A program made the translations under genes and the position numbers. The notes beneath the pieces were generated by a model, which ran no database searches, had not been told where the DNA came from, and worked only from the letters and a program-made list of their open reading frames with translations. Below are positions 1-64,000 of a DNA stretch of 64,000 bases, one piece after another; the first letter of the stretch is position 1; every line of letters starts with the position of its first letter. The DNA is from Pseudomonas koreensis (GTDB lineage Bacteria > Pseudomonadota > Gammaproteobacteria > Pseudomonadales > Pseudomonadaceae). The stretch lies in the NCBI RefSeq assembly GCF_024169245.1, contig NZ_JALJWP010000001.1, forward strand, positions 1,861,501 through 1,925,500. The letters are read 5' to 3'.

Positions 1-1785
1 GAAGTCATCGACAACAGCGTCGACGAAGCCCTGGCCGGCCACGCCAAATCGGTGCAGGTGATCTTGCACGCCGACCATTCGCTGGAAGTCAGCGACGACG
101 GCCGTGGCATGCCGGTCGACATTCACCCGGAAGAGGGTGTATCCGGTGTCGAACTGATCCTCACCAAGCTGCACGCGGGCGGCAAGTTTTCCAACAAGAA
201 CTACCAGTTCTCCGGCGGTTTGCACGGGGTGGGTATTTCCGTGGTCAACGCCCTGTCCACGGAAGTGCGTGTACGGGTCAAACGTGACGGCAACGAATAC
301 CAGATGACCTTCAAGGACGGCTTCAAAGCCTCCGAGCTGGAAATCGTCGGCACCGTCGGCAAGCGCAACACCGGCACCAGCGTGTACTTCGCGCCGGACC
401 CGAAATACTTCGACTCGCCGAAATTCTCCATCAGCCGCCTCAAGCACGTGCTCAAGGCCAAGGCTGTGCTGTGCCCGGGCTTGCTGGTGAGCTTCGAAGA
501 CAAGGGCACCGGCGAGAAAGTCGAGTGGCATTACGAAGACGGCCTGCGCTCCTATCTGGTGGATGCGGTCAGCGAATTCGAACGGCTGCCGAACGAGCCG
601 TTCTGCGGCGCCTTCGCCGGTAATAAAGAAGCGGTCGACTGGGCGCTGCTGTGGCTGCCGGAAGGCGGCGACGCGGTGCAGGAGAGCTACGTCAACCTGA
701 TCCCGACCGCGCAGGGCGGTACCCACGTCAACGGTTTGCGTCAGGGCCTGCTCGATGCGATGCGCGAGTTCTGCGAATTCCGCAGCCTGCTGCCGCGCGG
801 CGTGAAGCTGGCGCCGGAAGACGTCTGGGAGCGCATCGCGTTCGTCCTGTCGATGAAGATGCAGGAACCGCAATTCTCCGGCCAGACCAAAGAGCGCCTT
901 TCATCCCGTGAAGCGGCGGCGTTCGTCTCCGGGGTGGTCAAGGATGCGTTCAGCCTGTGGCTCAACGCCAACCCGGAAACCGGTCTGGCCTTGGCCGAAC
1001 TGGCGATCAACAATGCCGGTCGCCGCCTCAAGGCGAGCAAGAAAGTCGAGCGCAAACGCGTCACCCAGGGCCCGGCACTGCCGGGCAAACTGGCTGACTG
1101 CGCCGGGCAGGATCCGATGCGTTCCGAGCTGTTTCTGGTCGAGGGTGACTCCGCCGGCGGTTCGGCCAAGCAAGCGCGGGACAAGGAATTCCAGGCGATC
1201 CTGCCGTTGCGCGGCAAGATCCTCAACACCTGGGAAGTCGACGGCAGCGAAGTGCTTGCCAGCCAGGAAGTGCACAACATCGCTGTGGCCATCGGCGTCG
1301 ATCCGGGCGCGGCGGACATGAGCCAGCTGCGCTACGGCAAGATCTGCATCCTCGCCGACGCCGACTCCGACGGTCTGCACATCGCCACGTTGCTGTGCGC
1401 GCTGTTCGTCCAGCACTTCCGCCCGTTAGTGGATGCCGGTCACGTCTATGTGGCGATGCCGCCGCTGTACCGCATCGACCTCGGTAAAGAGATCTACTAC
1501 GCCCTCGACGAAGCCGAACGCGACGGCATTCTCGATCGCCTGGTGGCCGAGAAGAAGCGCGGCAAGCCGCAGGTCACCCGATTCAAGGGTCTGGGTGAAA
1601 TGAACCCGCCGCAACTGCGTGAAACCACCATGGATCCGAACACCCGGCGCCTGGTGCAGTTGACGCTGGGCGAAGACTTCGCCGAAACCTCGGAAATGAT
1701 GGATATGCTGCTGGCGAAGAAACGCGCCGGCGACCGCAAATCCTGGCTGGAATCCAAAGGCAACCTCGCCGAGGTGCTGGCCTGA
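1..1785 (+). CDS. parE: DNA topoisomerase IV subunit B, 5'-truncated by window edge
   Basis: ATPase subunit of topoisomerase IV, which pairs with ParC to decatenate daughter chromosomes. The reading frame is open from base 1, so the true start lies upstream. Visible GHKL ATPase motifs are DNSVDEA at the very start, DDGRGMP and GGLHGVGISVVNA. The TOPRIM domain follows, with EGDSAGG and DADSDGLHI as metal-binding residues, and the C-terminus has the conserved RFKGLGEMNPPQL stretch. The TGA stop overlaps the ATG of the next gene (TGATG), so the downstream gene is probably translationally coupled. Family assignment is from conserved motifs; GyrB is excluded by the short TOPRIM-to-C-terminus spacing and the parC linkage. 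Confidence 0.97.
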   Translation, partial: EVIDNSVDEALAGHAKSVQVILHADHSLEVSDDGRGMPVDIHPEEGVSGVELILTKLHAGGKFSNKNYQFSGGLHGVGISVVNALSTEVRVRVKRDGNEYQMTFKDGFKASELEIVGTVGKRNTGTSVYFAPDPKYFDSPKFSISRLKHVLKAKAVLCPGLLVSFEDKGTGEKVEWHYEDGLRSYLVDAVSEFERLPNEPFCGAFAGNKEAVDWALLWLPEGGDAVQESYVNLIPTAQGGTHVNGLRQGLLDAMREFCEFRSLLPRGVKLAPEDVWERIAFVLSMKMQEPQFSGQTKERLSSREAAAFVSGVVKDAFSLWLNANPETGLALAELAINNAGRRLKASKKVERKRVTQGPALPGKLADCAGQDPMRSELFLVEGDSAGGSAKQARDKEFQAILPLRGKILNTWEVDGSEVLASQEVHNIAVAIGVDPGAADMSQLRYGKICILADADSDGLHIATLLCALFVQHFRPLVDAGHVYVAMPPLYRIDLGKEIYYALDEAERDGILDRLVAEKKRGKPQVTRFKGLGEMNPPQLRETTMDPNTRRLVQLTLGEDFAETSEMMDMLLAKKRAGDRKSWLESKGNLAEVLA

Positions 1786-2774
1786 TGCAGTTTGGCTGGG
1801 CCTTGGCGGGTGCGTTGCTGCTGAGTGCGCTGAGCGTGTCGGCCGAGCCGCTGCAAGAGTTGCGGCTGCTTTCCGAGCACCCGGTGGAGGGCATGCGTGG
1901 CGGCAACCTGTCGGGTCTGGCCATGTGCGGCAACGAGCTGTGGACGGTGTCCGATCGCGATGATGAGCAGATTTACCGGCTCGATACCCGCGATCCGGTC
2001 TGGCAAGCGCAAACCGTGCACATCGACGTGCCGCCCGTGCCCGAGAGTGGCTTGCCGTGGGGCTTGAGTTCGCGCACCTGGGCGGCGTCGTTCATTCGCG
2101 GGGGCGATCTGGATTTCGAAGGCATCAGTTGCGACAGTGCCGGTAATCGCTACATCGTCAGTGAAGCGCATGCGGCGGTATTGCAGGTGCCGGTCAGCGG
2201 CCCGGCGAACTGGCTGAAAATCTCGCCGCTGCTGGTTCACGAAGCGCGGGCGAGCGGCCTGCTGCTGAAGTTCAATTCGATCTTCGAGGGCCTGGCGATC
2301 AACCCGGCCGGTGATCAGATCTGGCTGGCCGCTGAACGGCAAAAGCGCGGCCTGCTGCTGATCAAGCGCCAGCAGACGGTGTGGGATTGCGACGGTCGCT
2401 GCGTGCTGCTCAGTGAGGGCGGCAAGGAGATGCAGCCGCCACAGTTTCCCAAGGCGAAAGCGGTTCATCGCGACTTTTCCGACATTTCATTGTTCAACGG
2501 CAAGCTGTTTACTCTTGAACGCAATGCTTATGAGATCTGTCGTCGCGATGCACAGACGGCCAGGGTCGAGAAATGCTGGTCGTATGCCGGTGAACTGTTG
2601 CAGGAAAAACGACGCTACTCGCAGAACTACGGGCTGGAAGAAGCGCTGATCGTTGACGCCGAGGGCGCGTGGATCGGCGTCGATAATAATTTCGGCCCGC
2701 GTGCCGACGGCGAGGCCCGCCCGGTGGTCTGGCGCTTCGCCGCACCGGACGGTGGCTGGAGCGCCAGGCCATGA
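1785..2774 (+). CDS. Secreted esterase-like phytase-family protein
   Basis: A 329-residue protein with a clear signal peptide: a hydrophobic stretch at residues 3-20, cleavage probably after VSAEP. The rest looks like a beta-propeller related to the 'esterase-like activity of phytase' family. Supporting stretches are LSGLAMCGNELWTVSDRDDEQIYRLD, GDLDFEGISCD and FEGLAINPAGDQIWLAAERQ, in which small repeats alternate with acidic loops. Expected location is the periplasm. It sits inside the parE-parC operon, starting in the parE stop codon and overlapping the next gene by 4 bp. No biochemical role is known to me for this linkage; the position is the same in other Pseudomonas as I recall. Function is inferred from family resemblance only. 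Confidence 0.75.
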   Translation: MQFGWALAGALLLSALSVSAEPLQELRLLSEHPVEGMRGGNLSGLAMCGNELWTVSDRDDEQIYRLDTRDPVWQAQTVHIDVPPVPESGLPWGLSSRTWAASFIRGGDLDFEGISCDSAGNRYIVSEAHAAVLQVPVSGPANWLKISPLLVHEARASGLLLKFNSIFEGLAINPAGDQIWLAAERQKRGLLLIKRQQTVWDCDGRCVLLSEGGKEMQPPQFPKAKAVHRDFSDISLFNGKLFTLERNAYEICRRDAQTARVEKCWSYAGELLQEKRRYSQNYGLEEALIVDAEGAWIGVDNNFGPRADGEARPVVWRFAAPDGGWSARP

Positions 2775-3295
2775 GTCGGCAACCGCCGGGCAAGCGTGCC
2801 GGTCGGGTGTTGATGGTTCTCGCCTGGTGCGCGGCGCTGTTTCTCGCGACGAAATTTTTCGGGCAGTGGGAACAGCGCCAGCAGAATCCGAACATCGTGG
2901 TCACGTCGGAGCAGGGCGAAGGATTTATCGAGGTGAAACTGGCGAGCAATGCCCAAGGGCATTTTGTCGCCAGCGGCCAGATCAACGGTGAGCCGGTCGA
3001 GTTCATGCTCGACACCGGCGCTACCGATGTGGCGATTCCGGCGGATCTGGCCAAGCGTTTGAAGCTGCAAGAAGGTTTCGGCGTGACCCTGAGCACGGCC
3101 AATGGCCTGAGCCAGGGTTATCGAACGAAGATTGCCCGCCTGCAATTGGGCGACATTGTGCTGCGGGATGTCCGCGCACTGGTGGCGCCGGGGCTGCATG
3201 GCGATCAGGTGCTGCTCGGCATGAGCGCCCTGAACAAACTTGAATTTACCCAGCGCGGTGGCACCATGCTGCTGCGCCAGACAACGAACCGATGA
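2771..3295 (+). CDS. Retropepsin-like aspartic protease, TIGR02281-type
   Basis: A 174-residue membrane-anchored protein. One N-terminal transmembrane segment lies at about residues 14-30, after a basic start. It is followed by a single-lobed retroviral-type aspartyl protease domain with the catalytic signature [14 protein letters not shown], the family's DTGA(T/S) motif. A second hydrophobic strand, [13 protein letters not shown], matches the conserved LGM(S/N) flap-side motif of the bacterial family. The length is normal for the group. The start overlaps the preceding stop (ATGA), and parC begins 7 bp downstream, so it belongs to the same operon. The substrate is unknown; a single lobe implies that it works as a homodimer. 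Confidence 0.82.
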
Positions 3296-3302
3296 GGCCC
3301 GC

Positions 3303-5567
3303 ATGAGCGACTCCCTTGATCTCAGCCTGGACGGTGTAGAACGCCGCTCGCTGGCTGACTTCACCGAAAATGCCTACCTCAACTACTCCATGTACGTGAT
3401 CATGGACCGCGCCCTGCCGCATATCGGCGACGGCCTGAAACCGGTGCAGCGGCGTATCGTCTACGCCATGAGCGAGCTGGGGCTGGATGCCGACTCCAAG
3501 CACAAGAAATCGGCGCGTACCGTCGGTGACGTGCTCGGCAAGTTCCACCCTCACGGCGACTCGGCTTGCTACGAAGCGATGGTGTTGATGGCGCAGCCGT
3601 TCAGCTATCGCTACACGCTGGTCGACGGCCAGGGCAACTGGGGTGCGCCGGACGATCCGAAGTCCTTCGCCGCGATGCGTTACACCGAAGCGCGGCTGTC
3701 GCGTTATTCCGAAGTGCTGCTCAGTGAATTGGGCCAGGGCACTGCCGACTGGGGCCCGAACTTCGACGGCACCCTGCAGGAACCGCTGGTGCTGCCGGCG
3801 CGCCTGCCGAACATTCTGCTCAACGGCACCACCGGTATCGCCGTGGGCATGGCCACCGACGTGCCGCCGCACAACCTGCGCGAAGTCGCCACCGCCTGCG
3901 TGCGCTTGCTGGATGAGCCGAAAGCCACGGTCGAGCAGCTCTGCGAACACATTCAGGGGCCGGACTATCCGACCGAAGCGGAAATCATCACGCCGCGCGC
4001 CGACCTGCTGAAGATGTACGAAACCGGTAAGGGCTCGGTGCGCATGCGCGCCGTTTACCATGTTGAGGACGGCGACATCATCGTCACCGCGCTGCCGCAT
4101 CAGGTCTCCGGGGCCAAGGTGCTGGAGCAGATCGCCGCGCTGATGCAGGCCAAACCGTCGAAAGCGCCGCAGATCGCCGACCTGCGCGACGAATCCGACC
4201 ACGAAAACCCGTGCCGCATCGTGATCATCCCGGTCAACAGCCGCGTCGATCACGAAGCGCTGATGCAGCACCTGTTCGCCAGCACCGAGCTGGAGTCGAC
4301 CTACCGGGTCAACGTCAACATCATCGGTCTGGATGGCAAGCCGCAGCTGAAAAATCTGCGTGCGCTGCTGGTCGAATGGCTGGAATTCCGCGTGCTGACC
4401 GTGCGTCGCCGCCTGCAATTCCGCCTCGACAAGGTCGAGCGTCGCCTGCACCTGTTGGACGGCTTGCTGATTGCCTATCTCAATCTGGATGAAGTGATCC
4501 ACATCATCCGTACCGAGGAGCACCCGAAAGCCAAACTGATCGAGCGTTTCGCCCTCAGTGAGATTCAGGCCGACTACATTCTCGACACCCGTCTGCGGCA
4601 GTTGGCGCGACTGGAAGAGATGAAGCTGCGCGACGAGCAGGACGAACTGCTCAAGGAACAAGCCAAGCTGCAAGCCCTGCTGGGCAGTGAAGCGAAGCTG
4701 AAGAAATTGGTGCGCACCGAGCTGCTCAAGGACGCCGAAACCTACGGCGATGACCGCCGTTCGCCAATCGTCGAGCGCGCCGAAGCCAAGGCGCTGACCG
4801 AGCACGATCTGCTGCCGAACGAGAAAGTCACCGTCGTGTTGTCGGAAAAAGGCTGGGTGCGTTCGGCCAAGGGCCATGACATCGACGCCACCGGTCTTTC
4901 CTACAAGGCGGGGGACGGCTTCAAGACCTCGGCGGCGGGGCGTTCGAATCAGTTTGCCGTGTTCATCGATTCCACCGGTCGCAGCTATTCGGTCGCCGCG
5001 CATACCTTGCCGTCGGCCCGTGGCCAGGGCGAACCGTTGACCGGCCGCCTGACGCCGCCACCGGGCGCCTCGTTCGAATGTGTGCTGATGCCCGAAGACG
5101 ATGCGCTGTACGTGATCGCTTCCGATGCCGGTTACGGCTTCGTGGTCAAAGGCGAAGACCTGCAAGCCAAGAACAAGGCCGGCAAGGCTCTGTTGAGTCT
5201 GCCGAACAACGCCAAGGTCATCGCGCCGCGCCCTGTGGCCGATCGTGAGCAGAACTGGCTGGCCTCGGTCACGACCGAAGGTCGCCTGCTGATCTTCAAG
5301 ATCAGCGATCTGCCACAATTGGGTAAGGGCAAAGGCAACAAGATCATCGGTATTTCCGGTGAGCGGGTGGCCAGCCGCGAAGAATATGTCACGGACATCG
5401 CCGTCCTGCCGGAAGGCGCCACCCTGGTGTTGCAGGCTGGCAAGCGGACCCTGTCACTGAAGGCCGACGACCTCGAACATTACAAAGGTGAGCGAGGACG
5501 CCGTGGTAACAAGTTGCCAAGGGGCTTCCAGAGAGTGGATGCGCTGCTCGTCGAAAACCTCAATTAG
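3303..5567 (+). CDS. parC: DNA topoisomerase IV subunit A
   Basis: DNA cleavage/rejoining subunit of topoisomerase IV, 754 residues, the usual length. The ATG at 3303 ([11 protein letters not shown]) is preferred over an upstream in-frame ATG at 3240 that would lie inside the protease gene. The active-site tyrosine is Y127 in [11 protein letters not shown]. The quinolone-resistance positions are Ser87 and Glu91 ([12 protein letters not shown]), the susceptible residues at these sites. The C-terminal part carries degenerate beta-pinwheel blades, ending in [16 protein letters not shown]. It is the last gene of the parE-parC operon. Confidence 0.97.
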
Positions 5568-5585
5568 GCGAGAACGCCACCCTAG

Positions 5586-5622
5586 AGCGTTCGATCTGCG
5601 ATTAAACGCGTAGATCGACGCT
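5586..5622 (+). other. Imperfect stem-loop after parC
   Basis: Bases 5586-5600 and 5607-5622 form an imperfect inverted repeat (AGCGTTCGATCTGCG against CGCGTAGATCGACGCT) around a 6-base loop. No T-run follows, so it is not a clear intrinsic terminator; it may mark the mRNA end of the parE-parC operon. The rest of 5568-5749 holds no gene I can support. Confidence 0.4.
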
Positions 5623-5749
5623 TTGGCGCTGGAGTCGGAACGCATATTCACGGATGATATGGCCTTTCAAGCGCCGGCGTGGTCGAGCGTTCTTCATATT
5701 TATTGAGTATTTTCACTGTGGTCAGCCTTGTGGCGGCCACCTGGACGGG

Positions 5750-6463
5750 ATGATGACTGCTCTACGCCCCCTTATTTTGTTGCTCGCCGGCGTTCTTGGC
5801 TTGGCGGGTTGCAGCGTTCACCAGCCGGTGTCGCTGTATCAACTGGACAGCGGAAGTCCGGTTCAGCCTGCGCAAAGCGCGGGCATGGCGGTTTTGCTGG
5901 GGCCGGTGGTGGTTGCCGATTACCTTCAGCGCGAGACTCTTCTGCAACGTCAACCGGACGGCAGCCTGCAAGCGGCGACCGACGGTCGTTGGGCTGGCAG
6001 CCTTTCGTCGGATATCGATCAGTTGCTGATGCGTCAGGTCGCGGGCCACCTGGACAGCCAGCGAGTGGTGCTGGCGCCTGCGACCGCCGGGTTCACACCG
6101 GATGTGCAGGTGCTGCTGACCATCACCCGTCTGGATTCCGGGGCGAAACAACCGGCCATTCTCGATGCGCAATGGCGTTTGATCGATCGCCGGGGCAAGG
6201 TGCGCGATAACCGCATCATTCATCTGCAGGAATTGCACGCAGGCAGCACCGCTTCGCAGGTGCAGGCACAGGGGATCCTGTTGCAGCGTCTGGCCGAGCA
6301 ACTGTCGGTGGCGCTCAAGCCGCTGGCCAACCAGCCGCCAGTGGCGGAGGCAACACGCAAAGCCGCGCCGAAACCTGCTGCGCCAGCGGCGGATGCCGAG
6401 AAGCAACCGAAGATTCCGATGGCCTCGCCGATTCGTACGGATATGGAAGTGTTTCGCTTCTGA
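5750..6463 (+). CDS. PqiC-type ABC-transport auxiliary lipoprotein
   Basis: About 237 residues with a lipoprotein signal peptide: hydrophobic LILLLAGVLGLAG followed by the lipobox LAGC. The mature Cys lies at about residue 19, so it is expected to be an outer-membrane lipoprotein facing the periplasm. The body fits the PqiC/DUF330 family (VSLYQLDSG, GMAVLLGPVVVADYLQRETLL, RWAGSLSSDIDQLL), whose members partner MCE-type lipid transporters. A Pro/Ala-rich tail follows. An in-frame ATG exists at 5654, but it would put a basic, non-signal segment ahead of the lipobox, so 5750 or 5753 is chosen. No PqiA/PqiB genes are adjacent, so its partner must be encoded elsewhere. Confidence 0.8.
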   Translation: MMTALRPLILLLAGVLGLAGCSVHQPVSLYQLDSGSPVQPAQSAGMAVLLGPVVVADYLQRETLLQRQPDGSLQAATDGRWAGSLSSDIDQLLMRQVAGHLDSQRVVLAPATAGFTPDVQVLLTITRLDSGAKQPAILDAQWRLIDRRGKVRDNRIIHLQELHAGSTASQVQAQGILLQRLAEQLSVALKPLANQPPVAEATRKAAPKPAAPAADAEKQPKIPMASPIRTDMEVFRF

Positions 6464-6484
6464 GCCTGGAACGAGTCAGAACAG

Positions 6485-6511
6485 AGCCCGCCTTGTGCGG
6501 GCTTTGTTGTG
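6485..6511 (+). terminator. Intrinsic terminator after the PqiC-like gene
   Basis: Perfect 7-bp GC stem AGCCCGC/GCGGGCT at 6485-6503 with a 5-base loop, followed by a T-rich tail (TTGTTGT). It lies 22 bp past the stop codon. Confidence 0.8.
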
Positions 6512-6539
6512 TCTGGGGCCGCGTAAAAATCCAAAGCAA

Positions 6540-6848
6540 CCCCTCACCCCAGCCCTCTCCCGGAGGGAGAGGGAGCCGACCGAGCTGTCTTTCGCTATAC
6601 ATTGACCTGAAAGATTTTGGCGATTATGGATTCAAGGCAGGGCGTTCAAGTCGGTGTAACTCTGGAATATCCCCCAATCAGTCCCCTCTCCCTCTGGGAG
6701 AGGGAGCCGACCGAGGTGTCTTTCGCTATACATTGACCTGACAGATTTTGGCGATTATGGATTCAAAGCAGGACGTTCAAGTCGGTGTAACTCTGGAATA
6801 TCTCCCAATCAGTCCCCTCTCCCTCTGGGAGAGGGCTAGGGTGAGGGG
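6540..6848 (+). repeat. MITE-like element with internal 131-bp tandem duplication
   Basis: A palindromic element with ends CCCCTCACCCCAGCCCTCTCCC on the left and its near-complement GGGAGAGGGCTAGGGTGAGGGG on the right. Inside, a 131-bp unit (6571-6701 and 6702-6832) is present twice in direct tandem with only scattered differences (for example GAAAG/GACAG, AAGGCAGGGC/AAAGCAGGAC). A single-unit relative is at 17156-17305. It appears non-coding; the short open frames inside follow the repeat and are not believable genes. Confidence 0.85.
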
Positions 6849-6889
6849 CTTTTCAGGGATGCACACGATTCCAATTACGCCGTGCACAA

Positions 6890-6926
6890 AAAAGCCCGCA
6901 GACCATCACTCGTCTGCGGGCTTTTG
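6890..6926. terminator. Bidirectional terminator, AAAAGCCCGCAGAC/GTCTGCGGGCTTTT
   Basis: A 14-bp perfect stem with an A-run on the left and a T-run on the right serves the leftward gene that ends at 6944 and any rightward read-through. It closes the 480-bp stretch between 6463 and 6944, which otherwise holds the first terminator and the tandem repeat element. Confidence 0.85.
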
Positions 6927-6943
6927 CGTATCGGATCTAAGCC

Positions 6944-8461
6944 CTACGCCCGGCGCTCATGCATCCGCGCCAGCTGTCGTTCGAGCATCGACGGATAAGG
7001 CTCCATCAACCGCTCGACACAGCAAGCGCCTTCAGGGCTGGCGATCGGCCGGATCCGCGCACGCTGGCGGATCAGCGCGTCGTCACTGATCTTGCGCTCG
7101 ACCAGGAGCAGGTTGCGGCTGTGTTGCGACAAGGCCAGTGCATCCTGCGCAGAATCGGTCAGCAGCAAATCAATCTGGCTCAAACCGAACAACTCATCGC
7201 CCAAGGTCAGGCCCAGTTGCAATTGCAGGGTAATGCCGCTGTCCGCAACCTCGATCTGCAACTGATGACCCAGCGCACGCAGCAGTTCGCCGCAGCAGAT
7301 GGCATTGGTCAGGTAGTCGTCGCCGCAATCTTCGGTGTGGAACAGCAGCAGTGTGCTGCCATCGTTGAGGGTTTCGATTTCGCCCTGATACAGCGAAGCG
7401 GCCTGTTCAAGGCAGTCGCGATAGCGTTCCTGCAATTCTTCCAGACGTGCGCGAGGCAAGCGGCGCAATTGTTCCTGCGAGCCCAGTTGCACGGCCAGTA
7501 CGGCGGTGTGCTGCGGGACGTCAGGGGTCGGTTTGCGCGCCAGCGGTTGGGCGGCGCTGTTGAGCGATTCGTCGCGCAGGTCGGCGAAGGCGTCATCGTC
7601 ATCATCGTCTTCGACGGTGCTGACCAAGTGGCGCGGTGCCGGTTTCTTCGCGGCCAGCGGGCGGCTTTCGTCGAAGCTCGGATCGCGCAGGTTGCGCACC
7701 TCGAATTCCGGCTCGTCTTCATCCTCGGCGAATTCCGGCTCGGGTTCAGGCTCAGGCTCAGGCTCCGGTTCCGGGGCGTAGCTGGCGTGCAGCTGACGCG
7801 CCAGATCGCCGATTTCATCCTGCCGATCGATGCCCGGCGTGTGTGCGTCGATCCGGCGCAGCCACACGCGCAATTGCAGCAGCGGCGTCGACAGATAACG
7901 ACCCATGCGCAAGCTCAGGGCCAGCGACAGTGCCAGCAGAATCGCGCTCAAAATGCCCATGCTCTGCAGGCTGATGGTCATCGGCTGCTGGAACTGATCC
8001 ATGTCCAGGCTGATGCGCAGTTGCCCGGCGGTCACGTCCTGGAAAGTGATCTTGCTCTCGTACATGCCCTCGGCTTCGCCCAGCAGGCTGTGCTTGGGAC
8101 GCTGACCGGACTCGGCGAGGATGCGGTTGTCGACACTGTAGATCGCCGCGTGAGCGACCAGCTTGTTCTTGGTCAGGTTGTTGAGCAGCACGTTGAGGCT
8201 GAGGATGTCGTTGGACACCAGCAGCTCGGTGGCGGAGGTGGCGGTCTGCGTGGTCAGGCTTTCGCCCAGCGCATCGGCCTGCTCGTGCATGGCCTGCTTG
8301 AACTGCAGACCCATCACCCCGGCATAGATCACCAGGGCCAGAGCGACCAGGATCACGTTGTGGCTGGCAATGCGCAATGCAATCGGTACACGGCGGTGGC
8401 GCAGTGCACGGAAGATCAGCAGGAAGAAGTTATCGGTTTTGACTGGCGTGGGCCGGTTCAC
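6944..8461 (-). CDS. AhpA/YtjB-family inner-membrane protein with degenerate cyclase-like C-terminus
   Basis: A 505-residue membrane protein encoded upstream of and divergent from serB. The start is a GTG at 8461 (MNRPTPVKTDNFF); a longer in-frame ATG at 8524 would intrude on the divergent promoter region. TM1 is at about residues 35-53. A periplasmic domain with helix-rich LLVSNDILSLNVLLNNL and TM2 at about 167-187 follow, then a short HAMP-like segment. An acidic Pro-Glu linker (residues 230-243) leads to a ~190-residue cytosolic domain starting HTAVLAVQLGSQEQL. Its beta-alpha pattern recalls class III nucleotide cyclases, but I see no metal-binding aspartate pair. The membrane half matches the family commonly found next to serB. 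The exact role is unknown. Confidence 0.72.
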   Translation of the reverse strand: MNRPTPVKTDNFFLLIFRALRHRRVPIALRIASHNVILVALALVIYAGVMGLQFKQAMHEQADALGESLTTQTATSATELLVSNDILSLNVLLNNLTKNKLVAHAAIYSVDNRILAESGQRPKHSLLGEAEGMYESKITFQDVTAGQLRISLDMDQFQQPMTISLQSMGILSAILLALSLALSLRMGRYLSTPLLQLRVWLRRIDAHTPGIDRQDEIGDLARQLHASYAPEPEPEPEPEPEPEFAEDEDEPEFEVRNLRDPSFDESRPLAAKKPAPRHLVSTVEDDDDDDAFADLRDESLNSAAQPLARKPTPDVPQHTAVLAVQLGSQEQLRRLPRARLEELQERYRDCLEQAASLYQGEIETLNDGSTLLLFHTEDCGDDYLTNAICCGELLRALGHQLQIEVADSGITLQLQLGLTLGDELFGLSQIDLLLTDSAQDALALSQHSRNLLLVERKISDDALIRQRARIRPIASPEGACCVERLMEPYPSMLERQLARMHERRA

Positions 8462-8595
8462 TTGAGCTCGGCTCTTTGTCCGTGAAGTTGACGCGCAGTA
8501 TAGCGACAGGCCCCAGACCGGCAAAGCGCTCGCGGTGCCCGATGGTCACTGAAAGTGGGTAGAATGCGGTTTTTTTCCAGTTGCGGGGGTGCGCG

Positions 8596-9810
8596 TTGCG
8601 CGAAATCGTCCTGATTAACATCACGGGAGTCGACCGTCCGGGTCTGACGGCGGCCATCACCGGTGTTCTGGCACAAGGTGGTGTGAATATTCTCGACATC
8701 GGTCAGGCGGTGATCCACGACACCCTGTCGTTCGGCATCCTGGTTGAGATTCCCGATTCCGAGCAGGGCAAGTCGGTGCTCAAGGACATCCTGTTCAAGG
8801 GTTATGAACTGGATCAGCAAGTGCGCTTCACCCCGGTGTCCGAAGAGGATTACCAGCAGTGGGTGGGCAATCAGGGCAAGAAACGCCATATCGTTACCCT
8901 GCTGACGCGCAAGGTCACCGCTGGCCAGTTGCAGGCGGTTAGCGCGATCACCGCCAAATATGGCCTGAACATCGACCATATCGACCGTCTGTCGGGGCGC
9001 ATGCCGCTGGACACGCCGGCCGACAAGGGCAAGGGGTGCATCGAGTTTTCCGTACGTGGCGAAGCGGCCGATCCGCAGGCCCTGCGCGCCGAATTCCTCA
9101 GCGTTGCGCAGGAATTGAACGTCGATATCGCCTTTCAGGAAGATTCGCTATTCCGCCGTAACCGCCGTCTGGCTGTTTTCGACATGGACTCGACGCTGAT
9201 CGAAGCGGAAGTGATCGACGAATTGGCCAAGGCGGCCGGCGTAGGTGATCGGGTTTCGGAGATCACTGAACGCGCCATGGCCGGCGAATTGGATTTCCGC
9301 GCCAGCTTCAAGGAGCGTCTGGCGCTGCTCAAGGGCCTCGACGTCAGTGTGCTCGACTCGATCGGCGCCTCGCTGCGCCTGACCGAAGGCGCTGAAACCC
9401 TGTTTGCCGAACTCAAGCGCCTGGGTTACAAAACCGCGATTCTCTCGGGTGGCTTCACGTATTTCGCCAAGCAGCTGCAAGCCAGGCTTGGCATCGACTA
9501 CGTGTTCGCCAACGAGCTGGAAGTGGTCGACGGCAAGTGCACCGGCGTGGCGATCGAGCCGATTGTCGATGCACAGCGCAAGGCTGACTTGCTTAAGGAG
9601 CTGGCGCACAAGGAAGGCTTGCGCCTGGAACAGACCATTGCTGTCGGCGACGGTGCCAACGACTTGCCGATGCTGGCGATTGCCGGGCTGGGCGTGGCGT
9701 TCCGCGCCAAGCCGCTGGTGAAGCAATCGGCGAAGCAGGCGATTTCAACGCTGGGTCTGGATGGTGTGTTGTATCTTCTGGGTTTCCGCGATCGCGACGG
9801 GCAGCTCTAA
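8596..9810 (+). CDS. serB: Phosphoserine phosphatase with tandem ACT domains
   Basis: Last step of serine biosynthesis: dephosphorylates 3-phosphoserine. 404 residues from a TTG at 8596 (LREIVLINITGVDRPG), preceded by a G-rich ribosome site GCGGGGG; an upstream in-frame TTG at 8581 has no site of its own. Two N-terminal ACT domains (about residues 4-75 and 95-180) are the pseudomonad arrangement and presumably bind an amino-acid effector. The HAD phosphatase core has motif I DMDSTLIEAE with the nucleophile at about D196, motif II ILSGGFTYF, and motif III/IV VGDGANDLPML. All catalytic residues are intact. Confidence 0.95.
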   Translation: MREIVLINITGVDRPGLTAAITGVLAQGGVNILDIGQAVIHDTLSFGILVEIPDSEQGKSVLKDILFKGYELDQQVRFTPVSEEDYQQWVGNQGKKRHIVTLLTRKVTAGQLQAVSAITAKYGLNIDHIDRLSGRMPLDTPADKGKGCIEFSVRGEAADPQALRAEFLSVAQELNVDIAFQEDSLFRRNRRLAVFDMDSTLIEAEVIDELAKAAGVGDRVSEITERAMAGELDFRASFKERLALLKGLDVSVLDSIGASLRLTEGAETLFAELKRLGYKTAILSGGFTYFAKQLQARLGIDYVFANELEVVDGKCTGVAIEPIVDAQRKADLLKELAHKEGLRLEQTIAVGDGANDLPMLAIAGLGVAFRAKPLVKQSAKQAISTLGLDGVLYLLGFRDRDGQL

Positions 9811-9834
9811 GATCTCGATAAGCTGATCTGGCCT

Positions 9835-9901
9835 CTTCGCGAGCAAGCTCGCTCCCACATTTGAAATGCATTTGAATGTGGGAGCGAGCTTGCTCGCGAA
9901 G
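9835..9901. repeat. REP-type palindrome pair (CTTCGCGAGC family)
   Basis: Two head-to-head copies of CTTCGCGAGCAAGCTCGCTCCCACA joined by a short AT-rich centre. Same family as 44676-44771 and 58423-58487. It lies between the convergent serB and the PA4958-like gene and could act as a bidirectional mRNA-end structure. Confidence 0.9.
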
Positions 9902-9914
9902 GCCGCACCTCGGT

Positions 9915-11663
9915 CTAAAGCGAATTCCACAACGAATCGAAATCCTCTTCACCCCCGCCATTCTGCGCAGTATCCAGCGAGCGATAGGCGAACTGGTTGA
10001 AGCTGTGCGTACTCGCCACCCGCCGATCCAGCCCCGCGCGGTGTTCCTCGCCCTGAGTGTTGATCAAAACCTTGTTGCCTTCCTGAAAAGGCAGGCGCGG
10101 GGCAAGTACGGTGGCCGGCACGTCGATCGCGCTGATCTCCGGCAGCAGCAAAGCGCGCAAATAATGGCCGTGATCGTCCTTTGAACGCACCAGTTGCAGC
10201 CCACACGGCTGGGCGTGTGGCGCGACCAGTTCGATGCCCATCTGCGTGCCGCTGCCGCGTACCTGGCGGATCCAGCGAATCACTGCAATGCTCCAGCCTC
10301 TGCTTTCGCTGTCCTGAATGCCGAGCATTTCCCCGGCCTGCAATTCGGCGGGCACCTCGCTCGGCCAGGCCAGGCAATAACCGCCGGGGCTATGATTGAT
10401 CACGGGCAAGGCATAAAGCGGATAGTTTGGCGTGTTGCCGGGGCTTTCGTCTTCTACCAATTGGTCGTACTGGATTTCCTCGTACGGCAACAGCTCATCG
10501 TTGCTTTGCGGTGCCGCGTCGAATGCCTGGCTCCAGCTGTCCTTTTCCCCGTTGGCTACGACGCGGCTGAAATTCGCCGCGCGGGCCACCGGATGTTTAA
10601 GCAATTCGCTGAAGGTGCGCTCGCCGCCGAGGTAGAAGTGCAGGGCGCTCATGCCGACGCACACGGTCAACGTGCCTTGGCCGGCGCTGCGCTGAAAGCT
10701 GCGCTCGGCGGCCTGCCCCCAGGTGGCGTGCAGATGTTGCAGGGTGTCGACGCTGAGCCCTGCAGAGAGGGGCAACGGCGTGGTTGTCGGTTGCTGCTGT
10801 AAATGCGCTTCGAGGTTATTCACCAGCGGTTGCGGGTCGAAGCCCATCAGCTCGCTCTGTTGTTCGCTGCGAAACATCTTGCGGTAACGCGGGCCGACAT
10901 CGAGTTCCGCGCTGACCGCAAACAGACCGTCATTGGCGCGATCGGGATACAGCGTGAGCAGCGCGCTCCACGGCTCGATCACCTCGGCGAGTCTGGCAAT
11001 CTGGCTCTGGCGTAACTGATTGCAACGGGCGCTGCCCAAGAGCAGAGCGGCAATGTAGGTCTGTTCGACGCTCAGTTCGCTGGTCAAAAACGCCAGATCA
11101 TCGCGCAGCCGCCGTTGTTGCAGCTGTAATTGCGCAGCGCTGCGATACAACTGATGCAATTCGAGCCACACGTGTTCCGGCGGTGAACTGTACAGCTGCG
11201 TGGCGCGTACCAGTTGCGCCTTCAGGGCATGCGCGGCGCGCTGCAAGGCGGTGCTGACCAGCGTCGCGCGGTCCTTGCTGTATTTCGGCAGGATACGCAG
11301 GACGATCTGCTTATAACCGATGGCCAACTGGCCTTGCAGCGCCTGGCACAGGTTGCTGACCTTACGCGAACGCTCGTCGAGCATGATCGCCTGATGCAGG
11401 AAATGCCGTTCCAGATGCAGGCAGACGAAATACACCTCGGGCCGCAGCAACTCCAGCAGTTGCAGGCGATTATCGCTGGGGGTGAGCAGCAGGTTGAGTT
11501 CGCCCAGGCCCTGATAGAGCAGGCGCGCGGTTTCGCCGATGTTGGCCTTGGGCAGGCCGGCGATCCAGCGCTTGAGGTCGCGCGGGCTGGCGTCGCAAAA
11601 CGACAGGCGTGTTTGCGTAGGAGTCGGAGCGCGTAACTTGGGAGAGAAGAGGGTCTGGCTCAT
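9915..11663 (-). CDS. PA4958-like protein, helical with PilZ-like C-terminal region
   Basis: A 582-residue cytosolic protein with no signal peptide or membrane segment. The start at 11663 (MSQTLFSPKLR) is chosen over an in-frame extension that would overlap psd. The N-terminal ~350 residues look all-helical and Leu/Gln-rich (KALRQL-like heptads, QLQLQQRRLRDDLAFL). The C-terminal ~130 residues (LQAGEMLGIQD, SIAVIRWIRQV, GTQMGIELVAP) have the beta-rich look of a PilZ barrel. I do not see the canonical RxxxR...DxSxxG c-di-GMP motif. By recalled synteny this is the neighbour of fimX in P. aeruginosa; fimX itself is absent here, since serB abuts directly. Function is unproven. Confidence 0.6.
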   Translation of the reverse strand: MSQTLFSPKLRAPTPTQTRLSFCDASPRDLKRWIAGLPKANIGETARLLYQGLGELNLLLTPSDNRLQLLELLRPEVYFVCLHLERHFLHQAIMLDERSRKVSNLCQALQGQLAIGYKQIVLRILPKYSKDRATLVSTALQRAAHALKAQLVRATQLYSSPPEHVWLELHQLYRSAAQLQLQQRRLRDDLAFLTSELSVEQTYIAALLLGSARCNQLRQSQIARLAEVIEPWSALLTLYPDRANDGLFAVSAELDVGPRYRKMFRSEQQSELMGFDPQPLVNNLEAHLQQQPTTTPLPLSAGLSVDTLQHLHATWGQAAERSFQRSAGQGTLTVCVGMSALHFYLGGERTFSELLKHPVARAANFSRVVANGEKDSWSQAFDAAPQSNDELLPYEEIQYDQLVEDESPGNTPNYPLYALPVINHSPGGYCLAWPSEVPAELQAGEMLGIQDSESRGWSIAVIRWIRQVRGSGTQMGIELVAPHAQPCGLQLVRSKDDHGHYLRALLLPEISAIDVPATVLAPRLPFQEGNKVLINTQGEEHRAGLDRRVASTHSFNQFAYRSLDTAQNGGGEEDFDSLWNSL

Positions 11664-11728
11664 GCCCAAACCATAGCAGCAAATGCCGCAGTTTGCGGAA
11701 GCAGCACTGGCCGCTTCCGCAAAGACCG

Positions 11729-12589
11729 TCACATTTTCGGCAGCGCCAGACCCTGGCCCATCTGAACTGGCGAGCCGGCCACCAGCTCTTCGGCCCACTT
11801 CACCTGATCCGGGCCAAACAGCACAATCGCCGTCGAGCCCAACTTGAAGCGCCCCAGTTCCGCGCCTTTTTCCAGGTGAATCGGTGCGCGGGCGGCTTCG
11901 TCGTAGCGGAAGGTTTTCAGCTCGCGCTTCGGGGGCGTGACCAGACCGGCCCATACGGTTTCGATCGAAGCGACAATCATCGCACCGACCAGCACCACGG
12001 CCATCGGCCCGCGCTCGGTGTCGAAAATGCACGCCACACGCTCGTTGCGGGCGAACAGCTCGGGAACGTTTTCGGCGGTGGTCTGATTCACCGAGAAAAT
12101 TCGTCCCGGGATGTAGACCATTTCCCGCAGGGTGCCGGCCAGCGGCATGTGCACGCGGTGGTAATCCTTTGGCGACAGGTAAATGGTGGCGAAGTCGCCG
12201 CCCATGAACGGCGCCGCGTTTGCCGCGTCACCGCCGAGCAATTCGAGGACGCTGAAGCTGTGACCCTTGGCCTGGAACACGCGGCCGTGCTCGATCGGGC
12301 CGAGCTGGCTGACCGCACCGTCGGCCGGGCTGAGGATCGCGCCCGGAGTTTCGTCCAGGGGACGCGCGCCGTCTTTCAGGGCGCGGGTGAAGAAGGCGTT
12401 GAAGTGCTCGTAAGCGGTCAGGTCTTCGACCAGTGCTTGCGACATGTCCACCTGATAACGCTTGGCAAACCATTGGGTGAAGGCATTCTTGAACCAGCGC
12501 ACGCGGCATTCGGCGATGCAGCCGGCCAGGCGCGACAGCAGGTGATGCGGCAGCAGGTATTGGCTGAGGATAAACAGACGCTCTTTCAT
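11729..12589 (-). CDS. psd: Phosphatidylserine decarboxylase proenzyme
   Basis: Makes phosphatidylethanolamine from phosphatidylserine at the inner membrane. 286 residues, normal length. The self-cleavage motif LGST is present with the pyruvoyl-forming Ser252 ([13 protein letters not shown]); other conserved stretches are [25 protein letters not shown] and PGRIFSVN. The ATG at 12589 overlaps the TAA stop of the upstream rhodanese gene (TAATG), so the two are translationally coupled. Confidence 0.96.
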
Positions 12590-13422
12590 TAGTTGTCCTT
12601 GGAAGCTTGAATCTCGACAGGCGTGTCGGGGTGGTTGCCCCATTCGCCCCAGGAACCGGCGTAGCCCTTGACCCGCGGATAACCGAGGGATTTGGCCACC
12701 AGATAAGTGAAGCCCGACCGGTGATGGGTCTGGCAGTGGGTGATGATTTCCTTGTCCTTGGTGATCCCGAGGTTATCGAGGATCTGCGGCATGTCGGTGC
12801 GGATGCGCAACTGGCGTGCCTGATCCATGCCGGCGGTCCATTCGAAATTGACCGCGCCAGGAATATGGCCGCCCTTGGCTGCGAGAACTTTCTCGCCGGA
12901 ATATTCCAGCGGCCCGCGCGCATCCCAGATCGCCAGATCGGCCGCGCCGAGACGGCTTTGCAGGTATTCGCGGGTGGCGGTCGGTTCGTCGTGCAGGGTC
13001 AGCGAGACCGGTCCACCGACCGGGGCCGGCACCTGAATCGACATGGGCATGCCGTCCGCCAGCCAGGCCGGCAGGCCACCGTCTATATAGTGGTACTTGT
13101 CGTGGCCAATGACATCGAGCAGCCAGATGAAGCGCCCGGCCCAGCCGCCGCCTTCATCGTCATACACGACGTAGACCGCATCTTTGCGATGACCGAGCTC
13201 ACCAAACAACGCTTCCAGATCGGCCTTCGCCGGCATCAGCCCGGGCGCTGGTGGCTGGCCGAGCTGAGTGCGCTTCGGGTCGACAAAACGTGCGCCGGGC
13301 AAGTGACCTTCGGCATACCGGGCAGGGCTGGTCAGGTCCACCAGAATCAGTTCCGGGGACTCCAGACGCGGCAGCAGGTCGCTCGGCTCGATGACGAGCG
13401 GCAAGCCAGAGAAGTCAGACAT
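12589..13422 (-). CDS. rhdA: Thiosulfate sulfurtransferase (rhodanese), tandem-domain
   Basis: 277 residues with two rhodanese modules. The N-terminal one (about residues 5-125) is inactive, and the C-terminal one carries the catalytic loop [11 protein letters not shown] with the cysteine at residue 230. Both the loop and its position correspond to Azotobacter RhdA-type enzymes, which transfer sulfur from thiosulfate to cyanide or other acceptors. Start ATG at 13422 ([13 protein letters not shown]). It is upstream of and coupled to psd. Confidence 0.92.
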
Positions 13423-13464
13423 GTGAGGTCTCCAGAGCACAAAGGGGAGGATTGTAGCGCAGGC

Positions 13465-15003
13465 TCATTGGCCACGGCTGCTAAAGCTGTGCAGGGCTTT
13501 TTCGATGCACTGCGCGGTCTTGCCGAAGGCTTGCACGGTGATGTCGGCAAACGGCCCGCCGCCCTGATCGGCGACGACGATCATGATCACCCGGCCGTTG
13601 TTGACCAGTGACCGCAGGAACAGATGCTCGCCGCGAAACAGTGTGCGCAGGCTCGCGGGTAACAAGGCAGAGAACTGCGCGTTGTTCTCTGGCGTGATGC
13701 GCACCTGCGCCTGCTGCGCGAGCAGGCGTTGCAGTACCTTGCTTTGGCTGACGACAAAACTCAGAGCCGCCGCGTCCTTGGGCAGGCCGGCGGTTTGATG
13801 TACGCGCAGAGTCGAGTGCGTGCGGTCAGCCATCAGAATCATCACCCGGCGCATGCCGCTGGCCACCAGTGCCTCGCGGGCAGCGACGGTCAGGCTCATC
13901 GCATTGGTGAAGCGACTGGGCTCGGCGAGCAGTTCGGCGCATTGCCGACGCCACTGGCTCAAATCTTCGACATTCGGTGCCGCTGCCGGCAGCATTCCGG
14001 CAGGCAAACGACGGCTGCCCCACGGCCAGATCAGCGAAACCGCCGGATGCCACAAATCAGGCATTGCATGCTGGCGCGCGCTGTTCGCGGCTTGCTGGTG
14101 CAACTGTTGCTGCACTTCGTCCATGGAAATCTGCAAATACAGGCTGGTCAGGTATTGCCAGCGCTTGCTGTGCGGACTGTCCCAGGCCTGTTGCGCCGAC
14201 AGCGCCAGGCCGTTGGCCAGCAGCACGGTATTGGCCGGCTGATTGAGCCAGCGCCGCAGCGTCGGGTCATCGTCGAGGCGATTCTGCTGGCGCAGCGGGT
14301 GTTCGCTGTCACGGGCGATGCGCAATACCTTGACCAGTTCGCGTTGTTCGCTGAGCAGCAATTTGTAGCCTTGCTCGACCCAGATCGGCAAATGCCAGGC
14401 ATGCACCAGTGCTTCGGCAATTCTCAACAGGCGCACGCCGAACAACTGCTTTTCGACCAAACGCGCCGACTCGCCCTTGTGGATCACCCGCAGTTCCCAT
14501 TCTTCGAGCAACTGTGGACAGGTCAGTGCCAACGGCCACAGCGGCGACAAGAACAGAAGGCTGCCCCAATGAATGTCCTGCCACAATCGCGCCAGGCGAC
14601 TGGCAAAAAAGCCGTTGGCCTGTTGTGTCGCGTGTTGGCTGATCAGTTGCAATTGGCGCAAGGCCTTGGGGATCTGCCTGTGCGGTTCTGCAGGCAGGCG
14701 CGCGAGCAATTCTTCGGTACGCGCAAGGCCGAGGCGATTGATCGCTACCTCAAGATTTTCCGCCGGCGCAGCCATGGTGCCGTGGGTGTGACGATTCGCC
14801 TCACGAATGATGCTCAAGGCCAGCGCCGGGCTGTCCTGCATCAGGTCGGCGATGTCGCGCAGCGAGCTGCGATTGTCGCGGATCGCCCGGCAGACCTTGT
14901 CGTGAGCCTCTTGCGGCACGGGCAGGAGGACGCTGTCGAGAAGCTTGACCCAGCCGTCGAGGGTGGTCGGTTGTGCGTGTGGGACGTTCGTTTCATTAGC
15001 CAT
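13465..15003 (-). CDS. HDOD domain-containing protein
   Basis: A 512-residue cytosolic protein. An N-terminal HDOD domain (about residues 20-220) shows the usual SLRDIADLMQDSPALALSIIREAN opening and a helical HD-like core lacking the catalytic His-Asp pair. The C-terminal ~170 residues (MSLTVAAREALVASGMRRVMILMAD, TLRVHQTAGL) look GAF-like. HDOD proteins are regulators linked to motility and signalling; here it is divergent from motAB across 166 bp, which suits such a role. The ligand and partner are not identifiable from sequence. Confidence 0.75.
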   Translation of the reverse strand: MANETNVPHAQPTTLDGWVKLLDSVLLPVPQEAHDKVCRAIRDNRSSLRDIADLMQDSPALALSIIREANRHTHGTMAAPAENLEVAINRLGLARTEELLARLPAEPHRQIPKALRQLQLISQHATQQANGFFASRLARLWQDIHWGSLLFLSPLWPLALTCPQLLEEWELRVIHKGESARLVEKQLFGVRLLRIAEALVHAWHLPIWVEQGYKLLLSEQRELVKVLRIARDSEHPLRQQNRLDDDPTLRRWLNQPANTVLLANGLALSAQQAWDSPHSKRWQYLTSLYLQISMDEVQQQLHQQAANSARQHAMPDLWHPAVSLIWPWGSRRLPAGMLPAAAPNVEDLSQWRRQCAELLAEPSRFTNAMSLTVAAREALVASGMRRVMILMADRTHSTLRVHQTAGLPKDAAALSFVVSQSKVLQRLLAQQAQVRITPENNAQFSALLPASLRTLFRGEHLFLRSLVNNGRVIMIVVADQGGGPFADITVQAFGKTAQCIEKALHSFSSRGQ

Positions 15004-15074
15004 GTCTGGACGAGATCTTCACTGACTGTAGACGCGCCCGGCATGGGCTAAATTGGCTTTTCGCCTGAACTGGC

Positions 15075-15101
15075 TATAGTCTGGCGCAGTTTTGCCGATA
15101 A
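15075..15101 (+). promoter_or_regulatory. FliA (sigma-28) promoter for motAB
   Basis: The -35 TATAGTCT at 15075-15082 matches TAAAGTTT at 6 of 8 positions. An 11-base spacer follows, then -10 GCCGATAA at 15094-15101, an exact match to the FliA consensus. It lies 69 bp before the motA start, so flagellar class-IV regulation is strongly implied. Confidence 0.9.
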
Positions 15102-15169
15102 GTAGAAGAAGAGATTTTTTAACTTCCGAATATGACCTTGAACCCGACTTAAACAAGTACCTTCTACCT

Positions 15170-16021
15170 ATGGCTAAAATTATCGGCATCATCGTCGTAT
15201 TCGCGAGCGTGCTCGGCGGATACGTGCTTTCCCACGGCAAGATTGCCGCCCTGATCCAGCCCTTCGAGGTGATGATCATCGGCGGTGCGGCCCTCGGTGC
15301 ATTCCTCCAGGCCAACCCCGGTTACATGACGATGCACGTGCTCAAGAAATCCCTGAGCATGTTCGGTTCGCGCTTCACCCACACCTTCTACCTGGAAGTG
15401 CTCGGGCTGATCTACGAGATCCTCAACAAGAGCCGCCGCGAAGGCATGATGGCCATTGAAGGCGACATCGAAGATGCCGCCGCGAGCCCGATCTTCGCCA
15501 AGTACCCGGCGGTGCTCAAGGATGAACGCATGACCGCGTTTGTCTGCGATTACCTGCGCATCATGTCCTCCGGCAACATGGCTCCGCACGAACTGGAAGG
15601 CCTGTTCGACATGGAGCTGTACAGCCTCAAGGAAGACCTCGAGCACCCATCGCACGCGGTCAACGGCATCGCCGACGGCATGCCCGGTTTCGGTATCGTC
15701 GCGGCGGTACTCGGTATCGTGGTGACCATGGCCTCGCTGGGCGAGGGCGACCAGGCGTCGATCGGTCTGCACGTGGGTGCGGCACTGGTCGGTACTTTCT
15801 TCGGTATTCTCGCGGCATACGGTTTCTTCGGCCCGTTGGCGCACTCCCTGGCGCACGATGCCAAGGAAGAGCTGAACGTCTACGAAGCCATCAAGGCCTC
15901 GCTGGTGGCTTCCGCGTCCGGCATGCCGCCGTCGCTGGCGGTCGAGTTCGGCCGCAAGGTTCTGTACCCGGCGCACCGTCCAAGCTTCGCCGAGCTGGAA
16001 CAAGCGGTTCGCGGTCGTTAA
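15170..16021 (+). CDS. motA: Flagellar stator protein MotA
   Basis: Ion-conducting stator subunit, 283 residues with four transmembrane segments. TM1 and TM2 are near the N-terminus (IIGIIVVFASVLGGYVL; FEVMIIGGAALGAFL). TM3 and TM4 are near residues 165-225 (GFGIVAAVLGIVVTMASLG; VGTFFGILAAYGFFGPLA), and the large cytoplasmic loop between carries the charged residues that contact FliG. The start at 15170 (MAKIIGIIV) is chosen because an in-frame upstream ATG would run into the FliA -10 element. No strong Shine-Dalgarno sequence is visible. motB follows after 3 bp. Confidence 0.96.
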   Translation: MAKIIGIIVVFASVLGGYVLSHGKIAALIQPFEVMIIGGAALGAFLQANPGYMTMHVLKKSLSMFGSRFTHTFYLEVLGLIYEILNKSRREGMMAIEGDIEDAAASPIFAKYPAVLKDERMTAFVCDYLRIMSSGNMAPHELEGLFDMELYSLKEDLEHPSHAVNGIADGMPGFGIVAAVLGIVVTMASLGEGDQASIGLHVGAALVGTFFGILAAYGFFGPLAHSLAHDAKEELNVYEAIKASLVASASGMPPSLAVEFGRKVLYPAHRPSFAELEQAVRGR

Positions 16022-16024
16022 GTC

Positions 16025-17071
16025 ATGGAAAATAATCAGCCGATCATCGTCAAGCGCGTCAAGCGCATTGCCGCCGGGCACCACGGCGGGGCGTGGAAAA
16101 TCGCCTTCGCCGACTTTGCCACGGCGATGATGGCGTTCTTCCTGGTGCTGTGGCTGCTGTCCACCGCCACGCCAGAACAGAAGATCGCCATCGCCGGTTA
16201 TTTCAAGGACCCGGTCGGCTTTTCCGAAAGCGGCACGCCGTACATCATCGATCTCGGTGGCACGCCGACCTTGGCGCCGGAAAACACCCTCAACCCGGAA
16301 GTGAAATCGCAGCCGCAACCGGACAAGGTCACGGTCGACACTGAACAGGTGGAAGGCATGGCCGAGCAGGTGGAGAAGGAGCGTCTCGAACTGCTGCTGC
16401 AAGAACTGCAGAACAAGGTCGACGAAAACCCGCAGCTGCAGAAATTCAAGGATCAGATCCTCTTCGAAATCACTCCGAACGGCTTGCGCATCCAGATCAT
16501 GGACGCCGAAAACCGGCCGATGTTCGACTCCGGTTCCGCGCGCCTGAAACCGTACTTCGAAGACATCCTGCTGGCCATGGCCGACACCATCAAAGCGGTG
16601 CCGAACAAGATCAGCATCAGCGGCCACACCGACGCCAAGCCATACATCGGCACTGGCGATTACGGCAACTGGGAGCTCTCGGCCAACCGCGCAAACGCGG
16701 CACGTCGCGCGCTGGTCGCTGGCAGTTATCCGGATGCACAGGTGGCGCGGGTGGTCGGTTATGCCTCCTCGGCGTTGTTCGACCGGGAAAACCCGTTCAA
16801 CCCGGTGAACCGCAGGATCGACATTGTCGTGCTGACCAAAAAAGCCCAGGCGGCGATTGAAGGTGCGCAGGGTCCTGAGGCGGCGAAGCCGGCGGATCAG
16901 GGTCAGAACGGTGCTGCTCCGGCAGCCCCGGTTGATCCGAATGCGTTGCCGGCGGACAGGCAGCCGGTGCCGGCGCATGAGTTGCGCGAACGCTTGAATC
17001 TGTTCGATGACGCCGCGCCGAAGCCGGCTGAGCCGGGTGGGGCCGCGCCAGCGCCTGCGCCGAAGCAGTAA
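16025..17071 (+). CDS. motB: Flagellar stator protein MotB
   Basis: Peptidoglycan-anchored stator subunit, 348 residues. A single TM near residues 28-48 contains the proton-binding aspartate D30 in AFADFATAMMAFFLVLW. An OmpA/MotB peptidoglycan-binding domain occupies about residues 155-275, with ISGHTDAKPY, NWELSANRANAARRAL and NRRIDIVVL. The tail is Pro/Ala-rich and low in complexity. The proton-type TM sequence matches the motAB rather than the motCD set of pseudomonads. Confidence 0.96.
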   Translation: MENNQPIIVKRVKRIAAGHHGGAWKIAFADFATAMMAFFLVLWLLSTATPEQKIAIAGYFKDPVGFSESGTPYIIDLGGTPTLAPENTLNPEVKSQPQPDKVTVDTEQVEGMAEQVEKERLELLLQELQNKVDENPQLQKFKDQILFEITPNGLRIQIMDAENRPMFDSGSARLKPYFEDILLAMADTIKAVPNKISISGHTDAKPYIGTGDYGNWELSANRANAARRALVAGSYPDAQVARVVGYASSALFDRENPFNPVNRRIDIVVLTKKAQAAIEGAQGPEAAKPADQGQNGAAPAAPVDPNALPADRQPVPAHELRERLNLFDDAAPKPAEPGGAAPAPAPKQ

Positions 17072-17072
17072 G

Positions 17073-17110
17073 TGACAAAAAAGCCGACAGTGATGTTGGC
17101 TTTTTTGTCA
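17073..17110 (+). terminator. Strong intrinsic terminator after motB
   Basis: A 13-bp perfect stem TGACAAAAAAGCC/GGCTTTTTTGTCA with a T-run, starting right after the motB stop. Confidence 0.9.
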
Positions 17111-17155
17111 GGATTTTTTTTCGGCTTGAGAGTTGTGTTGCCAGACAGACCTCTG

Positions 17156-17305
17156 CCCCTCACCCCAGCCCTCTCCCGAGGGAGAGGGAGCCGATTTTCC
17201 GGGGGGCCAAAACCTGAGTTCGACTGAGTAATTTCAAGTCGGCGTTATTCTTGAACGCGACACGGTCAGTCCCCTCTCCCTCTGGGAGAGGGCTAGGGTG
17301 AGGGG
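17156..17305. repeat. MITE-like element, single unit
   Basis: Same palindromic ends as the element at 6540-6848 (CCCCTCACCCCAGCCCTCTC on the left, GAGAGGGCTAGGGTGAGGGG on the right) around a diverged, unduplicated core. It lies between the motB terminator and the stop codon of the TIR gene, i.e. at the downstream border of the caspase-TIR cassette. Confidence 0.85.
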
Positions 17306-17326
17306 CCTTTCGAAAGTGACGACGTT

Positions 17327-17812
17327 CTAGAACCCGCGACGAATCCGGTTCTTCAGCTGTTCATGAAACATCTCTGCATCGCGCTTGTAAGCCCCTTTCA
17401 CCGAGTCGCTGAACGAGTCCAGTGTGATCGAGCGCTGGTTCGACACCTCATCCCGATACGCATCGATGAAAAAATCCAGATCACTGGCCGTGCTCAGCTT
17501 CGGCCACTTGTCCAGGTAGATCGGCAGTTCGGCCGGCCCGGTTTTGAACGTACAGATCCGCCGGTTACTGATCGTCGCCTCGCCAATTTCAAATGGTACC
17601 CACCACGACAGCGCGGTCTTCTCCGACACCACCGCCAGCAAGTGCGTGCACTCGGTGATGTTGCGGGTGATCACTCCGGTAATGTCATCGGTGGTTTGCG
17701 ATTCCGGGTCGAGGACATCAAGGTAAGTCCTGATCTTCGCCTGGGTCAGACGGGTATTGATGGCGATCGCATGCGCGCGATCCAGGTGGCGGTAGCTGAT
17801 AAAGACTGGCAT
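17327..17812 (-). CDS. TIR-domain protein, probable NAD-processing immune sensor
   Basis: A 161-residue stand-alone TIR domain. The start strand PVFISYRHLDR is typical (xxFISYxxxD). The W-x3-E motif at W71-E75 (SWWVPFEIGEA) supplies the glutamate that is catalytic in NAD-cleaving or cyclising TIRs. The final helices (SFSDSVKGAYKRDAEMFHEQLK) complete the fold. There is no membrane segment or repeat domain. Its ATG overlaps the TGA of the caspase-like gene (TGATG), so the two are translationally coupled. Family knowledge: bacterial TIRs of this shape make cyclic-ADP-ribose signals for a partner effector. That the partner here is the adjacent protease is inference. Confidence 0.88.
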   Translation of the reverse strand: MPVFISYRHLDRAHAIAINTRLTQAKIRTYLDVLDPESQTTDDITGVITRNITECTHLLAVVSEKTALSWWVPFEIGEATISNRRICTFKTGPAELPIYLDKWPKLSTASDLDFFIDAYRDEVSNQRSITLDSFSDSVKGAYKRDAEMFHEQLKNRIRRGF

Positions 17813-18771
17813 CAGAAATGTCCTTTGAGGGCGAGTTCGCGGTAATAGGCGCCGAGTGCCGTCAGGCGGCAGCCGGTCGAATGAATGGCGGCGTAATACA
17901 TGTGCTCGGCGTCGACCGGCTCGATCAGGCTGTGGCGGTTGCACTTCTGCAACTGGGCGAAAACCTCGCCATGTTCTGGCACGAACGCTTTTTCAGTGGG
18001 CTCATAACTGGGGTCGAGGGGGAACACCGATTCGGCTTCGGCGAACCAGTCCGGCAATTTGCGCAGGATTTGCTTGGGGATCAGCGGCGAGACTTCCCGC
18101 AGGGAAATGAACTGCGACACATTGGTCTTGAACACCGGGCGCTGTTCCCAGGCACCGAGAGCGTTATCGACGAAGGAATACAGACTGCCGGGAGTGATCC
18201 TGCCGAGGATGTTCGCTGCGCCGCCATGCAGCGCTTGCAGGAGCAGGCCGGTGAACACACCGTGCTGCACGCCCTCCATCGCCGGCTCGGCTTTTTTGCA
18301 GGCGGTCAGGATCGTCATGCCTTGGCTGACCATGCTGCTTTCGCTGCGCAAGGCGCGGACTTCGCCGGCTGAACCGCTCTGGCAGCAGTCGAGGATGATC
18401 ACCTTGTTTTTGATCCGCGTGGCTTTGTCCGCCCAGTTGAGGATGTCGCTGATGCGGATGCCGTCCTTAGCGTTGCGGTAATCCTGCGCGATCAACATGC
18501 CTTCGTCAGTGTCGGCATCGAAACCGCCATGGCCGGCGAAGTACAGCAAAGCCACGTTGCAATCCCCGGAAAACAGTTCGCGTATCTGGTCTTCGAGCTT
18601 TTCCCGGCTGAGATAATCCTCGGCGGACGTCAACACGACATTCTTGAAGTTGGGGTCGCCATTGGCGTTGGTTTTCAGTACCGAGGCCATGGCCATGGCG
18701 TCGTTGCAACAGCCGCTCAGCCCGGAAATATGCGCATAGTCATTGATGCCGATAAACAGTGCCTTGCGCAT
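17812..18771 (-). CDS. Caspase-like (clan CD, C14) protease paired with the TIR gene
   Basis: A 319-residue protein. The caspase fold occupies about residues 1-215. It opens with KALFIGINDYAHISGLSGCCNDA, and the catalytic dyad is His81 (LLYFAGHGGFD) and Cys130 (ILDCCQSGSAGE). Residues 235-319 form an extra C-terminal region ending EPVDAEHMYYAAIHSTGCRLTALG, plausibly the ligand-sensing or substrate part; I do not recognise it. It overlaps the TIR gene by 1 bp. The ribosome site is weak (GGTGG), and an upstream 33-codon frame ends 2 bp before the start. The pair resembles the TIR/caspase-like arrangement I recall from type IV Thoeris anti-phage systems. Intact active sites argue for a working protease. 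Confidence 0.87.
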   Translation of the reverse strand: MRKALFIGINDYAHISGLSGCCNDAMAMASVLKTNANGDPNFKNVVLTSAEDYLSREKLEDQIRELFSGDCNVALLYFAGHGGFDADTDEGMLIAQDYRNAKDGIRISDILNWADKATRIKNKVIILDCCQSGSAGEVRALRSESSMVSQGMTILTACKKAEPAMEGVQHGVFTGLLLQALHGGAANILGRITPGSLYSFVDNALGAWEQRPVFKTNVSQFISLREVSPLIPKQILRKLPDWFAEAESVFPLDPSYEPTEKAFVPEHGEVFAQLQKCNRHSLIEPVDAEHMYYAAIHSTGCRLTALGAYYRELALKGHF

Positions 18772-18773
18772 GG

Positions 18774-18875
18774 TTACACCACCGTGAGCAGGCTGTTCGC
18801 GCTGACGATTCTGTGCGGATTACACACATGGGCGATACGCGACGATTGGCTGATGAATGAATGACAGCTTTGCAT
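18774..18875 (-). CDS. Possible 33-aa leader ORF upstream of the caspase-like gene
   Basis: A 33-codon frame (starts MQSCHSFISQSS, ends SLLTVV) with a much better ribosome site (AGAGGA, 5 bases from the ATG) than the protease gene itself. Its TAA lies 2 bp before the protease ATG, a spacing typical of translational coupling. No homology is recognised. It could be a leader peptide, a small third component, or chance. Confidence 0.4.
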   Translation of the reverse strand: MQSCHSFISQSSRIAHVCNPHRIVSANSLLTVV

Positions 18876-18917
18876 TGGATTCCTCTGAGATCGCGGTATG
18901 CGAAGGAGGAAACGAAT

Positions 18918-18994
18918 GTAGGCCGCTGGCAAAGACCTACAAGGTCTGCGCGACAAAACAGAAAGGTCCTGCGAGCAGTCGCGCAAAAGCCTAC
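18918..18994. repeat. Nested inverted-repeat element upstream of the caspase-TIR cassette
   Basis: The outer arms are GTAGGC at 18918-18923 and GCCTAC at 18989-18994. An inner perfect 8-bp repeat is TGCGCGAC (18947-18954) and GTCGCGCA (18978-18985), and a small palindrome GACCTACAAGGTC lies at 18934-18946. It differs in sequence from the three REP families of the window. Apart from this and the small ORF, the 313-bp gap 18772-19084 shows nothing I can name. Confidence 0.55.
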
Positions 18995-19084
18995 AGAAGA
19001 AGCTGATGTTTAAAAGGCAGAGGCGTGAGTCAGATGCAGTCCGACAACCGGCAACCCATGGCGAAGGGCTGCCGGCGCGACTGT

Positions 19085-20116
19085 TTAATAGCCGTTTTCA
19101 GGCAGGCTGGCGATGATCGAGCGGTAGCTGTTCATCCGCTGCTGCTGGATGCGGCCGTCTTCAAGGGCCTTGAGCAACGCGCAACCCGGTTCACGGTCAT
19201 GCTTGCAGTCGCGGAAACGGCAAGTGCCGAGCAGGTCGTCGAACTCGATGAAACCGGCTTCGACGTCGGCGCGGCTGACGTGGCCGAGACCGAATTCGCG
19301 GATGCCCGGGGAGTCGATCAGTTCGCCGCCGCCGGGGAAGTGGAACAGGCGCGCGGTGGTGGTGGTGTGCGTGCCCTGGCCGGACAGCTCGGATAACGGC
19401 CCGACACGGGTTTCGACCTCCGGCAGCAGGCTGTTGACCAGCGACGATTTGCCGACGCCGGACTGGCCGACGAATACGCTGATGCGCCCGTCGAGCTGCT
19501 GCTGCAACTGTTCCATGCCGTTGCCGTGGTGGGCGGACACTTCCAGCACCGGATAACCCAGCGTGCGGTACACCGCCAGCAACGCGTTCAGCGCCGGGGC
19601 GTTCTGCTCGTCGATCAAGTCGAATTTGTTCAACAGCAGAAGCGGGCGGATACCAGCGTGTTCGGCGGCGACCAGATAACGGTCGATCAGGTTGGCGTGG
19701 GGCTCGGGCAGCGGCGCGAAAACGATGACGATCATGTCGACGTTGGCAGCAACCGGCTTGAGCTGGCCACGGCTGTCGGGGCGGCACAGTTCGGTGCTGC
19801 GCGGCAGTTGCGCGACGATCACGCCGATGCCCTGGTTGCCGGCGCGCCAGACGACTTTGTCGCCGGTGACCAGCGCCGGCAGGTTGGCGCGCAAGTGGCA
19901 GCGGAACACTTGTCCTGCGAGTTCGCCGTCGACAGCCTCGACTTCGACCTGCACACCGAAGTGGGCGATCACCAGGCCGTGTTGTTCAGGACCAAGGTCG
20001 CCGCCCTCGAGGGCTTCGACCGCCGAGGACTCGCGTTTGGCGGCGCGTGCGGCGCGCTCGCCCTGGATCTTTTCGATGCGCCAGTTTTGACGACGATTGA
20101 GTTGGCGTTTGGCCAT
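19085..20116 (-). CDS. rsgA: Ribosome small-subunit biogenesis GTPase RsgA
   Basis: Circularly permuted GTPase that assists late 30S maturation; 343 residues, normal length. An N-terminal basic extension and OB fold (about residues 45-115) are followed by G4 LLLNKFDL, then G1 [13 protein letters not shown] and G3 DSPGIREFG, in the permuted order diagnostic of the family. The C-terminal zinc knuckle is [14 protein letters not shown]. It is divergent from orn. Confidence 0.96.
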
Positions 20117-20223
20117 GGGTGTTCCGTCTGAAGAATGCAGCGATTAGGTAAAACGGCCGCGAGTTTAGCACGCCCGGGCACCGGCCTAGGCTAAACTGCG
20201 CAGCATTGCCTAGGAGCCCGAAT

Positions 20224-20766
20224 ATGCAAAACCCGCAGAACCTGATCTGGATCGACCTGGAAATGACCGGTCTGGACCCGGACAACGACGTCATCATCGA
20301 AATGGCCACCATCGTCACCGACAGTGAGCTCAACACCTTGGCCGAAGGCCCGGTGATCGCCATCCACCACAGCGACGCAGTGCTTGCGCGCATGGACGAG
20401 TGGAACACCCGCACCCACGGCAACTCGGGCCTGACCCAGCGCGTGCGCGACAGCCGCATCAGCATGGCTGAGGCCGAGGCCGAAACCATCGCTTTCCTGG
20501 AACAATGGGTGCCGAAGGGCAAGTCGCCTATCTGCGGCAACAGCATCTGCCAGGACCGTCGCTTCCTTTATACCCACATGAAGGCGCTGGAAAGCTACTT
20601 CCACTATCGCAACCTCGACGTCTCCACGCTCAAGGAACTGGCCGCGCGCTGGGCGCCGGATGTGCGCGACAGCTTCAAGAAGGGCAGCACCCATCTGGCG
20701 CTGGACGACATCCGCGAATCGATCGCCGAGCTGCAGCACTACCGCAAGCATTTCATCAAGTTCTGA
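20224..20766 (+). CDS. orn: Oligoribonuclease
   Basis: 3'-5' exonuclease that degrades short RNAs, including pGpG from c-di-GMP turnover. 180 residues. It is DEDDh family: [12 protein letters not shown] holds the first Asp/Glu pair, [10 protein letters not shown] the second Asp region, and the final [11 protein letters not shown] the His-Asp. The ATG at 20224 follows TAGGAGCCCGAAT; an upstream in-frame ATG at 20206 lacks a ribosome site. Confidence 0.96.
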
Positions 20767-20777
20767 CGCGATCGCTG

Positions 20778-20859
20778 TGTAGGAGCCGCCGCAGGCTGCG
20801 ATATTTTGATCTTGTTTAAAATCAAATTCAAAAGATCGCAGCCTTCGGCAGCTCCTACA
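20778..20859. repeat. TGTAGGAGC-family inverted repeat
   Basis: Begins TGTAGGAGCCGCCGCAGGCTG and ends with the near-complement CAGCCTTCGGCAGCTCCTACA around an AT-rich centre with GATC/AAAGATC. Same family as 21539-21623, 37747-37829 and 40496-40596. Confidence 0.9.
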
Positions 20860-20915
20860 TTGGATCGCATGACCGAAATGGCTAGACTGCGCGCCTTCCT
20901 GCCTGGACTGCCATC

Positions 20916-21527
20916 ATGCTGCTGATGCTCTATCTGATCGCCATCACCGCCGAAGCCATGACCGGCGCGCTGTCTGCCGGGCGACGCGGCATGGACTGGT
21001 TTGGTGTGGTGCTGATCGCCTGCATCACTGCGCTGGGTGGCGGTTCGGTGCGTGACGTGCTGCTCGGGCATTACCCGCTGACCTGGGTCAAACACCCTGA
21101 GTATCTGGTGCTGACGTCGGTGGCGGCGATGTTCACTGTGTTTGCCGCACGCTGGATGCGTCACTTGCGCTCGCTGTTTCTGGTGCTCGATGCCGTGGGA
21201 CTGGTTGCGTTTACCCTGATCGGCTGCATGACCGCGCTGGAAATGGGCCATGGCATGTTGGTGGCCTCGGTCAGCGGCGTGATTACCGGCGTATTCGGCG
21301 GCATTCTTCGCGATATTTTCTGTAATGACATTCCGCTGATTTTCCGGCGCGAGCTGTACGCCAGCGTCTCGTTTGCCGCCGCGTGGTGCTACATGCTGTG
21401 CCTGTATCTGAACGTGCCGGGCGAGCAAGCGATTCTGATTACGCTGTTTGGCGGCTTCCTGCTACGCCTGCTGGCGATCCGTTTTCACTGGGAAATGCCC
21501 AAGTTCGTCTACAACGACGCGCCGTGA
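20916..21527 (+). CDS. TRIC-type (UPF0126) trimeric cation channel
   Basis: A 203-residue membrane protein with about seven hydrophobic segments arranged as two homologous halves. Each half carries the family's glycine signature: GGGSVRDVLLG and GVFGGILRDIF. These are the kinked-helix motifs of prokaryotic TRIC (YadS/YicG-like) potassium/cation channels. It is a single gene, flanked on both sides by TGTAGGAGC repeats, between orn and queG. The start at 20916 is probable; ATG at 20925 is an alternative. Confidence 0.85.
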   Translation: MLLMLYLIAITAEAMTGALSAGRRGMDWFGVVLIACITALGGGSVRDVLLGHYPLTWVKHPEYLVLTSVAAMFTVFAARWMRHLRSLFLVLDAVGLVAFTLIGCMTALEMGHGMLVASVSGVITGVFGGILRDIFCNDIPLIFRRELYASVSFAAAWCYMLCLYLNVPGEQAILITLFGGFLLRLLAIRFHWEMPKFVYNDAP

Positions 21528-21538
21528 CGCGATCCCTG

Positions 21539-21623
21539 TGTAGGAGCTGCCGAAGGCTGCGATCTTTTGATCTTGCCCTTAAAAACAAAATCAAATGATC
21601 GCAGCCTTCGGCAGGCTCCTACA
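21539..21623. repeat. TGTAGGAGC-family inverted repeat
   Basis: Copy beginning TGTAGGAGCTGCCGAAGGCTG with the complementary arm ending CTTCGGCAGGCTCCTACA. It lies between the convergent TRIC gene and queG and probably serves as an mRNA-end structure. Confidence 0.9.
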
Positions 21624-21627
21624 GGGG

Positions 21628-22692
21628 TTACCCGATTCCGTGTTGTTTCAGTGCCCACTCAACATGTTCCTGCACCAGCTCTGAAGGAAAATCGCGGCGC
21701 GCCTTCAAGGCTTCCAGCACCGGGATCGTTGAAGGCGCATTACCCAGCCCCACCGCCAGATTTCTCAACCAGCGCTCATACCCCGCCCGTCGTAATGGCG
21801 AGCCTTCGGTACTGCTCAAGAATTTTTCCTCATCCCACATGAACAGCTCAGCCAACCCGGCGTTGTCGAGATTGTGCCGTGGCTTGAAATCGCTTTCTCC
21901 GGAAGGCCGGGCGAAGCGGTTCCATGGGCAGACGATCTGGCAGTCATCACAGCCGAACACCCGATTACCAATCAGCGGGCGCAACTCTTCGGGGATGGCG
22001 GTCTTCAACTCGATGGTCAGATAGGAAATGCAACGCCGTGCGTCCAGCACGTGCGGGCCGACGAAGGCGTTGGTCGGGCAGATGTCCAGACAGGCCGTGC
22101 AGCGCCCGCAATGTTCGGTACTGTGTGGTTCGTCCACCGGCAACGGCAGGTCGACGAACAGCTCACTTAGAAAGAAGTAGCTGCCGGCATTGCGATTCAG
22201 TACCAGGGTGTTTTTGCCGATCCAGCCCAGTCCCGCCTGCTCGGCGATGGCTTTTTCCAGCACCGGCGCGCTGTCGACAAAGGCACGGAAACCGAACGGG
22301 CCGATCTGCGCCTGAATCCTGTCGGCCAATTGTTGAACACGTTTACGGATCAATTTGTGGTAATCGCGGCCCAAGGCATAACGCGACACGTAAGCCTTCT
22401 CCGGCTCAGCCAGGCGTTTGGCCATTTCGGTATCGCCCGGCAAGTAGTCCATGCGCAGGGAAACCACGCGCAACGTGCCCGGCACCAGCTCTTCGGGGTG
22501 CGAGCGTTTGCTGCCATGGGCGCCCATGTAGTCCATGTCGCCGTGATAGCCGGCCTCAAGCCAGCGTTGCAGATGCTGCTCGTGCTCGGCCAGGTCCAGA
22601 CCGCTGATGCCGACTTGCTGGAAGCCCAGCTCGCGGCCCCAATCCTTGATCGATTGGGCGAGGGCAGGCAGGTCTGTGGTGATGGCGGACAT
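21628..22692 (-). CDS. queG: Epoxyqueuosine reductase
   Basis: Final step of queuosine synthesis, reducing epoxyqueuosine in tRNA; cobalamin- and 4Fe-4S-dependent. 354 residues. The ferredoxin-type clusters are visible as CGRCTACLDICPTNAF and CDDCQIVCPWNRF, and the N-terminal domain has the family's GFQQVGISG. The C-terminal HEAT-like repeat begins around GYERWLRNLAVGLG. It is divergent from nnr with a 63-bp intergenic region. Confidence 0.95.
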   Translation of the reverse strand: MSAITTDLPALAQSIKDWGRELGFQQVGISGLDLAEHEQHLQRWLEAGYHGDMDYMGAHGSKRSHPEELVPGTLRVVSLRMDYLPGDTEMAKRLAEPEKAYVSRYALGRDYHKLIRKRVQQLADRIQAQIGPFGFRAFVDSAPVLEKAIAEQAGLGWIGKNTLVLNRNAGSYFFLSELFVDLPLPVDEPHSTEHCGRCTACLDICPTNAFVGPHVLDARRCISYLTIELKTAIPEELRPLIGNRVFGCDDCQIVCPWNRFARPSGESDFKPRHNLDNAGLAELFMWDEEKFLSSTEGSPLRRAGYERWLRNLAVGLGNAPSTIPVLEALKARRDFPSELVQEHVEWALKQHGIG

Positions 22693-22755
22693 GAGGCGAG
22701 AGAAACCGGAGCTGAGGTGCGTATAATTCTGCCAGACATCGGAGCCCGAAGACGC

Positions 22756-24255
22756 ATGCCGCAGACGAAAGATGAATTACCCGACGCGCTGTACCGCGCC
22801 GCGCAGGTGCGCGAACTCGACGCCCGGCTGATCGCCGCTGGCACGCCGGGCTTCGAATTGATGCAGCGCGCCGCCCGCGCGACCTGGCGCGCGCTGGTGC
22901 GCAAGTGGCCCACAGCGAACGAGCTGACGATATTGGCCGGGCACGGCAACAATGCTGGCGACGGTTATCTGGTCGCCGCGTTGGCGCTGCGGGCCGGTTG
23001 GGCGGTGCGAGTTCTCGCCGTCAGCGATCCGCAACGTTTGCAGGGTGATGCCGCACTGGCCTATGCCGAATCCGTGGCCGCAGGCGTTGTGGTGCAGGGC
23101 TGGCAGGCGCAAAGCGAACTGTGCGGTGTCGTCCTCGATGCCCTGCTCGGCACGGGGCTCAGTGGAGAAGTGCGTGAACCGTATGCCGCTGCCGTCGCCG
23201 CCATCAATGCCAGCGGGTTGCCGGTGGCGGCCGTCGATATTCCATCCGGGCTGTGCGCCGATACCGGTCGGGAACTGGGTGTCGCGGTACGCGCCGATCT
23301 CACGGTGACGTTCATTGGTATGAAGGTCGGGCTGTTGACCGGCGATGCGGCAGATCATGTCGGTGAACTGGTCTTCAACGATCTGCAGTCCACTGCCGAA
23401 ACCTTCAGTGACATCCCTGTCTGCGCTCGACGCCTCAGTGCCGCTAATCTTCCAGCACTTGTGCCCCGCGCGCCGACCTCGCACAAGGGCCGCTTTGGCC
23501 ATGTGCTGCTGATTGGCGGCGATCACGGTTTCGGCGGGGCGATTCTGCTCAGCACTGAAATGGCCTTGCGCAGCGGCGCGGGCATGGTGTCGCTGGCGAC
23601 TCGCCCAGAGCATGTGCCGCCGGCGCTGACCCGGGTGCCGGAGGCGATGGTGCTCGGCACCTCGTCAGCCAATCAACTGATGGGCCTGCTGGAAAAGGTT
23701 TCAGTGCTGGTGGTCGGGCCGGGCCTTGGCCAGGCAAGCTGGGGTCGCGCCCTGTTGTCGGCAGCTGCCAATGCTGCGTTGCCGCAGGTGTGGGACGCTG
23801 ACGCGTTGAACCTGCTTGCCAGCGGTTTTGTCCAGTTGCCCAAGGATTGCGTGATCACCCCGCATCCGGGCGAGGCGGCGCGCTTGCTCGGCATCAGCAC
23901 TGCTGAAGTGCAGGCCGATCGCCTGTCCGCTGCATTGGCGTTGAGCAAAAAGTATTCAGCGGTAGTGGTTCTGAAAGGCGCCGGTAGTCTGATCGCCCAT
24001 CCCGATGGGCGTCTGGCCCTGTGTCATCAAGGCCATCCGGCGATGGCCACTGGCGGGCTCGGCGATGTGCTGGCGGGTCTGACCGGCGCGTTGCTGGCGC
24101 AAGGCATGGACGCGTTCGCCGCTGCAAGTCTGGCCGTCTGGCTGCACGCCAATGCCGGCGTGCAACAAGGGAAATTCGGCCGTGGGCTGGCGGCCAGTGA
24201 TCTGATTCCAGCCATCCGTCAGTTGTTGGAGGAGCATGCACCGTGTCTGAAGTAA
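22756..24255 (+). CDS. nnr: Bifunctional NAD(P)H-hydrate epimerase/dehydratase
   Basis: Repairs hydrated NAD(P)H. 499 residues in two domains. The N-terminal epimerase (about 1-210) has GHGNNAGDGY and VDIPSGLCADTG. The C-terminal ADP-dependent dehydratase (about 225-490) has GHVLLIGGDHGFGGAI, ITPHPGEAARLLG and the signature MATGGLGDVLAGLTG. The ATG at 22756 is the first start after a TATAAT box at 22722-22727, which has no clear -35 partner; earlier in-frame ATGs lie opposite queG and are rejected. It overlaps tsaE by 13 bp, starting the tsaE-amiB-mutL-miaA string. Confidence 0.95.
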   Translation: MPQTKDELPDALYRAAQVRELDARLIAAGTPGFELMQRAARATWRALVRKWPTANELTILAGHGNNAGDGYLVAALALRAGWAVRVLAVSDPQRLQGDAALAYAESVAAGVVVQGWQAQSELCGVVLDALLGTGLSGEVREPYAAAVAAINASGLPVAAVDIPSGLCADTGRELGVAVRADLTVTFIGMKVGLLTGDAADHVGELVFNDLQSTAETFSDIPVCARRLSAANLPALVPRAPTSHKGRFGHVLLIGGDHGFGGAILLSTEMALRSGAGMVSLATRPEHVPPALTRVPEAMVLGTSSANQLMGLLEKVSVLVVGPGLGQASWGRALLSAAANAALPQVWDADALNLLASGFVQLPKDCVITPHPGEAARLLGISTAEVQADRLSAALALSKKYSAVVVLKGAGSLIAHPDGRLALCHQGHPAMATGGLGDVLAGLTGALLAQGMDAFAAASLAVWLHANAGVQQGKFGRGLAASDLIPAIRQLLEEHAPCLK

Positions 24256-24713
24256 CCCTGTATCTGGCCGACGAACAGGCGATGAGCGACTTTGGCGCAC
24301 GGATCGCCCGCGTGACCCAGGGCCATGGCCTGATTTTTCTCGAAGGCAACCTGGGCATGGGCAAAACCACCCTGTCGCGGGGCATCATTCGTGGGCTGGG
24401 GCATGTCGGTGCGGTAAAAAGTCCTACCTTCACTTTGGTCGAGCCCTACGAAATCGGTGACATTCGCGCCTTCCACTTTGACCTGTATCGTCTGGTCGAT
24501 CCGGAGGAACTGGAGTTTCTCGGCATCCGCGACTACTTCGAAGACGATGCCCTGTGTCTGATCGAGTGGCCCGATAAAGGTGCAGGCTTTTTGCCAAAGC
24601 CTGACCTGACCATTACCATTGGCCCGCAAGACAGCGGGCGTTCGCTGAAAATTTTAGCCCAGGGCTCGCGCGGCGAGGCCTGGTGTGCCGCTTTGGCATT
24701 GGAATCCAATTAA
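24243..24713 (+). CDS. tsaE: tRNA threonylcarbamoyladenosine biosynthesis ATPase TsaE
   Basis: ATPase partner of TsaB/TsaD in making t6A37 on tRNAs. 156 residues. The P-loop is GNLGMGKTTLSRG, the conserved KSPTFTLVEPY follows, and then HFDLYRLVDPEELEFLG and IEWPDKG, all family hallmarks. It starts inside the end of nnr and stops immediately before amiB, so it belongs to a tightly packed operon. Confidence 0.95.
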   Translation: MSEVTLYLADEQAMSDFGARIARVTQGHGLIFLEGNLGMGKTTLSRGIIRGLGHVGAVKSPTFTLVEPYEIGDIRAFHFDLYRLVDPEELEFLGIRDYFEDDALCLIEWPDKGAGFLPKPDLTITIGPQDSGRSLKILAQGSRGEAWCAALALESN

Positions 24714-26144
24714 ATGATGGGGTTTGGTATGCGCTTTCGCGCGTTGGTGGCTGCCGCTGGACTGATGTTGATGGCAGTAACCGTCAACGCTGTGGCCGAT
24801 TCAAAGGTCAACAGCGTGCGCCTGTGGCGGGCGCCGGACAACACGCGACTGGTCTTCGACCTGAGTGGCCCGGTGCAGCACAGCGTTTTCACCCTGACTG
24901 CCCCGGACCGGCTGGTGATCGACATCAACGGCGCCACCCTCGGCGCGCCGTTGAATGTGCAGACTGCGAACACGCCGATCACTGCAATGCGTTCGGCCCA
25001 GCGTACGCCGACCGACCTGCGGGTGGTCATCGACCTGAAAAAAGCCGTCACTCCGAAAAGCTTCTCGCTGGCGCCGAACGCGCAGTACGGCAACCGTCTG
25101 GTGGTCGATCTGTTCGACAATCCGGCTGATGCCGCGCCGCCGCCGGCCCCTACGCCATCGGTGGCGACCGTGCCGGCTGTGCCAGTGACCCCGACTGAAC
25201 CTGCAATCAAGCTGCCGCCAGCCCCGGCCGGCAAGCGCGACATCATTGTCGTGATCGACGCCGGCCACGGTGGCGAAGACCCGGGCGCGTCCGGCTCGCG
25301 CGGCCAACGTGAGAAAGACGTGGTGCTGCAGATCGCCCGCGAACTGCAGCGTCAGGTCAACGGCATGAAAGGCTTCCGCGCCGAACTGACCCGTACCGGT
25401 GACTACTTCATTCCATTGCGCGGACGTACCGAGATCGCCCGCAAGAAGGGCGCCGACCTGTTCGTCTCGATCCACGCCGACGCCGCGCCGTCCGCCGCTG
25501 CTTTCGGTGCGTCGGTGTTCGCCCTGTCCGATCGTGGGGCTACGTCCGAGACTGCGCGTTGGCTGGCCGACAGTGAAAACCGTTCCGACCTGATCGGCGG
25601 GGCCGGCAACGTCAGCCTCGACGACAAGGACCGCATGCTCGCCGGTGTGTTGCTCGACCTGTCGATGACCGCGTCGTTGACTTCCAGCCTGAACGTCGGC
25701 CAGAAGGTCCTGACCAACATTGGCCGGGTCACGCCGCTGCACAAACAGCGGGTGGAACAGGCCGGCTTCATGGTGCTGAAGTCGCCGGACATTCCGTCGA
25801 TCCTGGTCGAAACCGGGTTTATCTCCAACGCCAACGAAGCGAACAAACTGTCCGCGTCGAGCCATCAGCAGGCGCTGGCCCGTTCGATCAGCAGCGGCGT
25901 GCGCCAGTTCTTCCAGCAGAATCCACCGCCCGGCACTTATATCGCCTGGCTGCGTGATTCCGGCAAGATTGCCCAGGGCCCGCGCGACCACCGGGTCGGC
26001 CCCGGGGAAACCCTGGCGATGATCGGCGTGCGCTATCAGGTTTCGCCGGCCACCTTGCGTGCCGCCAACAACCTGAAAAGCGATGAGCTGAAAGTCGGTC
26101 AGCACCTGACGATTCCAGGCACCGAATTGGCGTCGAAAGAATGA
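24714..26144 (+). CDS. amiB: Periplasmic N-acetylmuramoyl-L-alanine amidase with AMIN and LysM domains
   Basis: Splits septal peptidoglycan during daughter-cell separation. 476 residues: signal peptide (about 1-27), AMIN domain (about 33-135), Pro-rich linker, then the Amidase_3 catalytic domain (about 178-400). The latter shows zinc-site [24 protein letters not shown] and the late glutamate in [12 protein letters not shown]-terminal LysM (about 425-470: [16 protein letters not shown]) binds glycan. The start could be 24714, 24717 or 24729; the last has GGGG at good spacing. The stop overlaps the mutL ATG. Confidence 0.93.
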
Positions 26145-28048
26145 ACCAGGTATTGAACACTGCGCGCATCGAGCTGCTCAGCCCACGACTGGCGAACCAG
26201 ATCGCCGCTGGTGAGGTGGTCGAGCGCCCGGCTTCGGTGATCAAGGAGCTGCTGGAAAACAGCCTCGACTCTGGCGCCAAGCGTATTGACGTCGATGTCG
26301 AGCAGGGCGGCGTCAAGTTGCTGCGCGTGCGCGATGACGGCAGCGGTATTTCCGCCGATGACCTGCCGCTGGCCCTGGCCCGTCACGCCACCAGCAAGAT
26401 CCGCAACCTCGAAGACCTTGAACAGGTGATGAGCCTCGGGTTTCGTGGCGAGGCGCTGGCGTCGATCAGCTCTGTGGCGCGTCTGACCCTGACCTCGCGC
26501 ACCCGCGATGCCGATCAGGCCTGGCAGGTCGAGACCGAAGGCCGCGACATGGCGCCGCGCGTGCAGCCGGCGGCGCATCCGGTCGGCACTTCGGTGGAAG
26601 TTCGCGACCTGTTCTTCAACACCCCGGCCCGGCGTAAATTCCTCAAGACCGAAAAAACCGAGTTCGATCACCTGCAAGAAGTGATCAAGCGTCTGGCGCT
26701 GGCGCGCTTCGACGTGGCCTTTCATCTGCGTCACAACGGCAAGACCATCCTCAGCCTGCACGAGGCCCACGATGATGCTGCCCGCGCAAGGCGTGTGGCG
26801 GCGATCTGCGGTTCGGGTTTCCTTGAGCAGGCGCTGCCGATCGAGATCGAACGCAATGGCTTGCACCTGTGGGGCTGGGTCGGTTTGCCAACCTTCAACC
26901 GCAGTCAGGCGGATTTGCAATATTTCTTCGTAAACGGCCGGGCGGTGCGCGACAAACTGGTGGCCCATGCGGTGCGCCAGGCTTATCGCGACGTGTTGTT
27001 CAACGGCCGGCATCCGACCTTCGCGTTGTTTTTCGAGGTCGATCCGGCAGCAGTAGACGTCAACGTCCACCCGACCAAGCACGAAGTACGCTTCCGTGAC
27101 GGGCGCATGGTTCACGACTTCCTGTATGGCACGCTGCACCGCGCGTTGGGCGATGTGCGTCCAGAAGATCAACTGGCCGGCTCGGTCACCACGGCGATCG
27201 TTCGGCCGAGCGGAATCGAGGCGGGCGAATTCGGCCCGCAGGGTGAGATGCGTCTGGCCGCCAATGCGCTGCTCGAGCAGCCGCAGGCGCAACCTGCGTT
27301 CAACACGTCATCCGGGGCCAGCGCTGGCGGCGCTTATCAGTATCAATACACGCCGCGCCCGCAGTCGACAGTGCCTGCTGCCGAGGCGCAAGCTGCTTAC
27401 AAGGAGTTTTTCGCGCCGCTGCCTGAAGCCAATGCCAGCGCACTGCCGACCGGTCAGGAAGATATCCCGCCGCTCGGCTATGCACTGGCGCAGCTAAAAG
27501 GCATCTATATCTTGTCCGAGAACGCCCATGGCCTGGTACTGGTGGACATGCATGCCGCCCACGAGCGGATCATGTACGAGCGCCTGAAAATCGCCATGGC
27601 CAGCGAAGGTCTCAGTGGCCAGCCGTTGCTGGTGCCGGAGTCGCTGGCGGTCAGTCAGCGCGAGGCCGATTGCGCCGAAGAACATGCGGCGTGGTTTCAA
27701 CGACTTGGTTTTGAATTGCAGCGACTGGGGCCGGAAACCCTGGCGATCCGGCAGATTCCGGCATTGCTCAAGCAGGCCGAAGCCAATCGACTGGTCGGCG
27801 ACGTGCTTTCGGATCTGATGGAATACGGCACCAGCGACCGTATCCAGGCGCATCTCAACGAACTGCTCGGCACCATGGCGTGCCACGGCGCGATCCGCGC
27901 CAACCGGCGCTTGGCCCTGCCGGAAATGAACGGCCTGCTGCGCGATATGGAAAACACCGAGCGCAGCGGTCAATGCAACCATGGCCGACCGACCTGGACC
28001 CAACTGGGTTTGGACGATCTGGACAAACTGTTCCTGCGCGGTCGTTGA
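26141..28048 (+). CDS. mutL: DNA mismatch repair protein MutL
   Basis: Couples mismatch recognition by MutS to strand incision. 635 residues. The GHKL ATPase domain has [23 protein letters not shown] and [11 protein letters not shown]. The transducer region follows ([13 protein letters not shown]), then a variable linker (about residues 350-440) and a C-terminal dimerisation domain ending with QCNHGRPTW, the usual CPHGRP motif with Asn in place of Pro. It overlaps amiB by 4 bp and miaA by 1 bp. Confidence 0.97.
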
Positions 28049-29019
28049 TGAGCCAGCTGCCTCCAGCGATTTTTCTGATGGGCCCGACCGCTGCGGGCAA
28101 GACCGATCTGGCCATCGAGCTGACGAAGGTGCTGCCGTGCGAATTGATCAGCGTCGATTCGGCGCTGGTCTACCGCGGCATGGACATCGGCACGGCCAAA
28201 CCGTCGAAAGACCTGCTGGCCGAGTACCCGCACCGGCTGATCGATATCCTCGACCCCGCTGAGGCGTACTCCGCTGCCGATTTCCGCCGCGACGCCCTGC
28301 AAGCCATGGCCGAGATCACCGCGCGGGGAAAAATCCCGCTGCTGGTCGGCGGCACCATGCTCTATTACAAGGCACTGGTCGAAGGTCTGGCCGACATGCC
28401 GGCGGCCGATGCCGAGGTGCGCGCGCAGATCGAGGAAGACGCTGCACGTCTGGGCTGGCAAGCGCTGCACGATCAGTTGGCGCAAATCGATCCGGTGTCG
28501 GCGGCGCGCATTCATCCAAATGATCCGCAACGCTTGAGTCGCGCACTGGAAGTGTATCGAGTCAGCGGGCAGAGCATGACCGCCCTGCGTGAGCAACAAT
28601 CTGCGCAAAGTACTGAAGCAGCCGCTTCGGGACGCCAACAATTGCCCTATACTGTCGCGAACCTGGCCATTGCTCCGGCGAATCGTCAGGTTCTGCACCA
28701 GCGAATTGAACAAAGATTCACAAATATGTTGGAACAGGGATTCATCGACGAGGTCGTAGCCCTGCGTAAAAGAAGTGACCTGCATGCCGGGTTGCCGTCT
28801 ATACGTGCGGTAGGCTACCGCCAAGTCTGGGATTACCTGGACGGCAAGCTGACCTTGGCCCAGATGCAGGAGCGGGGCATCATCGCCACGCGCCAATTGG
28901 CCAAGCGCCAGTTTACCTGGCTGCGCAGCTGGGACGATTTACACTGGCTGGACAGTCTTGATTGCGACAATCTGCCACGCGCCTTGAAATACCTCGGGAC
29001 CATCTCCATATTGAGCTGA
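28048..29019 (+). CDS. miaA: tRNA dimethylallyltransferase
   Basis: Transfers the dimethylallyl group to A37 of tRNAs reading U-starting codons. 323 residues. The P-loop is [12 protein letters not shown]; other stretches are [19 protein letters not shown] (substrate-binding), [12 protein letters not shown] and [17 protein letters not shown]. The ATG at 28048 sits in the mutL stop (TGATG), and earlier in-frame starts would lie inside mutL. It is the miaA-hfq-hflX-hflKC arrangement common in gamma-proteobacteria. Confidence 0.97.
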
Positions 29020-29114
29020 GTCCTTGCAATTGCCGTCTATCCTTGGGGGTGTGACGGCCGAAGCCATCTGAATTTACCTGTTTTTATTATTGAATCCTTA
29101 AAGGAGTGCGGCAC

Positions 29115-29381
29115 ATGTCAAAAGGGCATTCGCTACAAGACCCTTACCTGAACACTTTACGTAAAGAGAAAGTCGGGGTTTCCATCTACCTGGTCAACGG
29201 TATCAAGCTGCAAGGAACGATCGAGTCGTTCGACCAGTTCGTGATCCTGCTGAAAAACACCGTCAGCCAGATGGTCTACAAACACGCTATCTCGACCGTC
29301 GTGCCGGTTCGTCCAATTCGTCTGCCTAGCGCAACCGAAAACGAACAGGGCGATGCCGATGCAGCGCCGGGTAACGCCTGA
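29115..29381 (+). CDS. hfq: RNA chaperone Hfq
   Basis: Hexameric Sm-like chaperone for sRNA-mRNA pairing. 88 residues. Sm1 includes [28 protein letters not shown] and FDQFVILL; Sm2 holds [10 protein letters not shown] with the proximal-face His. The short, disordered C-tail ([14 protein letters not shown]) is typical of pseudomonads. The ATG at 29115 follows TAAAGGAGTG, a strong ribosome site. It lies 95 bp after miaA, so its own promoter is possible. Confidence 0.97.
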
Positions 29382-29393
29382 TAGGAGTCTCCT

Positions 29394-30695
29394 TTGTTCT
29401 TTGAGCGCCACGGTGGTGGTGAGCGAGTCATCCTCGTTCACTTGGATGGACAGGACCCTGAGGCGCGCGAAGATCCGCAGGAGTTTCAGGAGTTGGCAAA
29501 TTCGGCTGGCGCCGAGACCGTTGCGTTTTTTAACGTGCCGCGTCATCGGCCAACCGCCAAATATCTGATCGGCAGCGGCAAGGTCGAGGAACTGCGCGAC
29601 CTGGTCAAGGCTGAAGAAGCCGATCTGGTGATTTTCAATCACATCCTCACGCCCAGTCAGGAACGCAACCTCGAACGTGTTTTCGAGTGTCGCGTGATCG
29701 ACCGCACCGGGCTGATTCTCGATATTTTCGCTCAACGCGCACGTACCCATGAGGGCAAGCTGCAGGTCGAACTGGCCCAGCTTGACCACATGAGCACGCG
29801 GCTGGTTCGCGGCTGGACTCACCTTGAACGTCAGGGTGGCGGCATCGGTATGCGCGGCCCGGGTGAAACCCAACTGGAGACCGACCGCCGTCTGTTGCGG
29901 GTCCGCCTGCGCCAGATCAAGGGGCGGCTGGAGAAGGTGCGCAGTCAGCGCGAGCAGTCGCGCCGTGGTCGATCCCGTGCGGACATTCCCACCGTTTCGC
30001 TGGTGGGCTACACCAACGCCGGCAAATCGACACTCTTCAACAACGTGACGAAATCCGACGTGTACGCGGCCGATCAACTGTTTGCCACACTCGACCCGAC
30101 CCTGCGCCGCCTTGAGCTTGACGACCTCGGTCCGATTGTCCTGGCCGACACCGTGGGTTTCATTCGTCACCTGCCGCACAAGCTGGTCGAGGCATTTCGG
30201 TCTACGCTCGAAGAGTCGAGCAATTCCGACCTGTTGTTGCACGTGATCGATGCGGCCGAACCGGATCGCATGTTGCAGATCGAGCAGGTGATGGTGGTGC
30301 TGGGCGAGATTGGTGCCCAGGACTTGCCGATCCTCGAGGTCTATAACAAACTCGATTTGCTCGAAGGCGTCGAGCCGCAGATCCAGCGCGATGCCGATGG
30401 CAAGCCGCAACGGGTCTGGCTGTCGGCGCGTGATGGCAGCGGTCTGGAGTTGCTTGAACAGGCCATCGCCGAGTTGCTCGGCAGTGATCTGTTCGTCGGT
30501 ACCTTGCGCTTGCCGCAACGATTCGCTCGACTGCGTGCGCAGTTCTTCGAACTCGGGGCGGTGCAGAAAGAAGAATACGATGAAGAAGGTGTCAGCCTGC
30601 TGGCCGTTCGTTTGCCCCGGATCGAGCTGAATCGATTGGTAAGCCGCGAAGGATTGCAGCCGATGGAATTCATCGAGCAACACACTTTGCAATAA
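29394..30695 (+). CDS. hflX: Ribosome-associated GTPase HflX
   Basis: GTPase that splits stalled or stress-inactivated 70S ribosomes. 433 residues from a TTG at 29394 with a good TAGGAG site 12 bp after hfq. An N-terminal nucleotide-binding domain contains GSGKVEELRDLV. A helical linker with RGPGETQLETDRR follows, and then the G domain: G1 GYTNAGKSTLFN, G3 ADTVGFIRHLP, G4 VYNKLDLL. Normal length. Confidence 0.95.
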   Translation: MFFERHGGGERVILVHLDGQDPEAREDPQEFQELANSAGAETVAFFNVPRHRPTAKYLIGSGKVEELRDLVKAEEADLVIFNHILTPSQERNLERVFECRVIDRTGLILDIFAQRARTHEGKLQVELAQLDHMSTRLVRGWTHLERQGGGIGMRGPGETQLETDRRLLRVRLRQIKGRLEKVRSQREQSRRGRSRADIPTVSLVGYTNAGKSTLFNNVTKSDVYAADQLFATLDPTLRRLELDDLGPIVLADTVGFIRHLPHKLVEAFRSTLEESSNSDLLLHVIDAAEPDRMLQIEQVMVVLGEIGAQDLPILEVYNKLDLLEGVEPQIQRDADGKPQRVWLSARDGSGLELLEQAIAELLGSDLFVGTLRLPQRFARLRAQFFELGAVQKEEYDEEGVSLLAVRLPRIELNRLVSREGLQPMEFIEQHTLQ

Positions 30696-30791
30696 AAGCC
30701 TGACAAAGCGGTTGTGCCGCAACGGCAGGCATTCTGTAGCATTGGTCGGCGCGCCGTGGGTGCGTCTTTGCTTTATCAGATGGAGAGCGCT

Positions 30792-31958
30792 ATGGCTTGG
30801 AATGAGCCGGGTGGCAACTCGAATAATCAGGATCCCTGGGGTGGCAAGCGCCGCAATAACGGCGACCGCAAGGGGCCACCGGATCTCGACGAGGCCTTCC
30901 GAAAGCTGCAGGAAAGCCTGAACGGGTTGTTCGGTGGTGGTAAGAAACGCGGTGATGACGGCGGCGGTTCGGGCAGGAGCAGTGGCGGCTTCGGCGGTCT
31001 GCTCGGCATCGGCCTGGTCGTGCTGGCGGCCGTCTGGCTGTACAGCGCGGTTTACGTGGTGGACGAGCAGGAGCAGGCCGTGGTGCTGCGCTTCGGCAAA
31101 TACTACGAGACTGTCGGCCCCGGCCTGAACATCTACTTCCCGCCGATCGACAAGAAGTACATGGAGAACGTGACGCGTGAGCGTGCGTACACCAAGCAGG
31201 GCCAGATGCTGACCGAAGACGAGAACATCGTCGAAGTGCCGCTGACCGTGCAGTACAAGATCAGCAACCTGCAGGACTTCGTGCTGAACGTCGATCAGCC
31301 GGAAATCAGCCTGCAGCACGCGACCGAAAGTGCACTGCGTCACGTGGTCGGTTCCACCGCCATGGACCAGGTGCTGACCGAAGGCCGTGAATTGATGGCG
31401 AGCGAAATCAAGGAGCGTCTGCAACGTTTCCTCGATACCTATCGCACCGGTATCACCGTCACCCAGGTCAACGTACAGAGCGCAGCGGCACCGCGTGAAG
31501 TACAGGAAGCCTTCGATGACGTGATCCGCGCCCGTGAAGACGAGCAGCGTTCGCGCAACCAGGCCGAAACCTACGCCAATGGCGTGGTGCCGGAAGCCCG
31601 TGGTCAGGCCCAGCGCATCATCGAAGATGCCAACGGTTACCGCGACGAGACCATCTCGCGCGCCAAGGGTGAGGCCGATCGTTTCACCAAGCTGGTCGCC
31701 GAGTATCGCAAGGCACCTGAAGTCACCCGCGAGCGTCTGTACCTGGACACCATGCAGGAAGTCTTCAGCAACACCAGCAAGGTGCTCGTGACCGGCAACA
31801 AGAACGGCCAGAGCAATCTGCTCTACCTGCCGTTGGACAAAATGATCCAGAACAGTTCGGGCAGCGCACCGGTGACCGGTTCGGCCGCCAGTAACAACAC
31901 GGACGTCACGCCGCATGTCACTGACGTGCCGCAGACGCGTACAAGGGAGACCCGCTGA
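30792..31958 (+). CDS. hflK: FtsH-associated membrane protein HflK
   Basis: SPFH/band-7 protein that cages the FtsH protease with HflC. 388 residues. The Gly/Asn-rich cytosolic N-tail (PGGNSNNQDPWGGKRRNNG) is followed by one TM near residues 77-97 (LLGIGLVVLAAVWLYSAVYVV), then the SPFH domain (about 100-300) and a helical coiled-coil region. The ATG at 30792 with GGAGAG upstream is preferred to an upstream in-frame frame start at 30714. The stop overlaps hflC (TGATG). Confidence 0.96.
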   Translation: MAWNEPGGNSNNQDPWGGKRRNNGDRKGPPDLDEAFRKLQESLNGLFGGGKKRGDDGGGSGRSSGGFGGLLGIGLVVLAAVWLYSAVYVVDEQEQAVVLRFGKYYETVGPGLNIYFPPIDKKYMENVTRERAYTKQGQMLTEDENIVEVPLTVQYKISNLQDFVLNVDQPEISLQHATESALRHVVGSTAMDQVLTEGRELMASEIKERLQRFLDTYRTGITVTQVNVQSAAAPREVQEAFDDVIRAREDEQRSRNQAETYANGVVPEARGQAQRIIEDANGYRDETISRAKGEADRFTKLVAEYRKAPEVTRERLYLDTMQEVFSNTSKVLVTGNKNGQSNLLYLPLDKMIQNSSGSAPVTGSAASNNTDVTPHVTDVPQTRTRETR

Positions 31959-32827
31959 TGAGCAATAAATCGCTGATCGCCCTGATCGTCGGCGTCGTCG
32001 TGGTACTGGTGGGCTGGAATTGCTTCTACATCGTCGCTCAGACCGAGCGCGCGGTGCTGCTGCAATTCGGTCGTGTGGTTCAGGCCGACGTCCAGCCGGG
32101 TCTGCATGTGAAAGTGCCTTACGTTAACCAGGTGCGCAAATTCGACGCGCGTCTGTTGACGCTGGATGCACCGACGCAACGCTTCCTGACTCTGGAAAAG
32201 AAAGCCGTGATGGTCGATGCCTATGCCAAGTGGCGGGTGAAGGATGCCGAGCGCTTCTACACCGCGACCTCGGGTCTCAAGCAGATTGCCGACGAGCGTC
32301 TGTCCCGTCGTCTGGAATCCGGCCTGCGTGACCAGTTCGGCAAGCGCACCCTGCACGAAGTGGTGTCGGGTGAGCGTGATGCGCTGATGGCCGACATCAC
32401 CGCGTCGCTGAACAAGATGGCGGAAAAAGAGCTGGGCATTGAAGTGGTCGATGTCCGGGTCAAGGCCATCGATCTGCCGAAAGAAGTGAACCGCAGCGTG
32501 TTCGAGCGTATGAGTACCGAGCGTGAGCGTGAAGCTCGCGAGCACCGCGCCAAGGGTAACGAGCTGGCCGAAGGCATCCGTGCCGACGCCGATCGTCAAC
32601 GCCGCGTACTGCTGGCTGAAGCCTATCGTGAATCCGAAGAGGTTCGCGGTGACGGTGACGCCCAGGCTGCTGCGATCTACTCCAAGGCCTACGGTCAGGA
32701 TCAGGAGTTCTACGGTTTCTACCGTAGCCTGCGTGCCTACCGTGAAAGCTTCGCGAACAAATCCGACGTCCTGGTCCTCGACCCAAGCAGCGACTTCTTC
32801 CGTTACCTGGAAAAAGCCAAGCCTTGA
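31958..32827 (+). CDS. hflC: FtsH-associated membrane protein HflC
   Basis: Partner of HflK in the membrane cage that modulates FtsH. 289 residues: N-terminal signal-anchor (LIALIVGVVVVLVGWNCFYIV), SPFH domain (about 25-210, with TERAVLLQFGRVV and GLHVKVPYVNQV), then an alpha-helical ERxREAREHRAKG stretch and a C-terminal segment ending KSDVLVLDPSSDFFRYL. Translationally coupled to hflK. Confidence 0.97.
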   Translation: MSNKSLIALIVGVVVVLVGWNCFYIVAQTERAVLLQFGRVVQADVQPGLHVKVPYVNQVRKFDARLLTLDAPTQRFLTLEKKAVMVDAYAKWRVKDAERFYTATSGLKQIADERLSRRLESGLRDQFGKRTLHEVVSGERDALMADITASLNKMAEKELGIEVVDVRVKAIDLPKEVNRSVFERMSTEREREAREHRAKGNELAEGIRADADRQRRVLLAEAYRESEEVRGDGDAQAAAIYSKAYGQDQEFYGFYRSLRAYRESFANKSDVLVLDPSSDFFRYLEKAKP

Positions 32828-33140
32828 CACGCCGTTGACCTGAATCATTCCGCCCGGCGGCTAAAACCTCGGGCGGGGTGATCCTTTCGGAAAACGTGTG
32901 TATGATGCGGCAGCCGGGAAATTCCCGGCTTTTTTGCGTCTGCACGTTTGATTGCTGTTTTTGTTGCAGGCTTCGGGTTTGTACGGCCCGAGCGTTTTTC
33001 GAGGAAAGTGATGGGCGAAGCCGGTAACAGGCCTTTCGCTGCGTCGTTCATGCGCGTGCGTTTTGAACGCTCCGGTCATTTTCTGCTTCACTCAAGGCTC
33101 GCCCTCGTGCTGGCCGCCCGGATCAAAGGGGAATGGCGTA
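32828..33140 (+). other. 313-bp intergenic region between hflC and hisZ
   Basis: Holds a terminator-like hairpin (32912-32935) and then about 200 bp with no frame I can support. The small DUF2065 membrane protein that I recall at this position in other Pseudomonas (PA4940-like) is not recognisable in any frame. It could be an untranslated hisZ leader. Confidence 0.5.
32912..32935 (+). terminator. Intrinsic terminator after hflKC
   Basis: Perfect AGCCGGGAA/TTCCCGGCT hairpin followed by six T residues, 85 bp past the hflC stop. Confidence 0.85.
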
Positions 33141-34328
33141 ATGGCAACGGTAGACCGCTGGCTGCTGCCAGATGGCATCGAAGAAGTACTGCCACCGGAA
33201 GCGGCGCGCATTGAAGTCGCGCGTCGTCAGGTGTTGGATCTGTTCCAGAGCTGGGGTTACGAGTTTGTCGTGACTCCCCATATCGAGTACCTGGAATCCC
33301 TGCTGACCGGCGCGGGCCAGGACCTGGATCTGCGTACTTTCAAGGTCATCGACCCGCAGTCGGGCCGGCAGATGGGGTTCCGTGCCGACATCACGCCGCA
33401 AGTGGCGCGGATCGATGCGCACACCCTGCGTCGCGAAGGCCCGAGCCGTTTGTGCTATGCCGGTAGCGTGCTGCACGCCCAGCCGCGTGCACTGTCGTCC
33501 TCGCGCAGCCCGATCCAGTTGGGCGCCGAGTTGTACGGCGACGCCAGCCCGAGCAGCGACGTCGAAGTCATCAGCCTCATGCTGGCCATGCTGCAACTGG
33601 CCGACGTGCCGGATGTGCACATGGACCTCGGGCATGTCGGCATCTACCGTGGTCTGGCGCGCGCCGCCGGTTTGTCCGGTGAGGTCGAGCAGCAGTTGTT
33701 CGACGCGTTGCAGCGCAAGGCCATCGATGAAGTGATTACCCTGACCGAAGGTCTGCCTGCGGATCTGTCGGGCATGCTGCGCGCACTGGTTGATCTGTGC
33801 GGCGGCCGTGAAGTGTTGAGCGCTGCCCGCGAGCGTCTGGCCAATGCGCCGGCGCCGGTTCTGGCGGCGCTGGAAGATCTGCTGGCGATTGCCGAGCGGC
33901 TTTCCGTGCGCTTCCCGCAGTTGCCGTTGTATTTCGACCTCGGCGAATTGCGCGGCTATCACTACCACACCGGTGTGGTGTTCGCGGTGTTCGTGCCGGG
34001 CGTTGGTCAGTCCATTGCTCAGGGTGGTCGTTACGACGACATCGGCGCCGACTTCGGTCGCGCGCGTCCGGCGACCGGCTTCTCTACCGATTTGAAAACC
34101 CTGGTGACCCTGGGGCGTGCTGAGATCGAGCTACCGTCTGGCGGTATCTGGATGCCTGACAGTACGGATGCGGCACTCTGGCAGCAGGTTTGCCAGTTGC
34201 GCAGTGAGGGTCAGCGTGTCGTTCAGGCGTTGCCTGGACAACCTTTGGCCGCCGCCCGTGATGCGGACTGCGACCGGCAATTGATTCAGCAGAACGGGCT
34301 TTGGCAAGTATCGCCACTGGCTTCTTGA
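33141..34328 (+). CDS. hisZ: ATP phosphoribosyltransferase regulatory subunit HisZ
   Basis: A catalytically dead class II aminoacyl-tRNA-synthetase-like protein that activates short-form HisG in histidine synthesis. 395 residues. Features include [30 protein letters not shown] and [21 protein letters not shown], which match HisS motifs without the anticodon-binding domain. The ATG at 33141 follows GGGGAATGGCGTA; an in-frame ATG at 33063 would add an unrelated 26-residue segment. It is followed 54 bp later by purA. Confidence 0.94.
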
Positions 34329-35672
<1,344 letters not shown>

Positions 35673-35691
35673 TAAGTCGTTGATGTAAAAA

Positions 35692-35719
35692 ACAAAGGCC
35701 CCTTAATCGGGGCCTTTGT
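35692..35719 (+). terminator. Intrinsic terminator after purA
   Basis: Stem ACAAAGGCCCC/GGGGCCTTTGT with a 6-base loop (TTAATC), A-rich on the 5' side, 20 bp past the purA stop. Confidence 0.88.
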
Positions 35720-35811
35720 CGTTTATGCCTGTTGGACGGCATGACCTTTGCTGTGAATCTGTCTACAAGAGTGCCATCAAATTAATGGCGTCAGAAGTAG
35801 AGGGATTTAAA

Positions 35812-37746
35812 GTGTCAGCCGTTCTCTCACTGTTACAAAGCCGTTTGTTGCGGCCGGTGTTCGTTACCCTTGGTATCGCCCTTTTGGTGCAGGTGTTGGT
35901 GGCGGTTGCCCTGACGCGGAGCACGGTCACGGCGCTGGAAGCGGATCTGGCCGTGCGCCTGGGTGCCGACAGCCAGAAGCTCTCCGGTGAGCTGGAGCAG
36001 GCCGGGCGTGAAGTCACTTCAAGTCTTGATGCGCTCTCAGCCAGTACTCGTCAGCGCCTGACCGCCGGTTTGTCCGCGCGCCTCAAAGAAGAGCAGGCGC
36101 AACTGCGCGCAACTTTGGAAAAGGATCTGAAGGATTCGGCCAACGACATGGCGCAGTTGCTTGCATCCGTAGCGCCGCGTGCCATGTGGGACAGCGACGT
36201 GCCGACGCTCTCGGAGTTCGCTCGTCGCGCCCAGCGCAATCCCAACGTGCTGTTCGTGGTGTATGACGACGCGACTGGCCAGCATCTGACCCGTTATCTC
36301 AATCGTGAAAACCCGATCAACAAGGCCTTGCTGGAAAAAGGTCAGGGCGAGCGTGCGCTGGATAAAGTCCTGGATGCGGCGAAAAACGATCCTTCGGTCT
36401 ACTACCTTGAAGCCTCGATCAATCCCAATGGCGTGGAAATCGGCAAGGTGCTGATGGGCGTGTCCACGGCCTCGGTGGAAACCGATCTGGCCGAGCTCGA
36501 CAAACGCTTTCTGGCGCTGATTGCCAGCAGCGATCAACTGGTCGGCGACAGCCTCAAAGGCGCAGCAGCGGACAGCGCCAAGGCCATGCAGGCACGCCTG
36601 CAATCGGCGCAGGCCACCGCTGGCGAAATGAAAGCCAACACCGCGCAAACCGTTCAAGAGGCGGCCGCGACATTGCGCTGGCGCATCGGTCTCGGTCTGG
36701 CGCTGGTCGGCTGTGGCGTGCTGCTGTTGCTGGCGGTGGTGCTTGGTCATCGAGTGGTCAATCGTCTGAAAATGCTCAACGCGGCGATGGACGATCTGGC
36801 GGCAGGCGAGGGCGATCTGACCAAGCGTGTGCAGATCAACAGCAAGGATGAGATCGGCGACATGGCCTCGGCGGTCAATCGCTTCGTCGACAAGTTGCAG
36901 CCGATCGTGCGTGAGGCGGGCGACGTCGCTCAACGTACTGGTGTGGAAATTGGCGCAATGACCCTGCGCAATGCTGGCGCCGATGCGGCTGCCGGAATGC
37001 AGCGTGATGAGGTCGCGGAAAGCCTGCGTGCTCTTTCGCAAATGGCCGATGAAGCGCAGTCGGAAAGCCAGGCAATGCAGGCGGCATTGAAACAGGTCGT
37101 TGAAATTCGTCAGGCCACCGATGAAAACACCCGAACCTCGGCGAAGGTCGGCGGCCTGATCGAAGCACTGGCCGGGCAGGTCGATACCGGGGCGAAAGTC
37201 ATCGAGCGACTGGCGCAGCAGAGCGAACAGATCGAAGTGGTATTGACGGTGATTCACGGCATCGCCGAACAGACCAATCTGCTGGCGTTGAACGCGGCGA
37301 TCGAGGCGGCGCGGGCGGGCGAGACCGGTCGTGGATTCGCCGTGGTCGCGGATGAAGTGCGCGCGCTGGCGAGCAAAACGCAAAGCTCCACCGGCGATAT
37401 CCAGGCGCACATCGTCGCGCTGCAGCAGGGCGCGCGTGAGGCGGTCGAAGCGATTGGTCAGGCCGGACGGCAGGCCAGCGAAGGTTTGCTGGTATTGCGC
37501 GACAGTGCGCGGCTGCAACAGTCGGTGCAGGCTTCGGTCGAGCAGGTGCACGCGGCGATCGGTCTGGCGACGCAGGCAGCTGCGCATCAGGCGCAGGGAG
37601 CGCAGGCAGTGCGAGGGCGGGTCGAGACGATTCATGCGCAGGCCGAGAAAGCGGCGCAGGCAGTGGTGGAAACCACGGCCAGTGGCAAGGTGCTGGATGG
37701 TCTGGCGGCGCAATTGAAAGCCAGCCTGGGGCAATTCAGGGCTTAA
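35812..37746 (+). CDS. Methyl-accepting chemotaxis protein
   Basis: 644-residue chemoreceptor from a GTG at 35812 preceded by AGAGGG; the in-frame ATG at 35785 is a weaker option. TM1 is at about residues 13-33. A ~250-residue periplasmic region rich in helices has a Cache-like centre ([22 protein letters not shown]). TM2 lies near 290-312. A HAMP ([23 protein letters not shown]) is followed by the signalling domain with the near-invariant hairpin tip [17 protein letters not shown] and [15 protein letters not shown]. No CheR-binding pentapeptide is visible at the C-terminus. The ligand is unknown. It lies between purA and the iron transporter. Confidence 0.92.
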
Positions 37747-37829
37747 GATCAAAAGATCGCAGCCTGCGGCAGCTCCTACAGGGAAACGCAAATTCCGATG
37801 TAGGAGCTGCCGAAGGCTGCGATCTTTTA
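37747..37829. repeat. TGTAGGAGC-family inverted repeat, inverted order
   Basis: Here the GATC end is outermost: the left arm GATCAAAAGATCGCAGCCTG runs to CTCCTACA, then after 17 bases TGTAGGAGCTGCCGAAGGCTG runs to GATCTTTT. The stop codon of the leftward permease gene lies inside the right arm. Confidence 0.88.
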
Positions 37830-39392
37830 GCGGCTCAGATACATCCGCGTCGTCAGCAGATAAACCGGCAGTCCGGAAACCAGAATCAACAACGCCGCAT
37901 ACGGCGCCGCTGCCGCAAACTCGACATTCGCCGTGTGCGCCCAGACCTCGGTCGCCAGCGTATTAAGCCCGGTCGGACTCAGCAGCAACGTCGCCGTCAA
38001 TTCCTTCATCGCATCGAGAAACACCAGCGCAAACGCCGCGCCCAATGCCGGGAAAATGATCGGCAAGGTCACCCGGCAAAACGCCGTAAACGACGATGCG
38101 CCCAAGGTCCGCGCCGCTTCTTCCAACTGTGGCGCGGCCTTGTTCAGTGCCGTACGTATCGGCGCCTGCGCCAGTGGCAGAAACAGCAGCGCATAGGCGA
38201 TCAACAACAGGCCCGAGGTCTGGTATAGAACCGGCACGTAATGCAGAGCGAAATACACCAGCGTCAACGCAATCACCAGGCCCGGCAGCGCGTGCAGCAG
38301 ATAAGGCAGGCGTTCGGCCCAGATTGCCAATTGGCCTTTATAGCGCACCACCAGCAGCCCGACCGGCACTGCCAGCACCAGACACAGCGCCGCGCCGCCC
38401 AACGACAATGCCAACGACGACAACAGCGCCTCAGTGATCGCTGCTACCGGGAACGCCGCCGACGAACCGACCGCCAGCCAGTAGGTCAACATTCCCAGCG
38501 GGATGCCGCTGCCGATAATCGCCAGCAACAGGCAATACAACTGACCGAGTGCCGCCCACGGTCCAAGCTTTACCTGTTCAGCCTGTCGTGCAGCGCCCTG
38601 GCCGGTGCGCACATGCCGGCCCTTGCCGCGCACACGCAACTCCAGCCACAGCAACAGCAGACACAACGCCAGCAACACCGCCGAAAGCATCGCTGCGTTG
38701 GCGTTACTGAATTCCAGTTCGAATTGCTGGTAGATCGCGGTGGTAAAGGTCTGCAGGCCGATGATGGATAGCGCGCCGAATTCCACCAGCATGTGCAGGG
38801 CAATCAGCAGCGAGCCGGCCAACAGCGATGGCCACAACAGCGGCAGGGTGACGCGGAAAAACACGCCCCAGCGATTCTGTCCCAGCGTGCGGGCGGATTC
38901 TTCGAGAGAGGGATCGAGATTGCGCAGGGTCGCCGCGACTGGCAGGAAGATCAGCGGATACTTCGACAGGCTCATCACCAGAATCGCTCCGCCGAGGCCT
39001 TCGAACTGTGCACTCAGCGACACCCAGGTGAAGCTGCTGACAAACGCCGGCACCGCAAACGGCAGGCACAGGATCACGCCCCACAGGCGTCGCCCCGGCA
39101 GGTTGCTACGCTCCAGCAGCCATGCCAGCGACAGGCCGATAACGCCGCAGGTAATCGTTACGCCGACCATTAACGCCAACGTGTTGCGCAGCAAGCCAAA
39201 CACATACGGACGCCACAACAAATGCAAAGCCTCGGCCCAGCCGGCCTGCCAGGCTTTCACTCCGACATAGGCCAGTGGCAACAGGCTTAGTACCACCAGT
39301 AGCAATACCGGCAGCACCAGCCAGATCGACGGCCGTTTGCGTCTTGGTACGTAACCCCCGCGCGCGGCGGGGGCCGATAACGATGCTGCCAT
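37827..39392 (-). CDS. Ferric-iron ABC transporter permease, fused two-module type
   Basis: A 521-residue inner-membrane protein with about 12 transmembrane segments in two halves, each carrying a BPD permease EAA-type loop (LEESARTLGQNRWGVFFRVTLPLLWP and LEEAARTLGASSFTAFCRVTLPIIFP). This is the FbpB/SfuB/HitB arrangement. The ATG overlaps the TGA of the upstream binding-protein gene (TGATG). No ATPase gene follows within the window; the gene ends at a repeat and then the convergent chemoreceptor gene. Iron specificity is inferred from the binding protein. Confidence 0.9.
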   Translation of the reverse strand: MAASLSAPAARGGYVPRRKRPSIWLVLPVLLLVVLSLLPLAYVGVKAWQAGWAEALHLLWRPYVFGLLRNTLALMVGVTITCGVIGLSLAWLLERSNLPGRRLWGVILCLPFAVPAFVSSFTWVSLSAQFEGLGGAILVMSLSKYPLIFLPVAATLRNLDPSLEESARTLGQNRWGVFFRVTLPLLWPSLLAGSLLIALHMLVEFGALSIIGLQTFTTAIYQQFELEFSNANAAMLSAVLLALCLLLLWLELRVRGKGRHVRTGQGAARQAEQVKLGPWAALGQLYCLLLAIIGSGIPLGMLTYWLAVGSSAAFPVAAITEALLSSLALSLGGAALCLVLAVPVGLLVVRYKGQLAIWAERLPYLLHALPGLVIALTLVYFALHYVPVLYQTSGLLLIAYALLFLPLAQAPIRTALNKAAPQLEEAARTLGASSFTAFCRVTLPIIFPALGAAFALVFLDAMKELTATLLLSPTGLNTLATEVWAHTANVEFAAAAPYAALLILVSGLPVYLLTTRMYLSR

Positions 39393-40402
39393 CAGTTCAG
39401 GCCAACTTCGCGTTCCAGCTCCAGCGCTTCTTCAGCATTGCCCAGATCCGCCGGAGTGACGTTCGGCGCTTCCAGTTCGCTGAACGGCTTGAGACCGCGG
39501 TCCGACTCCATGCCTTTGTGCAGCGGGTATTCGGCGGTGGTCTGGGTGATCACGCGCTGACCTTCTTCGCTGGCCATGAAGGCGAGGAATTGCTGGGCTT
39601 CTTTTGGATGTTTGCTGTATTTCAGCACGGCAGCACTGGACACGGTGATCAAGCCGCCAGCGTCGCCGCCGTTGAAATAATGCAGCTTGGAGTCGAGCTT
39701 GCCTTTCTCGCGTTGCAAGGCGAACCAGTAATAATTGTTCACCAGCACCGTGGCGACTTCGCCGTTCTCTACGGCTTTGAGGGCGACCATGTTGTTGCTG
39801 TAGGTCTTGCCGAACGCGCGCAGGCCGGTCAGCCATTCTTCGGCAGCGTCGCGACCGTGCAGTTTGATGATCGCTACGGCCTGCTCCTGGAAGGCGCCGC
39901 TGGTCGGCACGAAACCGACCTTGCCTTGCCACTGCGGCTCGGAAAATTCCATTACCGATTTCGGCAGATCTTTTTCATCGATCAGTTTCGGGTTGAATGC
40001 CACCACGCGGACGCGGGCGGTAACGCCGATCCAGGTGCCGTTGGCCGCTACATATTTTTCCGGCAGAACCGCCAGGGTGGCGTCATCGGCCTTGGCCAAC
40101 AGGCCCTGTTCGCCGAGGTTGTTCAGTGGTGGCGATTCTTCGGTGTAGATCACGTCGGCAGGAGAGCGGTCGCCTTCTTCGATGATCTGGCTGGCGAGCT
40201 GATTGCTGCTGCCTTTGCGCACGTTGACGTGGATGCCGGTCTTGGCTTCGAAAGCCTTGGCAATCGCATCGCCGACTTCCTTGTGCTGGCCGTTGTAGAG
40301 AGTCAGGGAAACCGCATCGGCAGCCTGGGTGAGGGGAGTGGCGAGCGCCAGGCCGAGGAGGGTGAAGGTCAGGCCTCGGCGCAGGGTAATTCGAAACGTC
40401 AT
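39392..40402 (-). CDS. Periplasmic iron-type solute-binding protein
   Basis: 336 residues with a signal peptide (LRRGLTFTLLGLALATPLTQAADA). The mature part opens VSLTLYNGQHKEVGDAIAKAFEAKTGI, and has GDRSPADVIYTEESPPLNNL and the late double-tyrosine region (NNYYWFALQRE) used by FbpA/AfuA-type proteins to hold Fe(III). It is the first gene of a two-gene operon with the permease. A dyad resembling a Fur box lies about 40 bp upstream. Confidence 0.9.
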   Translation of the reverse strand: MTFRITLRRGLTFTLLGLALATPLTQAADAVSLTLYNGQHKEVGDAIAKAFEAKTGIHVNVRKGSSNQLASQIIEEGDRSPADVIYTEESPPLNNLGEQGLLAKADDATLAVLPEKYVAANGTWIGVTARVRVVAFNPKLIDEKDLPKSVMEFSEPQWQGKVGFVPTSGAFQEQAVAIIKLHGRDAAEEWLTGLRAFGKTYSNNMVALKAVENGEVATVLVNNYYWFALQREKGKLDSKLHYFNGGDAGGLITVSSAAVLKYSKHPKEAQQFLAFMASEEGQRVITQTTAEYPLHKGMESDRGLKPFSELEAPNVTPADLGNAEEALELEREVGLN

Positions 40403-40439
40403 TCGCAGGGTTCCTCACTGTCGCATTGCAAAAACTTGC

Positions 40440-40458
40440 AACAATGATAAACGATATT
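40440..40458 (-). promoter_or_regulatory. Candidate Fur box upstream of the iron transporter
   Basis: The 19 bases match the GATAATGATAATCATTATC consensus at 13 of 19 positions by eye, including an intact ATGATAA core. They overlap the dyad ACAAT-N10-ATTGT (40441-40460). The position, about 40-60 bp upstream of the binding-protein start, suits an operator. Confidence 0.5.
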
Positions 40459-40495
40459 GTTTCTCAAGTGCGCCTTGTGCGGGGCGAGGTGATCT

Positions 40496-40596
40496 TGTAG
40501 GCGCTGCCGAAGGCTGCGATTTTGTGATCTTGCTGTTGAAAGCAGGATCAAAAGATCGCAGCCTCGTTGCACTCGTCAGCTCCTACGAGCTCCTAC
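40496..40596. repeat. TGTAGGAGC-family inverted repeat, diverged
   Basis: The left arm starts TGTAGGCGCTGCCGAAGGCTG. The right arm has GATCAAAAGATCGCAGCC, then a short insertion (TCGTTGCACTCG) and a duplicated AGCTCCTAC end. It lies upstream of the iron transporter operon, mirroring the copy at its 3' end. Confidence 0.8.
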
Positions 40597-40630
40597 CAGA
40601 CCTACGGGAAATTCAGGAGGCCAGAAACGC

Positions 40631-40654
40631 AAAAACCCGCTTTCGCGGGTTTTT
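40631..40654 (-). terminator. Terminator of tRNA-Leu unit 1
   Basis: AAAAACCCGC-TTTC-GCGGGTTTTT, a symmetrical hairpin 34 bp past the 3' end of the leftward tRNA. Confidence 0.85.
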
Positions 40655-40687
40655 GTGAAATCCAAGGCCTGAACCTTGAATTTGAAT

Positions 40688-40774
40688 TGGTGCCCAGAAG
40701 AAGACTCGAACTTCCACGACCGTAAGGTCACCAGCACCTGAAGCTGGCGTGTCTACCAATTTCACCATCTGGGC
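40688..40774 (-). tRNA. tRNA-Leu (CAG)
   Basis: 87 nt, CCA encoded. On the minus strand the acceptor stem GCCCAGA pairs with TCTGGGC; the D-loop has GGTAGACAC. The anticodon stem CCAGC/GCTGG encloses the loop TTCAGGT with anticodon CAG, a long variable arm (TGACCTTACGGTCGT) follows, and the T-loop is GTTCGAGTC. The long variable arm and A-rich D-loop are typical of leucine tRNAs. Confidence 0.97.
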
Positions 40775-40809
40775 AATCATCGCAAGCGTTGCCGCTGTTG
40801 ATGTGGCGC

Positions 40810-40838
40810 ACTATACGGAGGCCTTTTTGATCTGTAAA
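40810..40838 (-). promoter_or_regulatory. Sigma-70 promoter of tRNA-Leu unit 1
   Basis: Read on the minus strand: TTTACA at 40838-40833, 17-bp spacer, TATAGT at 40815-40810. The tRNA 5' end lies 35 bp downstream. Identical boxes and spacing occur in unit 2. Confidence 0.85.
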
Positions 40839-40891
40839 CCCCTGATTTGGTTTTAATAAATCAGTACGAACAAAAGCTTTCCCGCAAATGC

Positions 40892-40915
40892 AAAAAACCC
40901 GCTTTCGCGGGTTTT
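40892..40915 (-). terminator. Terminator of tRNA-Leu unit 2
   Basis: AAAAAACCCGC-TTTC-GCGGGTTTT, nearly identical to the terminator of unit 1, 40 bp past the tRNA 3' end. Confidence 0.85.
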
Positions 40916-40954
40916 GTGTGAGTCTTGAAACTGATCTAGTCTCAAACTCGAAAT

Positions 40955-41041
40955 TGGTGCCCAGGAGAAGACTCGAACTTCCACGACCGTAAGGTCACCA
41001 GCACCTGAAGCTGGCGTGTCTACCAATTTCACCACCTGGGC
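40955..41041 (-). tRNA. tRNA-Leu (CAG), second copy
   Basis: 87 nt and the same sequence as unit 1 except for the last acceptor-stem pair, which is G-C (GCCCAGG/CCTGGGC) instead of A-T. The paired change on both sides shows that the stem is maintained. Anticodon CAG in the loop TTCAGGT; CCA encoded. Confidence 0.97.
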
Positions 41042-41077
41042 ATCATCGAAAGCGCTTGTGCGTCGTCGATGGCGCGC

Positions 41078-41106
41078 ACTATACGGAGCGCCTTTTTAAC
41101 TGTAAA
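41078..41106 (-). promoter_or_regulatory. Sigma-70 promoter of tRNA-Leu unit 2
   Basis: Minus strand TTTACA at 41106-41101, 17-bp spacer, TATAGT at 41083-41078, followed by a GC-rich discriminator (GCGCGCC), as is usual for stringently controlled stable-RNA promoters. Confidence 0.87.
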
Positions 41107-41266
41107 CCCCTGCTGCAGAAAAAACTGAATTTTTTTACCAGCGGTGTTCAAAACCGTATCAGAGCGTCGACACAGGGCCTTGTAAAGCCTTATAGAGTCG
41201 GAAATTTCCCGTTTCCCGGCGCCTATGCCAAACTAACCCGCATATAGACAAGGTGAAAACTCTCTA

Positions 41267-43897
41267 ATGGCCGATTGGCAGTCCCTCGATCCCGAGGCCG
41301 CTCGTGAAGCGGAAAAATACGAAAACCCTATTCCCAGCCGCGAACTGATCCTGGGGCACCTCGCCGATCGGGGTTCGCCTGCTGCCCGCGAGCAACTGGT
41401 AGAAGAGTTTGGTCTGACCACAGAAGACCAGATCGAGGCCCTGCGCCGCCGCTTGCGCGCCATGGAGCGCGACGCTCAATTGATCTACACCCGCCGTGGC
41501 ACTTACGCGCCGGTGGACAAGCTCGACCTGATCCTCGGCCGCATCAGCGGTCACCGTGACGGCTTCGGCTTTCTGGTGCCGGACGACGGCAGCGACGACC
41601 TGTTCATGAGCCCGGCGCAAATGCGCCTGGTGTTCGATGGTGACCGCGCACTGGCGCGGGTGTCCGGGCTCGACCGTCGTGGTCGCCGCGAAGGCGTGAT
41701 CGTCGAAGTGGTGTCCCGCGCTCACGAAACCATCGTCGGCCGCTATTTCGAAGAAGGCGGTATCGGTTTCGTCGTTGCCGACAATCCGAAGATCCAGCAG
41801 GAAGTGTTGGTGACGCCGGGCCGCAACGCCAACGCGCAGATCGGTCAGTTCGTCGAGGTGAAAATCACCCACTGGCCAACGCCGCGCTTCCAGCCGCAAG
41901 GCGATGTGGTCGAAGTGGTCGGCAACTACATGGCGCCGGGCATGGAAATCGATGTTGCCCTGCGCACTTACGACATTCCGCACGTCTGGCCTGAAGCCGT
42001 GCTGAAAGAAGCGGCCAAACTGAAGCCGGAAGTCGAAGAGAAGGACAAAGAAAAGCGCATCGACCTGCGTCATCTGCCGTTCGTCACCATCGACGGCGAA
42101 GATGCCCGCGACTTCGATGATGCGGTCTACTGCGAAGCCAAGCCGGGCAAGCTGCGTCTGTTCTCCGGCGGCTGGAAGTTGTATGTGGCGATTGCCGACG
42201 TTTCCAGCTACGTGAAAATCGGCTCGGCGCTGGACAACGAAGCTCAGGTTCGCGGCAACTCGGTGTACTTCCCCGAGCGCGTGATTCCGATGCTGCCGGA
42301 GCAACTGTCCAACGGCTTGTGTTCGCTGAACCCGCAGGTCGATCGTCTGGCCATGGTCTGCGAGATGACCATCTCCAAGTCCGGCGAAATGACCGACTAC
42401 TGCTTCTACGAAGCGGTGATCCATTCCCACGCCCGTCTGACCTACAACAAGGTCAGCGCGATGCTGGAAACGCCGAAAGCTACCGAGGCGCGCAAATTGC
42501 GCGGCGAGTACACCGACGTCGTGCCGCACCTCAAGCAGCTCTACGCGTTGTACAAAGTATTGCTGGCCGCCCGTCATGTGCGTGGCGCGATTGATTTCGA
42601 AACCCAGGAAACCCGGATCATCTTCGGCTCCGAGCGCAAGATCGCCGAAATCCGGCCGACCGTGCGCAACGATGCGCACAAGCTGATCGAGGAATGCATG
42701 CTGGCGGCCAACGTCGCCACTGCCGAGTTCCTCAAGAAGCACGAAATTCCTGCGCTTTATCGCGTTCACGCCGGTCCGCCGCCAGAGCGTCTGGAAAAGC
42801 TGCGCGCCTTTCTGGGTGAGCTCGGCCTGTCCCTGCACAAGGGCAAGGACGGTCCGTCGCCGAAGGATTACCAGGCCCTGCTGGCCAGCATCAAGGATCG
42901 TCCGGATTTCCATTTGATCCAGACCGTGATGCTGCGTTCGTTGAGCCAGGCGGTGTACAGCGCCGAAAATGACGGTCACTTCGGCCTGAATTACGAAGCC
43001 TATACCCACTTCACCTCGCCGATCCGTCGTTACCCGGACCTGCTCACTCACCGCGCGATCCGCAGCGTGATCCATTCCAAACAGGACACCCCGCACGTTC
43101 GTCGTGCCGGTGCGATGACCATTCCGAAGGCGCGCATCTATCCGTACGACGAAGCCGCGCTGGAGCAGCTCGGCGAGCAGTGCTCGATGAGCGAGCGCCG
43201 CGCCGACGAAGCGACCCGCGACGTGGTGAACTGGCTCAAGTGCGAGTTCATGAAGGATCGCGTCGGCGAGTCGTTCCCGGGCGTGATCACCGCAGTGACC
43301 GGGTTCGGTCTGTTCGTCGAGCTGACCGATATCTACGTCGAAGGCCTGGTGCACGTCACCGCGCTGCCGGGCGATTACTATCACTTCGATCCTGTGCATC
43401 ACCGTCTTGCGGGCGAGCGCACCGGCCGCAGTTTCCGTCTTGGCGACACCGTTGAAGTGCGGGTCATGCGTGTCGACCTCGACGAGCGCAAGATCGACTT
43501 CGAGATGGCGGAAAAAACCATCAGCGCGCCGATCGGTCGCAAGAAACGTGGCGCCGAAACCGCTGCGCCTGCTGCCAAGGCTTCGGAAGAAAAGGCTCCA
43601 GCAAAAACCGCCAGCCGTCGTCCGGCCAAGGAAAAGGTTGCCGAAGCCTATCGCCCGAGCGATGCCGTGGCGAAAAACGCCGAGCTGCGCAAAAGCCGTG
43701 AATTGAAGAAGGCCTTGCTGGCCGATGCGAAAAACGGTGGTAAAGCGGCGTCCGGGGGAAAGACCGGGCGGTCGGCGCCTGACAGGGCGACCGACGGCAA
43801 GCCAGCCAAACCGAGCAAACACCGTAAGGGCCCGCCAAAAGCGGGCTCCGCTCCAGCCAAAAGCGGCGGGGCGCGTAAACCGAAGGCGAAGTCATGA
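41267..43897 (+). CDS. rnr: Ribonuclease R
   Basis: Processive 3'-5' exoribonuclease that degrades structured RNA. 876 residues. N-terminal helix-turn-helix (about 20-75), two cold-shock domains (about 85-250) and the RNB catalytic domain (about 265-595) with VTIDGEDARDFDDAVYCE, which holds the metal-binding aspartates. An S1 domain (about 645-730, FPGVITAVTGFGLFVEL) follows, and then a long Lys/Ala-rich tail (about 750-876), as in other gamma-proteobacterial RNase R. The last ATGA overlaps rlmB, so the two are co-translated. Confidence 0.97.
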   Translation: MADWQSLDPEAAREAEKYENPIPSRELILGHLADRGSPAAREQLVEEFGLTTEDQIEALRRRLRAMERDAQLIYTRRGTYAPVDKLDLILGRISGHRDGFGFLVPDDGSDDLFMSPAQMRLVFDGDRALARVSGLDRRGRREGVIVEVVSRAHETIVGRYFEEGGIGFVVADNPKIQQEVLVTPGRNANAQIGQFVEVKITHWPTPRFQPQGDVVEVVGNYMAPGMEIDVALRTYDIPHVWPEAVLKEAAKLKPEVEEKDKEKRIDLRHLPFVTIDGEDARDFDDAVYCEAKPGKLRLFSGGWKLYVAIADVSSYVKIGSALDNEAQVRGNSVYFPERVIPMLPEQLSNGLCSLNPQVDRLAMVCEMTISKSGEMTDYCFYEAVIHSHARLTYNKVSAMLETPKATEARKLRGEYTDVVPHLKQLYALYKVLLAARHVRGAIDFETQETRIIFGSERKIAEIRPTVRNDAHKLIEECMLAANVATAEFLKKHEIPALYRVHAGPPPERLEKLRAFLGELGLSLHKGKDGPSPKDYQALLASIKDRPDFHLIQTVMLRSLSQAVYSAENDGHFGLNYEAYTHFTSPIRRYPDLLTHRAIRSVIHSKQDTPHVRRAGAMTIPKARIYPYDEAALEQLGEQCSMSERRADEATRDVVNWLKCEFMKDRVGESFPGVITAVTGFGLFVELTDIYVEGLVHVTALPGDYYHFDPVHHRLAGERTGRSFRLGDTVEVRVMRVDLDERKIDFEMAEKTISAPIGRKKRGAETAAPAAKASEEKAPAKTASRRPAKEKVAEAYRPSDAVAKNAELRKSRELKKALLADAKNGGKAASGGKTGRSAPDRATDGKPAKPSKHRKGPPKAGSAPAKSGGARKPKAKS

Positions 43898-44661
43898 GTC
43901 AGTTGGAAAAAATCTACGGCGTTCACGCGGTAGAAGCGTTGCTGCGTCACCATCCCAAACGCGTCAAGCAGATCTGGCTGGCGGAAAGCCGCAACGATCC
44001 GCGTGTGCAGACGCTGGTCGAACTGGCCAATGAAAACCGTGTTCAGGTCGGCCAGGCCGAACGTCGCGAAATGGACGCCTGGGTTGAAGGCGTACATCAG
44101 GGCGTGGTCGCGGAAGTCAGTCCGAGCCAGGTCTGGGGCGAGGCGATGCTCGACGAGTTGCTCGACCGCACCGAAGGCGCGCCGTTGTTGCTGGTGCTCG
44201 ACGGCGTGACCGATCCGCACAACCTCGGCGCCTGCCTGCGTTCGGCCGATGCGGCCGGTGCGCTGGCGGTGATCGTGCCGAAAGACAAGTCGGCCACGCT
44301 GACCCCGGTCGTGCGTAAAGTGGCTTGCGGCGCGGCGGAAGTGATCCCGCTGGTGGCCGTGACCAACCTGGCGCGTACTCTGGAGAAGCTTCAGCAGCGC
44401 GGTCTGTGGGTTGTCGGCACGGCCGGTGAGGCCGAGGTCAGCATTTATGACCAGGACCTGACCGGGCCGACCATCCTGATCATGGGCGCCGAAGGCAAAG
44501 GCATGCGTCGCCTGACCCGCGAGCATTGCGACTACCTGGTAAACCTGCCGATGGCCGGCAGCGTCAGCAGCCTCAACGTCTCGGTCGCCACCGGTGTTTG
44601 CCTGTTTGAAGCACAGCGTCAACGCGGTGCAAAAGCCAAGGCTGCCGCGAAGAAGTCCTGA
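43894..44661 (+). CDS. rlmB: 23S rRNA (guanosine-2'-O)-methyltransferase RlmB
   Basis: SPOUT-class enzyme that methylates G2251 (E. coli numbering) in the 23S P-loop. 255 residues. An N-terminal L30e-like substrate-binding domain has EKIYGVHAVEALLRHHPKRV. The trefoil-knot catalytic domain has LVLDGVTDPHNLGACLRSAD, ILIMGAEGKGMRRLTRE and LPMAGSVSSLNVSVATGV. It overlaps rnr by 4 bp, a standard rnr-rlmB pair. Confidence 0.97.
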   Translation: MSQLEKIYGVHAVEALLRHHPKRVKQIWLAESRNDPRVQTLVELANENRVQVGQAERREMDAWVEGVHQGVVAEVSPSQVWGEAMLDELLDRTEGAPLLLVLDGVTDPHNLGACLRSADAAGALAVIVPKDKSATLTPVVRKVACGAAEVIPLVAVTNLARTLEKLQQRGLWVVGTAGEAEVSIYDQDLTGPTILIMGAEGKGMRRLTREHCDYLVNLPMAGSVSSLNVSVATGVCLFEAQRQRGAKAKAAAKKS

Positions 44662-44675
44662 GTCGTACACGATTC

Positions 44676-44771
44676 AAATGTGGGAGCGAGCTTGCTCGCG
44701 AAAGCGGAGTGTCAGTCGACGTATTTGTTGGATGACAGACCGCATTCGCGAGCAAGCTCGCTCCCACATTT
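44676..44771. repeat. REP-type palindrome pair (CTTCGCGAGC family)
   Basis: AAATGTGGGAGCGAGCTTGC on the left and GCAAGCTCGCTCCCACATTT on the right around a ~45-bp spacer; same family as 9835-9901. It lies in the 307-bp gap between rlmB and rpsF, which also holds the rpsF promoter and leader. Confidence 0.9.
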
Positions 44772-44821
44772 GTTCAAGGTGTCTGGAAGATCGGTGGTTG
44801 TTCAAATATTCACCAATTGCC

Positions 44822-44850
44822 TTGCACCTCTTCTGTCCCTTCTCTACAAT
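44822..44850 (+). promoter_or_regulatory. Sigma-70 promoter of the rpsF operon
   Basis: TTGCAC at 44822-44827, 17-bp spacer, TACAAT at 44845-44850, with a GC-rich discriminator TGCGCCCC following. This predicts a transcript starting near 44857 and a leader of about 110 nt before rpsF. Confidence 0.85.
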
Positions 44851-44857
44851 TGCGCCC

Positions 44858-44899
44858 CTTGCTGTGACGGCAGGCACGCATGTGCCCCGCGCCAGCAAG
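44858..44899 (+). promoter_or_regulatory. Candidate S6:S18-binding leader motif
   Basis: An outer stem CTTGCTG/CAGCAAG (44858-44864 with 44893-44899) and an inner hairpin GGCAC-GCAT-GTGCC (44873-44886) are separated by an asymmetric internal loop whose 3' side contains CCG (44887-44889). This is the layout of the rpsF leader motif, by which the S6-S18 dimer represses its own mRNA. The match is by eye. Confidence 0.5.
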
Positions 44900-44968
44900 T
44901 CCATAAGTGTCATTCACTCCTTGTCTGACCGTTTTTGAGCGGCAGGCTACAACCCGTAAGGAGCATTC

Positions 44969-45391
44969 ATGCGTCATTACGAAATCATCTTTCTGGTCCA
45001 CCCGGATCAGAGCGAGCAAGTCGGCGGCATGGTTGAGCGTTACACCAAGCTGATCGAAGAAGACGGCGGCAAAATCCACCGTCTGGAAGACTGGGGCCGT
45101 CGTCAACTGGCCTACGCAATCAACAATGTTCACAAGGCTCACTACGTGATGCTGAACGTTGAGTGCACTGGCAAGGCCCTGGCCGAGCTGGAAGACAACT
45201 TCCGCTACAACGATGCAGTGATCCGTAACCTGGTCATCCGTCGCGACGAAGCCGTTACCGGCCAGTCCGAGATGCTCAAGGCTGAAGAAAACCGCAGTGA
45301 GCGCCGTGAGCGTCGCGACCGTCCTGAGCACGAAGGCGCTGATAGCGCTGATAGTGATGACAGCGACAACAGCGATAACGCTGACGAGTAA
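44969..45391 (+). CDS. rpsF: 30S ribosomal protein S6
   Basis: 140 residues; binds S18 in the small-subunit platform. The core [18 protein letters not shown] to [12 protein letters not shown] (about 1-105) is standard. A long hydrophilic tail follows, Arg/Glu-rich and then Asp/Ser-rich ([16 protein letters not shown]). Tails of S6 are targets of RimK glutamylation in some bacteria; whether this tail is modified is unknown. Strong AAGGAG site. Confidence 0.97.
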
Positions 45392-45420
45392 TCCACGGAC
45401 CTTATTAAGGAGCCTATCAA

Positions 45421-45651
45421 ATGGCACGTTTCTTCCGTCGTCGTAAATTCTGCCGCTTCACCGCTGAAGACGTGAAAGAGATCGATTACAAAGATCTCAA
45501 CACTCTGAAAGCTTACGTATCCGAGACCGGCAAAATCGTTCCAAGCCGCATCACCGGTACCAAAGCTCGTTATCAGCGTCAGCTGGCCACCGCTATCAAG
45601 CGCGCCCGCTTCCTGGCCCTGCTGGCCTACACCGACAGCCACGGCCGCTGA
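45421..45651 (+). CDS. rpsR: 30S ribosomal protein S18
   Basis: 76 residues, the normal length. The N-terminal [20 protein letters not shown] and the conserved [25 protein letters not shown] identify it. AAGGAG lies 8 bases before the ATG, and the gene is 29 bp after rpsF in the same operon. Confidence 0.98.
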
Positions 45652-45687
45652 GACCGGGCAGTCGACAAGTAGCAAAGGATTGAATGC

Positions 45688-46581
45688 ATGCGCGCCTTAG
45701 CTGAGTTCATCATGCGAGGCCGAATGCAGGCCACTCTCGTGGTGGCCGGATGTGCAACATTGCCGTTGTTGTATTGGTTGGGTGCTGCCGCCGGGAGCCT
45801 TGTGCTGCTGCGGCGCGGATTGACGGACGCCCTTGGCGTTCTGTCGCTGGGACTGCTGCCAGCTTTGATCTGGTGGCTGTATGCCGATGACCCACGGGCA
45901 CTTCTGGTGCTGCTGGGGTCTTCGGGGCTTGCGTTGGTTTTGCGCGCAAGCGAATCCTGGGTCCGCACGCTGCTGGTCAGCGTAGTGATCGGAGTGGTGT
46001 TTTCAGTGGTGCTCGGGGTCGCGTTTGCGGCCCAGATCGAGATGCTTGCACAGGCCCTCATAAAGGTCATGCCAGCGCTCCTCGGTGAGACCTACAAGCA
46101 ATTGTCGGTCGATGAGCAAGCGCGTTTCGCGTCCCTGATTGCACCGGTCCTGACCGGACTGATTGCGGCCTTGTTGCAGATCGTCAGCGTGCTGAGCCTG
46201 ATTGTCGGGCGGCATTGGCAGGCGTTGTTGTACAACCCGGGTGGTTTCGGTCGCGAGTTTCGCGCCATCCGCATCCCGTTGGGGCCGGCGATGTTACTGC
46301 TGGCGTTGATGCTTCTGGGCCCGAATCTCGGTGCACAGATGGCCATGTTGACGCCGTTGTGCAGTGTACCGCTGGTGTTCGCCGGGCTGGCCCTGATGCA
46401 CGGGCTGGTCGGGCAGAAGCGACTGGCCGGTTTCTGGCTCGTGGGGTTGTACGTCACGCTGCTGTTGTTCATGCAGCTGATCTATCCGTTGCTCGTGGTT
46501 CTGGCCATTGTCGACAGCCTGATTGATTTTCGCGGTCGTCACGTGTCGAAAGACACCGACAGCGCGAACGGTGAAGGTTAA
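45688..46581 (+). CDS. DUF2232-like multi-spanning membrane protein
   Basis: 297 residues with about eight hydrophobic segments (for example CATLPLLYWLGAAAGSLVLL, VSVVIGVVFSVVLGVAFA, LTGLIAALLQIVSVLSLIVG, LLALMLLGPNLGA) and no signal peptide cut. It lies between rpsR and rplI, where many bacteria have a YybS/DUF2232-type protein, and the size and topology agree. The family looks like a transporter or ECF-S component, but its function is not established. It is in the ribosomal operon by close spacing (36 bp after rpsR, 18 bp before rplI). Confidence 0.75.
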   Translation: MRALAEFIMRGRMQATLVVAGCATLPLLYWLGAAAGSLVLLRRGLTDALGVLSLGLLPALIWWLYADDPRALLVLLGSSGLALVLRASESWVRTLLVSVVIGVVFSVVLGVAFAAQIEMLAQALIKVMPALLGETYKQLSVDEQARFASLIAPVLTGLIAALLQIVSVLSLIVGRHWQALLYNPGGFGREFRAIRIPLGPAMLLLALMLLGPNLGAQMAMLTPLCSVPLVFAGLALMHGLVGQKRLAGFWLVGLYVTLLLFMQLIYPLLVVLAIVDSLIDFRGRHVSKDTDSANGEG

Positions 46582-46599
46582 AAGTTAGAGGATTTTCAC

Positions 46600-47046
46600 A
46601 TGCAACTGATCCTTCTGGAAAAAATCGCCAACCTGGGCAACCTGGGCGACAAAGTAAACGTTAAGGCCGGTTACGGCCGTAACTACCTGCTGCCTTTCGG
46701 CAAGGCTACCGCTGCGACCGCTGCCAACCTGGCTGCGTTCGAAGAGCGTCGCGCCGAGCTGGAAAAAGCTGCCGCAGACCGTAAAGCATCGGCTGAAAGC
46801 CGTGCTGCCCAACTGGCCGAGCTGGAAGTGACCATCACTGCCACCGCTGGCGACGAAGGCAAGCTGTTCGGTTCGATCGGTACTCACGACATCGCTGACG
46901 CACTGACCGCTTCCGGCGTTGAAGTGCAGAAGAGCGAAGTTCGTCTGCCGAACGGCACCATCCGCAACGTGGGTGAATTCGACGTGGCCGTGCACCTGCA
47001 CGCCGAAGTTGAAGCCACCGTACGCGTTGTCGTGGTAGCAGCTTAA
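46600..47046 (+). CDS. rplI: 50S ribosomal protein L9
   Basis: 148 residues. The N-terminal domain has [18 protein letters not shown], the 23S-binding signature. A long connecting helix (about 41-75, [18 protein letters not shown]) and a C-terminal domain with [16 protein letters not shown] complete the dumbbell fold. The ATG follows AGAGGATTTTCAC. Confidence 0.98.
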
Positions 47047-47165
47047 GCAATATCGATCGGCTGGCGGCTTGTCCGTCAGGCGGTTAACATCGGGCACGAT
47101 CCTGTTTACAGGTCGTGCCCTTTGTCTTTCTGAATTCCCTGCTTTTCACTAATACTCAAGTGGCC

Positions 47166-48563
47166 ATGAACGATATTTCCGCTCCCGAGCAATACGATCT
47201 GCAAACCGCTGCCCTGAAGGTGCCGCCGCATTCCATCGAGGCCGAACAGGCCGTACTCGGTGGTCTGATGCTGGACAACAACGCCTGGGAACGCGTGCTC
47301 GATCAAGTCTCCGACGGCGATTTCTATCGACATGACCACCGCCTGATCTTCCGCGCGATCGCCAAACTGGCCGATCAGAACTCGCCGATCGACGTCGTGA
47401 CCCTTGCCGAACAACTGGACAAGGAAGGTCAGACGTCGCAGGTCGGCGGCCTCGGCTATCTTGGCGAACTGGCAAAAAACACGCCGTCCGTCGCCAACAT
47501 CAAGGCCTATGCGCAGATCGTCCGCCAGCGTGCGACGTTGCGCCAACTGATCGGCATCAGCACCGAGATCGCCGACAGCGCCTTCAACCCGGAAGGCCGC
47601 ACTGCCGAAGAAATCCTCGACGAAGCCGAACGGCAGATCTTCCAGATCGCCGAAGCGCGGCCGAAGACCGGCGGCCCGGTCGGCGTCAACGAGCTGCTGA
47701 CCAAGGCCATCGACCGCATCGATACCCTGTTCAACACCGCCGACGCGATCACCGGCCTGTCCACCGGCTACACCGACCTCGACGAGAAAACCAGCGGCTT
47801 GCAGCCCTCCGACCTGATCATCGTTGCCGGTCGTCCGTCGATGGGTAAGACCACCTTCGCGATGAACCTGGTGGAAAACGCCGTGCTTCGCAGCGAAAAG
47901 GCGGTGCTGGTGTACTCCCTCGAGATGCCAGGCGAATCGCTGATCATGCGTATGCTGTCCTCGCTCGGCCGTATCGATCAGACCAAGGTGCGTTCCGGCC
48001 AACTCGAAGACGATGACTGGCCGCGCCTGACTTCGGCGGTCAACCTGCTCAACGATCGCAAACTGTTCATCGATGACACCGCCGGTATCAGCCCGTCCGA
48101 GATGCGCGCGCGGACCCGGCGTCTGGTGCGTGAGCACGGCGACGTCGGTCTGATCATGATCGACTACCTGCAACTGATGCAGATCCCCGGTTCCAGTGGT
48201 GACAACCGTACCAACGAGATTTCCGAGATCTCCCGATCCTTGAAGGCCTTGGCCAAGGAATTCAACTGTCCGGTGGTCGCCCTGTCGCAGCTCAACCGTT
48301 CCCTCGAACAGCGTCCCAACAAGCGCCCGGTTAACTCCGACTTGCGGGAATCCGGTGCGATCGAGCAGGACGCCGACGTGATCATGTTCGTTTATCGCGA
48401 CGAGGTGTATCACCCGGAAACAGAGCACAAGGGCATCGCCGAAATCATCATCGGCAAGCAGCGTAACGGCCCGATCGGCTTTATTCGCCTGGCGTTCATC
48501 GGTAAATACACGCGCTTCGAAAACCTGGCGCCGGGCAGTTACAACTTCGACGACGACGAATAA
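47166..48563 (+). CDS. dnaB: Replicative DNA helicase DnaB
   Basis: Hexameric 5'-3' helicase of the replisome, 465 residues. The N-terminal collar domain (about 20-125) opens PPHSIEAEQAVLGGLMLDN. The RecA-like motor (about 195-460) has Walker A VAGRPSMGKTTFAMN, Walker B region GLIMIDYLQLM, and the arginine-finger end KQRNGPIGFIRLAFIG. There is no intein. The ATG at 47166 is chosen over an upstream in-frame codon at 47115. A perfect 12-bp hairpin follows the stop. Confidence 0.97.
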   Translation: MNDISAPEQYDLQTAALKVPPHSIEAEQAVLGGLMLDNNAWERVLDQVSDGDFYRHDHRLIFRAIAKLADQNSPIDVVTLAEQLDKEGQTSQVGGLGYLGELAKNTPSVANIKAYAQIVRQRATLRQLIGISTEIADSAFNPEGRTAEEILDEAERQIFQIAEARPKTGGPVGVNELLTKAIDRIDTLFNTADAITGLSTGYTDLDEKTSGLQPSDLIIVAGRPSMGKTTFAMNLVENAVLRSEKAVLVYSLEMPGESLIMRMLSSLGRIDQTKVRSGQLEDDDWPRLTSAVNLLNDRKLFIDDTAGISPSEMRARTRRLVREHGDVGLIMIDYLQLMQIPGSSGDNRTNEISEISRSLKALAKEFNCPVVALSQLNRSLEQRPNKRPVNSDLRESGAIEQDADVIMFVYRDEVYHPETEHKGIAEIIIGKQRNGPIGFIRLAFIGKYTRFENLAPGSYNFDDDE

Positions 48564-48591
48564 GTGTTGGCCGAAATCATTCGGCCAACAC
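48564..48591. terminator. Hairpin between dnaB and the LRR-effector gene
   Basis: GTGTTGGCCGAA-ATCA-TTCGGCCAACAC, 12 bp perfect, directly after the dnaB stop and just before the stop of the convergent gene. It has no strong T-run but is well placed to end both transcripts. Confidence 0.7.
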
Positions 48592-48607
48592 GTCGTCTTT
48601 AGTTGCC

Positions 48608-51600
48608 TTATGCGTCTTCGCGCGCGGCTTTCTCGACAGTGCCGAGGCTCGCTTGCTCGCCCAGTTCTTGCCGGGTCAGCGCTTCGATCAGTGCGGCTTC
48701 CTCGATCGCGAGCGGTGCCTGCAGTGCTCTGGATTGCGCATCGTAATCGTCAAACGACAGGGTGTTGGCGGCATACGACTCGTCGAGAATTGCCTGTCGC
48801 TCCTGAAACGGCTGCCGCTGCTTTTCGAATTGAGACTGGTATTTATGGATGACAAATTCCTGCCAGAACTCCCTCGATAACAAAGCCTGAAACTCTTCCG
48901 GCGAGTTATCCAGTGCGATGACTTTTTCGTACGCCGCATCCATTTGTGCTTTCGATACATTGACCAGATGCCCGAAACCCATGCGCTCAGGCTGCCCCGG
49001 CAGTTGCAAGCGGTCTTTCAGACCGTGGCGATAGAAAAGCCTGATCTCGACTTCCTCAGGCACATGCGGTGCCGCAAGCGACGGCGCACCCTGGCCCTGC
49101 CTGGATTCGAGGATTTTCGCCTCTCGCTGTGCAATGTCCGCCGATGCGATCTTGTCCACTTCATGCAAGCGAAACAACGCCTTGGACAGTGCTGTCAGTT
49201 GCGGGCCTTGTGCTTGATCGCGAGCCAGGCTACGTGCGTTATGCATCATCATCCGGGTTTCCAGATTGGCGAACGTGAAAGCGGCCCGATCGCAGCAGGC
49301 CGCCTCGCCCGAACGTTCGAACAGCTCGCTGCGCAGGCGTTCGGATTCCGGACTGTTTTCGGTAATGCTGTCGATCAGCTTCCAGACCCGTTGCTGAAGG
49401 TCGTTATGGCCGGCGGGAACATGCAGCAGGCGGTCAAGGGTATTGAACAGGCCATCCGACCCTGGCAGGTCGCGCAGTGTTTGCCATTGCACTCGTCGGG
49501 CTGACAGTTGATCGATCGACATTCCGACAGTCCAGCGAGCCATTGGATTATCTGTGGTCATTCGTGGCACCACAGGCACGTGGCCGTCTGCTGTGTCGAT
49601 CAGGTTGTTCGGGCCGGTCAGCGGCATCTCTGCTTCTATCAATCGAGCGTTGTAACGGTTCAACCGGGCACGCGTCTCTGGCAACAACGGATTATGAGAG
49701 ATATCGGTTACGTTGTTGACGCGGGCCGTGTGGGCAAGTCGCTCGTCCGGCGGCGCGATGACGGAATCGGGGATTTCCTCGATCCGGTTGTTGCTCAGAT
49801 TAACGGTATCCAATAGCGGCTGATCGGCAATGCCCGCAGGAAAGGTGGTGATGCCCGTGTTGGCCAGGCTCATCGAGCGCATGTCGATGATCCGGCTGAA
49901 GTCAGGGACGACGGCCAACTGTGGATTGTCATGCAGGCCCAATGCTCGCAGTGTGGTGCGCGCTGACAGAATGCGGGCAGTCTCGTCGGTCAGGACAATC
50001 TGGTTTTTCTCCAGGAACAGTCGGGTCAGACCATTCATATCTCCCACGGCCGGGGGCAACTCGCGCAGTTGATTGCGCGAGAGGTCCAGCCAGCGGACGT
50101 GGCGGAATCGGGTCAGAAAACCTTCTGGCGAGGTGCTCAGGCCCATACTGCTCAGGTTGAGTGAGCCAACGTGACTGAAGTCCACATCGATATCCGGCAG
50201 GCTTTGCAACCTCAGGCCGCTGAGATCCAGTTCAAGGCCGATGGGGGTTCTGTCATTGGCCAGTTTTTGCGGTGTTTCACGTCGCCAGCAACTGATGATC
50301 CGTCGACTTGCCGCCGTTCGATCGTGGCGGGTTTCTGCGTTGATCAACAACCGGTTCGCGCGAACATACCGTTGGCGGTTGCCGCCTCCAGAAAAAACCC
50401 AGGCGTCCAATTGAGTTTTCAGGGTGCTGAACTCCAGCTCGAGACTCGCCAGTCTTGTGCCGACGGTACCCTTCTCCAGGCTCCAGATATATTCCCTGCA
50501 CATCTTGATACTTTTGAGCGGATACAAACGCCGGTATCGCTGTGCCCTGGAGTTATCGCTGTCAAATGCCGCGGGATGTGCCGGGTTCATCAGTTCGGGG
50601 TGTGCTGCGTGCACGCGTCGCCAGTAACGATCGAATGTTTTCCAGTAGCCGGAAGGAAAGTCATTGCCCTCCAGTAATGTGGCACTGTTGATTTTCGCGG
50701 TCGAGGCCAATTGTTCAGGTACCGGGTTGATGAGGGCCTCTGGTATTTCAGTCAAGTGGTTGTTGCGCAAATCAAGGGCCGTCAACGCCGTGTTGCCCAG
50801 CAGGCCGGCGGGCCACTGGTCGATCCCCGTGTCATGCAGGTCCAGGCCTGTCAGCTCGGACATCGCACTGAAATCGGGGGATTTTTTCAGTGGGTTCTGG
50901 GACAGATTGACGATCTTCAACCGGCTCAACGCACTCAGTTTTGCAGCACTGGATTCATCCAGCTCAAGGCTGTTCGAACTCAGATCCAGGTAAACCAGTT
51001 TGTCCATATCACCTATGCAGGCCGGCAATTTGCGAAGACTGGAGTGATTGATGGAGAGCGTTTCCAGTTGGGTGAAATTGGCGAGGAATGTCTCGCCAGC
51101 ATCCGACCAGTGGACGGCCTGAAGGTCCAGCGTCCGGACATGACTGAAGTCCGCCGTCAGTGCCGGCAATGGTCCACTGCCGGGCGGTATCCTGAGGATT
51201 GCGCCCGACTCTTGCAGCCAGCAGGCCTTGATGATTCTGGCCAGACGTCGCGGCGCCCAGACGTTAACGGTGCGACCTTCCACATCTATCGATACGCGGT
51301 TGTGATTATCGGCCACATGATTTTCAAGTTGCGATTCAAGCAACTCGAACTCTTGCAGGCGTCGGGTCAGTGCTTCATCACTCAGATGCAGAACATAATC
51401 CCTGGCGGCCTGGGTATCCTTGTCCGGGTACATCCTCTGCACCATCGCCAGTTCGGCAATGTCTTCGGCCAGCCTCAGACCCTGCGGGTGAGCGGGGCCG
51501 GGCAGTGCCGGATGATCCGTGGCGAGGCGGCGCCAGTACAGTTCCAGGGTTTTCCAATAGCCGGGCGCAAAGTCGTTGCCCTCGATGAGGGTGACGCCGT

Positions 51601-52972
51601 TGAGTCTGACGGTGGCTTCGAGCTGCGCGGCGGGGGGATCGAGCAGTGTCTGCGGTACTTCCTGCAATCGGTTATTGCGCAAGTCGACGATGTGCAGACC
51701 CGTCAGGTTGCGCAATCCTGCAGGCCACTGATCCAGCTGCGTATTACTCAGGTTCAACGCTTTCAAACCGGTCAGTGCGCTGAAGTCGGGCGCGATACTC
51801 AGCGGATTGTGCGACAGGTTGATGCTTTCAAGATTGCCGAGTGCAGTAAGTGTCGCTGCGGTTGGTGTGTCCAGCCGAATCCGGTTTGCGCTCAGATCCA
51901 GCGTTCGCAGGTCGCCCATCTGCGCCAGGGCTACGGGCAGTCTGTCCAGCGTGGCGCGGGTGATCGTCAATTGCTCCAGGCGCGAGAAGCCGGTGAGAAA
52001 CGTGTCGGCTGCGGGCGTCCATGTCACAGAGTCCAGGGCCAGGTCGCGGACATGGCTGAAATCAGCCTTCAACGCGGGCAGGGTGCCGCTGCCAGGTGCA
52101 AGTCTCAACGATGTGCCGGTCTCGCGGCGAAAGCAGCGTTTGATTTCGAGGGCGACCTGTTCTGCCCGGTCTTTTGCTGCGCCTGGCATCGTGGACGACG
52201 CTTTGCGCCAGAGCGTCAGTTGGTCCTTGAGCGTTTTGTATTCTGTTTCGCGTCGACTCAGCCCGCCTTCGATGTCGCTGCCCAGCGAGCGCAGGTATGC
52301 GTCAATCTGTTCCTCGCTCATGGAGGGATACAGCCTTTTTGCGCGAGCGTGCGGACTGCGCAGTCGATTGACGATGGCGGCAACCCGGTCTGCCAATCGT
52401 CGCTGAACCGGCCGCGCATGTCCTGCGCCGGGCCGAGGCAATCCACTTGTAACAGGTTCGGTCGATGCAGGCGGGGCTGGTCTGGAGGCATCCTGTGGAT
52501 GCCAGAGCCCGCTTTCGGCGTCACGCAGCAGTACCGGGCCGAGGGCCTCCAGATCGGTTGATAACCGGGCTCGATACTGACGGGTAAGCGTGTCGACTCC
52601 AAGGAGCACCGTACCGCCATTGGGAACATCGACGTACCGGCGTCCCTTGTGCATCCGGAAACCCTCGGCGTTCGGACCTGGTAAATCAGGGGGGACGGTG
52701 ATCCAGTAATGTTCCAGGGGCCATTGCTCACGCGTGAGTGCGGCCTTAGGGGGCGCTGACTCACGAATCGTTACCGCCGGTATCGGCGTGACGGTATCCG
52801 GATCAGCGTCGTTTGCAGGTCTGCCGGGCCCTTCAGGGGTTAGTGTTCCCCGTGAAGTCGACGGGCCGAAATCGACACGCGGCGGCGTCTCGGGTCTTGC
52901 TGTTTCCGAGCCTTGCCGGGGCGGTCGTGCAGAGTGTTCAACGGTTCCTTTGAAGGGTAGTCGTGGTGACAT
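48608..52972 (-). CDS. Giant leucine-rich-repeat protein with NEL-type E3 ubiquitin ligase domain
   Basis: 1454 residues from the ATG at 52972, which has an excellent AAGGAAG site; an in-frame ATG at 53089 has none. Layout: disordered, Pro-rich N-tail (1-80); an ~80-residue domain (about 82-159, EHYWI to SGLWHP) shared with the next gene; three ~300-residue modules beginning YPSM, YPDK and YPLK (about 215, 515 and 817). Each module has a helical preface, five or more LRRs (LxxLDLSxNxL) and a closing EGNDFxxGYWKT. The C-terminal ~280 residues are a NEL domain with catalytic C1226 in CCDR, followed by NLETRMMMHNAR and FRLHEVDKIA. NEL enzymes (IpaH, SspH) ubiquitinate host proteins after type III delivery. 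The target, and whether it is secreted, are unknown. Confidence 0.85.
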   Translation of the reverse strand: MSPRLPFKGTVEHSARPPRQGSETARPETPPRVDFGPSTSRGTLTPEGPGRPANDADPDTVTPIPAVTIRESAPPKAALTREQWPLEHYWITVPPDLPGPNAEGFRMHKGRRYVDVPNGGTVLLGVDTLTRQYRARLSTDLEALGPVLLRDAESGLWHPQDASRPAPPASTEPVTSGLPRPGAGHARPVQRRLADRVAAIVNRLRSPHARAKRLYPSMSEEQIDAYLRSLGSDIEGGLSRRETEYKTLKDQLTLWRKASSTMPGAAKDRAEQVALEIKRCFRRETGTSLRLAPGSGTLPALKADFSHVRDLALDSVTWTPAADTFLTGFSRLEQLTITRATLDRLPVALAQMGDLRTLDLSANRIRLDTPTAATLTALGNLESINLSHNPLSIAPDFSALTGLKALNLSNTQLDQWPAGLRNLTGLHIVDLRNNRLQEVPQTLLDPPAAQLEATVRLNGVTLIEGNDFAPGYWKTLELYWRRLATDHPALPGPAHPQGLRLAEDIAELAMVQRMYPDKDTQAARDYVLHLSDEALTRRLQEFELLESQLENHVADNHNRVSIDVEGRTVNVWAPRRLARIIKACWLQESGAILRIPPGSGPLPALTADFSHVRTLDLQAVHWSDAGETFLANFTQLETLSINHSSLRKLPACIGDMDKLVYLDLSSNSLELDESSAAKLSALSRLKIVNLSQNPLKKSPDFSAMSELTGLDLHDTGIDQWPAGLLGNTALTALDLRNNHLTEIPEALINPVPEQLASTAKINSATLLEGNDFPSGYWKTFDRYWRRVHAAHPELMNPAHPAAFDSDNSRAQRYRRLYPLKSIKMCREYIWSLEKGTVGTRLASLELEFSTLKTQLDAWVFSGGGNRQRYVRANRLLINAETRHDRTAASRRIISCWRRETPQKLANDRTPIGLELDLSGLRLQSLPDIDVDFSHVGSLNLSSMGLSTSPEGFLTRFRHVRWLDLSRNQLRELPPAVGDMNGLTRLFLEKNQIVLTDETARILSARTTLRALGLHDNPQLAVVPDFSRIIDMRSMSLANTGITTFPAGIADQPLLDTVNLSNNRIEEIPDSVIAPPDERLAHTARVNNVTDISHNPLLPETRARLNRYNARLIEAEMPLTGPNNLIDTADGHVPVVPRMTTDNPMARWTVGMSIDQLSARRVQWQTLRDLPGSDGLFNTLDRLLHVPAGHNDLQQRVWKLIDSITENSPESERLRSELFERSGEAACCDRAAFTFANLETRMMMHNARSLARDQAQGPQLTALSKALFRLHEVDKIASADIAQREAKILESRQGQGAPSLAAPHVPEEVEIRLFYRHGLKDRLQLPGQPERMGFGHLVNVSKAQMDAAYEKVIALDNSPEEFQALLSREFWQEFVIHKYQSQFEKQRQPFQERQAILDESYAANTLSFDDYDAQSRALQAPLAIEEAALIEALTRQELGEQASLGTVEKAAREDA

Positions 52973-53089
52973 TTTTACTTCCTTGCAAGTTTGCTTGTCA
53001 GGCGCCCGCGAACGGGCGCCGATAACGTTCGGCGTCATTGCCTGTTGGTTGTTACAGGAGGCACAAGCCCGTTGCCCGGGCATGGCCAT

Positions 53090-55702
53090 TTAGCTGGAGA
53101 GCGCAGCGGCGTTGTCCGCCATGGTGAATATTTTTTGCGCTGTCTTGCCATCGAAATGATTGCGCCAGATCTCGGTATGCGGCCGACCGGCCAGTTCATC
53201 GCGGCGCTGCGACTTGACCCCGAGTCTGCTCTGTTCAAGGGTTTTCAAATGACCGCCTCTGGTTTTGAAGCCCAGCGGGTGGCTGTCCTGCCTGTCATAG
53301 TGAAAATGCGCTTCCCACAACGGCGCACCGTCAGTGCTATCGCTGATGGAATAAACGTCCAGGAACTCCCTTTCCTTGCCTTTGCCCAGCGCCTTGCGAT
53401 TAACCGTCCTGCGGACATTGACTTCGGCGCGATCCATCAGATAGTTCAGGCGCATGATGTCCAGCACGTCTTTGTCCTTGTACATCCGCACGTGGATCTT
53501 CTGCCCCAGGTCCGTCAAGGCATCGGCTGCGGTTCGCAGGCGTGCGGCCAGATCGACGATCACGCTATCCTCGACCTCGCTTGCGTGGTCCTCCAGCCGT
53601 CTGGCCTGCTCATTGAGCCGGTCGCTTTCGGTGCCCAGAGTTTCCATGATGTTCGTCGGGTTGGCTTTTTGGGCTTCCTGGAGGCGCGCATCGGCCATGT
53701 GGTGCTCATGGCTGTCCAGTGACGCGGTTGCTTCGCGGATCAGTTGCGCGCGCGGTACGCGGACGATTGGCGGCAGCACTGGCAGCCACTCTTCCTGTCT
53801 TTTTTCGTAGCGCCGGGGGGGCGAATCGGGTCGCAACGGATCGGCAACCTTGATGATGACGCTCCCGTCCGGGGCGGTCTCGGTCTCCCCGACCAGTACC
53901 CTGTAAGTGCCGTGCCGGCGCGTTCGGAACATTTTCCTGGCGGGGGCGGGACGCCCTGTCTCGGCGTAGACGGGTTGCGCCGGAATGAAGTCGAAATCGA
54001 TGTCCTGGTCGAGGCTCGGCAGATCGGAATGGGGCATCGCAACGTCAAGGATTTCGTTCAAAGTGCTGTCAATCTTCTTCTCGATCGGTTCGATCAAGGC
54101 AATGATCTGCTCAAGGTATTGGTCCTTGGGGCTTTGCGAGCTCAGCAGCATTTCGAAGCGACTCTTGTCTCCTCTGATCTGGTCAAGGGCCAGCAGGAGT
54201 GCCATGGTGTGCTCTCGTTCTGGAACACTGCTCAGATCCCCGGTGATCAGGTCTATGGCAGACAGCGAAGGCATGGTGGTGTCTGGCGGCTGGTCGGGAG
54301 TGCCTGCAAACAGGTGCACATAAAGCGTCAGTTTGTTGAAGTTGATGCGCTCCGCCGTCGGTACCTGTTGGCTGAGCTCCGCCAGTTGTGCGGCCGCGCC
54401 GGGGGAGGCTTTTCTGATCTGCTCCATCACCACCTGACGCTCGTCGAGGATCTTCAGCTTCTTGTTCAGGTGAGTGAGGATTTTCCTGCAGCTGTCGGCA
54501 CTCAGGTCTGTCGTCTCAGGCCTGACCCTGAGGTCCATGACGGCCATGAGCCTGTTGAGGGACTCGACCTGTTCTACCCGGAAGGTGTGCAGTTCTTCCT
54601 TGAATAGCCCGCCTGCTTTGACGATCGTCATCCAGTCCTTGTTGTCGACGAGCGACTGAACGAAGGCCGTCTGTTTTCTGATGTGCCTGAGCAAATGCAC
54701 CTCAACGGCAACCAGGGCCGCGGTCCTTGTGGGACTTTCCGCCTGTTGTCGGGCCTCGCTCCACAAGGCGTCGTACTGCGTGGATGACTCGATCAGAGCG
54801 GTGTGGGCATTCTGGAAGGGTTCATAACGTTGCATCAGCAGGGCCATATTGACCTGCCTCGGGTTATTGCGCGGCATTCCGCCCCTCAGCCCCGTCAGTA
54901 CAGAAACCCAGACGCCAGCCTCGTTGCGAGTGATGGCCCGGGTTTCGCCGCTGCGACTGGCCCGGTAGATGTTCGCGCTGTCGGTGGCGACCGGATCCTT
55001 GGCGTTAATGATGCGCCACACCTTGTGCGCCGGACTCGACGCGTCGAGATCCTGCATCGCCTGGTACGCTTGATTGTGGATGACCACGTAGAGCTTGCCG
55101 TCGTGGCGAAACAGCCCATCGCTGCCGGGTTCGGATGTGCTGAAATCCAGCTCAGTGCGAAACGGTTGAAGGCTTGCGTCGGTCAGCGGTACATGGGTTG
55201 CGTCGACATCATTGAGTGGATGCCAGAGTCCGCTGTCGACATCGCGCAACAGCAGCGGCCCAGAGGCATGCAGTTCGCTTGATAGCCGGGCCCGGTACTG
55301 TCCGGTGGCTGGCTCCACCGCGACCAGAACGACGCCGCCATCGGAGACGTCGACGTACTGTCGTTTGTTGTAGGTCCTGAATCCTTCGCTGTCGGCGTGC
55401 GGCAGTTTTGCCGCGGTTTTGATCCAATAGCGCCTTAACGACTGATCGTGGAAGAGACGAGTTTCAACAGGGGCCAGTGTCCGGTGGAGGATGACAGGCG
55501 GGGCGGGCAGAATTGCATCGGGGTCCGCCACCCCGGGCGACGGTGCCCGCGGTTTCGGTTTTTCGCCAAGGAGCCACGGATCGAGGTTTTTGCGGCCCGG
55601 CGTACCACTGGTTTCGGTCCTGCCGTCCATCTGTCGGTTCGAGCGGATGTGGACGTCCACGTCCACATGGATGTTGCCATTGCGAGGCGGTTTTACGGCC
55701 AT
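53090..55702 (-). CDS. Large effector-like protein of unknown activity, paired with the LRR-NEL gene
   Basis: 870 residues, start at 55702 after AAGGATGAAGAA. No signal peptide or membrane segment. Residues 86-162 (RRYWI, GFRTYNKRQYVDVSDGG, GQYRARLSSEL, SGLWHP) are clearly homologous to residues 82-159 of the LRR-NEL protein. A second beta-rich block at about 186-270 (GLFRHDGKLYVVIHNQAYQ, WRIINAKDPVA, VWVSV) follows, then a long helical centre (about 290-640). The C-terminal block ends with EAHFHYDRQ and RGGHLKTLEQSRLG, a stretch I associate with large Pseudomonas toxin-like proteins. No catalytic motif is recognised. Its stop is 117 bp upstream of the LRR-NEL start, so the two are probably one operon. 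Confidence 0.65.
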   Translation of the reverse strand: MAVKPPRNGNIHVDVDVHIRSNRQMDGRTETSGTPGRKNLDPWLLGEKPKPRAPSPGVADPDAILPAPPVILHRTLAPVETRLFHDQSLRRYWIKTAAKLPHADSEGFRTYNKRQYVDVSDGGVVLVAVEPATGQYRARLSSELHASGPLLLRDVDSGLWHPLNDVDATHVPLTDASLQPFRTELDFSTSEPGSDGLFRHDGKLYVVIHNQAYQAMQDLDASSPAHKVWRIINAKDPVATDSANIYRASRSGETRAITRNEAGVWVSVLTGLRGGMPRNNPRQVNMALLMQRYEPFQNAHTALIESSTQYDALWSEARQQAESPTRTAALVAVEVHLLRHIRKQTAFVQSLVDNKDWMTIVKAGGLFKEELHTFRVEQVESLNRLMAVMDLRVRPETTDLSADSCRKILTHLNKKLKILDERQVVMEQIRKASPGAAAQLAELSQQVPTAERINFNKLTLYVHLFAGTPDQPPDTTMPSLSAIDLITGDLSSVPEREHTMALLLALDQIRGDKSRFEMLLSSQSPKDQYLEQIIALIEPIEKKIDSTLNEILDVAMPHSDLPSLDQDIDFDFIPAQPVYAETGRPAPARKMFRTRRHGTYRVLVGETETAPDGSVIIKVADPLRPDSPPRRYEKRQEEWLPVLPPIVRVPRAQLIREATASLDSHEHHMADARLQEAQKANPTNIMETLGTESDRLNEQARRLEDHASEVEDSVIVDLAARLRTAADALTDLGQKIHVRMYKDKDVLDIMRLNYLMDRAEVNVRRTVNRKALGKGKEREFLDVYSISDSTDGAPLWEAHFHYDRQDSHPLGFKTRGGHLKTLEQSRLGVKSQRRDELAGRPHTEIWRNHFDGKTAQKIFTMADNAAALSS

Positions 55703-55927
55703 GTTTCTTCATCCTTGAAAAAGTGGCGGTTGCAGAACTCCGGTCATCGGGTTCTGCAAGGCGTTCAGCGTCATTGCTGATGTCTGGCGGGTGAAACTCA
55801 CCGGAGATTTTCTGCTGGAGGCGCGCAGGGCACGTTGTCGTGAAAACCGACCATTACCGTCGGAATTGGTTAAATTTTGTGCTATATTCCGCGCCCGCGA
55901 TTTTTCACTTCAACACCGGTCGTCGAC
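55703..55927. promoter_or_regulatory. Divergent promoter region of the effector pair and ygiQ
   Basis: 225 bp between two outward-facing genes. A TATATT box at 55883-55888 is a plausible -10 for the rightward gene; no matching -35 is evident. Nothing recognisable (such as a type III hrp box, GGAACC...CCAC) is seen for the leftward pair. Confidence 0.4.
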
Positions 55928-58231
55928 ATGCAAGCAGCCAAGCCGTTATTTGACTATCCAAAATATTGGGCCGAATGTTTCGGGCCAGCGCCATTCCTGC
56001 CGATGAGCAGGGAGGAGATGGATCAGCTTGGCTGGGATTCGTGCGACATCATCATTGTTACCGGTGATGCTTACGTCGATCACCCGTCGTTCGGTATGGC
56101 GATCATCGGCCGGCTGCTGGAGTCTCAGGGCTTTCGCGTCGGGATCATTGCGCAGCCGAACTGGCAGTCCAAAGACGACTTCATGAAGCTCGGCGAGCCG
56201 AACCTGTTCTTCGGCGTCGCGGCGGGCAACATGGACTCGATGATCAACCGCTACACCGCGGACAAGAAAATCCGTTCCGATGACGCGTACACGCCCGGCG
56301 GCATGGCCGGCAAGCGTCCGGATCGCGCCAGCCTGGTTTACAGCCAGCGCTGCAAGGAAGCCTACAAGCACGTGCCGATCGTGCTCGGCGGCATCGAAGC
56401 CTCGCTGCGCCGCATCGCCCACTACGACTATTGGCAGGATCGCGTGCGCAATTCGATCCTGATCGACGCCAGCGCCGACATTCTGCTGTACGGCAACGCT
56501 GAACGTGCCATCGTCGAGGTTGCCCAGCGTCTGTCGTGGGGCCACAAGATCGAAGACATCACCGACGTGCGCGGCACCGCGTTCATCCGTCGTGACACGC
56601 CGCAGGGCTGGTACGAAGTCGACTCGACGCGCATCGACCGTCCGGGCAAGGTCGACAAGATCATCAACCCGTACGTCAACACGCAAGACACCCAGGCCTG
56701 CGCCATCGAGCAGGAGAAGGGGCCGGTCGAAGATCCGCAGGAAGCCAAGGTCGTGCAGATCCTCGCCAGCCCGCGCATGACCCGTGACAAGACCGTGATC
56801 CGCCTGCCGTCGATGGAAAAGGTGCGCAACGACCCGGTTCTGTACGCCCACGCCAACCGCGTGTTGCACCTGGAAACCAACCCGGGCAACGCCCGTGCGC
56901 TGGTGCAGAAGCATGGCGAGCTCGATGTCTGGTTCAACCCGCCGCCGATTCCGATGACCACCGAAGAAATGGACTACGTGTTCGGCATGCCTTACGCCCG
57001 TGTGCCGCACCCGGCGTACGGCAAGGAGAAGATCCCGGCCTACGACATGATCCGTTTCTCGGTGAACATCATGCGTGGCTGTTTTGGTGGTTGCACCTTC
57101 TGCTCGATCACCGAGCACGAAGGGCGGATCATCCAGAACCGTTCCGAAGAGTCGATCATTCGCGAAATCGAAGAGATCCGCGACAAGGTGCCGGGTTTCA
57201 CCGGCGTCATTTCCGACCTCGGCGGCCCGACCGCGAACATGTACCGCATCGCCTGCAAGAGCCCGGAAATCGAATCCGCGTGCCGCAAGCCGTCCTGCGT
57301 GTTCCCGGGCATCTGTCCGAACCTGAACACCGACCACTCGTCGCTGATCCAACTGTACCGCAGCGCCCGCGCACTGCCGGGTGTGAAGAAGATTCTGATC
57401 GCGTCGGGTCTGCGTTACGACCTCGCAGTCGAGTCGCCGGAGTACGTCAAGGAGCTGGTGACCCACCACGTCGGCGGTTACCTGAAGATCGCCCCGGAAC
57501 ACACCGAGGAAGGCCCGCTCAACCAGATGATGAAACCGGGCATCGGCAGCTATGACAAGTTCAAGCGCATGTTCGAGAAGTACACCAAGGAAGCGGGCAA
57601 GGAGCAGTACCTGATTCCGTACTTCATCGCCGCCCACCCGGGCACCACCGACGAAGACATGATGAACCTTGCTTTGTGGCTCAAGGGCAATGGCTTCCGC
57701 GCCGACCAGGTGCAGGCGTTCTACCCGTCGCCGATGGCCACAGCCACTGCGATGTACCACTCGGGCAAGAACCCGCTGCGCAAGGTGACCTACAAAAGCG
57801 ATGGCGTGACCATCGTCAAGAGCGAAGAGCAGCGTCGCCTGCACAAGGCGTTCTTGCGTTATCACGACCCGAAAGGTTGGCCGATGCTGCGTGAAGCGTT
57901 GGTGCGCATGGGCCGCGCCGATCTGATCGGCCCGGGCAAGGATCAGCTGATCCCGGCGCATCAACCGGCGACCGACAGCTACCAGAGCGCCCGTCGCAAA
58001 AACTCGACTCCGGCCGGCAGCCACAAGGTCGCCAAAGAGAAGACCACCAAGATCCTCACCCAGCACACCGGCTTGCCGCCGCGTGCCAGTGATGGTGGTA
58101 ATCCATGGGACAAGCGTGAACAGGCCAAGGCCGCGGCATTCGCCCGCAACCAGCAGGCGGCCAAGGAGCGCAAGGATGCGGCGAAGGGCAAAGGACCGAA
58201 GCCGACGCGCAAGCCGGTCGTGCCGCGCTAA
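55928..58231 (+). CDS. YgiQ-family radical SAM protein
   Basis: 767 residues. The N-terminal domain (about 1-330) opens with [17 protein letters not shown] and has a B12-binding-like stretch ([17 protein letters not shown]). The radical-SAM core contains the cluster motif CFGGCTFC (C-x3-C-x2-C), followed by a methylthiotransferase-like barrel ([18 protein letters not shown]). A basic C-tail rich in Lys/Ala (about 690-767) may bind nucleic acid. ATG at 55928 ([11 protein letters not shown]); an upstream in-frame start at 55877 would cover the -10 box. The substrate of this family is not known to me. Confidence 0.9.
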
Positions 58232-58233
58232 AG

Positions 58234-58261
58234 AAAACGCCAACCTTCGGGTTGGCGTTTT
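58234..58261 (+). terminator. Intrinsic terminator after ygiQ
   Basis: AAAACGCCAACC-TTCG-GGTTGGCGTTTT, a 12-bp perfect stem with a UUCG-type loop, 2 bp past the stop codon. Confidence 0.92.
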
Positions 58262-58264
58262 GCT

Positions 58265-58398
58265 GATCGTTCCCACGCTCCGCGTGGGAATGCCTCTCGG
58301 GACGCTCCGCGTTCCAGCCGTTACTCGCAGTATTGTCGAACATGGTTGTGACGCGGAGCGTCACGGGCTGCATTCCCACGCAGAGCGTGGGAACGATC
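58265..58398. repeat. GATCGTTCCCACGC-family inverted repeat
   Basis: Starts GATCGTTCCCACGCTCCGCG and ends with the complement CGCAGAGCGTGGGAACGATC. Inside are subsidiary GACGCTCCGCGTTCC and GACGCGGAGCGTCAC palindromes. A third repeat family, different from the other two, in the 443-bp gap 58232-58674. Confidence 0.88.
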
Positions 58399-58422
58399 AA
58401 ATTAGTTGTTGCCGCTGGCCTC

Positions 58423-58487
58423 TTCGCGAGCAGGCTCGCTCCCACAGGGGAACGCATTCCAAATGTGGGAGCGAGCCTGCTCGCGAA
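58423..58487. repeat. REP-type palindrome pair (CTTCGCGAGC family)
   Basis: TTCGCGAGCAGGCTCGCTCC on the left and GGGAGCGAGCCTGCTCGCGAA on the right around a short spacer. It follows directly after the GATCGTTCCC repeat. The remaining 187 bp up to 58675 hold the promoter/leader of the next operon and no gene. Confidence 0.9.
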
Positions 58488-58674
58488 AGCGTCCGGTCAA
58501 ACACGGCAAGAATCAGCGTCCGCAACATTTGCGTGCAACTGAGCGAAAGCATTTCCTCGCTTCGCCCGGTTTTGGTGCTGTACTGCCTTGAGCATTTCGA
58601 GAAAGCGCGCAGGCCTGTGCATGGCATAAGTCTTGCGCGCTTTCCTCTACGCCCAGGCTCGCAGGAGGCACGCC

Positions 58675-61600
58675 GTGTCGATTCATGTCGCATTGCATCA
58701 CGTCACGCATTATCGCTACGACCGCGCTGTCGAACTCGGCCCGCAGATCGTACGCCTGCGCCCGGCGCCCCACAGTCGCACGCGGATTCTGTCCTATGCG
58801 CTGAAAGTCTCGCCCGAGCAGCATTTCATCAACTGGCAACAAGACCCTCAGGGCAATTACCTGGCACGTCTGGTATTCCCCGAGAAAACCGCAGAGCTGC
58901 GCATCGAAGTCGATCTGCTCGCCGAGATGGCGGTGTTCAATCCGTTCGACTTCTTCCTTGAACCCTACGCCGAAAAAATCCCGTTCAGCTACGCCGCCGA
59001 CGAGCGCAAGGAGCTGGCGCCGTACCTCGAAACCTTGCCGCTGACCCCGACCTTCAAGGCTTACCTGGACAGCATCGACCGCACACCGTTGCCTGCCGTG
59101 GATTTTCTGGTGGCGCTCAATCAGCGCCTCAGCGAAGACATCGGTTACCTGATCCGCATGGAACCGGGCGTGCAAACCCCGGAGCACACCCTCCAGCACG
59201 CTTCCGGCTCCTGCCGCGACTCGGCATGGCTGCTGGTACAGCTGTTGCGCAATCTCGGTCTGGCGGCGCGGTTTGTCTCCGGTTACCTGATTCAACTGAC
59301 CGCCGACATGAAAAGCCTCGACGGCCCATCCGGCACCGACGTCGACTTCACCGACCTGCATGCATGGTGCGAGGTGTATCTGCCCGGCGCCGGCTGGATC
59401 GGCCTCGATGCCACCTCCGGGCTGTTCGCCGGTGAAGGGCATATCCCGTTGGCCTGCAGTCCCGATCCATCCTCGGCGGCGCCGATCAGTGGTCTGGTCG
59501 AACCTTGCGAAACGCAGTTCAGCCACGAGATGTCAGTCGAGCGAATATGGGAAGCGCCGAGGGTCACCAAGCCCTACACCGATGAGCAATGGCGAGCGAT
59601 CCAGGCGCTGGGCCGGCAGATCGATGCCGACTTGCTCGAAGGCGACGTGCGCCTGACCATGGGCGGCGAACCGACCTTCGTCTCCATCGACGACCCGGAC
59701 GGCGCCGAATGGAACACCGCCGCGCTGGGGCCGGACAAACGTCGGCTGTCCGCCGAGCTGTTCCAGCGCATGCGCAAGCAATACGCACCACAGGGGCTGG
59801 TGCATTTTGGCCAGGGCAAGTGGTATCCCGGCGAGCAATTGCCGCGCTGGTCGCTCAATTGCTACTGGCGCCGCGACGGTCAGCCGATCTGGCACAACGA
59901 CGCATTGATCGCCGACGAGCAGCAGGACTACGGCGCCGATGGCGACCTGGCCGGACGCTTTCTCGCCAGTGTTGCCGAGCGTCTGAAGTTGCCTGCGCGC
60001 TTTGTGTTCCCGGCCTACGAAGATCACCTCTACTACCTCTGGCGTGAGGGCGCGTTGCCCGGCAACGTCAGCGCTGAAGATTCGCGTCTGGAAGAACCGC
60101 TGGAGCGCGCGCGGCTGCGCAAGGTCTTCAGTCAGGGTCTGAACAAGGTGATCGGTCAGGTGCTGCCGCTGGCGCGCACGGCCAAGGGCGATCAATGGCA
60201 GAGCGGGCGTTGGTACCTGCGCGATGAGCACTGTCGTCTGGTGCCGGGGGATTCGCCGCTGGGTTATCGCTTGCCGCTGGCGTCGCAGCCTTGGGTGAAG
60301 GCGGCGGAATATCCGTTCATCCATCCCAACGATCCGAATCAGGACTTCGCTCAACTGCCGGATCCCGCGCAGCTCGGTGTGCACGGCGAACCTGCTGTGA
60401 TGGATGAGCGCGTGCCGAAAATCGATGAGTCCGCCGACTGGCTGACCCGCACTGCGTTCTGCGCCGAGGCCCGCGAAGGGCGGCTGTATCTGTTCATGCC
60501 GCCGCTGGAGCGGGTCGAGGATTATCTGGAACTGGTGTCGGCCATTGAGGCCACCGCCGAAGAACTGCATTGCCCGGTGCTGCTGGAAGGTTATGAGCCG
60601 CCGAGCGATCCGCGCCTGAGCAATTTTCGTATCACCCCGGACCCGGGCGTGATCGAGGTCAACGTGCAGCCGTCGGCGACCTGGGACGAGTTGGTCGAGC
60701 GTACCGAGTTTCTCTATAAGCAGGCGCGGCTAACCCGCCTGACCACCGAAAAGTTCATGATCGACGGGCGCCATACCGGCACCGGCGGCGGCAACCATTT
60801 TGTCCTTGGCGGCGCGACACCGGCGGACTCTCCGTTTCTGCGGCGGCCGGATCTGCTGCGCAGTCTGATCAGTTATTGGCACAATCATCCTTCGCTGTCG
60901 TACCTGTTTTCCGGCCTGTTCATTGGTCCGACGTCCCAGGCGCCACGGGTCGACGAGGCGCGCAACGATGCCTTGTACGAACTGGAAATCGCCTTCGCGC
61001 AGATGCCCGAGCCGGGCGAGGAGTGTGCGCCGTGGCTGGTTGACCGACTGTTGCGCAATTTGCTGATCGATGTCACCGGCAATACCCATCGCGCCGAATT
61101 CTGCATCGACAAACTGTATTCGCCGGACGGCGCCACCGGGCGCCTGGGTCTGCTGGAACTGCGCGCTTTTGAAATGCCGCCCCACGCGCAGATGAGTCTG
61201 GCCCAGCAGTTGCTGTTGCGGGCATTGGTTGCAAGGTTCTGGCGCGAGCCTTACGCGCCGCCGAAACTGGCGCGCTGGGGCACGGAGCTGCATGACCGCT
61301 TTCTGCTGCCGCACTTTATCGAGCAGGATTTTGCCGACGTCATCGTCGAGCTCAACCATGCCGGCTATCCGTTGCGTGCGGAATGGTTCGCTGCGCATCT
61401 GGAGTTTCGCTTTCCCAAGGTCGGCGACTACGCTGTCAATGGCATCGAGCTGGAGCTGCGCCAGGCCCTCGAACCCTGGCATGTGCTGGGCGAGGAGGGC
61501 TCGGCGGGCGGCACGGTGCGCTACGTCGATTCTTCGCTGGAGCGCTTGCAGGTCAAGCTCAACGGCCTGCCGCCACAGCGCTATCTGCTGACCTGCAATG

Positions 61601-61950
61601 GCGTCGCGGTGCCGTTGCACCCGACCGGACGGGTGGGCGAGTTTGTCGCCGGAGTGCGCTTTCGGGCCTGGCAACCGGCCAACTGTCTGCACCCGACCAT
61701 CGCGGTGCACGCGCCGTTGGTGTTCGACCTGCTCGATACCTGGATGGGGCGTTCGCTGGGTGGTTGCCAGTACCACGTCGCCCATCCCGGCGGGCGCAAT
61801 TACGAAACGTTGCCGGTCAATGCCAACGAAGCGGAGAGCCGGCGCATGGCGCGGTTTTTCCGCCAGGGACATACGCCGGGGAAACTTGCGATACCGAAAG
61901 TCGACATCAGTGACGAGCTGCCGATGACCCTCGATTTGCGACGTTTCTAA
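58675..61950 (+). CDS. Transglutaminase-like protein with DUF2126 C-terminal domain
   Basis: 1091 residues from a GTG at 58675 with GCAGGAGG upstream. The N-terminal bacterial transglutaminase fold (about 1-300) has the catalytic cysteine in GSCRDSAWLLVQLLR and the histidine in DLHAWCEVYLPGAGWIGLD, then the usual Asp region. The remaining ~750 residues form the large DUF2126 domain (GGEPTFVSIDDPDG, GGGNHFVLGGATPADSPFLRRPDLL). It is followed 88 bp later by a CP-ATP-grasp/alpha-E gene, the recurrent partner. The cluster is suspected to make or attach a small peptide-like modification, but the product is not known to me. Confidence 0.9.
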   Translation: MSIHVALHHVTHYRYDRAVELGPQIVRLRPAPHSRTRILSYALKVSPEQHFINWQQDPQGNYLARLVFPEKTAELRIEVDLLAEMAVFNPFDFFLEPYAEKIPFSYAADERKELAPYLETLPLTPTFKAYLDSIDRTPLPAVDFLVALNQRLSEDIGYLIRMEPGVQTPEHTLQHASGSCRDSAWLLVQLLRNLGLAARFVSGYLIQLTADMKSLDGPSGTDVDFTDLHAWCEVYLPGAGWIGLDATSGLFAGEGHIPLACSPDPSSAAPISGLVEPCETQFSHEMSVERIWEAPRVTKPYTDEQWRAIQALGRQIDADLLEGDVRLTMGGEPTFVSIDDPDGAEWNTAALGPDKRRLSAELFQRMRKQYAPQGLVHFGQGKWYPGEQLPRWSLNCYWRRDGQPIWHNDALIADEQQDYGADGDLAGRFLASVAERLKLPARFVFPAYEDHLYYLWREGALPGNVSAEDSRLEEPLERARLRKVFSQGLNKVIGQVLPLARTAKGDQWQSGRWYLRDEHCRLVPGDSPLGYRLPLASQPWVKAAEYPFIHPNDPNQDFAQLPDPAQLGVHGEPAVMDERVPKIDESADWLTRTAFCAEAREGRLYLFMPPLERVEDYLELVSAIEATAEELHCPVLLEGYEPPSDPRLSNFRITPDPGVIEVNVQPSATWDELVERTEFLYKQARLTRLTTEKFMIDGRHTGTGGGNHFVLGGATPADSPFLRRPDLLRSLISYWHNHPSLSYLFSGLFIGPTSQAPRVDEARNDALYELEIAFAQMPEPGEECAPWLVDRLLRNLLIDVTGNTHRAEFCIDKLYSPDGATGRLGLLELRAFEMPPHAQMSLAQQLLLRALVARFWREPYAPPKLARWGTELHDRFLLPHFIEQDFADVIVELNHAGYPLRAEWFAAHLEFRFPKVGDYAVNGIELELRQALEPWHVLGEEGSAGGTVRYVDSSLERLQVKLNGLPPQRYLLTCNGVAVPLHPTGRVGEFVAGVRFRAWQPANCLHPTIAVHAPLVFDLLDTWMGRSLGGCQYHVAHPGGRNYETLPVNANEAESRRMARFFRQGHTPGKLAIPKVDISDELPMTLDLRRF

Positions 61951-61954
61951 GTCT

Positions 61955-61995
61955 CACGTGACACGCGGATTTTTCGTATATCCGCGTGTCACGTG
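61955..61995. other. 16-bp perfect hairpin between the two operon genes
   Basis: CACGTGACACGCGGAT (61955-61970) is exactly complementary to ATCCGCGTGTCACGTG (61980-61995), with a 9-base loop. No T-run follows. It is 4 bp past one stop codon and about 44 bp before the next start. Confidence 0.8.
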
Positions 61996-62038
61996 CCTGC
62001 GTTAGTCTGACCGTTCCCTGCTGTCTGCCGAGCTTTCC

Positions 62039-64000
62039 ATGCCTGACCTGCTAGACCGCTACCCGCTGAACGCGGGCACCTACCACGAACTGCTCGACGG
62101 CAGCGGCGCAGTGCGTGCGCATTGGCAGCGGCTGTTCGATCAGTTGCAGCGCAGCAGCCCCGCGCAACTGGTGCAGCGCCAGGCTTTGCTGGCGCGGCAG
62201 ATTCAGGAAAACGGTGTCACCTACAACGTCTATGCCGACCCCAAAGGCGCTGATCGGCCATGGGAGCTGGACCTGCTACCCCATGTGATCGCGGCGGATG
62301 AGTGGCAGCAGTTGTCCGCCGGCATCGCTCAGCGGGCACGCTTGCTCAACGCGGTGCTGGCGGATCTGTACGGCCCGCAACGGCTGATCAGCGAAGGCCT
62401 GCTGCCGGCCGAGCTGGTCTTCGGGCACAACAATTTTCTCTGGCCCTGTCAGGGCATCAATCCGCCGGAATCAGCCTTTCTGCACCTGTACGCGGTGGAT
62501 CTGGCGCGCACGCCGGACGGCCGCTGGTGGGTCACCGCCGATCGCACCCAGGCGCCGTCCGGTGCCGGTTATGCGCTGGAAAACCGCACCATCGTCTCCC
62601 GCGCGTTTCCCGATTTGTACCGTGATCTGAAGGTTCAGCATCTCGCTGGCTTCTTCCGCACCTTGCAGGAAACCCTGGTGCGTCAGGCACCGGAGGGTGA
62701 TGACGCACCGTTGGTGGTGCTGCTGACCCCGGGGCGTTTCAACGAAAGTTATTTCGAGCATCTTTATCTGGCCCGCCAGCTCGGCTATCCGTTGGTCGAG
62801 GGCGGCGATCTGACCGTGCGCAATGCCACGGTGTACCTGAAAACCCTCAGCGGCCTGCGCCGCGTACACGCGATCATGCGCCGCCTGGACGATGATTTCT
62901 GCGACCCGCTGGAGTTGCGTACCGACTCGGCGCTGGGCGTGCCCGGCCTGCTCGAAGCGGTGCGTCAAGGGCGGGTGCTGGTCGCCAATGCGCTGGGCAG
63001 CGGGGTGCTGGAATCGCCGGGTCTGTTGGGGTTTCTGCCGAAGATCAACCAATTCCTGTTCGGCGAAGAGCTGATCCTGCCGTCGATCGCCACCTGGTGG
63101 TGCGGTGAAGCGCCAGTGTTGGCGCAAGCGCTGGAAAAGCTCCCTGAGCTGTTGATCAAACCCGCTTTCCCATCGCAGAGCTTCGCGCCTGTTTTCGGCC
63201 GTGACTTGAATGAAAGCCAGCGCCTCGAGCTGGCGCAGCGCATGCAGGCACGGCCTTATGCCTACGTCGCGCAAGAACTCGCGCAACTGTCCCAGGCGCC
63301 GGTCTGGCAAGCCGAAGACGGTCATCTGCAACCCCGGGCGATCGGCATGCGCATGTATGCAGTGGCCAGTCACGACGGTTACCGCGTGTTGCCGGGCGGT
63401 CTGACCCGAGTGGCGGCCGATGCCGACGCCGAAGTGGTGTCGATGCAGCGCGGCGGGGCAAGCAAGGACACCTGGGTGCTCAGCGATCGTGCACCGAGTG
63501 GCGAGCAGTGGAAGGCGCAGCGCAATGTCGGCGTGCATGATCTGGTCCGCCGCGATCCGTACCTGCCGTCGCGGGTGGTGGAAAATCTGTTCTGGTTCGG
63601 CCGCTACTGCGAACGCTGTGATGACAGCGCGCGGCTGCTGCGCATCATGCTCACGCGCTATGTCGATGGCGATGATCCGCATGCGTTGCAGGCGGCGGTC
63701 GATCTCGGTGAGCGACTGGCGCTGTTGCCGGAGGAAGGCGAACTGCCGGAGCGCCTGCTCGCTGCGTTGCTGGGCGAGGACTGGTCGTTCAGCCTGCGCT
63801 CCAACTTGCAGCGTTTGCAGTGGGCTGCGTCGCAAGTGCGCGGCAAGCTGTCCCGCGAGAACTGGCAGGCGCTGGTGGAATTGCAGCGCGAGGCGCTGGA
63901 GCTGGAAGTCGATGAACCGGACTTCGGCGAACTGCTGGATTTTCTCAATCGTCTGGTGATGTCGCTGGCGGCGCTGTCGGGGTTTGCCCTGGATGACATG
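62039..64000 (+). CDS. Circularly permuted ATP-grasp / alpha-E protein, 3'-truncated
   Basis: Open from the ATG at 62039 (MPDLLDRYPLNAG) to the window end with no stop, 654 codons visible. The N-terminal ~480 residues are a CP-ATP-grasp domain (DUF404/DUF407 type: NGVTYNVYAD, RARLLNAVLADLYGPQ, WVTADRTQAPSGAGYALENR, LLTPGRFNESYFEHLYLAR). The next part opens an alpha-E (DUF403) domain with SRVVENLFWFGRYCERCDDSARLLR. The fusion of the two is common in Pseudomonas. It is second in the operon with the transglutaminase/DUF2126 gene. Confidence 0.9.
   Translation, partial: MPDLLDRYPLNAGTYHELLDGSGAVRAHWQRLFDQLQRSSPAQLVQRQALLARQIQENGVTYNVYADPKGADRPWELDLLPHVIAADEWQQLSAGIAQRARLLNAVLADLYGPQRLISEGLLPAELVFGHNNFLWPCQGINPPESAFLHLYAVDLARTPDGRWWVTADRTQAPSGAGYALENRTIVSRAFPDLYRDLKVQHLAGFFRTLQETLVRQAPEGDDAPLVVLLTPGRFNESYFEHLYLARQLGYPLVEGGDLTVRNATVYLKTLSGLRRVHAIMRRLDDDFCDPLELRTDSALGVPGLLEAVRQGRVLVANALGSGVLESPGLLGFLPKINQFLFGEELILPSIATWWCGEAPVLAQALEKLPELLIKPAFPSQSFAPVFGRDLNESQRLELAQRMQARPYAYVAQELAQLSQAPVWQAEDGHLQPRAIGMRMYAVASHDGYRVLPGGLTRVAADADAEVVSMQRGGASKDTWVLSDRAPSGEQWKAQRNVGVHDLVRRDPYLPSRVVENLFWFGRYCERCDDSARLLRIMLTRYVDGDDPHALQAAVDLGERLALLPEEGELPERLLAALLGEDWSFSLRSNLQRLQWAASQVRGKLSRENWQALVELQREALELEVDEPDFGELLDFLNRLVMSLAALSGFALDDM

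Follow-up and report, generated by a model that had tools for sequence, protein, structure and literature searches.

The locus between motB and rsgA in this Pseudomonas koreensis DNA (the window, 64,000 nucleotides in all) raises the question of whether a caspase-like protease gene and a TIR gene found there form a complete immune system or part of a larger one. An earlier note on this DNA had read the pair as a candidate two-gene abortive-infection system of type IV Thoeris-like logic. We propose that the window holds an immune operon that pairs TIR and caspase as type IV Thoeris does and from which one of two TIR genes is missing, a reading that we put at a probability of roughly two in three.

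The gene pair itself is as the note described it. The protease carries the motifs GHGG (residues 80-83) and DCCQSG (residues 128-133) in the window translation, which hold His81 and Cys130, and matches PF00656 (Pfam; E = 3.5e-19). The TIR protein, hereafter T2, carries WVPFE at residues 71-75, with W71 and E75, and matches TIR_2 (PF13676; E = 1.1e-11). Stop and start codons of the two genes share one base (TGATG), and motB and rsgA were both found on the flanks where the note had placed them (Table 1). The predicted T2 model has a TIR fold (pLDDT 84.4), and the His/Cys dyad read from the caspase sequence falls within a predicted caspase fold. Structure matches of the caspase model (VIA list) span residues 1-229 at most; in the comparison with MALT1 paracaspase and metacaspase structures, the C-terminal part (from ~230) lies outside the aligned ranges shown. 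A sequence search of the PDB matched the caspase to metacaspases alone and the TIR protein only weakly. No SIR2 or SLOG family matched the caspase or T2 in Pfam at E ≤ 1.

Table 1. Features of the caspase-T2 cassette and its surroundings in the window
Feature	Position	Strand	Remarks
motB	16025..17071	+	One edge of the site
Dispersed MITE-like repeat	17155-17306		23-nt inverted ends, 96% complementary; outside the cassette
TIR protein T2, 161 aa	17327..17812	-	W71xxxE75; start overlaps caspase stop by one base
Caspase-like protease, 319 aa	17812..18771	-	Core ~1-228 (His81, Cys130); C-terminal part ~229-319 conserved
T1 remnant, 33 codons in frame	18774-18875	-	Alignment to intact T1 of relatives; frames and lengths
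Conserved leader, rsgA to operon	18876..19084	-	25-sequence alignment
rsgA	19085..20116	-	Other edge of the site

Type IV Thoeris is reportedly defined by a TIR protein with a catalytic glutamate and a protease with a His/Cys pair. The type IV Thoeris study is said to be that of Rousset et al. (2025, Science 387:510). The window shares with type IV Thoeris a TIR gene and a caspase-like protease gene in one predicted operon, with the catalytic glutamate in the former and His/Cys in the latter. According to PMC12847820, the TIR product N7-cADPR activates the caspase-like protease; the type is also named in PMC13373217. Unlike type IV Thoeris, the full Pseudomonas form contains a pair of TIR genes that belong to separate Pfam families, and the window has lost the upstream one. 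The type IV Thoeris-like logic put forward in the note would stand as the best reading of the TIR-caspase pair, but its completeness does not. Among reference models, NF047832 (caspase, EACC1-associated) aligns over caspase domain residues 3-205 at 99.9 bits, under its cut-off of 140, so that the protein is not assigned to that family; no type IV Thoeris model, if NCBIfam holds one, matched there at E ≤ 1. The PADLOC-DB library of 2023, which is older than type IV Thoeris, gave partial alignments of the caspase to its "caspase" model (68.8 bits; E = 1.2e-19) and of the TIR protein to its ThsB model (up to 36.8 bits). Thoeris effectors can be served by several TIR genes, and the two-ThsB form of type I Thoeris likewise joins one effector to two TIR proteins. 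Its effector degrades NAD, whereas here the effector is a caspase, and here the loss of one TIR gene is natural and recurrent. A check for type I Thoeris at the window locus found no SIR2-SLOG ThsA; the neighbors are rsgA and motB.

Neighbor typing with HMMs revealed that the usual Pseudomonas content of the interval in orn-rsgA-[ ]-motB-motA is a ThsB-type TIR gene (T1), then the caspase gene, and then the TIR_2-type gene T2; P. mandelii RIT-562 and P. jessenii DSM 17150 are examples of this three-gene form. T1 encodes ~135 aa, and the copy in locus L045 matches ThsB_TIR (PF08937; 56 bits). Among 72 distinct caspase loci of Pseudomonas adjoining rsgA, it is intact in 63 (61 script calls plus L014 and L053, which have full-strength T1 HMM scores and no full-length ATG start; L177, with a broken caspase frame, is left out of the set), reduced to a short remnant in eight, and absent from one. 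At least one of the two TIR genes accompanies the caspase in 71 of these loci (T2 in 70, T1 only in one); the remaining locus has neither. The window belongs to the remnant class. Its T1 frame, unnoticed earlier, retains the original start and stop, the latter 2 nt before the caspase start, and alignment to relatives places the start region directly against the end region, with ~300 bases gone. Caspase-then-T2 order, once offered as a distinguishing feature, arose because the upstream TIR gene was lost.

The remnants share a common architecture. They comprise 33 codons in four loci (L002, which is the window, L003, L004, and L073), 26 in L005, 23 in L175, 55 in P. umsongensis (L020/L086), and 47 in P. 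anatoliensis (L046). Each of the five lengths is in frame, and all eight loci keep the T1 start and have the caspase ATG 2 nt after the stop; across the 71 loci with an upstream frame, the spacing is either 2 nt (59 loci) or 3 nt (12 loci). With random frames, the chance of five in-frame outcomes out of five is (1/3)^5, or ~0.004 (0.012 with four events); the 26-codon remnant may derive from the 33-codon one by later trimming. For 57 loci with caspase and T2, T1 loss takes five changes on a quick rsgA tree, many of whose forks are weak, and its starred branches force four. These patterns show in-frame deletion of T1 in the window clade and elsewhere, some four or five times in all. In-frame remnants that stop beside the caspase start also point to translational coupling of the caspase to the T1 frame, and the remnant frame probably survives because of that coupling. 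Neither a pairing of two TIR genes with a caspase nor the rsgA-motB site was described anywhere in the literature that we searched, a search outside of which most subscription papers fell.

Upstream of the operon, the leader is conserved among relatives; the 5' region to which the note had pointed belongs to it, and positions 18890-19085 are single copy in the genome. Reading by eye, we found a candidate promoter, TTGTAG-N16-TACATT, at 18942-18915; a sigma-70 consensus scan gave no promoter match and no terminator excess, and Rfam returned three matches only, all far under gathering scores. On the 3' side of the cassette, the MITE-like element that the note had described does exist. It has dozens of dispersed relatives in the genome (117 matches listed, half matches and reverse matches included), and a similar element, judged by eye, lies in a cassette-free junction (L167). 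We therefore rejected it as a component of a mobile cassette.

Loss of T1 was not followed by decay of the genes that remain. Across five T1-deleted species of the window clade, median dN/dS was 0.085 for the caspase and 0.045 for T2 (10 pairs each), with 0.007 for rsgA; in 11 chosen T1-intact relatives, values were 0.147 for the caspase and 0.085 for T2, and 0.088 for T1 in 10 of them. Ratios this low indicate that purifying selection still acts on caspase and T2 after T1 has been deleted in this clade. An alternative hypothesis is that T1 is essential, for example with T1 sensing and T2 cyclizing in the manner of S. aureus ThsB1/ThsB2, and that what the window retains is a silenced operon on the way to being lost. 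According to PMC12578639, the S. aureus type I system (ThsA-B1-B2) needs both TIR proteins, and by that precedent T1 loss might disable the system. T1-like TIR genes are moreover near-universal outside Pseudomonas: among the matches listed, 42 of 43 loci (12 opened plasmid or phage-collection records, L088, and L094-L123, with neighbors typed by HMMs built here) have one in the caspase stretch, within 60 nt by best hit in 40, so that a caspase with T2 alone is unusual. The exception, L109, starts near a contig end. T2-like TIR genes exceed 100 bits in 12 of the 43 among the matches listed. Against an essential T1 stand the low caspase and T2 ratios of the five T1-deleted species, the retention of the T2 glutamate and the caspase His/Cys in T1-deleted loci, and the in-frame lengths of all the remnants, and we regard it as unlikely. 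The upstream thsB of the B. cereus MSX-D12 type I system is dispensable, according to PMC7272460, and the window data favor this pattern over that of S. aureus.

Catalytic residues track the presence of a partner. The T2 glutamate is present in all 109 aligned rows with a caspase in the same stretch, 93 with T1 and 16 without (some genomes are represented more than once, a few of the TIR matches are weak, and one further row, L119, is a gap), and in none of 28 rows, from 27 genomes, without a caspase, where Leu, Gln, Ser, Ala, or Gly replaces it. With repeats partly removed, the counts are 95/95 and 0/27. On the T2 tree, caspase loss together with glutamate loss amounts to two changes; few independent events lie behind the pattern, and a sister-pair test has two independent pairs only, too few for significance. 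His and Cys are both kept in 146 of 149 caspase loci (repeats included). One broken second copy accounts for two of the exceptions (L093 and L176); the third, L174, carries C130F and is the only one of the 149 without any TIR gene in its stretch, a single case. The T2 glutamate and the caspase cysteine are thus lost where the partner is missing. We infer that the catalytic activity of T2 works on behalf of the caspase and that T1 is dispensable. The partner-loss rule fails for T1, since solo T1 genes keep their glutamate in 3/3 cases. Two proteins with changed active-site residues count against our explanation: P0230, a P. lini T2 homologue with Lys for the catalytic glutamate (Glu in 119 of 120 T2 homologues among the matches listed), and P0111, a database caspase with Asn for His.

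Genomes with T2 and no family caspase suggest a further alternative, that T2 is an accessory (a regulator or adaptor) and not the messenger source, the caspase answering a signal made elsewhere. They make up 27 of the 65 T2 genomes (one, G007, weakly matches another caspase-like protein). Solo T2 lies beside rsgA in 25 of the 27, separated from it by other genes in L142 and L143, with motB on the far side in 26; L138 holds no motB. One extra gene in L142 encodes a 456-aa acetylornithine-type aminotransferase, leaving no evident alternative effector beside T2 there, and an extra 287-aa protein has no Pfam match. Median dN/dS of solo T2 is 0.25 (133 pairs from 22 of the 27 loci; the other five, in which the start pattern was not recognized, were set aside), and its C-terminal tail, which ends in [IL]RRGF, is conserved in the 22 aligned. 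Persistence in the same place, under constraint and lacking the glutamate, suggests that T2 has some noncatalytic use, as an accessory would. However, the glutamate is invariant in the aligned rows where a caspase accompanies T2, and the sole TIR-less caspase has lost its catalytic Cys, making an accessory role for T2 quite unlikely.

The caspase may bind a T2 product through its C-terminal part. Identities between caspases fall into two groups, around 73% and around 90% (48 loci with three genes plus rsgA), and in 11 of 1,128 pairs both TIR proteins are ≥90% identical with caspases below 78%. Alignment columns 281-320 remain 90 to 97% identical even between the two diverged alleles, and the C-terminal part has invariant columns throughout the aligned family; it is thus a family trait and not, as had been suggested, a distinguishing feature of the window protease. 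Such conservation fits a shared ligand or contact. Returning to the reading of the window as a T1-deleted operon, we suggest, by analogy with type IV Thoeris, that T2 senses infection and converts NAD to a nucleotide messenger, probably one that releases the caspase. We infer that this messenger would be bound by the C-terminal part of the caspase; the released protease would then cut cell proteins and abort the infection. T1 would be an extra, dispensable sensor or cyclase.

Full-length caspases of this family occur on plasmids and across several phyla. The query matched 68 plasmid records (in 42, a single place accounted for at least 80% of the query) and two phage-collection records, and 12 of these 70 were opened for neighbor typing; a genome-contig search added further relatives (best 80 of at least 504 confirmed). 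Within Pseudomonas, the family caspase is present in 49 of 398 genomes (E ≤ 1e-80). In a sample of 298 genomes, the caspase query matched 45 at E ≤ 1e-5, five of them weakly only (6.1e-6 to 1.7e-8; G007, G022, G029, G159, and G286), and T1 and T2 matched 37 and 65, respectively (E ≤ 1e-10). T1 stands alone at the site in three genomes (L150-L152) and the caspase in one (L174), a genome that gave no match to T1 or T2 at any other place (E ≤ 1e-10). T1, caspase, and T2 are all absent from 20 cassette-free junctions from the closest rsgA relatives (L154-L173), of which eight have 78 to 148 bp between matched ends, one has 337 bp, ten hold 1.2 to 2.7 kb of other DNA, and one shows no motB. These loci take 16 changes on the quick rsgA tree, of which starred branches force only 4. 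The cassette is patchy, unlike a housekeeping locus. It might still be argued that these genes act in stress-induced cell death or have some other housekeeping function and not one in phage defense, given their fixed chromosomal place by core genes, with rsgA and motB instead of mobile-element genes as flanks in the window. Presence in so few genomes, the number of changes (even if few are forced), and relatives on plasmids and in several phyla make this very unlikely. The proposal of the earlier note, a type IV Thoeris system complete with two genes in reversed order, has both genes and their catalytic residues in its favor, but an in-frame T1 remnant at the expected place and the prevalence of intact T1 among related loci render it highly improbable.

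Several related arrangements were seen along the way. Genome G105, which has a full operon, carries the broken second caspase copy and a T2 gene on another contig (L176, L093). A more distant T1a-caspase system (caspase 47 to 52% identical) occurs in four Pseudomonas genomes (L178, L179, L180, and L197) and accompanies the motB-rsgA system in two of them (G251 and G269). A fourth T1-like TIR gene (G183; 33% identical) lies off-site, adjoining a protein with a TPR-S (sensor) domain (L153:4989-6703), and possibly belongs to a different TIR system. On plasmids, third genes lie beside caspase-TIR pairs (L035:5002-5283, L043:4984-5265, L037:4960-5448, and L032:3282-3602): an RyR-like gene in P. aeruginosa (20.1 bits, under the Pfam cut-off) and, by resemblance, in Rhodococcus, and a gene whose protein has no Pfam match in Bacillus pBS72, with a Methylorubrum one similar by eye.

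A fuller account can be offered tentatively, as possible rather than established: a two-sensor caspase operon has been dismantled at one site, where T2 alone would make the messenger, T1 would be a disposable sensor whose in-frame stub serves as a coupling leader, and T2 without a caspase would survive catalytically dead in a new role, probably through its C-terminal tail. The natural variants at this one site (T1 with caspase and T2, caspase with T2, T2 alone, T1 alone, caspase alone, and empty) are ready material on the working of multi-sensor Thoeris. Comparison among them suggests which TIR gene of the pair can be spared, and brings to light a recurring TIR protein without a catalytic glutamate at rsgA-motB (27 Pseudomonas genomes; L134-L149 and L182-L192). 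This natural variation ties the catalytic residue of a TIR protein to the presence of its caspase effector.
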